Positions 1 through 36,676 of a stretch of DNA of 36,676 nt are shown piece by piece. Within the stretch, counting starts at the first letter, position 1. Each line of letters starts with the position of its first letter. The notes beneath the pieces are model-generated. The model had not been told where the DNA came from, searched no databases, and saw nothing but the letters and a program-made list of their open reading frames with translations. Location of the stretch: contig SLGY01000131.1 in NCBI GenBank assembly GCA_007136425.1, positions 1-36,676 on the forward strand. The letters run 5' to 3'. This DNA is from Kiritimatiellia bacterium. Its GTDB lineage: Bacteria; Verrucomicrobiota; Kiritimatiellia; SLAD01. The position numbers and the translations under genes are program-made.

Positions 1-149
1 CCGACCACCGTCATGATATCGAGTTGCCCTTCGATTTCGCTGAGCGGGGCGGCGAGGACGTCGATCATGACGACGTCATGACGTTCCTCGGTCAGACGAC
101 GCGCGAGCTGCTGTCCGGCGTTGCCGGCTCCAATGATTACAATTCTCAC
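1..149 (-). CDS. trkA: TrkA-like potassium uptake NAD-binding protein, N-terminal fragment
   Basis: Only the first 49 or so codons are in the window; the gene runs off the left edge. Translation from a GTG start gives RIVIIGAGNAGQQLARRLTEE, followed by a strand ending VVMID. This is the first beta-alpha-beta of a Rossmann RCK (TrkA-N) domain: the GxGxxG motif at about residues 8-13 and the acidic residue after the second strand fit NAD binding. TrkA is the cytoplasmic gating subunit of Trk/Ktr potassium uptake systems and normally works with a TrkH/TrkG membrane partner, which would lie outside the window. The GTG is preceded by AGGA about nine bases upstream, which supports this start. Other Rossmann proteins could begin similarly, so the assignment is probable rather than certain. 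Confidence 0.7.
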   Translation of the reverse strand, partial: MRIVIIGAGNAGQQLARRLTEERHDVVMIDVLAAPLSEIEGQLDIMTVV

Positions 150-249
150 CGTGGATGTTCCTGATGATTAAAGGGACCCGAACTAGAAGAGGGGAATTAA
201 GCATTTTCGGCTCGGTTGTTCAAGGAGGAAGCAGCGCGGCCGCCCGCTA

Positions 250-278
250 TTGACATCCCGGGCGGTTTGGTGTCAATT
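250..278 (+). promoter_or_regulatory. possible promoter of the tRNA-Ala gene
   Basis: A perfect -35 hexamer TTGACA (250-255) is followed 17 bases later by a weak -10 (TCAATT, 273-278), which would start transcription about 30 bases before the tRNA. TTGACA is also mirrored by TGTCAA at 271-276, a 6-bp inverted repeat with a 15-base spacer. The -10 match is poor, so confidence is low. Confidence 0.3.
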
Positions 279-314
279 ACGTGCGTTTGCGGCCAGCGAG
301 CCGAAAAGTCTGAT

Positions 315-390
<76 letters not shown>

Positions 391-434
391 GCCTTTGCTC
401 GCAGCGCAACGTAGAGCGGCCCAGCGCGGGAAAT

Positions 435-2429
435 TTAAGGGAAGTGACCGGATATGGTCAGTGAAAGTCTGTTCTCGTCATCTTCCGAATACAATGCCGC
501 ATGATGAATAAACATGTCGGCGATTGAGCCCTCATCCGTATCACCTAAGAGCCTGCTGACCTGTTGCTCCACCTCAATATCGCTGGTGCCCGTCGGTGAA
601 ATCCACCATCTGCTTGCTTGCAAAAGCGCCTTAAAGGCGGCCGTGTTCCAGTCTCCTCTGAATCCTTCAATTCTAAGATCTTGTGGATGGATGAGGATGA
701 CGAATTTCGCATTCTGGATGGTTGTGTCAGAAGGCAAATTCAGCGATAGTTCCGCATCGACAACGAAGTCTCGCGATCCTCTGGCCGGGCCGATAATCGC
801 TCTAACTCTTCCATGTGCGCGTGCTGATAACGAATTCGCTGTAATCACCTCGAAACGGTCGATCAGAATGTTTCGAAAATCCTCCAGTTCAATGCCGGTC
901 ACTATATCCAAGCGCGCATTGCGAAGATCCTCTGCATAAAAATCTGCAATATCGTTTAGCAGCGAGAGAAAATATTCATCCGATATGCTCGTTGAAAGGC
1001 TGGTCTCCAACAAATGCACCTGGCCGCCCGACAGGCTCGCTGTGCCGCCGGATATGGTAACTCGTGCATCACGCGCCGTAATGTGACGGTCGTCTCTCTT
1101 GTCTGTGTACTCTAGTGCTTCAGCACCAACGCTGAGGCTCAAGTTCGTTGCATGTATCTCCGCGAGATTTTCGGTTGTGTGGAGTGTGAAGGGCTCAAGA
1201 ATTATTTCCCCTCCGTCTATGCGTAGTTGGGGCCGATCCTCTTCATACTTCCAGTCGATCTCTTCAATCACGAACGTGTCGGATGCCCGAAGCGTAAGAG
1301 CCGGGTAGGCATCGGCTTCAGTAAGGCGCACTTGGTTGGTTGTGAACTCTGCTATGGGAACGGCCTGCTCCTGATCATCAAACAGAACTGCGAAATCGGC
1401 GCGTGTGAAATCAAGAAGGGGAACGCGGATGTCATTACGGGTGTCTGTGTACAAGATGTCGTGTATCCGTCCTGAAAGTCCCAGTCGGGTATCTCTTCTT
1501 GAGACAATGCCGTCTTCGGCATGGTGCAGAACCCCCTGTCCGTGAAGCACCAAGTTATCAAGCGACCCGGTAGATTGATCATCTCGATACCGGGCGGCTG
1601 CCGTCGCGAAAGCAATCTTGTTTGTGTAGTGAATGGAGGTTTTTCCATCGGAAGAGAATAGCTCTCCACGAAAGGCAAGCCGGCCGCCCGACAGATCGTG
1701 CAAGGCCACGTTCCGGTATTGCGCGGTGGCAGCCAGACGAATGTTGACATCTACATTGCCGGCGGTGAAACGTCCATGTTCGTAGGTGAGGTCGGTTGCC
1801 TGTATGTGGCCATGTTCAGAGTCGGATTGAAAGTGCAATTCCTCATCAAACCGGAAGACATGATTGGACTTAACCAGTCCTGCCAAGTTTATGTCGCCCT
1901 CTGCCGGGGGAGTGAGTTGTTGGGGATTGTCGGGATCATGCAGTAACCGTCTGAAGTGGGCCAAAGCGCTGATCGCGTGAAAGCGGCCGAAGACGCGTAG
2001 GCGTGTGCCATTTTCAGACTGTGCTGTTGTCAGGCGACGCGTCGTGGCCACCGGTGTATTGCGGTAATAGAAGCGGATTCCCCGGTTGCCACGCACCTCC
2101 ATGCTGTCCGGCCGCAACTCGACGCGCCCTCGTTCCTCATTCAGTTGAGGCCGGCCAGCGGCGGTGAGCGTAATCGTCGTATCCGCCGGGATTAGCAGGC
2201 TTATTTCCCCATCAAAATCCTGGCGAGTGGCTTCTTCAAAGTAGAGCGTCGCAGACGATACCTCCAGCCGGTCAAATCCGTTGAGGGCGATGCCTTCGGG
2301 CGATTCAGCCGACGCCCGAAAACGAAAAGCCTGAAAGCTGATACGAGCGGGTAGGTTCTGCAGCAGCAATACCGCTGCCAAAGACAGGAGAGCAATCCGG
2401 ATGATCCTTCGCTTACGCGTCGCGTTCAT
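435..2429 (-). CDS. membrane-anchored protein of unknown function (AsmA/LptC-like architecture suspected)
   Basis: This 664-residue protein has no family I can name with confidence. Residues about 8-25 form a single hydrophobic segment after a basic start (RKRR), so it is either a signal anchor or an uncleaved signal peptide. The remainder lacks hydrophobic segments and is made of short alternating polar/apolar strands rich in Asp, Arg and Thr, the look of a long beta-structured periplasmic domain. Large envelope proteins of the AsmA/TamB/DUF3971 type and LptC-related proteins share this layout, but I see no diagnostic motif. The ATG at 2427-2429 has no clear Shine-Dalgarno sequence, while a CATAAT box lies 7 bases upstream, so a leaderless transcript is possible. 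Its GC content looks lower than that of the neighbouring operons. It ends 45 bases from the tRNA gene and is not in an operon with the genes around it. Confidence 0.75.
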   Translation of the reverse strand: MNATRKRRIIRIALLSLAAVLLLQNLPARISFQAFRFRASAESPEGIALNGFDRLEVSSATLYFEEATRQDFDGEISLLIPADTTITLTAAGRPQLNEERGRVELRPDSMEVRGNRGIRFYYRNTPVATTRRLTTAQSENGTRLRVFGRFHAISALAHFRRLLHDPDNPQQLTPPAEGDINLAGLVKSNHVFRFDEELHFQSDSEHGHIQATDLTYEHGRFTAGNVDVNIRLAATAQYRNVALHDLSGGRLAFRGELFSSDGKTSIHYTNKIAFATAAARYRDDQSTGSLDNLVLHGQGVLHHAEDGIVSRRDTRLGLSGRIHDILYTDTRNDIRVPLLDFTRADFAVLFDDQEQAVPIAEFTTNQVRLTEADAYPALTLRASDTFVIEEIDWKYEEDRPQLRIDGGEIILEPFTLHTTENLAEIHATNLSLSVGAEALEYTDKRDDRHITARDARVTISGGTASLSGGQVHLLETSLSTSISDEYFLSLLNDIADFYAEDLRNARLDIVTGIELEDFRNILIDRFEVITANSLSARAHGRVRAIIGPARGSRDFVVDAELSLNLPSDTTIQNAKFVILIHPQDLRIEGFRGDWNTAAFKALLQASRWWISPTGTSDIEVEQQVSRLLGDTDEGSIADMFIHHAALYSEDDENRLSLTISGHFP

Positions 2430-2551
2430 AGACTTATTATGCCCAATCGGTGCTGAATGGAAATCGGAAAGGAGGCCGAATGGGATGGCGCATATTTCCG
2501 GGTGGCGCTGAATATCGCTTAGCCCGCATGTTTCACGAAACGGAAGATTTT

Positions 2552-2587
2552 AACGCAAAGCCCGCGAAGTTCGCAAAGACAGCAAAG
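2552..2587 (+). repeat. 9-bp tandem repeat, consensus NNCGCAAAG, four units
   Basis: Four consecutive 9-mers read AACGCAAAG, CCCGCGAAG, TTCGCAAAG and ACAGCAAAG. The last six bases are nearly invariant and the first three vary. The block is in an intergenic gap, so it is not a protein repeat. Confidence 0.75.
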
Positions 2588-2610
2588 TCATTTGGATGAT
2601 GGGGGACAGA

Positions 2611-2640
2611 GAAGTTACGTCCAGGGAAGTTACGACCAGT
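2611..2640 (+). repeat. 15-bp tandem repeat, two units
   Basis: GAAGTTACGTCCAGG (2611-2625) is followed directly by GAAGTTACGACCAGT (2626-2640), with 13 of 15 bases identical. A weaker third echo containing GTTAC follows at 2648-2652. The function is unknown. Confidence 0.7.
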
Positions 2641-2695
2641 CGAGAGCTGTTACTTAAGGGAAGAGACTGGAGAGGCAAGGTTCGAGGGACAAAAC

Positions 2696-2793
2696 ATACC
2701 CAATAGGGTATAATATTATGCTTGCAATTCGCGATAACACCGATAGGGTATACCAAAGCTTTAATTTTATATCGTATACCCGATAGGTGATAC
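2696..2793 (+). promoter_or_regulatory. triple operator and promoter region of the hipBST operon
   Basis: Three related palindromes precede hipB: ATACCCAATAGGGTATA (2696-2712), ATAACACCGATAGGGTATA (2734-2752) and GTATACCCGATAGGTGATAC (2774-2793). The consensus is TATACCC-GATA-GGGTATA. The shared ATAGG core recurs at exactly 40-bp intervals (the preceding base is at 2702, 2742 and 2782), so the sites lie on nearly the same face of the helix. Site 1 contains a perfect TATAAT (2709-2714), and site 3 ends one base before the hipB ATG, so binding would block promoter and translation-start DNA. HipB proteins of hip loci bind palindromic operators and repress their own operon; that these are HipB sites is an inference from position and symmetry. 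Confidence 0.75.
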
Positions 2794-2794
2794 A

Positions 2795-3007
2795 ATGACA
2801 TCTTTGAGATCGTTTGTTAAGCGGAAGAGGCGGGAGTTGGGATTGACGCAGATCGAATTGGCGGATCGGGCGGGTGTGGGGTTGCGTTTTGTCCGGGAAT
2901 TGGAGCAAGGGAAATCTTCGCTGCGTTTGGACAAGGTCAATCAGGTGCTGGTGCTGTTCGGTCATTGCATGGGGCCTGTTCCCCTGAAACGGCATGATTT
3001 ATCATGA
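2795..3007 (+). CDS. hipB: HipB-type XRE transcriptional repressor (DNA-binding component of HipBST)
   Basis: This 70-residue helix-turn-helix protein covers almost nothing but the HTH_3 fold. Residues about 6-59 include GLTQIELADRAGVGLRFVREL and EQGKSSLRLDKVNQVLVLFG, typical of HipB and other XRE antitoxin regulators. It should dimerise on the palindromes immediately upstream and repress the operon. The protein is a little shorter than E. coli HipB (88 residues) and lacks a long C-terminal tail. The stop codon overlaps the ATG of the next gene by ATGA (3004-3007), so the two are translationally coupled. The start is fixed by the alignment with HipB proteins and by the operator ending one base upstream. 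Confidence 0.92.
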   Translation: MTSLRSFVKRKRRELGLTQIELADRAGVGLRFVRELEQGKSSLRLDKVNQVLVLFGHCMGPVPLKRHDLS

Positions 3008-3339
3008 GGACGGCCCGTATCTTGATGCAGGATCGCCTGGCCGGTTATCTGCACGAACGCCCGGATGGATACGAATTCCGGTACGACGCGGCATACCTCG
3101 TCCTGCCCGACGCCGTGGCCGTTAGCCTGTCCCTCCCGCTGCGCGACGAACCCTACTTTGACAAGCGCCTCTTCCCGTTCTTCGATGGATTGATACCGGA
3201 AGGATGGCTGTTGGAAATCGCCGAGCGCACCTGGAAACTGGATGCCCGCGACCGCATGGGGTTATTGCTGGCCTGTTGCCGGGATTGTATCGGTGCGGTG
3301 GGCGTTGTTCCGGAACCGGAGGCCGAAGTCGATGAATGA
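3004..3339 (+). CDS. hipS: HipS-like small antitoxin (free-standing HipA N-terminal subdomain)
   Basis: This 111-residue protein matches the N-terminal subdomain 1 of HipA kinases, here encoded as its own gene. Landmarks are GYLHERPDGYEFRYDAAYL (about 14-32), LSLPLR (42-47), the segment FPFFDGLIPEGWLLE (57-71) and DRMGLLLACCRDCIGAVGVV near the C-terminus. In the E. coli HipBST system the equivalent small protein, HipS, is the antitoxin that binds and inhibits the HipT kinase, with a tryptophan inserted near the active site. W68 in the EGW motif is the likely counterpart. The gene overlaps hipB by 4 bp and hipT by 8 bp (ATGAATGA, 3332-3339), which should keep the three products in fixed proportion. 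The alternative reading, a HipA broken by frameshift, is unlikely because both junctions look like deliberate stop-start overlaps and hipT has its own N-terminal Cys/His motif. Confidence 0.88.
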   Translation: MRTARILMQDRLAGYLHERPDGYEFRYDAAYLVLPDAVAVSLSLPLRDEPYFDKRLFPFFDGLIPEGWLLEIAERTWKLDARDRMGLLLACCRDCIGAVGVVPEPEAEVDE

Positions 3340-4306
3340 CCCATCCCGATGCCGCATTTGTTTGGCTCTGTTGGAGGAGGGCGTGGAGGATTATCATGTC
3401 GCCTGCAGCCGTCGCCTCTTTGATTCACCGGTCCCGCCTGTGCTGCCCTATTCCTGGGACGACCTGAATGCATTGGCGGAACAAGTAGTCCGGCGGCATG
3501 TCACGGTTCCCGGCGTCCAACCTAAAATGTCTCTGCATCTGGAACGCGGCAAGAGTCATGGTCGCCTGACGCTGGTTGGCATGGAGGGCGATTTGATTCT
3601 AAAGCCGCCGGTGGCCGCTTATCCGGAAATGCCGGAGTTGGAGCATGTGACTCTGCGTATGGCGGAGGCCATGGGCATTCAGACGGCTTCCGGGGGGTTG
3701 ATCGCCTTGCAGGACGGGCGGTGGGCGTTTATCTCGCGTCGCATGGACCGCGCGGACTCAACCAAGCGTCACATGGAGGACCTGTGCCAGTTGACGGACC
3801 GCCTGACGGAACGGAAATATAGCGGATCGCTGGAGCAGGTCGGAAAAGTGATCTGGCGTCATTGCGAGCATCCGGGATTTGATGCACTGCGCTTTTTTGA
3901 GCTGTCCATATTCTGTTTTCTGACGGGTAACGCCGATATGCACCTGAAAAACTTCTCGCTGCTTTATGATCCTGGCGGCCCCGCACATCTCGCCCCTGCT
4001 TATGATTTGCTGCCCACTGCGCTCTTGCTACCGGAAGACCGGGATGAAACCGCTTTGACCGTGAACGGTAGGAAACGCCGCCTCCGACAGGATGATTTTC
4101 TGCACTTGGCGAAGGCGTTAAGTCTCACCGATAAACAGGTCCGTAACACCTTCAACCGTCTGACAGACAAATTGGATGCCGCTCTTGATATTCTTACCCG
4201 GGGATTTTGCGGGGACACGACCAAACAGCGGTACCGCGAACTCCTGCTCCGGCGCGCCGGCCATTTGAACATGGTATGCGCTTCTCGACACGCTTCGCCT
4301 GATTGA
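3332..4306 (+). CDS. hipT: HipT-like serine/threonine kinase toxin
   Basis: This 324-residue HipA-family kinase lacks the N-terminal subdomain that hipS supplies. It begins with a Cys/His cluster (C7, C10, H22, C25) that is common in the shorter HipT-like kinases. The Gly-rich loop is TVPGVQPK (58-65), the ATP-contacting lysine is in LILKPP (K91), the catalytic loop is GNADMHLKNFS (199-209) and the metal-binding aspartate is in AYDLLPT (D225). All kinase motifs are intact, so the enzyme is probably active. HipA kinases phosphorylate glutamyl-tRNA synthetase and E. coli HipT phosphorylates tryptophanyl-tRNA synthetase, halting translation; the target here is unknown. E. coli HipT carries two autophosphorylated serines in its loop (S57, S59); the aligned residues here are T58 and P60. 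The ATG at 3332 is preferred over an upstream in-frame start because it gives the usual HipT N-terminus and overlaps the hipS stop. Confidence 0.9.
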   Translation: MNDPSRCRICLALLEEGVEDYHVACSRRLFDSPVPPVLPYSWDDLNALAEQVVRRHVTVPGVQPKMSLHLERGKSHGRLTLVGMEGDLILKPPVAAYPEMPELEHVTLRMAEAMGIQTASGGLIALQDGRWAFISRRMDRADSTKRHMEDLCQLTDRLTERKYSGSLEQVGKVIWRHCEHPGFDALRFFELSIFCFLTGNADMHLKNFSLLYDPGGPAHLAPAYDLLPTALLLPEDRDETALTVNGRKRRLRQDDFLHLAKALSLTDKQVRNTFNRLTDKLDAALDILTRGFCGDTTKQRYRELLLRRAGHLNMVCASRHASPD

Positions 4307-4388
4307 ACCCTGATACATCCGTTAACTTCCCTTTTCATTTGATTCCTGCACCAAATTGCCGGATTCTGTTCCCAAGGACACATCATAT

Positions 4389-5054
4389 ATGCGTATTGTT
4401 AAAGACGGTTACAGCCTTATTTTCGGGTCGGGCGCTCTGTTGGGCGGTCTCGGCGCGATATTGCTTTTTTTCGGACGACCCGGGGCGGGGGGCGGATTGC
4501 TTGTGCTTGCGGCGGTTGCCGTAGCCTTTTTTGTGTATTTTTTCCGCGATCCGGAGCGAACGGCGCCAACGGAGCCCGGATCGATCGTGTCCGGTGCGGA
4601 TGGCGTGGTCCGGGCCGTTGAAGCCGTCCGGGAAGAAAAATACCTGAATACGGACACAACACGGATCAGTATCTTTCTGAATCCCTTTGATGTGCACGTG
4701 AATCGGGCGCCACTGGGTGGGCGAGTGAAAGGGTTGGCCTATACGCCGGGTAAACATTTATTGACAATCAGTAACGCGTCATCCGAACATAATGAGCACA
4801 GTTCGATATTGATCGAGGGCGATGAAACCCGCTGCCTGGTTAAGCAAATCGTCGGGCCGGTGGTGCGTCGGGTCGTTTATTGGCTGGAAATTGAACAGAA
4901 TTTGAGTAAGGGTGACCGTATTGGAATGATGAAGTTCGGGTCGCGGATGGATATTTATCTGCCGGCCGCGGACGTGGAGGTCACTATAAGAAAGGGCGAT
5001 CGTGTTCGGGCGGGCGAAACCGTCGTCGCGACTGCTCGGAAAGAATCCAGATGA
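4389..5054 (+). CDS. psd: phosphatidylserine decarboxylase proenzyme
   Basis: Phosphatidylserine decarboxylase converts phosphatidylserine to phosphatidylethanolamine at the membrane. The 221-residue protein has two N-terminal hydrophobic segments (about 10-28 and 34-52), then YFFRDPERTAP, the conserved NPFDVHVNRAP block (98-108) and EHNEHS. It belongs to the short Psd type. The self-cleavage site is FGSRMD (183-188), where S185 should become the pyruvoyl group, separating a large beta and a small alpha chain. The ATG at 4389 has AAGGA about ten bases upstream and is preferred to an in-frame ATG at 4356. The stop overlaps the next start by ATGA (5051-5054), so psd and pssA are coupled, and they perform consecutive steps. 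Confidence 0.95.
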   Translation: MRIVKDGYSLIFGSGALLGGLGAILLFFGRPGAGGGLLVLAAVAVAFFVYFFRDPERTAPTEPGSIVSGADGVVRAVEAVREEKYLNTDTTRISIFLNPFDVHVNRAPLGGRVKGLAYTPGKHLLTISNASSEHNEHSSILIEGDETRCLVKQIVGPVVRRVVYWLEIEQNLSKGDRIGMMKFGSRMDIYLPAADVEVTIRKGDRVRAGETVVATARKESR

Positions 5055-5818
5055 TTACCTGGAGACAAGTGCTGCCTGCCCTGTTTACGGTGGCGGCCAT
5101 GATGGCGGGGTTCTACAGCCTGCTGATGAGCGGCCGGGGCGAATTCCTTATTGCCTCGCAAATGATCATGCTGTCGATGTTGCTCGATGGCTTTGACGGA
5201 AACGTGGCGCGATTGGTCAAAGGAACCTCCAAATTCGGCGCGGAACTGGATACGTACGTGGATATGACCAGTTTCGGTATTGCCCCGGCGATGCTGGCCT
5301 ATGAAGCGGCCCTGAAGGATTTCGGCGCGCTCGGTTTTCTGCTCGCCTCCGCCATTGTCGTATCGGGTGTGATGCGGCTGTCGCGCTTTCGCATTAAGGA
5401 TCCGTTCCGGGGGCAACGCGGATTTCAAGGACTGCCCATCACGGTCAATGCGTGCTGGCTTTCGATGTTCGTGTTTGTGGCGGAATCCGGCCTGTTCAAT
5501 ACGGACGCGGCGGTGCTTCAGTCCGGCCCGATGGCGACCCTGATCTGGACCTGCACGGTGTTGTTCCTGATTCTGCAGGTATCGAATATCCGCTATCCGA
5601 AACCGACGAAGGCTTTGATCGGTTTCATCCCCTGCATTCTCATCGTGACGTTCCTGTTCCTGCGCATGGAAGTTGCCGTGGCGGCGGCCTTGACCATTTT
5701 GGCGTCGTGCTTCATCTACGCGTTCATTACGCCGCTCTTCCCGAAACATGCCGATCTGTCCTCGATTCTCGATGAATCGGAAGAGGAAGAGCCGGAACCG
5801 ACATTGCGCATGCCCTAA
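5051..5818 (+). CDS. pssA: CDP-diacylglycerol--serine O-phosphatidyltransferase
   Basis: This enzyme condenses CDP-diacylglycerol with L-serine to give phosphatidylserine, the substrate of the preceding psd product. The 255-residue polytopic protein carries the full CDP-alcohol phosphatidyltransferase motif: D46, D49, G50, A53, R54, G63, D67 and D71, in the exact D-x2-DG-x2-AR-x8-G-x3-D-x3-D spacing. About six to eight hydrophobic segments follow, and the C-terminus is an acidic tail (ESEEEEPEP). It starts inside the psd stop codon and converges on the minus-strand membrane gene, overlapping its stop by 4 bp (5815-5818). No terminator is possible in the overlap, so opposing transcripts must run into each other. 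Confidence 0.95.
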   Translation: MITWRQVLPALFTVAAMMAGFYSLLMSGRGEFLIASQMIMLSMLLDGFDGNVARLVKGTSKFGAELDTYVDMTSFGIAPAMLAYEAALKDFGALGFLLASAIVVSGVMRLSRFRIKDPFRGQRGFQGLPITVNACWLSMFVFVAESGLFNTDAAVLQSGPMATLIWTCTVLFLILQVSNIRYPKPTKALIGFIPCILIVTFLFLRMEVAVAAALTILASCFIYAFITPLFPKHADLSSILDESEEEEPEPTLRMP

Positions 5819-7695
5819 TTCGCCGATGCCTCCGGGTCGATGGCGTCCGCCCGGAAGACCTGCCAGCGCTCGTTTTCAAACACGGGATTGTCCATGACCG
5901 GCGGCGACATGCGGTCGAGACGGAATGCCACATGGTTTACGCCGGACCGGACGGCCTCAAGGACGGCTTCCGGTGCGCCGCGCCCGTGGCGATGCTCCAA
6001 ACGCATGACCTCGTCCCAACGCTCCGTTGATCGCCCTGAATATCCGTTCATCAGAACCAATTCCGGGAAGTGCGAGAAATACAGCATATGCGCGGTATTG
6101 CGGGAGAACGGCGTGGCCGGGAAGACGACGAGCGTACCTTCGATCCGCGAAAAGAAGTCCTGTTCGTCGGTGCTGGGGCGGACGAGCGCTTCATTGAATC
6201 GCTCGGAAACTGCGCGAACAGGGGAATGGTCCAGCGCCTGTAACGTACAGATCAATACGATGCACAGCATAAGGCGCGTCCTTCGCGCCCGATGCGTTGC
6301 CGCTTGCACTCGTTGCGTCCACCACCAGACGGAGAAGAGGAAGAGCAGGAGGATTTGGCCGAGCGCGGCCATGCGTCCCACCGCGCGCATGCCGGTGAAG
6401 CCCGGCAGCCAGAGCGAAAAGAACCCCCAAATAGAAGGATTCGCACGCTCGGCGAGATAGTATCCGTGCGGGCCGAACGCGACGCCGTACAACAGGATCA
6501 TGATCAGCACTGAAAATCCGACGCCATACACAAACGGACTTCTTGCGCGGGCGCGTACGAGCAGGTAGACGGCGCCCGCATAACAGAGGCCGATAAACAA
6601 CAGGCCGTACCATGCGAGAAAAGGGCGGAACTCCCTGATCTTCAAGAGAAGCAGGACCAGAGACAGAACCACGACCCAGCCCAGAGGCGACCGAAGCCAA
6701 TGCGCTCCGGGCAGGGCGCCGCGTCGCCAGGAATCAAGCGCCATGACCAGCAGGCCGACGAGCAGCCCCGTTCCGAGCCACGCGATCTGTTCATGATCCG
6801 CGAGGCTGATGTGGGCCATCCCGTTTTGCAGCAGACGATACGTAAGGCCGTACGCCGGCATAATCAGGTCCGACCATTCAATGGCAAACGTGTTGATATC
6901 CGATGGCAGATGATCGATTCGATCAACCCGGAGATAGCCCAGGACCGGATAGATGACACCGATTGCCGAGACCGGAAACAACCACCAGATTCGACTCAGA
7001 TCCGCAACGAAAGGCCGCCCTCTCGCGAAGATTTCCACGAGTAACCAAGTCACACCGATGAGCATGCCTGCGACGGCAAAATAGGGCGTCGAACACACCA
7101 TGGACACGAAGGCCAGCGCCATGAGGACGACCCAGCGGGGCTGTCCCGAACGGCCATAGGCCAATGCGCCGCCCATGATGAGGATGATGCCCAGCGACGC
7201 CATATTCTGGAGGTGCATGAAGTAATTGATGAGGGTGGCCGGACTGAAATGTCCCAGATAGGCGAAGACCGGGATCAGCCACGCCGCATGGTCCGGCAGG
7301 GTCGGATACCGATGTCTGACGAGCCGGTACCCCTGCGTGAAGAGAAAGAGCAACGCGCCGAAATGGAGGGCGGACAAGATCAAGCCGGTCCACCAGAACG
7401 CGTCGAACAGGTCCGACGTCAATCCGCGGGCCAATCCGAACACGGGCGCAAAGGCCATCAGGTTGTCCGACCAGAAAAATGCGTCTTCGTTTTCCGGCCA
7501 GAAGATACGTGCATCAGCCCATTGCACCTCGCCGCGGGCCGTGGAATCGGTCACATGTTTCATGACCCATAGATTAAAGAACCCGTCGCCCGCGTCGCCC
7601 CAGATCGTGCCCGGTTCGCGCTGGAAGATCTCCAGATGGATCGTGGCGCCGATCAGATAGAGCGCCGCCGCTACAGCCATGATGGACCGGTTCAT
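5815..7695 (-). CDS. polytopic membrane protein, GT-C glycosyltransferase-like
   Basis: This protein of about 626 residues has roughly eleven or twelve hydrophobic segments spread over residues 4-465, then a soluble C-terminal part of about 160 residues. The first loop contains WGDAGDGFFNLW, an acidic pair after transmembrane segment 1 that resembles the catalytic loop of GT-C glycosyltransferases using polyprenyl-phosphate sugars, and FWPENEDAFFWSDN follows. The C-terminal part contains VVFPATPFSRN and MNGYSGRS, as seen in large uncharacterised membrane proteins of this type. I cannot name the family or substrate. The ATG at 7695 is chosen because it precedes the first membrane segment; the open frame extends further upstream into carB, which is not credible. 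It lies 34 bases after carB on the same strand and is probably co-transcribed with it, although no functional link to pyrimidine synthesis is obvious. Confidence 0.75.
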   Translation of the reverse strand: MNRSIMAVAAALYLIGATIHLEIFQREPGTIWGDAGDGFFNLWVMKHVTDSTARGEVQWADARIFWPENEDAFFWSDNLMAFAPVFGLARGLTSDLFDAFWWTGLILSALHFGALLFLFTQGYRLVRHRYPTLPDHAAWLIPVFAYLGHFSPATLINYFMHLQNMASLGIILIMGGALAYGRSGQPRWVVLMALAFVSMVCSTPYFAVAGMLIGVTWLLVEIFARGRPFVADLSRIWWLFPVSAIGVIYPVLGYLRVDRIDHLPSDINTFAIEWSDLIMPAYGLTYRLLQNGMAHISLADHEQIAWLGTGLLVGLLVMALDSWRRGALPGAHWLRSPLGWVVVLSLVLLLLKIREFRPFLAWYGLLFIGLCYAGAVYLLVRARARSPFVYGVGFSVLIMILLYGVAFGPHGYYLAERANPSIWGFFSLWLPGFTGMRAVGRMAALGQILLLFLFSVWWWTQRVQAATHRARRTRLMLCIVLICTLQALDHSPVRAVSERFNEALVRPSTDEQDFFSRIEGTLVVFPATPFSRNTAHMLYFSHFPELVLMNGYSGRSTERWDEVMRLEHRHGRGAPEAVLEAVRSGVNHVAFRLDRMSPPVMDNPVFENERWQVFRADAIDPEASAN

Positions 7696-7729
7696 GGGGC
7701 AGGTTCCGTTACCATTCGATGAGTATGGC

Positions 7730-10700
7730 CTACACGAAATAATCCTGCAACGCCCGAACATCCCAATCCTGTTCCCGGACATGGCGTATGGCGGCCAGTG
7801 TAGCGCGGGCGCCGGGCTCGGTCGTGATGATCGGGATGCCGCGCAGGATCGTGTCCGACCGGATTTTAACCTCGTCCACGCGCGCCACCGGTCCGCTGGG
7901 CGTGTTGATGATCATGCGTACCCGGCCTTCCCGCATCAGATCCACGATATTGGGATGCTTGCGCTCCGCCAGTTTGTTCAGGATGGTTACTTTCAGTCCC
8001 GCTTCCTGCAGGGCGGCCCCGGTACCTTTAGTGGAGAGGATCTCAAAACCCAGTTCGGCCAACTGCTTGCCGATGTCCACAATCCACGGTTTGTCGGCAT
8101 CCTTGGCGCTGAGAAAGATCGGTCCTTCCGTCGGCAGATGCTGGCCGGCGGCGATCTGGCTCTTCCAATAGGCGGCTTCGAACGTGTAATCCATGCCCAT
8201 GACTTCTCCAGTGGACTTCATTTCGGGACCGAGAATCGGGTCCACACCGGAAAAGCGGTTGAACGGGAAGACGGCTTCCTTGACCGCAAACCAGGTCATC
8301 GCCTTGGGCGGTTGCGGCGTACCGATATCGTCAAAAGTCTGACCGACAGCGATACGGGCGGCGAGTTTCGCCAGGGGCACCCCGGTGGCCTTGCTGACGT
8401 ACGGGACCGTGCGGGAAGCGCGCGGATTGATTTCAATGACGTACAATTCATCGTTCACCACCGCCCATTGCGTGTTCATGAGCCCCTTGACATTCAGTTC
8501 CAGGGCAATAGCGGTTACCGCTTCCTTGATCCGCGCGACAATGTCCGGGGTCAAGCTGTGCGGGGGGACCACGCAGGCACTGTCACCGGAATGCACGCCG
8601 GCGGCCTCGACGTGTTGCATTACGCCGCCGACATAAACCTGTTGCCCGTCGGACACGCAGTCGACATCGACCTCGATCGCGCCTTCGAGGTAGCGGTCGA
8701 TGAGCACGGGGAAGCCCGGGCTGATCTTCAATGCCGCGCGGACAAACGGTTCGATGTCTTCGTCTTTGTACGCCACCATCATGGCCCGTCCGCCGAGCAC
8801 ATAAGACGGGCGCACCATGACTGGATAACCGATTCGCCGGGCGATGGTCAGCGCTTCTTCCACAGTCAGGGCCGTATCGCTCTCCGGCTGTTTGAGGCCG
8901 AGCTTGTCCAGCAACGCGCGGCAATGTTTCCGGTCCTCGGCGCGATCAATGCTTTCCGGCGAGGTCCCCAGAATCGGCACGCCCGCGTGCATCAGCGGTA
9001 CGGCCAGATTCAGAGGTGTCTGGCCGCCCATCTGGACGATGACGCCCAGCGCCCCTTCATTTTCGTAGATGTTCATCACATCCTCGAAGGTCAACGGCTC
9101 GAAATAGAGTTTGTCCGCCGTATCGTAATCCGTGCTGACCGTTTCGGGATTGCTGTTGACCATGATGGTCTCGTAACCCAATTCGCGCAGCGCCATGACG
9201 GTATGTACACAACAGTAATCGAATTCGATGCCCTGGCCGATTCGATTGGGACCGCTCCCCAGAATGATGACCTTCTTGCGCGACGACGGTCGTGATTCGT
9301 CCCGGTCGGCGTAACTCGAATAATAATAGGGCGTATACGCTTCAAATTCGCCGGCACAAGTGTCCACCAACCGATACACCGGCTTCACGCCCGCCGCGAT
9401 GCGTTCGCGGCGTACATCCGTTTCCGACATCTCGGCGCCGCGTAAGGCGGCAATCTGCCGATCCGAGAACCCGGATTTCTTCGCTTCGCGCAAGAGCGCG
9501 GCGTCCAGGGCGGGGGCGTCTGCGAGCCGTTGCTCAATTTCCACGATCTGTTGAAACTGATCGATATACCACGGATCAATCCCGGTACGTTCAGCGATGC
9601 GCTCAATGGAGTATCCGTGTTTCAACGCGTATTTGACATTGAAATGCCTGTCCGTATCCGTGCGGGCCAATTCCGTCTCGATTTCCGGTTTGTTCACCAG
9701 ATCCTCCGCGCGCAAATCCATTCCGGCGACGCCGATTTCCAGGCCGCGAAACGCCTTCTGCACGGCTTCCCGGAAATTGCGGCCAATGGCCATGGTTTCA
9801 CCCACGGACTTCATGCTGACGCCCAGTTTAGGATCGGCGCCGGGAAACTTTTCGAAGGCGAACCGCGGCACCTTGACCACGCAATAATCGATCGTCGGCT
9901 CGAAACTTGCCGGGGTATCGCGCGTGATGTCGTTGGGCAATTCGTCCAGCGTATAACCGACGGCCAGTTTCGCGGCGATCTTCGCAATGGGATAGCCAGT
10001 GGCTTTGCTGGCCAACGCCGAACTGCGGGATACGCGCGGGTTCATTTCAATGACCACCATGCGGCCCGTTTCCGGATGGACCGCGAACTGCACATTGGAA
10101 CCGCCGGTATCTACGCCGATCTCGCGCAGGACCTTGATGCTCCAATCGCGCATCCGTTGGTATTCCGCGTCCGTCAAGGTCTGCGTGGGGGCCACGGTGA
10201 TGCTGTCGCCCGTATGGACGCCCATCGGGTCGAGGTTCTCGATAGAACAGACGATGATACAATTGTCGTTCCGGTCCCGAACGACTTCCATCTCGTATTC
10301 CTTCCAGCCGAGCGCCGATTCTTCGAGCAACACTTCGTGCACGCGGCTGGCCTTCAAGCCGCCCCCGGCAATCCGTTCCAGCTCCTCCTCGTCATAGGCC
10401 GTGCCCCCGCCGGTACCCCCGAGGGTGTAGCTCGGGCGGACGATAATCGGATACCCGATATCTTGCGCGACCGCTTTGGCGCGCTCGATGCTGTTGACCC
10501 GTTCGCTTTTCAGGCATTCGAGGCCGGCGCGCGTCATTGCGGCCTTGAACAGTTCCCGGTCCTCGGCGCATTGGATGACCTCGACCTTCGCGCCGATCAA
10601 CTCCACGCCGAACTCTTCCAGTGTTCCCGCTTCCGCCACTTCCAGGGCCGTGTTCAACCCGGTCTGGCCGCCGAGCGTCGGCAGCAGCGCGTCGGGCCGT

Positions 10701-10942
10701 TCCCGGGCGATGATCTTCCGCACCGCTTCCGCCGTGATCGGCTCCACATACGTGCGATCCGCCATCTCCGGGTCGGTCATGATCGTGGCGGGATTGCTGT
10801 TGATCAGGATCACCTCGTATCCCTCTTCGCGCAGGGCCTTGCAGGCTTGCGTTCCGGAATAATCGAATTCGCAGGCCTGGCCGATGACAATCGGGCCTGA
10901 TCCAATGAGCATGATTTTCTTGATGTCTGTTCGTTTAGGCAT
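7730..10942 (-). CDS. carB: carbamoyl-phosphate synthase large subunit
   Basis: CarB makes carbamoyl phosphate from bicarbonate, ATP and ammonia delivered by CarA, feeding arginine and pyrimidine synthesis. The 1070-residue protein has the usual full length and duplicated layout. The first synthetase half begins [23 protein letters not shown], with ATP-grasp residues around [10 protein letters not shown]. An oligomerisation region follows. The second half begins at [20 protein letters not shown], with [11 protein letters not shown]. The last 140 or so residues form the methylglyoxal-synthase-like regulatory domain ([24 protein letters not shown]). I start at the ATG at 10942, giving MPKRTDIKK; an upstream in-frame extension reads through the palindrome array and has no CarB homology. 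It is downstream of carA and guaA on the same strand but separated from guaA by about 197 bases that include the array, so it may have its own control. Confidence 0.97.
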
Positions 10943-10987
10943 GGATGGATTTTCGATGTGCGATTGTTGATATTCGATTGGAACAGT

Positions 10988-11097
10988 TTCCAATCGTTGG
11001 AAGTGAAAAAGGCCTGTTTTTCCAATCGTTGGAAAAAAACGCGCCCATTTTTCCAATCATTGGAAACAAAAACGGGTCACTTTTCCTATCGTTGGAA
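10988..11097. repeat. array of four 15-bp palindromes, TTCCAA-TCG-TTGGAA, at 31-32 bp period
   Basis: Copies lie at 10988-11002 and 11020-11034 (both TTCCAATCGTTGGAA), 11051-11065 (TTCCAATCATTGGAA) and 11083-11097 (TTCCTATCGTTGGAA). Start-to-start distances are 32, 31 and 32 bp, three helical turns. The 16-17 bp spacers also share a pattern: A-run, GC-rich centre, T-run. A half site, GATTGGAA, follows at 10976-10983. The array fills the guaA-carB gap, directly upstream of carB. Each copy is a dyad that could bind a dimeric regulator or form a 6-bp RNA hairpin. No such array occurs elsewhere in the window. Confidence 0.9.
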
Positions 11098-11139
11098 GTT
11101 CGTCCTGCCGTTCTTTGCGAGCTGCTCTTCAATTCTGCC

Positions 11140-12684
11140 TCATTCCCACTCAATGGTTGCCGGTGGTTTGGAGCTGATATCGTACACGACGCGGTTGATC
11201 CCCCGGACCTCGTTGATGATCCGGTTCGAAATGGCGCCGAGCGTGTCGTAGGGGAGCCGGAACCAGTCGGCGGTCATGCCGTCCAGGCTTTGCACGGCGC
11301 GTACGGCGGCGACGTGTTCGTAGGTCCGTTCGTCGCCCATGACCCCGACGGTTTGCACCGGAAGCAGGACGGCGAAGGCCTGCCATATATCCCGGTATGT
11401 CGGTAGTTTCGCAATCTCTTCCTGCACACGGAGATCCGCTTCCTGCAGCAGCGCAACGCGTTCGCGCGTGACCTCGCCCAGAATACGCACGGCCAGGCCC
11501 GGTCCAGGAAAAGGTTGGCGATCCACGATTTCGTCCGGCACGCCGAGTTCGCGACCGAGGACCCGGACCTCGTCCTTAAAGAGTTCGCGAAGGGGTTCGA
11601 GTAATTCGAACGCGAGATCGTCGGGCAATCCGCCGACATTGTGATGGCTCTTGATCGTCACCGAAGGTCCGCCGATGGGCGACCGGCTTTCAATGACGTC
11701 GGGATACAAAGTGCCCTGGGCAAGAAATTTCATCGGTCCGATCGCGCGGGCGTGTTCCGTGAATACCTCGATGAATGTGCCGCCGATGATCTTGCGTTTC
11801 TGTTCCGGATCGAGCACGCCGGCGAGCCGGTCGAGGAAGAGGTCCTGCGCGCGCGCCACGCGCAGGTCCATTCCGAAATGTTCCCCGAAGGTGTGTTCGA
11901 CTTGTTCCGCTTCCCCGTGGCGCAACAAGCCGTTATCCACGAATACGCAATGCAGTTGATCGCCGATGGCCCGATGAATCAGGGCGGCGGCGATGGAGGA
12001 ATCCACACCGCCGCTCAGGCCGCATAAGACATGATCATTGCCGACGCGCTCACGGATAGCCTCGACGTTTTCGGCGATGAATTGCGACATGGTCCAATCG
12101 CCCGCACAGCCGCACACGTCGAAGAGATAACGCCGTAATATATCCGTGCCATGAGCGGTGTGTGCGACTTCCGGATGAAATTGCAGCCCGTAGAAGCCGC
12201 GTTCCGGATCGGCCATGGCCGTGACCGGGCAGGACGGCGTGTTGGCGAGCGCGCGAAAACCGGACGGGAGCTGGCCGACCTGATCGCCATGACTCATCCA
12301 AACGGTGAGTTCGGCGGGCAGATCGTTAAACAGCCGGTTCTGTTCGATGACCGTGATGGCGGCCCGCCCGTATTCGCGTTTCGCGCCGGGCGCAACGCGT
12401 CCACCGAGTTTGGCGGCCATCAATTGCATGCCGTAACAGATGCCGAGCACCGGCAGGCCCAGGTCGAACAGGGCGGCATCGCAATCGGGCGCGCCGGCGG
12501 CCGTTGCGCTGGCCGGCCCGCCGGACAGGATCACGCCCTTCGGCGCCCGTGCGCGCAGGGTGTCCGCCGTTGTGTCGTGCCGCAGGATTTCGCAATAGAC
12601 CTGCTGCTCGCGTATGCGTCGGGCGATAAGCTGGCTGTATTGCGAGCCGAAATCCAGAACGGCAATCCAATCGTGGGCTTTCAT
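11140..12684 (-). CDS. guaA: GMP synthase (glutamine-hydrolysing)
   Basis: GuaA aminates XMP to GMP using glutamine-derived ammonia. The 514-residue protein has the two expected parts. The class I glutamine amidotransferase domain (about 1-195) has [14 protein letters not shown] at the N-terminus, the nucleophile C83 in GICYGMQ, and the His-x-Glu pair in QFHPEV. The ATP pyrophosphatase domain has the PP-loop GLSGGVDSS, followed by the dimerisation domain ending KPPATIEWE, the standard C-terminus. Length and termini are normal. It lies 42 bases downstream of carA on the same strand with GGAGGGG before its start, so the two probably share a transcript. Placing guaA between carA and carB is unusual; all three products depend on glutamine nitrogen. 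Confidence 0.97.
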
Positions 12685-12726
12685 GTCAGTTTGAATTACC
12701 CCTCCAATAGGATGGTAGCATCATGA

Positions 12727-13818
12727 TCATCGGCGGTGTTTCTCCATCAACGTAACGAATTCGTCGAAAAGGTACGCGGCATCGTGCGGGCCGGGTGCGG
12801 CTTCGGGGTGGTACTGCACCGAGAAAGCCGGTCGTTGCTTGTGGCGCAGGCCTTCGGACGTGCCGTCATTGAGGTTGATGTGCGTGGTCTCGACATGGTC
12901 CGGGTTCAGGGAGTCTTTGTCCACGCAGAACCCGTGATTTTGCGAGGTGATTTCGATCAAGCCGGTTTGCAGGTTTTTGACCGGTTGATTTGCGCCGCGA
13001 TGTCCAAATTTCATTTTATACGTGGCGCCGCCGAGCGCGAGGGCGAGCAATTGATGGCCGAAACAGATTCCGAACGTGGGTAACCCGCTTTCGACGAGTT
13101 CGCGGATGGTCTGGATGACGTGCGGCACGGCGTCCGGATCGCCCGGGCCGTTGGAGATGAACAGGCCGTCCGATTGGGTGGCAAGGATATCCGCCGCGGC
13201 GGCGCTATTGGAGAAGACCGTTGCGGCGACGCCGCGTTCCGCCATCAGGCGTAACTGGTTTCGTTTGATCCCGCAATCCAGCACGGCAACACGGGCACGC
13301 GCGTTGGTTGCGGGCCAGTCATACGAGTCGGCCGTGCTGACTTCACTCGACAGGTCGCGTCCGACGAGGCCGGGCGAGCGTTCGGCTTTTGCAACGAGAC
13401 TGTCCCGATCGAGGTCGGTGGTGGACATGACGCATTTCATGGCGCCACGCGAACGAATGTGCAGGGTGACTGCGCGCGCATCGACATCGTCGACGCCGAG
13501 AATGCCGTTTTCTTCGAGATAGTCTTGAAGCGATCGGGTGCTGCGCCAATTGCTGGGGCGTCGGCACGCTTCATTGACGATGAATCCGGCCGCATGCGGT
13601 TTCCATGATTCGATATCCTCGTCGTTGACGCCGTAATTGCCGATGAGGGGGTAGGTGAGGGTAACGATCTGGCCGTGATACGAGGGGTCGGTGAGGATTT
13701 CCTGGTATCCGGTCATCGAGGTGTTGAACACCAATTCGCCTTGGACTTCGCCATGTCCGGCAAAGGCCCGTCCTTCGAAGCAGGTCCCATCTTCCAGTGC
13801 AATAAGTGCCTTGGTCAT
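12727..13818 (-). CDS. carA: carbamoyl-phosphate synthase small subunit (glutamine amidotransferase)
   Basis: CarA hydrolyses glutamine and channels ammonia to CarB. The 363-residue protein begins with the CarA-specific N-terminal domain (ALIALEDGTCFEGRAFA, ELVFNTSMTGYQEILTDPSY). The class I amidotransferase domain follows, with ISNGPGDPD, the nucleophile C252 in GICFGHQ, the KFGHRGANQPV block and the catalytic His/Glu in QYHPEAAPGP. Length is normal for the family. The gene is the first of the minus-strand group carA-guaA-carB and is divergent from argC, with about 210 bases between the two starts. Both CarA and ArgC serve arginine biosynthesis, so that gap may hold shared control signals. 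Confidence 0.97.
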   Translation of the reverse strand: MTKALIALEDGTCFEGRAFAGHGEVQGELVFNTSMTGYQEILTDPSYHGQIVTLTYPLIGNYGVNDEDIESWKPHAAGFIVNEACRRPSNWRSTRSLQDYLEENGILGVDDVDARAVTLHIRSRGAMKCVMSTTDLDRDSLVAKAERSPGLVGRDLSSEVSTADSYDWPATNARARVAVLDCGIKRNQLRLMAERGVAATVFSNSAAAADILATQSDGLFISNGPGDPDAVPHVIQTIRELVESGLPTFGICFGHQLLALALGGATYKMKFGHRGANQPVKNLQTGLIEITSQNHGFCVDKDSLNPDHVETTHINLNDGTSEGLRHKQRPAFSVQYHPEAAPGPHDAAYLFDEFVTLMEKHRR

Positions 13819-13994
13819 GATGTCGCGAAGTCTCCCCGGTCAACGTTGAGGTGCGTTTGTGTATCAGTTGGTCACGCATTGTGGGAAAAATAGGTGCCGA
13901 GTCGAGCCCGGATATGGGATGCGGCCAAAATTCTTTGCGCTCGCTATATTTTCAGCCTGTAACCGGATCGCGATCAGCCTTCGGACGGGGCCAT

Positions 13995-14021
13995 TTGACA
14001 TCTTCTACGCTTATCTATACC
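13995..14021 (+). promoter_or_regulatory. candidate argC promoter, possibly leaderless
   Basis: A perfect TTGACA (13995-14000) is followed after 15 bases by TATACC (14016-14021). Transcription from this pair would start at or within a base or two of the argC ATG at 14030. No Shine-Dalgarno sequence precedes that ATG (TTTGGTC), which agrees with a leaderless message. The spacer is shorter than the usual 17 bases, so this is tentative. Confidence 0.4.
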
Positions 14022-14029
14022 GTTTGGTC

Positions 14030-15088
14030 ATGATTACGGCAAAAATTGTGGGGGCAGGCGGATACGGCGGCGGCGGCATGGCGGAATTACTTGTGTCGCA
14101 TCCGGAAGCGGAACTGAAAACGCTGGTGGATCAAGCGGATGTCGGCAAGCCGATGAGCGCGTTGTATCCGCATTTGGCGGGGTATTGCGATATCCCGATC
14201 GTTGCGCCGGACGATCCGGCGGCGAGCGAGCCCGTCGACGTGGTCTTTTTTGCCACGCCGGACGGTGTGGCCATGCGCCATGCGCGAACCGAATTGGAGC
14301 GAGGCGCGAAAGTCATCGATTTCAGCGGCGATTTCCGTTTTCGCACACCCGAAGAGTATGCGGCCTATGCCACGCGCATCGGGCTGGACCCGGATCACAA
14401 GGCCGTTGATCTGTTGCCTGAATCCGTTTATGGCCTGCCCGAACTGCATCGTTCGGACTTGAACGAAGAGACACGGCTGGTGGGGAACGTGGGGTGTTTT
14501 GCGATCGCCTCCATTCTCGGCCTGGCCCCGTCGATACGCCATGACCTCGTACAGCTCGACAGCCTGATTTGCGACGCGAAGACGGGCGTCTCCGGTGCGG
14601 GCAAGAAGCCGGCCCCGGTGTTTCATTATCCGGCGCGCTACGACCAGATGAACGCGTACCGGCTGACGGGGCATCAGCACGTGATGGAGGTTGAACGCGA
14701 AATGCAACGGCTTGGCGGCCAGGAAGTGCGGCTGACGTTTACGCCGCAGGTGGTCCCCGCGTGTCGCGGGATTCTGTGTTGCATTTACGGGACTTTGAAG
14801 GACGGACTGACGCCGGACCGGGTGTTGGAGGCGTATCGCGCTTTTCATGAAGAGAACGTCTTCGTGCGCGTCTTCGATCGGAACGCGGCGATCGGGACAC
14901 AGCATGTGCGGGGATCGAACTATTGCAATCTCGTTGTCGATGTGGACGAGCGAACGAATCGATTGCGCGTCATTTCGCACATCGACAACCTGGTGAAGGG
15001 GCAGGCGGGGAACGCCCTTCAGAATATGAATTTACTATTCGGATTACCTGAGACGACGGGATTGGATCGTCCGGGGCAATATCCATAG
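14030..15088 (+). CDS. argC: N-acetyl-gamma-glutamyl-phosphate reductase
   Basis: ArgC reduces N-acetylglutamyl phosphate to the semialdehyde with NADPH, the third step of arginine synthesis. The 352-residue protein starts MITAKIVGAGGYGGGGMAELL, the dinucleotide-binding loop; the usual motif is GASGYTG, so the Ser and Thr are replaced by Gly here. The active-site cysteine is C156 in GNVGCFA, where most ArgC proteins have GNPGC. DLLPESVYGLPELHR, GVSGAGKKP and the C-terminal block VKGQAGNALQNMNLLFG are well conserved, so the call is safe despite these changes. The ATG at 14030 matches where the family starts; the open frame extends further upstream without homology. lipA follows 20 bases later on the same strand. 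Confidence 0.95.
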   Translation: MITAKIVGAGGYGGGGMAELLVSHPEAELKTLVDQADVGKPMSALYPHLAGYCDIPIVAPDDPAASEPVDVVFFATPDGVAMRHARTELERGAKVIDFSGDFRFRTPEEYAAYATRIGLDPDHKAVDLLPESVYGLPELHRSDLNEETRLVGNVGCFAIASILGLAPSIRHDLVQLDSLICDAKTGVSGAGKKPAPVFHYPARYDQMNAYRLTGHQHVMEVEREMQRLGGQEVRLTFTPQVVPACRGILCCIYGTLKDGLTPDRVLEAYRAFHEENVFVRVFDRNAAIGTQHVRGSNYCNLVVDVDERTNRLRVISHIDNLVKGQAGNALQNMNLLFGLPETTGLDRPGQYP

Positions 15089-15108
15089 AGGAAGAGCAGG
15101 ATAGTTGC

Positions 15109-16011
15109 ATGAGTCGTTTACCGTCTTGGATTCGATTGTCGTTGAACACCGACGCGCACTTTTCGGAAGTGCACGGGCTGGTGAAGAATCATTCGCTGCA
15201 CACGGTATGTGAAAGCGCGAAATGTCCGAACCGCCACGAATGCTGGAATCGCGGCACGGCGACGTTGATGTTACTGGGCGACGTCTGCACGCGTGCGTGC
15301 TCGTTTTGCGCCATCAAGGCGGGCCGTCCGGGCCAGGTCGACGCCGACGAACCGCAACGCGCGGCGCAGGCGGCGCAAGACATGAAGCTGAATTACGTGG
15401 TGTTGACCAGCGTGGCGCGCGATGATCTGGCGGACGGCGGGGCCGGCGTCTTTGCCGACACCATCCGGGCGATACGCGAGCGCGTACCAGGCGCGGCGGT
15501 GGAGGTGTTGACCCCCGATTTCGAGGGGGTGCCGGAACTGATCGATATCGTGCTGGACGCCCGACCGGACGTGTTCAATCACAACCTCGAAACCGTCGCC
15601 CGGCTGCAGTCGATTATTCGACCGCAAGCGGCGTATGGCAGGTCGCTGGCCGTGCTCAAACACGCGGCCGGACGCCGACCCGGGGTGGCCGTGAAGTCGG
15701 GCATCATGCTGGGGCTGGGCGAGAAGGACGATGAAGTCTTGCAGGCCATGGACGACCTGCTGGCCGTGGGGGTGGAACTGTTGACGCTCGGCCAGTATCT
15801 GCAGCCGACGCGCCGCCATCCGCCGGTTCAACGGTATGTATCGCCGGAGCATTTTGAGGCCTTGTCGGACAAGGCCAAAGAGAAAGGGTTCAAGGGGATT
15901 GCATCCGGGCCATTGGTTCGTTCGTCGTATCGGGCGGATGAATTGCTTGACTCGGTACGGGAAGCGCGTGCCCGGGAATGTGAGGCCCCGCTTTATTCCG
16001 AGACCGCCTGA
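15109..16011 (+). CDS. lipA: lipoyl synthase (radical SAM)
   Basis: LipA inserts two sulfur atoms into protein-bound octanoyl groups to make the lipoyl cofactor. The 300-residue protein shows both iron-sulfur cluster motifs: the auxiliary cluster cysteines C34, C39 and C45 (CESAKCPNRHEC) and the radical SAM cysteines C60, C64 and C67 (CTRACSFC). The conserved C-terminal PLVRSSYRA supplies the serine that completes the auxiliary cluster. Other family blocks include DVFNHNLETV, KSGIMLGLGE and TLGQYLQPT. The gene sits 20 bases after argC with AGCAGGA before the ATG, so it is probably on the same transcript. No lipB is seen in the window. Confidence 0.97.
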   Translation: MSRLPSWIRLSLNTDAHFSEVHGLVKNHSLHTVCESAKCPNRHECWNRGTATLMLLGDVCTRACSFCAIKAGRPGQVDADEPQRAAQAAQDMKLNYVVLTSVARDDLADGGAGVFADTIRAIRERVPGAAVEVLTPDFEGVPELIDIVLDARPDVFNHNLETVARLQSIIRPQAAYGRSLAVLKHAAGRRPGVAVKSGIMLGLGEKDDEVLQAMDDLLAVGVELLTLGQYLQPTRRHPPVQRYVSPEHFEALSDKAKEKGFKGIASGPLVRSSYRADELLDSVREARARECEAPLYSETA

Positions 16012-16059
16012 CGGCGCGGAACTCCCACGCGCCCGCCAATCGGGATCGAGGGCAGCGCT

Positions 16060-16767
16060 ATGAGTGAAACGGCAAACGAACCGGCCACGCCCAACGCGTG
16101 CGTGGTGGTGCCCGCCTATAACGAAGCGCGACGCATCGGCGGCGTGGTGTCCGCCATACGCCATCATGTCCCCGATGTCTTTGTGGTCGACGACGGGTCC
16201 GATGATGATACGGCGACGGCGGCCGAAGCGGCCGGCGCGCAGGTGCTGCGTCAGGAGCGCAACCAGGGTAAGGGCGTGGCGCTGCAAACGGGGTTCCGAC
16301 ACGCTATGCAGGGCGCTTATGCGGTGGTGATTTCCATGGATGCGGACGGGCAGCATAATCCGGACGATATCCCGCGCTTTCTGAAGGCTTATGCGCGCAC
16401 GGGGATTCCGGTATTGTTGGGGAACCGAATGACGCACCTGCGGGAGATGCCCCTGCTGCGGCGCTGGACGAATCGCGTCATGAGCGCCATGATCAGTCGG
16501 GTGATGGGCCAGTATGTGCCGGACACACAATGCGGTTTCCGCCTTTTCCGATACGATGTGCTGCCTTTCTTGAATGCGGAATCGCATCGTTTCGCGGCGG
16601 AATCGGAGATGCTGTTGCATCTTTCGGATCGCGGGTTCCGTATAGATTCCGTTCGCATTTCAGTGATTTACCGGGACGAACAGAGCAAGATCCATCCCGT
16701 CCGCGATGCCGTGCGCTTTTTTCGGATGCTGCACCATTATCGCTCGAACCGAAGAGGTTTCTCCTGA
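16060..16767 (+). CDS. family 2 glycosyltransferase (polyprenyl-phosphate sugar synthase-like)
   Basis: This 235-residue cytoplasmic enzyme has a GT-A fold. It starts with CVVVPAYNEARRIGGVV (14-30), has the first nucleotide-binding aspartates in VVDDGSDDD (43-50), NQGKGVALQTGFRHAM (68-83) and the metal-binding DAD at 94-96 in SMDADGQHNPDD. The pattern matches dolichol/undecaprenyl-phosphate mannose or glucose synthases, but there is no C-terminal membrane domain. The sugar and acceptor cannot be read from the sequence. It follows lipA by 48 bases on the same strand and precedes hflK by 71 bases. It could supply the lipid-linked sugar that GT-C enzymes need; that link to the membrane protein at 5815-7695 is speculation. 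Confidence 0.88.
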   Translation: MSETANEPATPNACVVVPAYNEARRIGGVVSAIRHHVPDVFVVDDGSDDDTATAAEAAGAQVLRQERNQGKGVALQTGFRHAMQGAYAVVISMDADGQHNPDDIPRFLKAYARTGIPVLLGNRMTHLREMPLLRRWTNRVMSAMISRVMGQYVPDTQCGFRLFRYDVLPFLNAESHRFAAESEMLLHLSDRGFRIDSVRISVIYRDEQSKIHPVRDAVRFFRMLHHYRSNRRGFS

Positions 16768-16838
16768 ACCGATCGCAGTTTTGCTTGAACCCGGGTGTTT
16801 CGACGGTATGGTAAAGGGCTCAATCGAAATGGGATGTC

Positions 16839-17786
16839 ATGAAAATTGAAGTAGAAGGCAAGATTATAGAGATTCCTCTGAAAACCATCGGTTCGGTGAT
16901 CGTGGCCGGACTGATCGTGCTGAGCGCGTTGACGATGGTTTATCAGATCGCCCCGGAAGAGGAGGGGCTCGTGCTTCGTTTCGGCAAGCACGTCAAGACC
17001 GCGCCGCCGGGCCTGCATTTCAAGTTGCCGTTCGGGATGGAGCGCGTTTACAAGGTCCCCACGCGTATCGTGGACGTGGAAGTCTTCGGCTCGCGCGAAC
17101 GGCCTACCGGAACCCGGGCGGGTCGTGACGAAAACTCCATGTTAACCGGCGACCTGAACATCGTGTTGGCCGGTTGGGATGTGCAGTTCAGTCGCGAAAA
17201 TTCGCGCGATTTTCTGTTCAACGTACACGACCCCATCAACACCCTGCGCGACATCGCGCAATCGGTCATGCGCGAAATCACGGGGGATCGCGCGAGTATT
17301 TTGATTTTGACGGTGGGGCGATCGGAGATTCAAGAACGCGCGCGTGAATTGATCCAGCAACAGGCGGACCAGTTCGGCATGGGGATTCGCATCAATGAAG
17401 TGAACCTGCTCTTCGTGGACCCGCCCGGCGCGGTCCTGGACGCCTTCAACGATTTGAACCGCGCGGAACAGGACGCCGTACGGTTTTTCGAGGAAGCCTC
17501 CCGTGAATATCAGGAACGCGTACCGCGCGCCCGGGGTGAAGCCCAGCGCACGGTCCTCGAGGCGGAAGGGTTCCGGCAGCGGCGCGTGAATGTCGCGCGC
17601 GGCGAAGCGCAGCGCTTTACCGAGATGATGGAGGCCTATCAGCTTGCGCCGGAGGTGACGCGTCAGCGTCTCTACCTGGAAATCATGGAACGAAAATTGC
17701 CGACATTGAAGGAGATTATCGTGGTGGACGACGCGCTTGAAGGGCTGCTGCCTCACATGAACCTCCGTAGCGGAGGTGGATTATGA
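16839..17786 (+). CDS. hflK: HflK-like SPFH membrane protein
   Basis: HflK and HflC form a large ring in the membrane that surrounds and modulates the FtsH protease. This 315-residue protein has one N-terminal membrane segment (about 16-37) and then an SPFH/band 7 domain with the recognisable start EEEGLVLRFGKHVKTAPPGLHFKLPFGMERV. The block LTGDLNIVLAGWDVQFS, the INEVNLLFVDPPGAVLDAFNDLNRAEQD segment and an Ala/Glu/Arg-rich helical C-terminal part (RARGEAQRTVLEAEG) are all typical of HflK. It lacks the long Gly-rich N-terminus of E. coli HflK. The stop overlaps the next start by ATGA (17783-17786), so hflK and hflC are coupled. Confidence 0.92.
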   Translation: MKIEVEGKIIEIPLKTIGSVIVAGLIVLSALTMVYQIAPEEEGLVLRFGKHVKTAPPGLHFKLPFGMERVYKVPTRIVDVEVFGSRERPTGTRAGRDENSMLTGDLNIVLAGWDVQFSRENSRDFLFNVHDPINTLRDIAQSVMREITGDRASILILTVGRSEIQERARELIQQQADQFGMGIRINEVNLLFVDPPGAVLDAFNDLNRAEQDAVRFFEEASREYQERVPRARGEAQRTVLEAEGFRQRRVNVARGEAQRFTEMMEAYQLAPEVTRQRLYLEIMERKLPTLKEIIVVDDALEGLLPHMNLRSGGGL

Positions 17787-18844
17787 GTCCGGTCCAACAA
17801 ACGAAAAGCCGTACACGCCTCGGCGGATCCTCGCCGGTGGCGTTGGTGATCCTGGCCGTGGGCCTCGCGGCGTTGGTGTACAATTCGGTATTCACCGTCG
17901 CCGAATGGGAACAAGCCATAGTGACCCAGTTCGGTGAGATTATCGGAGAGCCTCGAACGGAAGCGGGATTGCATTTCAAGCTGCCATTTGTGCAGCAGGT
18001 ACACCGTTTTGACCGGCGCCTGTTGCGTTGGGACGGACAGGAGCGAACGATCTATACCAAAGATCGGCGGGCCATCATTGTTGACGTCACGGCGCGATGG
18101 CGCATTGCCGACGCACGAGCCTTTCTCGAGTCCATCGGCGGTTCCACGGAACAGGCCAACGCGCGTCTGATCGGGATCATTGAAGGCGCCGTACGCAATG
18201 AGATCGGCCAATACGATCTCTTCGAAGTGGTGCGCAGCAGCAATATGATCCTGGACCGTGAAGAGGATATGCCGGCGATCGTCATGGAAGAGGGCGAAGA
18301 AATCGCCGCCGAAGATCTGGACCTGACCACCATGGGCGGGGAGATGCCGCCCTTGGAGCGGGATGCGGACGGGAATTATCTTGCCGGACGCCCGGTGGTT
18401 ATTGACGGGATCCTGGAGAGAGCCCGGGGGCGCTTGACGGAAATCGGGTTGGGCATCGAGCTCAAGGATATTCTAATCAAGCAGGTTCAGTACACCGCTG
18501 CCATTGAGGAGAATGTGTACCGCCAGATGAATGCGGAGTTGCAGAAGATTTCCGCCGGTTTCCGTTCGCTTGGTCAGGAACGTGCGGAGCAACGGCTGGG
18601 CGAGATGGAAAGGGAACTGGCCACGATTCAAAGTGAAGCCGTTGAACGCGCCGAACGGATACGGGGCGGGGCGGAGGCCGAGGCCATCAATATTTACGCG
18701 GAAGCGTACAATGCCGATCCGGAGTTTTTCGGTTTCCTGCGGACGTTGCAGGCGTACGAAAATGCCTTGGGCGGCAATAGCGCGCTCATACTCGGTACGG
18801 ACAGCGCGCTGTTCCGGCTCTTCAAGGAAATGGACGGCGAATAG
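17783..18844 (+). CDS. hflC: HflC-like SPFH membrane protein
   Basis: This 353-residue partner of HflK has one membrane segment (about 20-38), then EWEQAIVTQFGEIIGEPRTEAGLHFKLPFVQQVHRFDRR, the standard HflC opening of the SPFH domain. VDVTARWRIADARAF and the helical region from about 255 onward (RQMNAELQKISAGFRSLGQERAEQ, EAEAINIYAEAYNADPEFFGFLRTLQAYENAL) are also family features. An acidic stretch at about 155-200 (EEDMPAIVMEEGEEIAAEDLDL) interrupts the fold; HflC proteins commonly carry a variable insert here. The gene ends 25 bases from a convergent gene with no strong terminator in the gap. Confidence 0.92.
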   Translation: MSPVQQTKSRTRLGGSSPVALVILAVGLAALVYNSVFTVAEWEQAIVTQFGEIIGEPRTEAGLHFKLPFVQQVHRFDRRLLRWDGQERTIYTKDRRAIIVDVTARWRIADARAFLESIGGSTEQANARLIGIIEGAVRNEIGQYDLFEVVRSSNMILDREEDMPAIVMEEGEEIAAEDLDLTTMGGEMPPLERDADGNYLAGRPVVIDGILERARGRLTEIGLGIELKDILIKQVQYTAAIEENVYRQMNAELQKISAGFRSLGQERAEQRLGEMERELATIQSEAVERAERIRGGAEAEAINIYAEAYNADPEFFGFLRTLQAYENALGGNSALILGTDSALFRLFKEMDGE

Positions 18845-18869
18845 ACCGGTCGAAACGGTGTGAAGGGTC

Positions 18870-20075
18870 CTACATGCCGAGGGCGGTTTGCAGGGCGATG
18901 AGCGAATAGGCGGTCACCAGAACCGGATCGTTTTCCCAGTAGCGCCCGACATCGTTTACCCAGTATCCCTTCCCGGTTCCGTCGAGTATTCGTTGGACAG
19001 CCACGATCTTTTCGACCGTTTCCTCCCGCCAGTTCAAGGGTTCGCCGTCTTCGCGTATGAACTGGTTCTGACCATACGCCGCCAACCCTTTTGAGAGGAC
19101 GTTATAATAATAGTAGAGCCCTTCGTTGCCCGCACCGGGATTTTCTTCCAGGGTCCAATGTCGGATCGCCCAATCGGCGGCGGATTGTACCCGCGGGTCG
19201 TTTCTATCGACTTCGGCATAAATGAAACTCAGCATGCCCGCATAGGTCATGCTTCCATGTGAGTTGAAACGTACCACGCCGTCATCATCCGTATAGGTGC
19301 CGGCCCGTGTGTCGTCCGGATGATAAGCAAAGCCCCCGAGATTGCGCGGCGAGTCACTGACCCAAGGCTGTTCATTATATTCCGGGAGGTTCTGGATGCG
19401 TTGCACGAATTCGATCGCCGCGTCCCAGTTCAGGTCTACCGGCTCGCCTTCGGTGCGCAGGTCTTCGACGCTTTCCGTCAGCCGCATGGCTTCGAAAGCG
19501 ATATACGAGTTGGAAAGATCGGCATACTTCCGGTCGGTGTCCGCATCGTAGCCCATGCCACCGTAATACATGCTTTCGCTATCGAGGAATTGGCTCCTGG
19601 CCACGAATTCCCGTGCGCGCTGGATGATGGGCACGAATTCAGGACGTCCGACCTGGTGCAGGGCCACCATGCAGATGGCCGTATTGTAGTTGCTCAACCC
19701 TCCGCCGCGCCGCGTCTCTGCCGGGTCCGCATAGATCCCGCCGTCATCCCGGACCATGGACAGCAGGTATTCCACCCCCCGCTCGATGGCCTCCTCGTTC
19801 TGTTCGCCGCCGCGCACGAGGGCCCACACGGCCAGTCCGGTAATGGCCGGGAATTCCGCATTCGACCAATAACCGTCCTCATGCTGTTGATCGCGTAACC
19901 ACGCATAAGCCCGGTTCAGCGCTGCGTCGGCCTCGTGTTGAAGCGAGAGCGAGACCGGAAACTCGGACGTGGTCCGACTGGTCAAGGGAATCGATTCCCC
20001 GGCGTGGAGAGCAGGGGCGATAGTCAGCAACCCGATCAGCAATATGGATGACATGCATTTATTCATGGGCTTCAT
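18870..20075 (-). CDS. secreted prenyltransferase/squalene-cyclase-repeat protein
   Basis: This protein of about 401 residues has a signal peptide (hydrophobic SSILLIGLLTIAPAL, predicted cleavage after ALHA), so it acts outside the cytoplasm. The mature part contains repeated alpha-alpha units of the terpenoid-cyclase/prenyltransferase toroid: DGYWSNAEFPAITGLAVWAL, GGIYADPAETRRGGGLSNYNTA, GGMGYDADTDRKYADLSNSY and GGFAYHPDD followed by SMTYAGML. No DxDD cyclase motif is present, so it is probably not a terpene cyclase. Secreted proteins with these repeats are common in planctomycetes and relatives, but their role is not known. The ATG at 20075 (or 20066) is preferred over an upstream TTG because it gives a normal signal peptide. 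It follows fabI on the same strand by about 62 bases. Confidence 0.8.
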   Translation of the reverse strand: MKPMNKCMSSILLIGLLTIAPALHAGESIPLTSRTTSEFPVSLSLQHEADAALNRAYAWLRDQQHEDGYWSNAEFPAITGLAVWALVRGGEQNEEAIERGVEYLLSMVRDDGGIYADPAETRRGGGLSNYNTAICMVALHQVGRPEFVPIIQRAREFVARSQFLDSESMYYGGMGYDADTDRKYADLSNSYIAFEAMRLTESVEDLRTEGEPVDLNWDAAIEFVQRIQNLPEYNEQPWVSDSPRNLGGFAYHPDDTRAGTYTDDDGVVRFNSHGSMTYAGMLSFIYAEVDRNDPRVQSAADWAIRHWTLEENPGAGNEGLYYYYNVLSKGLAAYGQNQFIREDGEPLNWREETVEKIVAVQRILDGTGKGYWVNDVGRYWENDPVLVTAYSLIALQTALGM

Positions 20076-20137
20076 CGAATGAGAGGTTTGTCTCAAACAA
20101 TATCGGCCAGGAGCGCCCCTTAATCAAATGGATCGAC

Positions 20138-20935
20138 TCAGGGTCGTTCGTGCGGGAGCAATTCGCCGCCGATCACCGAGGCGCCACCGTCAACGTACAG
20201 GACCTGGCCGCTGATCTTTTTGGAGTAGGGACCCATCAGAAAGGCGGCCGCATGCGCCACTTCGAGTTTATCGCCGATCGGGTCCCAGGGGAGGGGACTG
20301 ATCCGTTCCCAGGTCTTGCCCAATTCTTCGAAGCCATGAATGGCGCCCGCCGCCTTCGTGCTGACCGGGCCGGCGGAGACGGCATTGACGCGTAATAGAT
20401 CCTTGCCGTGACGCCGGGCGAGGGCGCGTACCGTGGCTTCGAGCGCCGCCTTGTTTACCCCCATCCAATTGTAATACGCGAAAGCCAGTTGGGAGGCGAA
20501 ACTGAGCGTCACAATACCACCGCCCTCGGACATTTGCGGTTGGGCGAATTTGGTCACGGTGGCCAGGGAAGCCGCGCTGATATGAAACCCGTTTTTCAGG
20601 TCTTCATGGGCGTCCGTATGAAATTCGGGACCGAGACAGGTTTTCGGATTGGCGAATGCAATCGAATGCGTAACGCCGGCAATCGGCCCGATGTCGGCGA
20701 ATAAGCGTTCGACTTCCTCTTCGACCGTCACGTCACAGTACTTGATGTTCAGCCGGTCCTTGTCTTCCTGCGCCCATTTCTTGTTGCGATCGAAGAAAAT
20801 GCGCTTCATCCGTTCGTTCTGAACCGTAAAGATGACCTTCCCGCCCCATTGTTCGATCACCTGCCCGATGGCGTAAGCGATGGAATCCGAATCCAATAGG
20901 CCCATGACCACATACGTTTTGTCTTTCTCAATCAT
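20138..20935 (-). CDS. fabI: enoyl-ACP reductase (NADH), FabI type
   Basis: FabI performs the last reduction in each cycle of fatty-acid elongation. The 265-residue SDR-fold protein begins KTYVVMGLLDSDSIAYAIGQ (6-25), the FabI version of the NAD-binding loop with a Ser-Ile-Ala element. The active-site pair is Y155 and K162 in AYYNWMGVNKAAL, with the Y-x6-K spacing that separates FabI from ordinary SDRs (Y-x3-K). The RVNAVSAGPVSTKAAGAI block and the C-terminal GQVLYVDGGASVIGG are typical. The ATG at 20935 is preceded by GAGGGAG and is preferred over an upstream in-frame start. The gene is divergent from pcm, with 164 bases between starts. Confidence 0.95.
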   Translation of the reverse strand: MIEKDKTYVVMGLLDSDSIAYAIGQVIEQWGGKVIFTVQNERMKRIFFDRNKKWAQEDKDRLNIKYCDVTVEEEVERLFADIGPIAGVTHSIAFANPKTCLGPEFHTDAHEDLKNGFHISAASLATVTKFAQPQMSEGGGIVTLSFASQLAFAYYNWMGVNKAALEATVRALARRHGKDLLRVNAVSAGPVSTKAAGAIHGFEELGKTWERISPLPWDPIGDKLEVAHAAAFLMGPYSKKISGQVLYVDGGASVIGGELLPHERP

Positions 20936-20970
20936 ATCTTTTCTCCCTCTATACACACCGTGAAAGCGGT

Positions 20971-20999
20971 ACGATAGATAAGCCGGGCACGGAATGCAA
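20971..20999 (-). promoter_or_regulatory. candidate fabI promoter
   Basis: On the minus strand TTGCAT (-35, 20999-20994) and TATCGT (-10, 20976-20971) are separated by exactly 17 bases. The implied start site lies about 30 bases before the fabI ATG, leaving room for its GAGGGAG ribosome-binding site. Confidence 0.4.
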
Positions 21000-21099
21000 T
21001 GCCGATGTCCGCCGATTCCTTTTGGGAAAGGCTTGAATTCCGGACGGTCGGGTTGAGAGTATAACTGCAGCAACCGTATTTAACGATAAGGAGTATGGG

Positions 21100-21819
21100 A
21101 TGAATACATACTGGCGCAAGACGGTTTTCTCCGCGCTGTTGACATGTGGTTTAACCGTTTCCGGATATGCCGGAACGGAAGATGACGAGTTTAAAGAACG
21201 ACGGGAGCATATGGTGAAAAACACGATTGAATTGCGGGGCGTCAACGATCCGGCGACGCTGAAAGCCATGCGCAGCGTGGAACGCCACGAATTCGTGGAT
21301 GATCACTTGCGGGAAGTGGCGTATGCCGACCGGCCCCTGCCGATTGGCCACGGACAAACGATATCGCAACCCTACATTGTCGCGGCGATGACCGAGATGC
21401 TGCAGGTCGAGGAAGGCGATGTGGTCCTGGAAATCGGGGCGGGCTCGGGCTATCAGGCCGCCGTGCTGGCCGAGTTTGTTGAACATGTCTATACCATCGA
21501 GATCGTGCCGGCGCTCGCCGAGCTGTCGACCGAACGTCTGGCCCGGCTGGGCTATGACAATGTGACCGTGAAGGAAGGGGACGGATATTTCGGTTGGGAA
21601 GAGCACGCCCCGTTCGACGGGATTATTGTGACCGCGGCCGCGACGCATATTCCGCCGCCGTTGGTCGAGCAACTCAAGCCGGGCGGGAAGATGATCATAC
21701 CTGTCGGGCCGCCGATGCAGGTTCAGCAATTGATGGTCGTGGAGAAACAGGAAGACGAGACGATCACGCAGCGCAGTGTCATGCCGGTACGGTTCGTGCC
21801 GTTGACGGGCGAACGCTGA
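21100..21819 (+). CDS. pcm: exported protein-L-isoaspartate O-methyltransferase
   Basis: PIMT uses SAM to methylate isoaspartyl residues in damaged proteins and start their repair. The 239-residue protein has a clear signal peptide (WRKTVFSALLTCGLTVSGYA, cleavage after A24), so it appears to be exported. The catalytic domain has the PIMT hallmarks PLPIGHGQTISQPYIVAAMTEML (79-101), the SAM-binding loop EIGAGSGYQAAVLAE (111-125), EGDGYFGW and the C-terminal LKPGGKMIIPVG. The ATG at 21100 has AAGGAG eight bases upstream. A SAM-dependent enzyme outside the cytoplasm raises the question of where its cofactor comes from. It is followed 55 bases later by another SAM-fold protein, this one in the membrane. 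Confidence 0.92.
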   Translation: MNTYWRKTVFSALLTCGLTVSGYAGTEDDEFKERREHMVKNTIELRGVNDPATLKAMRSVERHEFVDDHLREVAYADRPLPIGHGQTISQPYIVAAMTEMLQVEEGDVVLEIGAGSGYQAAVLAEFVEHVYTIEIVPALAELSTERLARLGYDNVTVKEGDGYFGWEEHAPFDGIIVTAAATHIPPPLVEQLKPGGKMIIPVGPPMQVQQLMVVEKQEDETITQRSVMPVRFVPLTGER

Positions 21820-21874
21820 GTAATAACATGGATGGGCGAAGCGCCAGGGCGTCATTTTACGGGGCGGATCGGGC

Positions 21875-24334
21875 ATGACCATCATTCGCAAGTTCAGTGA
21901 GGCGGCTTCCCGTCCCTCGTCGATCTTTCCCGCGGTGTTCCTGATCAGCGCGGTGGGTATCGCGTATCAGGTGACGCTGATGCGGGTGTTTTCCATCGGG
22001 CAGTGGCATCATTTCGCCTATATGATCATCAGTATCGCGATGCTCGGATTTGGCGCGAGCGGTACGATTCTGACCCTGATACGCGCGCGCCTGGCGGGGC
22101 GCGAACGGCAGGCGTTCTATCTCTCGCTGGTCTTGCTGGCCTTGAGTTTGCCGCTCTGTTACGTGTGGTCGCAACGCATCCCTTTTGAGACCTTTCATCT
22201 TGTGACCCAAGGCGATCAGTTCGGCTATTTGCTGGGCTTGTACGCGGTGCTGGCCGTCCCCTTCTTCCTGGTCTCGACCTGTATCACGTTGGCGCTCTTT
22301 CTTGTACCGCGCCGGGTGGGCCGTGTGTATTTTACCGATCTTCTGGGCTCCGGGCTGGGGGCCGCGACCGTGGTCGGCCTCCTCTTTCTTTTTCCGCCTG
22401 AACAGTTGCCGTATTTACTGAGCGTGCCGCTGTTCCTTCTGGCGGGTTGGATCGGACTGGGCATGGGGCGTCGCTGGAAATTCCTCTTTGCGCTCTGTCT
22501 CGGTGCGGCGTTGTTCTGGGTGGGCGTTCGGGGGCTGGCCCCGATTCGCGTTTCGGAATATAAGGCGCTTTCCTATACGCTACAGTTTCCGGATGCGGAG
22601 GTGGTGGCCGATGCGCAGAGTCCGTTGTCGCAGGTCAAGGTCGTGCGATCCCGGCAAATCCGCGAAACGCCCGGGCAATTGGGCAATTACCCGTTTGCGC
22701 AACTGGGCGCCTTGCCCGAACAGGTCGGCCTGTTCTTTGATGCGGGGTCTATATCCGTGGTGAACCGGTACGACGATGACCCCGACACCTTTGCTTTCAT
22801 GGAGTACGTTACGCCCGCTCTCGCGTATCAAGTCGTTACGGATCCGCGCGTGCTGGTGATCGGGGCGGGCGGCGGCAGCGATGTATGGATGGCGCTACGC
22901 CACGGCGCGCAAGAGGTGACGGCTGTGGAGGTCGATCCGTCCGTCTTCCGCCTGATTGAAACCGAGTTAAAAGAGTTTTCCGGTGACTTGTACGGGCGCG
23001 ACGACATCAAACCCGTGACCGCCGAAGGGCGCGGTTTTCTGCAATCGCAAGGGGAACAATACGATGTCATCCAGATTGCCCTGCTCGATGCCTTCACGGC
23101 GGCGGCGTCCGGCGTATATGCGCTGAGCGAAAGCTACATTTACACGCGCGAAGCCGTTGAACTCTATCTTGAACATCTTGAACCGGATGGCGTGCTCGCC
23201 ATTACCCGCTGGCTGAAGACGCCCGCGCGCGATGCCATCAAGATGTTTGCGACACTGGTGGAGGCGGCGGAAGCGGCGGGGATCGACGATCCCGGAGCGC
23301 ATATTGCCTTCATCCGGTCGTGGAACGCCGGGACGCTGTTGCTGAGCCGTTCCCCTTGGACGGAGGAACAGGTGTCCGCGATGCGGTCGTTCAGCGAATC
23401 CCGTGGTTTCGACATGGCCTGGCTGCCCGGCTTGGCCCCCGATGAAGTGAATCGCTTCACGCTGCTCGAAGAACCGATCTATTATGAGTCCGCCCGGGCG
23501 ATTCTGTCGGCAGACAGAGACGGTTTCTACGAGAACTATCTGTTTGATGTGCGGCCGGCGACGGATGATCGCCCGTATTTCTTCCAATTCTTCAAATGGG
23601 ATACGCTGCGCGTGTTGATGCGCGATATGGGGTTCGAATGGGTGCCTTTTATCGAGTGGGGCTATATCGCGTTGCTGGGCACGATCGTGCAAGGGGCCGT
23701 GGCGAGCGCGATATTCATTCTGTTACCGTTGATCACCTTGGCTCGTCGCACGGAGACGCGGGGCGCTCGCCGTTGGGTGGTGCTGTATTTCATGGCGCTG
23801 GGCCTCGCCTTCATGTTTCTGGAGATTGCGTTTATTCAGAAGTTCATGTTGTTTTTGACGTATCCCATCTATGCGGTGGCCGTGGTGTTGACGGCGTTTC
23901 TGGTCTTTTCGGGGTGCGGCAGTTTCTTTGCCGACCGCTGGCGCGGAGATCGGTTTCCGTTGGTGGCCGCCGCCGTGGGGGGGATTGTGGGGTTGACGAT
24001 CCTCTTCACCCTGGTGCTTCCGCCCTTGTTTTCCGCATGGGCCGGTTGGCCGGATTGGGCGCGGGTCGGCGTTTCTTTTGTATTGATTGCTCCGCTCGCC
24101 TTTTGCATGGGCGTCCCGTTTCCGAGCGGTCTTCAACTGGTCAGCGATCGTTACAGCGCCATGGTTCCCTGGGCATGGGGCATCAACGGGTTCGCCTCCG
24201 TCATGGGGGCGTCGTTGGCGACGTTTACCGCGATTCATTTCGGGTTCCGGGTCCTGGTCTGGACCGCGGCGGCGGTGTACATTCTGTGCCTGCCCCCTCT
24301 GCTGCGGTTGGGAAAGCGTTCCGATGTTGCGTAA
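21875..24334 (+). CDS. integral membrane spermidine-synthase-like protein
   Basis: This 819-residue protein is a fusion. The N-terminal part has about six membrane segments (roughly 18-220), beginning PAVFLISAVGIAYQVTLMRVFSIGQWHHFAYMIISIAMLGFG. A soluble polyamine-synthase/methyltransferase-fold domain occupies about 230-570, and about seven more membrane segments run to the C-terminus (about 590-810). The soluble domain has a nucleotide loop VLVIGAGGGSDVWMALRHGA near residue 326, the acidic residue in AVEVD, and LLDAFTAAASGVYALSESY, where spermidine synthase has its catalytic aspartate. Membrane-embedded SpeE-like proteins are widespread in bacteria, but their substrates are mostly unknown, so I do not give a gene symbol. 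The next gene starts 11 bases before this one ends. Confidence 0.85.
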   Translation: MTIIRKFSEAASRPSSIFPAVFLISAVGIAYQVTLMRVFSIGQWHHFAYMIISIAMLGFGASGTILTLIRARLAGRERQAFYLSLVLLALSLPLCYVWSQRIPFETFHLVTQGDQFGYLLGLYAVLAVPFFLVSTCITLALFLVPRRVGRVYFTDLLGSGLGAATVVGLLFLFPPEQLPYLLSVPLFLLAGWIGLGMGRRWKFLFALCLGAALFWVGVRGLAPIRVSEYKALSYTLQFPDAEVVADAQSPLSQVKVVRSRQIRETPGQLGNYPFAQLGALPEQVGLFFDAGSISVVNRYDDDPDTFAFMEYVTPALAYQVVTDPRVLVIGAGGGSDVWMALRHGAQEVTAVEVDPSVFRLIETELKEFSGDLYGRDDIKPVTAEGRGFLQSQGEQYDVIQIALLDAFTAAASGVYALSESYIYTREAVELYLEHLEPDGVLAITRWLKTPARDAIKMFATLVEAAEAAGIDDPGAHIAFIRSWNAGTLLLSRSPWTEEQVSAMRSFSESRGFDMAWLPGLAPDEVNRFTLLEEPIYYESARAILSADRDGFYENYLFDVRPATDDRPYFFQFFKWDTLRVLMRDMGFEWVPFIEWGYIALLGTIVQGAVASAIFILLPLITLARRTETRGARRWVVLYFMALGLAFMFLEIAFIQKFMLFLTYPIYAVAVVLTAFLVFSGCGSFFADRWRGDRFPLVAAAVGGIVGLTILFTLVLPPLFSAWAGWPDWARVGVSFVLIAPLAFCMGVPFPSGLQLVSDRYSAMVPWAWGINGFASVMGASLATFTAIHFGFRVLVWTAAAVYILCLPPLLRLGKRSDVA

Positions 24335-25073
24335 CACATTTGTTCATCTCCCCGGTATCGGCGAAACAACGGAGCGCCGAATCTGGGAACGGGATTGCCA
24401 TACCTGGGAGGAATTACTGAACGCGCCGACGTCCGCCTTGCCGGCATGCTTGCGGGACAGCGCCGCCCGAAAACGGGTTGAGGATTCGGTCCACCACTAT
24501 GCCCGCGGTGAATGGGGATATTTCGAGCGATGCCTGCCCGGCGCGGCCAAGTGGCGCGCCTTTGATCCGTTACGGGAAAGAACGCTATATGTCGATATCG
24601 AAACGGACGGATTCGATAACAACATCACGGTGATCGGCATATATGACGGCGCGTCATTTCGGGCTTTCGTGCAGGGCGAGAACCTGGAGGACGCCCGGGA
24701 AGCCCTTGAAGAGGCAGCTGTGATTGTGACCTATAACGGCGCCGGTTTCGATATGCCGATCATCCGGTCCCGCTTTCCCTATAACCTGTTCAATCATGTG
24801 CACATCGATCTCATGTGGCCTTTACGTCGACTGGGTTACACAGGCGGGTTGAAGCGGATCGAAATGGAACGCGGCCTCTCGCGCACCGAGGAGACACGCG
24901 ACCTGAGCGGATGGGATGCCGTCTATTTATGGCGCGAATATCAACGGGGCAGCCAAGAGGCCGGTGAGCGGTTATTGAAGTATAACGAGGAGGATGTCCG
25001 GAACCTGGAACCGTTGATGGTGTGGGTCTACGACACTCTGAGGAAGAAGGTCGGACTCAATCTTCGTCCGTAG
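24324..25073 (+). CDS. ribonuclease H-like 3'-5' exonuclease domain protein (YprB-like)
   Basis: This 249-residue protein has a short N-terminal helical region with a helix-hairpin-helix look (LPGIGETTERRIWERDCHTWEELL, about 9-32). An RNase H-like exonuclease domain follows. The acidic residues are D91 and E93 in LYVDIETDG, D143 in TYNGAGFD and Y220/D224 in KYNEEDVRNLEPL, the DEDDy pattern of 3'-5' exonucleases. The block LGYTGGLKRIEMERGLSR is characteristic of the YprB/RNase_H_2 group. The biological substrate of this group is not settled. The ATG at 24324 lies within the end of the spermidine-synthase-like gene, so the two are translationally coupled. Its stop overlaps the convergent small gene by 17 bp. 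Confidence 0.82.
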   Translation: MLRNTFVHLPGIGETTERRIWERDCHTWEELLNAPTSALPACLRDSAARKRVEDSVHHYARGEWGYFERCLPGAAKWRAFDPLRERTLYVDIETDGFDNNITVIGIYDGASFRAFVQGENLEDAREALEEAAVIVTYNGAGFDMPIIRSRFPYNLFNHVHIDLMWPLRRLGYTGGLKRIEMERGLSRTEETRDLSGWDAVYLWREYQRGSQEAGERLLKYNEEDVRNLEPLMVWVYDTLRKKVGLNLRP

Positions 25074-25443
25074 GCGGTTCGATGTCGACGTCCTCGTCGA
25101 GGTCCTCAGGCGGTGGAGGGATATCATCATCGTCAAACAGGGCGAACGGATCGATATCCGGGTCATCGGCGTCGGGCGGTACGATATCGTCAAGATACTC
25201 GTCGAGCAGGGGATCCGCTTGCGCGTCGGCCGCTTCGCGTTCTTCCCAACGGCGGAGGTCTTCGCGCAAATCGTTTAATTCCTCCGACATGTTGTCCATA
25301 TCGCGTTCGCGTTGCATGAGCGTGGCGGACGCCAATATGGCCCAGACCAGCGAAATGGCGGATACCATGACCAACACACCGCACAACGCTTTCCATTGCC
25401 CTGTGTGCAGTCGTTTTGCAGGTCTTTTTATGCCAACTTTCAT
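25057..25443 (-). CDS. small acidic single-pass membrane protein, unknown function
   Basis: I do not recognise this 128-residue protein. It has a basic N-terminus (KRPAKR), one membrane segment at about 18-41, a charged helical stretch likely to form a coiled coil (RERDMDNMSEELNDLREDLRRWEEREA, about 45-72) and a very acidic, proline-rich C-terminal tail (DDIVPPDADDPDIDPF and onward). The reading frame is supported by this ordered layout and by the AT-rich gap before its ATG. The tail would extend into the cytoplasm or periplasm depending on orientation; the positive-inside rule suggests periplasm. It overlaps the end of the exonuclease gene tail to tail. Confidence 0.65.
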   Translation of the reverse strand: MKVGIKRPAKRLHTGQWKALCGVLVMVSAISLVWAILASATLMQRERDMDNMSEELNDLREDLRRWEEREAADAQADPLLDEYLDDIVPPDADDPDIDPFALFDDDDIPPPPEDLDEDVDIEPPTDED

Positions 25444-25566
25444 GCCACCACACCCTCCGCGCTACTCATGAATGGCTCCCCTCCGGAGAGCTTCTCATCG
25501 CTTCGGCATTCCAAGCGAGTGGCTACGCTACCAGATATTCAGGGGCGTTGACAATGAGAATATGAT

Positions 25567-26262
25567 TCAGATAGAGCGCCCGTTATCGCGAGGTCCCAGA
25601 TTGAGCAGGACCGTAACACTCTTGCGCGCCCACGTATCCGGTTTTTCATGATTGGCCGCACCGGCTCCGAAACACGTGCGAAGCATATCGGTATCGATAA
25701 TTCCCGGACTGTAGGCCACCGCCGCCAACCCGTCGGGCAATTCCTGTGCCATGGCCTGGGTCATACCTTCCACGGCCCATTTGGTCGTGCAATAGGGCGC
25801 GACTTCCGGAGAGGTCGAGCGGCCCCAACCGGAACTGAAATTCACGATCACGCCTTTGCCTCGTTGAATCATGGCGGGTAGAAACGCGCGAATGACATGA
25901 TATACGCCTTTGATGTTCACGTCGATAATGCGCGAGAACTCGTCCGCCGGAACGGTCCATAACGGCGCAGGCTCATTGGCCAACGCCGCGTTATTGATCA
26001 AGAGATCCGGCGCCCCGTACGCCGCGAGCAGGTCATCCGCCCAGCGTGCGACGGCGTCATCGGACGTCACGTCCACGACCTCGAACCGATGAGGCGCGTC
26101 GAATCGCTCGGCCAATTCGCGGATCAGCCGTTCGGAACGGCCGCATCCACACACCGTATGGCCGCGCTCAATCAGTTCGAGCGCCATGGCGCGGCCCAAC
26201 CCTTTAGTGACGCCGGTCAGGACGACGGTTCGCTTTGTGTCGGGATGACTTGTTCCGGTCAT
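25567..26262 (-). CDS. short-chain dehydrogenase/reductase
   Basis: This 231-residue classical SDR has the cofactor motif TGVTKGLG (16-23), NNAA (90-93), the catalytic serine in NFSSG (S143/S144) and Y157/K161 in [13 protein letters not shown] follows in the usual place. The basic residue R42 after the second strand (GCGRS) suggests NADPH preference. The substrate cannot be inferred. The ATG at 26262 overlaps the gltD stop by 4 bp (26259-26262), so the gene is the third member of a gltB-gltD-SDR operon. A longer upstream in-frame start inside gltD is rejected because it adds a basic tail without homology. Confidence 0.88.
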
Positions 26263-27722
26263 CGCGGCAGGTCGCCGGGCCCTTTGGTGGGGAGTTCGGT
26301 TTTGCCCATCAGATGCAGGTCGACGGCGCGCGCGGCTTCGCGTCCTTCGGAGATGGCCCATACGATCAGCGATTGCCCGCGACGTCCGTCGCCGGCGGCG
26401 AAGACGTTGGGAACGTTGGTTGCGTAGTTTTCGTCCGACTTGATATTTCCGCGCTCATTGAGCGCAACGCCGAGATGTTCCACCACGCCGCCGGGTTCGG
26501 GCCCGGTAAATCCGAGCGCGAGCAGGACCAGGTCCGCCGGCCATTCCTTGTCCGTGCCGGGCAATTCCTTGATGCGCGGGCGGCCTCCGTCCGGGTCCGG
26601 CTCGAATTCGATATGGGTTGTAATGAGTTTATTGACCACCCCGTTTTCACCGAGGAATCGCTTGGTATTGATGCTCCATTCGCGATGTACGCCTTCCTCA
26701 TGCGAGGAGCTCGTCCGCAAACGCATCGGCCAGAACGGCCACGGTTGGGCTTCGGGCCGGCCTTTGGGCGGTTTCGGGAGAAGCTCGAAGTTGGTAACGG
26801 ATAAAGCGCCCTGCCGATTGGCCGTACCGATGCAATCGCTGCCCGTATCACCGCCGCCGATGACGATGACATGTTTGCCGTTCGCATTGAGTGTTTCGTT
26901 TTCTTCCAGCGGTTCGCCGCCAATCACGCGGTTTTGACGCGCGAGAAAATGCATGGCGGGTACAATACCTTCCAAGTCGCGGCCTTCCACCGGAAGATCG
27001 CGGCCGACGGTAGCGCCGACACACAGGACGATCGCTTCATAGGCCTCCAGCTCGTCGAACGGGATGTTCTGTCCCAGTACCGCATCGGTCTTGAACGTGA
27101 TGCCTTCGGACGCCATCAGATCAATGCGTCGGTCGATAACCCATTTCTCCATCTTGAAGTCGGGAATCCCGTAACGCAGCAAACCGCCGATCTTATGATC
27201 GCGTTCGTACACGGTGACGAAATGTCCGGCCCGGTTCAATTGCTGTGCGGCGGCCAGTCCGGCCGGGCCCGAACCGATGACGGCAATCTTCTTGTCCGTG
27301 CGCGTTTCGGGCCGTATCGGCAATACCCAGCCTTCGTTGAAAGCGCGTTCAATGATCTGCTTTTCGATTTCTTCGATCGTGACGGCGGGTTCGTTGATGG
27401 AAAGAACACAGGCCTCTTCGCATGGGGCGGGGCAGAGTCGGCCCGTGAATTCCGGGAAGTTGTTGGTCGCGTGCAGACGGTCGATGGCGTCTTTCCACAA
27501 GTTCCGGTACACGAGGTCGTTCCAGTCCGGGATGATATTGCCCAAGGGACATCCGGCGTGGCAGGTTGGGACACCGCAATCCATGCAACGCGCGGCCTGG
27601 TTCCGGATCTTATCTTCCGAAAACGGCAGATAAATCTCCTTATAATCCCGTACCCGCTCGGCGGTTGACCGTTTGCGTGGCAGCTCGCGTGTAAATTCCT
27701 TGAATCCGGTTATTTTACCCAT
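26259..27722 (-). CDS. gltD: glutamate synthase (NADPH) small subunit
   Basis: GltD passes electrons from NADPH through FAD and 4Fe-4S clusters to GltB. The 487-residue protein has the N-terminal cluster cysteines C46, C49, C54 and C58 ([15 protein letters not shown]) and C97, C101 and C105 (CPAPCEEAC). The FAD-binding motif [10 protein letters not shown] is at about 150-159, [20 protein letters not shown] follows, the NADPH-binding motif is GGGDTGSDC, and the C-terminal FAD contact is [17 protein letters not shown]. Length is normal. It starts 45 bases after gltB ends and overlaps the SDR start by 4 bp. Confidence 0.96.
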
Positions 27723-27767
27723 TCTTCTTTATCCTTTTGGGATGTGCTGAAAGCAGACCGTTGCCTT

Positions 27768-30700
27768 TCAAATGGCCATCGCCGGTTCCGTCGACTCGGC
27801 CTTTTCCTTTGCGAGTCGTTCCAAGGCGCGCTTGTAATCCGTCGGCATGACCTTGACGAATTGCGTCAACGTATAGGACCAGCCGTCTAAAATCCGTTTG
27901 GCCGGCTCGCTGTCCGTATAATGAATATGCTGCTCGATCAGGTCGCGCAGTTCGGCGATGTCGTCGCTCTCGGTGACCTGTTCCAACTCGACCATTTCCA
28001 GGTTGCACCGGGCGCTTCCGAAATCGCCGACGGCATCGTACACGTACGCCACGCCGCCGCTCATGCCGGCGGCGAAATTCCGGCCGGTATGGCCAAGCAC
28101 CACGACTCGTCCGCCGGTCATGTATTCGCAGCCGTGATCGCCCAGGCCTTCGACCACGGCGCGGACCCCGCTGTTGCGCACACAAAATCGTTCGCCGGCT
28201 TTGCCCCGGATAAACGCCTGGCCGCTGGTCGCTCCGTAGAAGGCGACGTTTCCGATTATGATGTTCTTTTCAGGCTCAAAATCGGCTTCCGCTTCCGGTT
28301 GAATCGTGAGTTTAGCGCCGGACAGGCCTTTGCCGAAATAATCGTTGGCGTCGCCCCGTACGTGGAACGTGAGGCCGGGCGCCCCGAACGCGCAGAAACT
28401 CTGTCCGGCCGATCCCCGGGCGTGGAATACAATGGTGTCTTCCGGCAATCCCTTTTCCCCGTAGCGCTTGGATATCCGGTTGCTCAACATCGTGCCGACC
28501 GTGCGATGAATGTTTCGGATCCGTATGGGTTGCTCAACCTTTTCCCCGTTCGTCAAGGCGGGCTGCGCGAGTTCAATCAATTCGTTGTCCAGCGCTTGAT
28601 CGAGGCCGTGATCCTGTTTCCGCGAGCAAAAGACACCGACGGTGTCCGGCATTTCGGGTTTCTTGAGAATCATCGAGAAGTCAATGCCGCGCGCCTTCCA
28701 ATGGTCGATCTGTTCGCGTGGTTTGAGTTTATCCACGCGTCCGACCATTTCGTTGACGGACCGAATACCCAGTTGCGCCATGATGCGGCGGAGTTCCTGG
28801 GCCACGAGATAGAAGTAGTTGATGACGTGGTCGGGTTGCCCGGTAAACTTCTTGCGCAGGTCGGGATCTTGCGTCGCAATCCCGACGGGGCAGGTGTTGA
28901 GATGACAGACGCGCATCATGATACAGCCCATTACAACCAGCGGGGCGGTGGAAAAACCGAACTCTTCTGCACCGAGCAGGCAGGCAATGGCGACGTCGCG
29001 CCCGGTCTTGAGTTGCCCGTCGCATTCCACGACAATCCGGCTGCGCAGGTCGTTGAGGACAAGGGTTTGATGGGTTTCGGCGATACCGAGTTCCCAAGGT
29101 AATCCGGCGTGCTTCAGCGAGGTCTGCGGCGAAGCGCCCGTACCGCCGTCGTACCCGCTGATGAGCACGACATCGGCTTTCCCTTTCGATACGCCGGCGG
29201 CCACGGTTCCGACACCGACTTCGGATACGAGCTTGACGTTGACGCGCGCGTCCGGGTTCGCGTTCTTCAGGTCGTGGATCAACTGCGCCAAATCCTCGAT
29301 CGAATAGATGTCGTGATGCGGCGGCGGCGATATCAGCCCCACGTACGGGGTGGAGTGTCGGGTCTTTGCAATTTCCGGGAACACCTTCTCGCCGGGTAAT
29401 TGCCCCCCTTCGCCGGGTTTCGCGCCCTGGGCCATCTTGATCTGCAATTCCTTCGCGTTGACCAGATAATGACTCGTCACGCCGAATCGGCCCGAAGCCA
29501 CCTGTTTGATCGCGCTGTTGCGCCAGGTTCCGTCCGGATCCGGATTGAACCGGTCCTCGTCTTCGCCCCCTTCGCCGCTGTTACTCTTGCCGCCTATCTG
29601 GTTCATGGCGATAGCCAGGGCTTCATGCGATTCCTTGCTGATCGAGCCATAGGACATGGCGCCCGTTTTGAAGCGCTTCACGATCTCCGTCCACGGCTCG
29701 ACCTCCTCGAGCGGAACGGGTTCGGTCGCAGGATCGAATTCGAGTAAGCCGCGCAAGGTACCGAGTTCATGGTTCTGCTTGTTGATCAGGTCAGCATATT
29801 CCATGTAGGATTTTTCGTCGCGGATCTTCGTGGCCTGTTGCAATTTGGCGACGGTAACAGGGTTGAACTGGTGATACTCGCCTTGTCGCCGCCATTGGTA
29901 AAGGCCGCCCACGTCCAGGCCCATGTTCTCCGCAATCTTTTTCGACGGGTACGCGCGTTCGTGCCGCATCAAGGTCTCCCGGGCGATCACGTCGAGGTCT
30001 ATTCCGCCCAAACGCGAAGGTGTCCCCGTGAAGTAGCGATCAATCGTCGGCCCGTTCAGGCCCACGGCCTCGAAGATCTGGGCGCCATGATAACTTTTGA
30101 GCGTGGAAATACCCATCTTGGACATGACTTTCAGGATGCCGGCCCCGATAGCCTTGATATATTTCTTTTTCGCTGTTTCCGGCGGAACATTTTGAATGAT
30201 CCCGTGGGCGATCATTTCCTCCAATGTCTCAAAGGCGAGATAGGGATTGATCGCGCCCGCGCCGTAACCGACCAGCAAACAGAAGTGATGCACTTCGCGC
30301 GGTTCTCCGCTTTCGACGACCAGGTTGCATTGGACCCGACGATGTTCGCGAATCAGGTGATGATGTACGCCGGACACCGCGAGCAGGGCGGGGATGGGCG
30401 CATGGTCCGCATCGGCGCCACGATCCGAGAGAATCAGAATCGTCGCACCATCGTCAACCGCCTGCACGGCGGCATCGCACAACTGGTCCATGGCCCGGCG
30501 CAATCCTTCCGCGCCGTCGGCCGCCGGGAACAGCGCCGGTATGGTTTCCGCGCGGATATCGCCAATGTACATGTCGCGTATTTGTGCGATCTCGCGGTTG
30601 CTCAGGATCGGCTGATCGATACGGAACTGGTGACAGTGGTCGGGCGTTTCATCAAACAGGTTCTGGCGCGCGCCGAGCGTCGAATGCAGAGAAGTAACCA

Positions 30701-32315
30701 GTTCTTCGCGAATCGCGTCGAGGGGCGGGTTCGTGACCTGTGCAAAGCGCTGTTTGAAATAATCGTACAGCAGGCGAGACCGGTTCGATATCACGGCCAG
30801 CGGCGTATCGTCCCCCATGGAACCGGTGGGTTCCTTGCCCGTCGAGGCCATGGGCCCGAGGATGATCTTCTGGTCTTCCAGCGTGTAACCAAACTGTTGT
30901 TGCCGCGTCAGCAGGGTTTCAAAATCGGTGCGATAGACATCCTTGGGCGCCGGCAAGCGATCGAAACGCACAAGGCATTTATTGAGCCACGCGCGATAGG
31001 GCCTGCGCGAGGCCATTTCGTCCTTGATTTCTTCGTCGTCGACGATGCGTCCCTGCTCCACGTCCACAAGGAACATGCGCCCGGGTTGAAGCCGTCCCTT
31101 GTAGGCGACATTGGCCGGATCCACTTCGATCACACCGGTTTCCGAGCCCATGATGACGAAGTCATCCTTGGTGACGGTATAGCGCGACGGGCGTAATCCG
31201 TTTCGGTCCAGCACCGCGCCGATGCACTTGCCGTCCGTGAACGGGATGGACGCCGGTCCATCCCACGGTTCCATCAACGAAGCGTGATATTCGTAGAAGG
31301 CCTTCTTATCATCCTCCATGGTCTGATGATTCTGCCAGGCTTCCGGAATGAGCATCATCATGGCGTGGGGCAGGGAACGGCCCGTATGATACAACAGCTC
31401 CAGTGCGTTATCCAACGCCGCCGAATCGCTGACGCCGGGGGTGATGATCGGGAACAGTTTTTCCATGTCGTCGCCGAACAGATCCGATTGGAACTTGTAT
31501 TGGCGCGCGTTCATCCAGTTCGTGTTGCCTTGAACGGTATTGATTTCTCCATTGTGACAGAGAAAGCGGAAGGGCTGCGCCAGATCCCATGTGGGAAAGG
31601 TGTTGGTGCTGTACCGTTGATGCACGAGGGCCAGGCCGCTGACCAGGTCGGGATCCGCCAGGTCCGGGAAGAACGGCTTCATCTGGTCCGCCAACAGGAG
31701 GCCTTTGTATACCAGGGTCTGCGAGGACAAGCTTGATACGTAGAAATACAGGCTCTCTTCGATGTCGGATTCGCGGATCGACTTTTCAATTTGCTTGCGA
31801 ATGACATACAGCTTTCGCTCAAACTGAGCGGTGTCTTGGATCTGCGCGCCGCGCTTCACAAAGAGCTGTTCAATGACGGGCTCCACGTCCAGGGCAAGAT
31901 CGCCGAGATATTCGTTGTGCACGGGAACGCGGCGCCAACCGATAAACTCCTGGCCTTCGGCCTTGATAACGGCCTCGAATTGTTCTTTGCAAAAGGCGCG
32001 TTCCGCTTCTTTCCGGGGCAGGAATACGATCCCGGAGGCGTAATCCTCTTCGTCTCCGATTCGGAAGCCTTCCGCTTCAGCCACTTTCGTCATGAACGCG
32101 TGGGGCATTTGGACAAGAATGCCCGCCCCGTCGCCTGTCTTCTCGTCGCAGCCGCATGCGCCCCGATGCGAGAGATTCTCCAGAATCTGCAAAGCGCTTT
32201 CAATGATGCCGTGGGTCTTGGTGCCGCGCAGGTTGCAGATCATGCCTACGCCGCAGGCATCGTGCTCGAATGCAGGATGATAAAGTCCCTGTGGAGCAGG
32301 ACGCCCTGCGTTCAT
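27768..32315 (-). CDS. gltB: glutamate synthase large subunit
   Basis: GltB converts glutamine and 2-oxoglutarate to two glutamates. The 1515-residue protein has the normal four-part layout. The class II amidotransferase domain would begin at C21 after removal of a 20-residue propeptide ([14 protein letters not shown]). A central domain follows, then the FMN domain ([33 protein letters not shown]) with the 3Fe-4S cysteines in [13 protein letters not shown], and finally the beta-helix domain ([11 protein letters not shown], near residue 1420). The ATG at 32315 is preferred over a TTG ten codons upstream. A 2-oxoglutarate-consuming enzyme beside the amtB-glnB operon fits coordinated nitrogen assimilation. 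Confidence 0.97.
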
Positions 32316-32570
32316 CGCTCGTTTCCCGTGATTTCTGGCTATCAAAATGTTTGTCCCCCTTTGACATACACCTCACCCCGTCACGTTCGTTAGGGGAGGG
32401 TGGAAACCGTTTAACGTCGATCACTATATCCGTGGATCGTCGAAATAAAAGAAGGAAAATGGAGAAAATTGATCTTTTTATCGGGCGTTGCCGCAGCTCA
32501 CCGGCTGGCCTTCGGCGGCTGCTGTTGATGTTATCAGCAACAGCGACACGCGCAACGGCGGCAGGGATCG
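32316..32570. other. gltB upstream region with possible promoter and an inverted repeat
   Basis: No gene is seen here. On the minus strand a TATAGT box (32428-32423) with a weak T-rich -35 could start gltB transcription, leaving a leader of about 100 bases. A perfect 7-bp inverted repeat GCTGTTG (32521-32527) / CAACAGC (32538-32544) with a 10-base centre lies further upstream and could be an operator. A TTGACA on the plus strand (32362-32367) has no matching -10. Confidence 0.35.
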
Positions 32571-32603
32571 AAAAAGGAAAGCCCCGGCCGGGCGGCCGGG
32601 GCT
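32571..32603 (-). terminator. rho-independent terminator of the amtB-glnB-porin operon
   Basis: A perfect 10-bp GC-rich stem, AGCCCCGGCC (32580-32589) and GGCCGGGGCT (32594-32603), closes a GGGC loop. Read on the minus strand it is followed at once by TTTCCTTTTT (32580-32571, the first T lying at the stem edge). It lies 26 bases after the porin stop codon and stops transcription before gltB. Confidence 0.92.
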
Positions 32604-32628
32604 CTGTGTGTTTCAGTTATGCGCGCGG

Positions 32629-33408
32629 TCAGAACATATGGTATACGCCGATACCTCCGTACACGTCTTCTCGCACGGCGGCGCTGGGCAAGACATCGCT
32701 GTCCAGGGTGCCGACGTAGTTGACGAAGGCGTGCACGGCGACGTCTTCCATGACGGCCATGTCGGCGGCGACACCGACTTTGTAGTCATGCCAGCCGGAT
32801 TTCAGCGGTTCATTGAGTGCGCCGCGGGCGGTATAGGCCACCGAACCGTTTAAAGCCAGGGAAAACCCTTCGATCACGTCATGCCCGTAGGACCCGGACA
32901 GGACGGCATAGGTACCCTCGCTGTTGGACAGATCCTGATAGACGGTCACGGCCACGCCAAGTCCCGGGACCGGCTCGCCGCCCACGTGAACATACGCTTC
33001 GCGATCCGCGGTGGCGCGTTCCACAACCGCTTCATCCTCCACCACTTCGATGGACCAGATTTGGTTCGGATAAACGTATTCGATATAGCCCACGGTCACA
33101 CTGGCCAGCTCGAAGTCGTGGGTGTAGGATACATCGAAATCCACTTCGGAGAATTCCCGTTTCTCGAACGTCCCGTCATCGTCGCCGAGATCGAAGTTGG
33201 CCCATATATTGAGCGCTACCCCGCTGGGATGCGCAATGTCCACCCAGGGTTGAACGACGGCATCTTTGTTCAGGGTAATACCGCGCCATACATAGGACGA
33301 CGCGAGATCCGAGCCCACCGTGACATCCGCGGCATCGGCGGTACCCGCGCTCATCATCATGACGCCGGCCGCCAAACCGATCCCCAATACTTTCTTCACT
33401 CTATTCAT
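32629..33408 (-). CDS. outer-membrane beta-barrel protein, TorF-like putative porin
   Basis: This 259-residue protein has a clear signal peptide (KKVLGIGLAAGVMMMSAGTADA, cleavage after residue 26). The mature part begins with strands including LASSYVWRGITLNKDAVVQPWVDIAHPSGVALNIWANFDL, the pattern of the TorF/Gcw_chp family of putative porins (S-Y/D-YV-F/W-RG, then a G-x-W strand). Alternating hydrophobic strands continue to a C-terminal phenylalanine (YHMF), the usual end of outer-membrane barrels. AGGAGG lies seven bases before the ATG, one of the strongest ribosome-binding sites in the window. It follows glnB on the same strand by 198 bases and ends at a strong terminator. The operon context suggests a role in uptake of small nitrogen compounds, which is inference only. 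Confidence 0.82.
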   Translation of the reverse strand: MNRVKKVLGIGLAAGVMMMSAGTADAADVTVGSDLASSYVWRGITLNKDAVVQPWVDIAHPSGVALNIWANFDLGDDDGTFEKREFSEVDFDVSYTHDFELASVTVGYIEYVYPNQIWSIEVVEDEAVVERATADREAYVHVGGEPVPGLGVAVTVYQDLSNSEGTYAVLSGSYGHDVIEGFSLALNGSVAYTARGALNEPLKSGWHDYKVGVAADMAVMEDVAVHAFVNYVGTLDSDVLPSAAVREDVYGGIGVYHMF

Positions 33409-33517
33409 GTTTATTTCCTCCTGTAATTTCGCTTGAACCATGCCCATCACGATTCAACGAAAACGTTTGTATTCTCATTCATCGCACTGATTTTGCAATC
33501 TAAATCTGTCTCGCGTT

Positions 33518-33603
33518 CCGGTAAGGCGCCGTGCCGGTGAGACAGGGCGTCAATCCCCCTGGCTTGACGATCCCGCCTCGGGCCGGCACGGCCTCTAAAC
33601 CGG
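33518..33603. ncRNA. predicted structured RNA element (three-way junction) between glnB and the porin gene
   Basis: The gap between glnB and the porin gene holds nested complementary segments. Outer stem CCGGT (33518-33522) pairs with ACCGG (33599-33603). After an internal loop, a perfect 10-bp stem GCCGTGCCGG (33528-33537) pairs with CCGGCACGGC (33583-33592). Inside are two hairpins: CGTCAA (33548-33553) with TTGACG (33564-33569), and CCCG (33572-33575) with CGGG (33579-33582) around a 3-base loop. The element ends four bases from the glnB stop. There is no T-run, so it is not a simple terminator. It could be a regulatory 5' leader of the porin message, a processing signal or a 3' stabiliser of amtB-glnB RNA. 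The strand is not certain; the operon reads minus. Confidence 0.5.
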
Positions 33604-33606
33604 TTG

Positions 33607-33951
33607 TTATCCGCCGACGGCCTCCTTTCCTTTTTCGCCGGTCCGGATGCGCACGCAATCGGGTAGATCGAGTACGAAAATCTTGCCATCCCCGATCTTT
33701 CCGGTCCGGGCGCCGGCAATGATCGCCTCCACCGTTTTGTCGACATACTCGTCGTTTACCGCGATCTCCAACCGAACCTTCTTAAGTAGGTTCACCTCGA
33801 TGTCCGAACCGCGGTAGGTCTCGTGATAACCTTTCTGTTGGCCGCAACCCAACGCGTTCATCACGGATAAGCGGTAGATTTCTCGTTCATAGAGCGACTG
33901 CTTTACCGCGTTCAAGCGCTCCGGTTGTATGTATGCCACGATCAGTTTCAT
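33607..33951 (-). CDS. glnB: PII family nitrogen regulatory protein
   Basis: PII proteins are trimers that sense ATP/ADP and 2-oxoglutarate and plug the AmtB channel through their T-loop. The 114-residue protein has the normal length, the T-loop [25 protein letters not shown] split by Y46, and the C-terminal signature [26 protein letters not shown]. Position 51, the uridylylated tyrosine of enteric GlnB/GlnK, is isoleucine here, so control by GlnD at that residue is not possible. S49, the residue phosphorylated in cyanobacterial PII, is present. It follows amtB by 34 bases with AGGAG before its ATG. The amtB-first order is the reverse of enteric glnK-amtB. Confidence 0.94.
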
Positions 33952-33985
33952 CTTTCTTCTCCTGTATTAAGCCGCGATACGTGAA

Positions 33986-35323
33986 TCACTGGCTGGTGTA
34001 TATTTCGAAACCCGAGTATGCCTCCATGCCGTGTTCCCCGATGTCCAGGCCGGACAGTTCCTCTTCTTCGCTGACGCGAATGCCGATCGTAGCCTTCACA
34101 AGACCGAAGATGATCAGGGCGGCGACAAAGGCCACGGCGCCGTAGGCGACTACGCCGATCAACTGGGTGAGGAACGAGAACTCCGCACCGCCGAACAGAC
34201 CGACGGCAAGCGTTCCCCAGATTCCGCAAGTCAAGTGCACGGAGATCGCGCCGACCGGGTCGTCAAGGCGCGCGCGATCAAGGGCGAGCACCGAAATCAC
34301 TACGATGAAGCCGGCAATCAGTCCGATTACAATAGCGCTGGAAACGCTGACCACGTCCGCTCCGGCCGTGATCCCGACCAGGCCGGCCAATGCGCCGTTC
34401 AACGCCATCGTCAAATCGGGCTTCTTCTGGATGAACCAGGACAACGCCATGGCGCCCATCACGCCTGCCGCCGCCGCAAGCGCGGTGGTAACGAATACGA
34501 ACGAGACTTCTTCCGGATCCGCCGAAAGCACCGAGCCTCCGTTGAACCCGAACCAGCCGAGCCAGAGTAGAAACACACCGATGGTCGCCAAGGGCATGTT
34601 ATGTCCCATAATAGGGCGGGAGGTCCCGTTCACATATTTGCCGATCCGTGGACCGAGCAGGATGACGCCCGCAAGCGCCGCCCAGCCGCCGACGGAGTGA
34701 ACGAGGGTTGAACCCGCGAAGTCGTAAAAGCCCATTTGGTCGAGCCAGCCTTCGCCCCATTGCCAACTTCCCAGCCACGGATAGATAAACGCCACGTACA
34801 GCGTGGTCACGATCAGGAAGCTGTGCAGTTTGATGCGTTCGGCCACGGCGCCCGACACGATCGTCGCGGCCGTTGCGGCAAACATCGCCTGAAAGATGAA
34901 ATCGGTCCAGTACGTGTATACTCCGATTCCTCCGTCCGCGATGATCATGCCGTCCGGATCCGTACCGATACCGAATCCCGCAAATCCAAAGAACTGGCCG
35001 ATCGAGAATTCGCCGGGATACATCAGATTGAACCCGACCAATGCGTACGTCAACAGGCCGATAGATATGATGGCCGTGTTCTTGAACAGGATGTTCACTG
35101 CGTTCTTGGCGCGCGTCATGCCCGCTTCCAGCGAGGCAAAACCCAGATGCATGACAAAGACGAGAAACGTCGCCACCAACATCCACGTGTTGTTCGCAAA
35201 GAACGTTGCTTCCGCTCCCGTCATCGCCGCCGCTTCCTCGCCGGCCCAGCCCGTCGTCGATAAGCCCAGAACGGACAGGATGCATAACATCAATACCGTC
35301 CCCATCACTGATTTCCTCATCAT
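33986..35323 (-). CDS. amtB: ammonium transporter, Amt family
   Basis: AmtB is a trimeric inner-membrane channel for ammonium. The protein of about 445 residues has an N-terminal signal peptide (MGTVLMLCILSVLGLSTTGWAGEEAAAM) and then eleven membrane segments. The family landmarks are all present: ANNTWMLVATFLVFVMHLGFASLEAGMTRAKN, the DFAGSTLVHSVGGWAALAG block, GHNMPLATIGVFLLWLGWFGFNGGS with its HNMP and GWFGFN motifs, and the twin-His region in SVHLTCGIWGTLAVGL. The cytoplasmic tail is acidic and contains SGLDIGEHGMEAY, the usual PII-contact tail. Two adjacent ATGs (35323 and 35320) follow AGGAG; the second has better spacing. A longer in-frame extension upstream covers the sigma-54 site and is rejected. 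Confidence 0.95.
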   Translation of the reverse strand: MMRKSVMGTVLMLCILSVLGLSTTGWAGEEAAAMTGAEATFFANNTWMLVATFLVFVMHLGFASLEAGMTRAKNAVNILFKNTAIISIGLLTYALVGFNLMYPGEFSIGQFFGFAGFGIGTDPDGMIIADGGIGVYTYWTDFIFQAMFAATAATIVSGAVAERIKLHSFLIVTTLYVAFIYPWLGSWQWGEGWLDQMGFYDFAGSTLVHSVGGWAALAGVILLGPRIGKYVNGTSRPIMGHNMPLATIGVFLLWLGWFGFNGGSVLSADPEEVSFVFVTTALAAAAGVMGAMALSWFIQKKPDLTMALNGALAGLVGITAGADVVSVSSAIVIGLIAGFIVVISVLALDRARLDDPVGAISVHLTCGIWGTLAVGLFGGAEFSFLTQLIGVVAYGAVAFVAALIIFGLVKATIGIRVSEEEELSGLDIGEHGMEAYSGFEIYTSQ

Positions 35324-35388
35324 TTTCTCCTTCACTATGTTCGTGTATGCTTCCGCGCACCCCGTGTGCACTGAGCCGCCACCCCCAG

Positions 35389-35406
35389 TAGCAGCCCCCA
35401 TGCCAA
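35389..35406 (-). promoter_or_regulatory. candidate sigma-54 promoter of the amtB operon
   Basis: On the minus strand TTGGCATGGGGGCTGCTA matches the sigma-54 consensus (YTGGCACGRNNNTTGCW) at nearly every conserved base. The invariant GG (35404-35403) and GC (35392-35391) are separated by exactly 10 bases. The start site would be near 35379, giving a leader of about 56 bases before the amtB ATG. Nitrogen-regulated amtB operons in many bacteria use sigma-54 with NtrC, so context supports the call. Confidence 0.65.
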
Positions 35407-35522
35407 CCTCCAGGCGGGATGCGCCAAAAGCGACATAAGTCGTTTGCATAAAATATATTACGAATTTCACGCGAAAATACTTAATCGTAGTGAATGAGGA
35501 TTAAGATGACATAATTGAATGC

Positions 35523-35550
35523 ATAATGTATTAAAAATACAATAATGTAT
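35523..35550. promoter_or_regulatory. possible upstream activator site for the amtB promoter
   Basis: A palindrome TGTATT-AAA-AATACA (35527-35541) lies about 130 bases upstream of the candidate sigma-54 site, the usual distance for an enhancer-binding protein. The 9-mer ATAATGTAT is also directly repeated at 35523 and 35542, 19 bases apart. The sequence does not match the enteric NtrC site, so the binding protein is unknown. Confidence 0.35.
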
Positions 35551-35624
35551 ACTTTCGCCGCGTTTTGCGGGGTGACTTTGCGGCGGGTTATCAAAGGGAG
35601 CTACGGCATACGATTGGGGTACGC

Positions 35625-35653
35625 CGGGGTCGGACCACAGGTTTTCCTAGAGC
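35625..35653 (+). repeat. left terminal inverted repeat of the RAYT element
   Basis: Starts CGGGGTCGGACCACAGG and ends TTTTCCTAGAGC. It differs from the reverse complement of the right copy only at two adjacent bases (TC versus CT) before CTAGAGC. Confidence 0.85.
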
Positions 35654-35662
35654 GGGAACGGG

Positions 35663-36448
35663 TTACACATGCGAATGGGCCTCTTTGACATCCTTAGAGC
35701 CTCTTTTGGGGGTCGAAAACGCGCTGTAAGCACCTGAAAGCTCGCGCACTAGCCAAATGCCATCCGCCTGAACCCGTTCAACCGCCATTCTGTTCGGGAT
35801 GCATGAACTCATTCTGTCGATGAAAGCTTTACCGCCCACTGCCAAGCTCTCTGTCCAGCAGGCTTCCCGCTGCAAGCGCTGCCCCCGTAACGCCTCGTGA
35901 ACAGTTTCGGCATAATGCTTCGATACATCGTCCCAGCCTCTAGCTGGTGCCAACGCTTCTGCCAAGGCTTCACGGTCCAGTATCCGATATCGTCTTCGCA
36001 AGCCGACGATTTCTTGATATCCGCACCATTCCCAATCCGCCGGGCTCGCCACTACGCCCGCCCGCACCATGTTCAGATCGATATACAGCAGACAACGCCA
36101 GAGATACTCCCCGCTATCAATCATCACGGCATGATAGCGATCACTCCAAAACGCGCCTTTCCGCTTCTTCCGCAGATTGTAGTATTGAGCGAAATCACCC
36201 TCCAGCGTCTGCATGAAACGTGCCAGCACCTCATGCGCCAACCCATCGACCTTTAACAAAAGATGCGTGTGATTGGAGGTCAGGCAGTAACCGAGCACCT
36301 GAACCGGAAACCGCTTCACACGATCCCGCAACATCGCCCGATACGCATCACGATCCTTGCTGAACTTGAACAGGAACGAACGGTCATGACAGCGGTGCGT
36401 CACATGATAGATCTGACCCGGCACGACATATCTATTAGCTCGTGGCAT
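35663..36448 (-). CDS. REP-associated tyrosine transposase (Y1_Tnp family)
   Basis: This 261-residue protein belongs to the TnpA_REP/RAYT group of HUH single-strand nucleases. It opens with RYVVPGQIYHVTHRCHDRSFLFK, has the metal-binding H60-T-H62 in YCLTSNHTHLLL, and continues with FMQTLEGDFAQYYNLRKKRKGAFWSDRYHAVMIDSGEYLWRCLLYIDLNMVRAGVV, where the nucleophilic tyrosine lies. The C-terminal half (WEWCGYQEI and onward) is also typical of the longer members. RAYTs are thought to cut and spread REP-like palindromes and are often single-copy, domesticated genes. The frame is intact, so the protein may be active. The ATG at 36448 gives the family N-terminus MPRANRY. Confidence 0.93.
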   Translation of the reverse strand: MPRANRYVVPGQIYHVTHRCHDRSFLFKFSKDRDAYRAMLRDRVKRFPVQVLGYCLTSNHTHLLLKVDGLAHEVLARFMQTLEGDFAQYYNLRKKRKGAFWSDRYHAVMIDSGEYLWRCLLYIDLNMVRAGVVASPADWEWCGYQEIVGLRRRYRILDREALAEALAPARGWDDVSKHYAETVHEALRGQRLQREACWTESLAVGGKAFIDRMSSCIPNRMAVERVQADGIWLVRELSGAYSAFSTPKRGSKDVKEAHSHV

Positions 36449-36541
36449 GCCGGCATTCTAAACCCTTAAAGCCTCAAAACACCCGCAAAAAGCGCCTCTA
36501 AGCCCCCAAATAGTGCCCTTTCGCTGTCGTAAGTCATTGAT

Positions 36542-36570
36542 GCTCTAGAGAAACCTGTGGTCCGACCCCG
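36542..36570 (-). repeat. right terminal inverted repeat of the RAYT element
   Basis: Reads GCTCTAGAGAAACCTGTGG then TCCGACCCCG on the plus strand, the inverted copy of the left end. Its inner end CTCTAGAG is a perfect 8-bp palindrome. Confidence 0.85.
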
Positions 36571-36621
36571 CCCCCGCCCGCGTGTCACCGGTAGGCTGAT
36601 ACCTATTGTCGCGGATGAATT

Positions 36622-36666
36622 GTCGGAGGAGGGAGGGAGCGTTTGTTTCTCGCTCCCGACTCCGAC
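36622..36666. other. long imperfect hairpin near the right edge
   Basis: GTCGGAG (36622-36628) pairs with CTCCGAC (36660-36666), and inside it GGGAGCG (36635-36641) pairs with CGCTCCC (36651-36657) around a 9-base loop. Each stem is 7 bp and perfect. No T-run follows on either side, so it is not an evident terminator; the gene it may belong to is outside the window. Confidence 0.5.
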
Positions 36667-36676
36667 GTTCAGCCGG

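Follow-up and report, generated by a model that had tools for sequence, protein, structure and literature searches.

Helically phased arrays of a 15-bp palindrome in Kiritimatiellae as putative binding sites of a homodimeric protein

Described systems and the array between guaA and carB

MatP, Noc, and SlmA are bound as dimers to short palindromic sites (matS, NBS, and SBS, respectively) that are scattered along the chromosome independently of promoters; these sites occur singly, in tens per genome, and are biased to part of the chromosome. A different arrangement is found at operators of Lrp/AsnC proteins (such as Ss-LrpB, BarR, and FL11), where dyad sites of 13–17 bp are clustered two or three helical turns apart and dimers sit on the same face of the DNA, which is wrapped around the oligomer; BarR uses four to five sites of 15 bp (PMC2995911, PMC10201364). 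REP/RAYT elements are hairpins of 20–40 bp tagged with GTAG or CGTC, and they are reported to be abundant in Opitutus terrae from Verrucomicrobia (PMC3733652).

The window analysed here (the whole stretch of 36,676 nucleotides) belongs to a genome of 2.6 Mb in 226 contigs (G000). It contains an array of palindromes within the 197-bp gap (10943–11139) between the stop codon of guaA at 11140 and the ATG of carB at 10942, both genes being on the minus strand:

7730..10942, minus strand: carB (carbamoyl-phosphate synthase large chain), open reading frame with translation
10988..11002, no strand: palindrome 1, TTCCAATCGTTGGAA, exact match
11003..11019, no strand: spacer 1, 17 nt, GTGAAAAAGGCCTGTTT
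11020..11034, no strand: palindrome 2, TTCCAATCGTTGGAA, exact match, step of 32 bp from palindrome 1
11035..11050, no strand: spacer 2, 16 nt, AAAAACGCGCCCATTT
11051..11065, no strand: palindrome 3, TTCCAATCATTGGAA, exact match, step of 31 bp from palindrome 2
11066..11082, no strand: spacer 3, 17 nt, ACAAAAACGGGTCACTT
11083..11097, no strand: palindrome 4, TTCCTATCGTTGGAA, match with one mismatch, step of 32 bp from palindrome 3
11140..12684, minus strand: guaA (GMP synthase), open reading frame with translation, on the far side of the gap

A preliminary description had reported four palindromes at steps of 31–32 bp in this gap, separated by patterned A-run/T-run spacers. The regular steps are real, palindromes 1–3 are perfect, and only the fourth has to be corrected as imperfect; the spacers are indeed bordered by A-runs and T-runs, with GC toward the center. 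The array lies 45 bp from the carB ATG; orthologues of carB were found in 26 of 30 relatives, matching over most of a 400-aa query. When up to two mismatches were allowed, five palindrome matches were counted in the window irrespective of their spacing, compared with 1.1 expected. Just to the carB-facing side of palindrome 1, at 10978–10983, there is a lone TTGGAA half-site that does not share the array's phase.

In comparison with Lrp/AsnC clusters, the Kiritimatiellae sites have the same geometry (15-bp palindromes at steps of 21–22 and 31–32 bp); however, the Lrp sites are degenerate promoter operators, whereas those considered here are near-perfect, number from tens to thousands, and are independent of promoters, and the Lrp protein of Kiritimatiellae has no conserved recognition helix. 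They resemble matS, NBS, and SBS in being short, palindromic, scattered over the chromosome, promoter-independent, and bound by a dimer (a putative one in Kiritimatiellae), but reach thousands of copies, are phased in most families, and are evenly scattered in one genome (G035). Like the REP/RAYT elements of a related lineage, they are numerous intergenic palindromes and sometimes form arrays, but they are not enriched in the REP tags and their spacing follows the helix.

Distribution and helical phasing of the palindrome

Across the G000 genome, 58 exact copies of the palindrome were found, compared with 0 for a reversed control pattern, and a chance origin is therefore excluded. Nearly all of these copies are grouped in approximately 20 arrays of two to five, and hence the genome-wide search proposed in the preliminary description shows that the array is not unique. 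At least one copy is present in 127 of the 288 Kiritimatiellae genomes, whereas zero or one copy was found in genomes from other classes of the phylum. Copy numbers start at a few and include 793 in 2.1 Mb (G371), 853 in 2.5 Mb (G065), 1,339 (G012), and a maximum of 3,044 (G315); in the richest genomes, a site is met roughly every 2–6 kb. The mention of similar palindromes in Kiritimatiellota-type genomes, which had accompanied the suggestion of a lineage-specific element, is thus supported. That suggestion and the binding-site reading had been offered as alternatives; they are compatible, and both fit the array.

The palindrome can be abundant in one genome and nearly absent from another of the same genus (1,177 in G160 versus 3 in G050 and 4 in G087). 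When over-represented gapped palindromes were searched for without bias, TTCCA-N5-TGGAA ranked first or close to first in most carriers, and it was not found in G087 and G050. Among named records, those that contain arrays are nearly always Kiritimatiellae, either by label or by their match to such genomes. One array-bearing contig labelled Firmicutes bacterium ADurb.Bin467 (MWAC01000309.1, locus L023) is probably a misbinned Kiritimatiellae contig. A phage or plasmid origin was rejected, since no similar DNA was detected in phage and plasmid collections and only one phased pair was detected in 2.9 million viral contigs; that pair (L116, contig IMGVR_UViG_3300035698_006241) may come from a phage or provirus whose host is a carrier. 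Many contigs of metagenome-assembled genomes (e.g., C88 of G000 and C62, C162, and C268 of G302) terminate in or beside arrays. Metagenome assembly seems to be broken by the arrays, and the copies counted in such genomes may be too few. No published description of this or related palindromes and DNA motifs was found in the literature searched; the palindrome-array family is real and class-restricted, and apparently undescribed.

Distances between neighboring palindromes (21–22, 31–32, 42, 53, 63, and 75 bp) are multiples of 10.5 bp. Nearest neighbors are found 20–22 bp (n = 25) and 30–33 bp (n = 404) apart, followed by 41–42, 53, 62–64, and 75–76 bp, and for a period of 10.5 bp the resultant length (vector strength) reaches 0.81 with the 28–36 bp class left out. 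Such clustering supports the earlier proposal that repeated dimers may bind along one face of the DNA. In arrays of G090 (L012, L046, L058, and L080), steps of 22 bp and 30–31 bp alternate, i.e., two and three helical turns are mixed. The CC/GG pairs of the palindrome are nearly invariant, and approximately 130 single changes that break an arm were counted versus 12 symmetric double changes (about tenfold). Because compensatory changes are so much rarer than breaking ones, the arms function as a DNA duplex rather than as RNA. Relative to each dyad, AT-rich positions are found at a distance of about one turn and GC-rich positions at about 1.5 turns, an alternation as expected with DNA that would be bent toward one face. 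A directional core (CGA on the sense strand of the gene) looked promising in G000 and failed when more genomes were included; among neighboring copies, the core has the same orientation in 202 cases and the opposite one in 165. Judged from these sequence statistics, the repeated unit is a duplex site of 15 bp with dyad symmetry, and its copies stand in helical phase.

Gene context, turnover, and competing explanations

One competing explanation is that the arrays are operators, where dimers upstream of carB and other genes would repress or activate promoters as members of one regulon. Many arrays, including the one at carB, are indeed less than 100 bp from a start codon (genes were called with a simple codon-bias caller, and these distances are approximate). 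The guaA–carB gap also contains arrays in several genera of the family f1, as well as in f8 and f9 members: they are present in G325 (with reversed core orientation), G300, G115, and G314, with an altered motif in G243, and in the more distant G074, G309, and G056. In G243, carB and the array are separated by an additional stretch of about 300 bp (L234, contig C230, approximately 16237–16542).

However, arrays show no promoter bias and are found in gaps of all three types (convergent, divergent, and tandem). Their density in convergent gaps is equal to or higher than that in divergent gaps in G065 and G012, f1 has 16 arrays in convergent versus 17 in divergent gaps, and orientation to genes in f1 is random (13 same, 19 opposite). 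The neighboring genes, named by reading their sequences, are diverse and unrelated housekeeping genes (rnpA, clpB, a topoisomerase VI B-like gene, asd, and carB), and no recurrent gene families were found beside arrays, on which ground a carB regulon was rejected. A link to carB is not supported. In addition, a consensus scan of the guaA–carB gap found no sigma-70-like promoter, copy numbers of up to thousands do not suit a regulon, and the sites of one genus (g10) are largely within genes. An operator function appears unlikely.

The arrays might instead represent a dispersed MITE- or REP-like repeat that spreads by copying, with the palindromes serving as recognition sites of a mobilising enzyme. 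Spacers in f1 share a directional consensus (identity 0.47 in the same orientation versus 0.32 when reversed), and therefore some spread by copying is possible there. Array positions turn over fast between species: only one of approximately 20 arrays in G243 coincides with an array locus in G300. In G000, one array exists as strain variants on two contigs and differs between them in its inner spacers. The motif has also been replaced genome-wide in G243, where TTTCCAYTCRATGGAAA occurs 90 times in 31-bp arrays and the usual palindrome only once, whereas its congeners G257, G300, and G320 have 0 copies of TTTCCAYTCRATGGAAA and 35–110 of the usual one. This switch suggests either that the binder has changed its specificity or that one copying family has taken the place of another.

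On the other hand, palindromes in f4 and f8 are perfect and enriched in intergenic DNA (p ~1e-41 to 1e-55), while their spacers are unrelated beyond composition; since the likeness of spacers between arrays is no higher than in column-shuffled controls, these arrays did not arise by recent copying of a unit. No common flanks were found outside the palindromes. GTAG and CGTC tags are less frequent than expected by chance, with 9 and 27 instances, respectively, within 8 nt of 1,085 unique palindromes and about 42 expected for each. Perfect palindromes phased at two or three turns would not be needed for mobility, and singletons within genes of g10 occur in all reading frames. We consider it improbable that the family is such a dispersed repeat.

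The G000 contigs mentioned above (C3 and C22, loci L117 and L120) have the same array locus at their ends with flanks approximately 99% identical, and two of the four inner spacers differ, a strain-level variation that point mutation does not explain. Several array loci of G243 and G300 have other stretches in common that are approximately 73% similar.

The g10 palindromes are mostly unphased singletons, many of them within genes and distributed over all three reading frames (G035 and G228, loci L152–L159 and L167–L169), in contrast to other families, where phased arrays lie between genes; phased weak partners of these singletons were sought and none was found. They would be explained if the palindrome were a chromosome-marking signal for a DNA-processing machine, with a density like that of Chi or DNA uptake sequences. 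The use of all frames, the density of sites in the richest genomes, and the Poisson-like scatter of sites along the G035 genome are consistent with this idea. However, half-sites alone are only slightly over-represented, Chi and DNA uptake signals are not palindromic and are not known to form helically phased arrays, which makes a marking function very unlikely. Finally, RNA hairpins or terminators can practically be dismissed: the array strand folds better than shuffled sequences (z = -3.1), as any set of palindromes would, but the invariant arms show no covariation, the inner stem position in G243 is often a non-complementary C/A pair, no terminator-like site was found by scanning the guaA–carB gap, no Rfam family matched above threshold, and arrays are present in both orientations to genes.

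Candidate binding proteins and an architectural reading

The explanation that we favor, with a probability of roughly 0.5, is that the array is a cluster of sites for a putative homodimeric protein of Kiritimatiellae whose role would be mainly architectural rather than that of a carB operator. Binding is strongly suggested by phasing and symmetry together; the architectural role of the complexes is a weaker suggestion. One dimer would occupy each palindrome, and adjacent dimers might contact each other and bend or wrap the DNA, aided by the alternating AT-rich and GC-rich stretches around each dyad. The resulting protein–DNA complexes could then shape chromosome structure, and the protein would be a sequence-specific nucleoid organiser. 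As for nucleoid-organising sites, the distribution is independent of promoters (similar numbers in convergent and divergent gaps, random orientation, and Poisson scatter in G035). The binding-site reading is also favored by the comparison of G302 with G000, in which three of four testable arrays were at the same place, their spacers diverged and their palindromes intact, by the arrays of other genomes in the guaA–carB gap, and by the motif replacement in G243.

Lrp/AsnC proteins (PF01037) are present in all 28 array carriers tested and also in most non-carriers. Two features of Lrp operators are thus found, the site geometry and an Lrp/AsnC protein in carriers, and a third, a conserved contacting helix, is not: the recognition helix of the single Lrp/AsnC protein varies widely among carriers while the motif is constant, and in G032 it has no basic residues. 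Because of this variable helix, the protein is a weak candidate binder. A very similar protein is also present in non-carriers of the same genus. Autoregulation by Lrp was rejected, as most carriers have no array at lrp. Of the two further DNA-binding families tested besides Lrp/AsnC, TetR proteins are absent from G257, G300, G371, and G163, and HTH_3 (XRE) proteins from G300; both were set aside as universal binders, subject to the possible incompleteness of these assemblies. The window itself contains a small HTH_3 (XRE-type) reading frame at 2816–2959.

Several observations count against the binding-site reading, including the lack of TetR and HTH_3 in some carriers together with the variable Lrp helix, the fast turnover of array positions seen between G243 and G300, the directional and loosely homologous spacers of f1, which plain binding sites would not need, and the mostly unphased g10 singletons with their frequent location within genes.

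If the architectural reading is carried further, it is possible, though we put it forward only tentatively, that Kiritimatiellae possess a sequence-specific chromatin system in which phased 15-bp palindromes at tens to thousands of loci allow a dimeric protein to wrap the intergenic DNA, and in which the protein and the specificity of its sites can shift together throughout a genome, as in G243. The motif switch in G243 makes such co-evolution of a protein with about ninety or more sites directly testable. No site family so abundant, regular, and lineage-bound was found in the literature searched. If its role is architectural, it would be a bacterial case of sequence-coded, helically phased DNA packaging on the scale of a whole genome.
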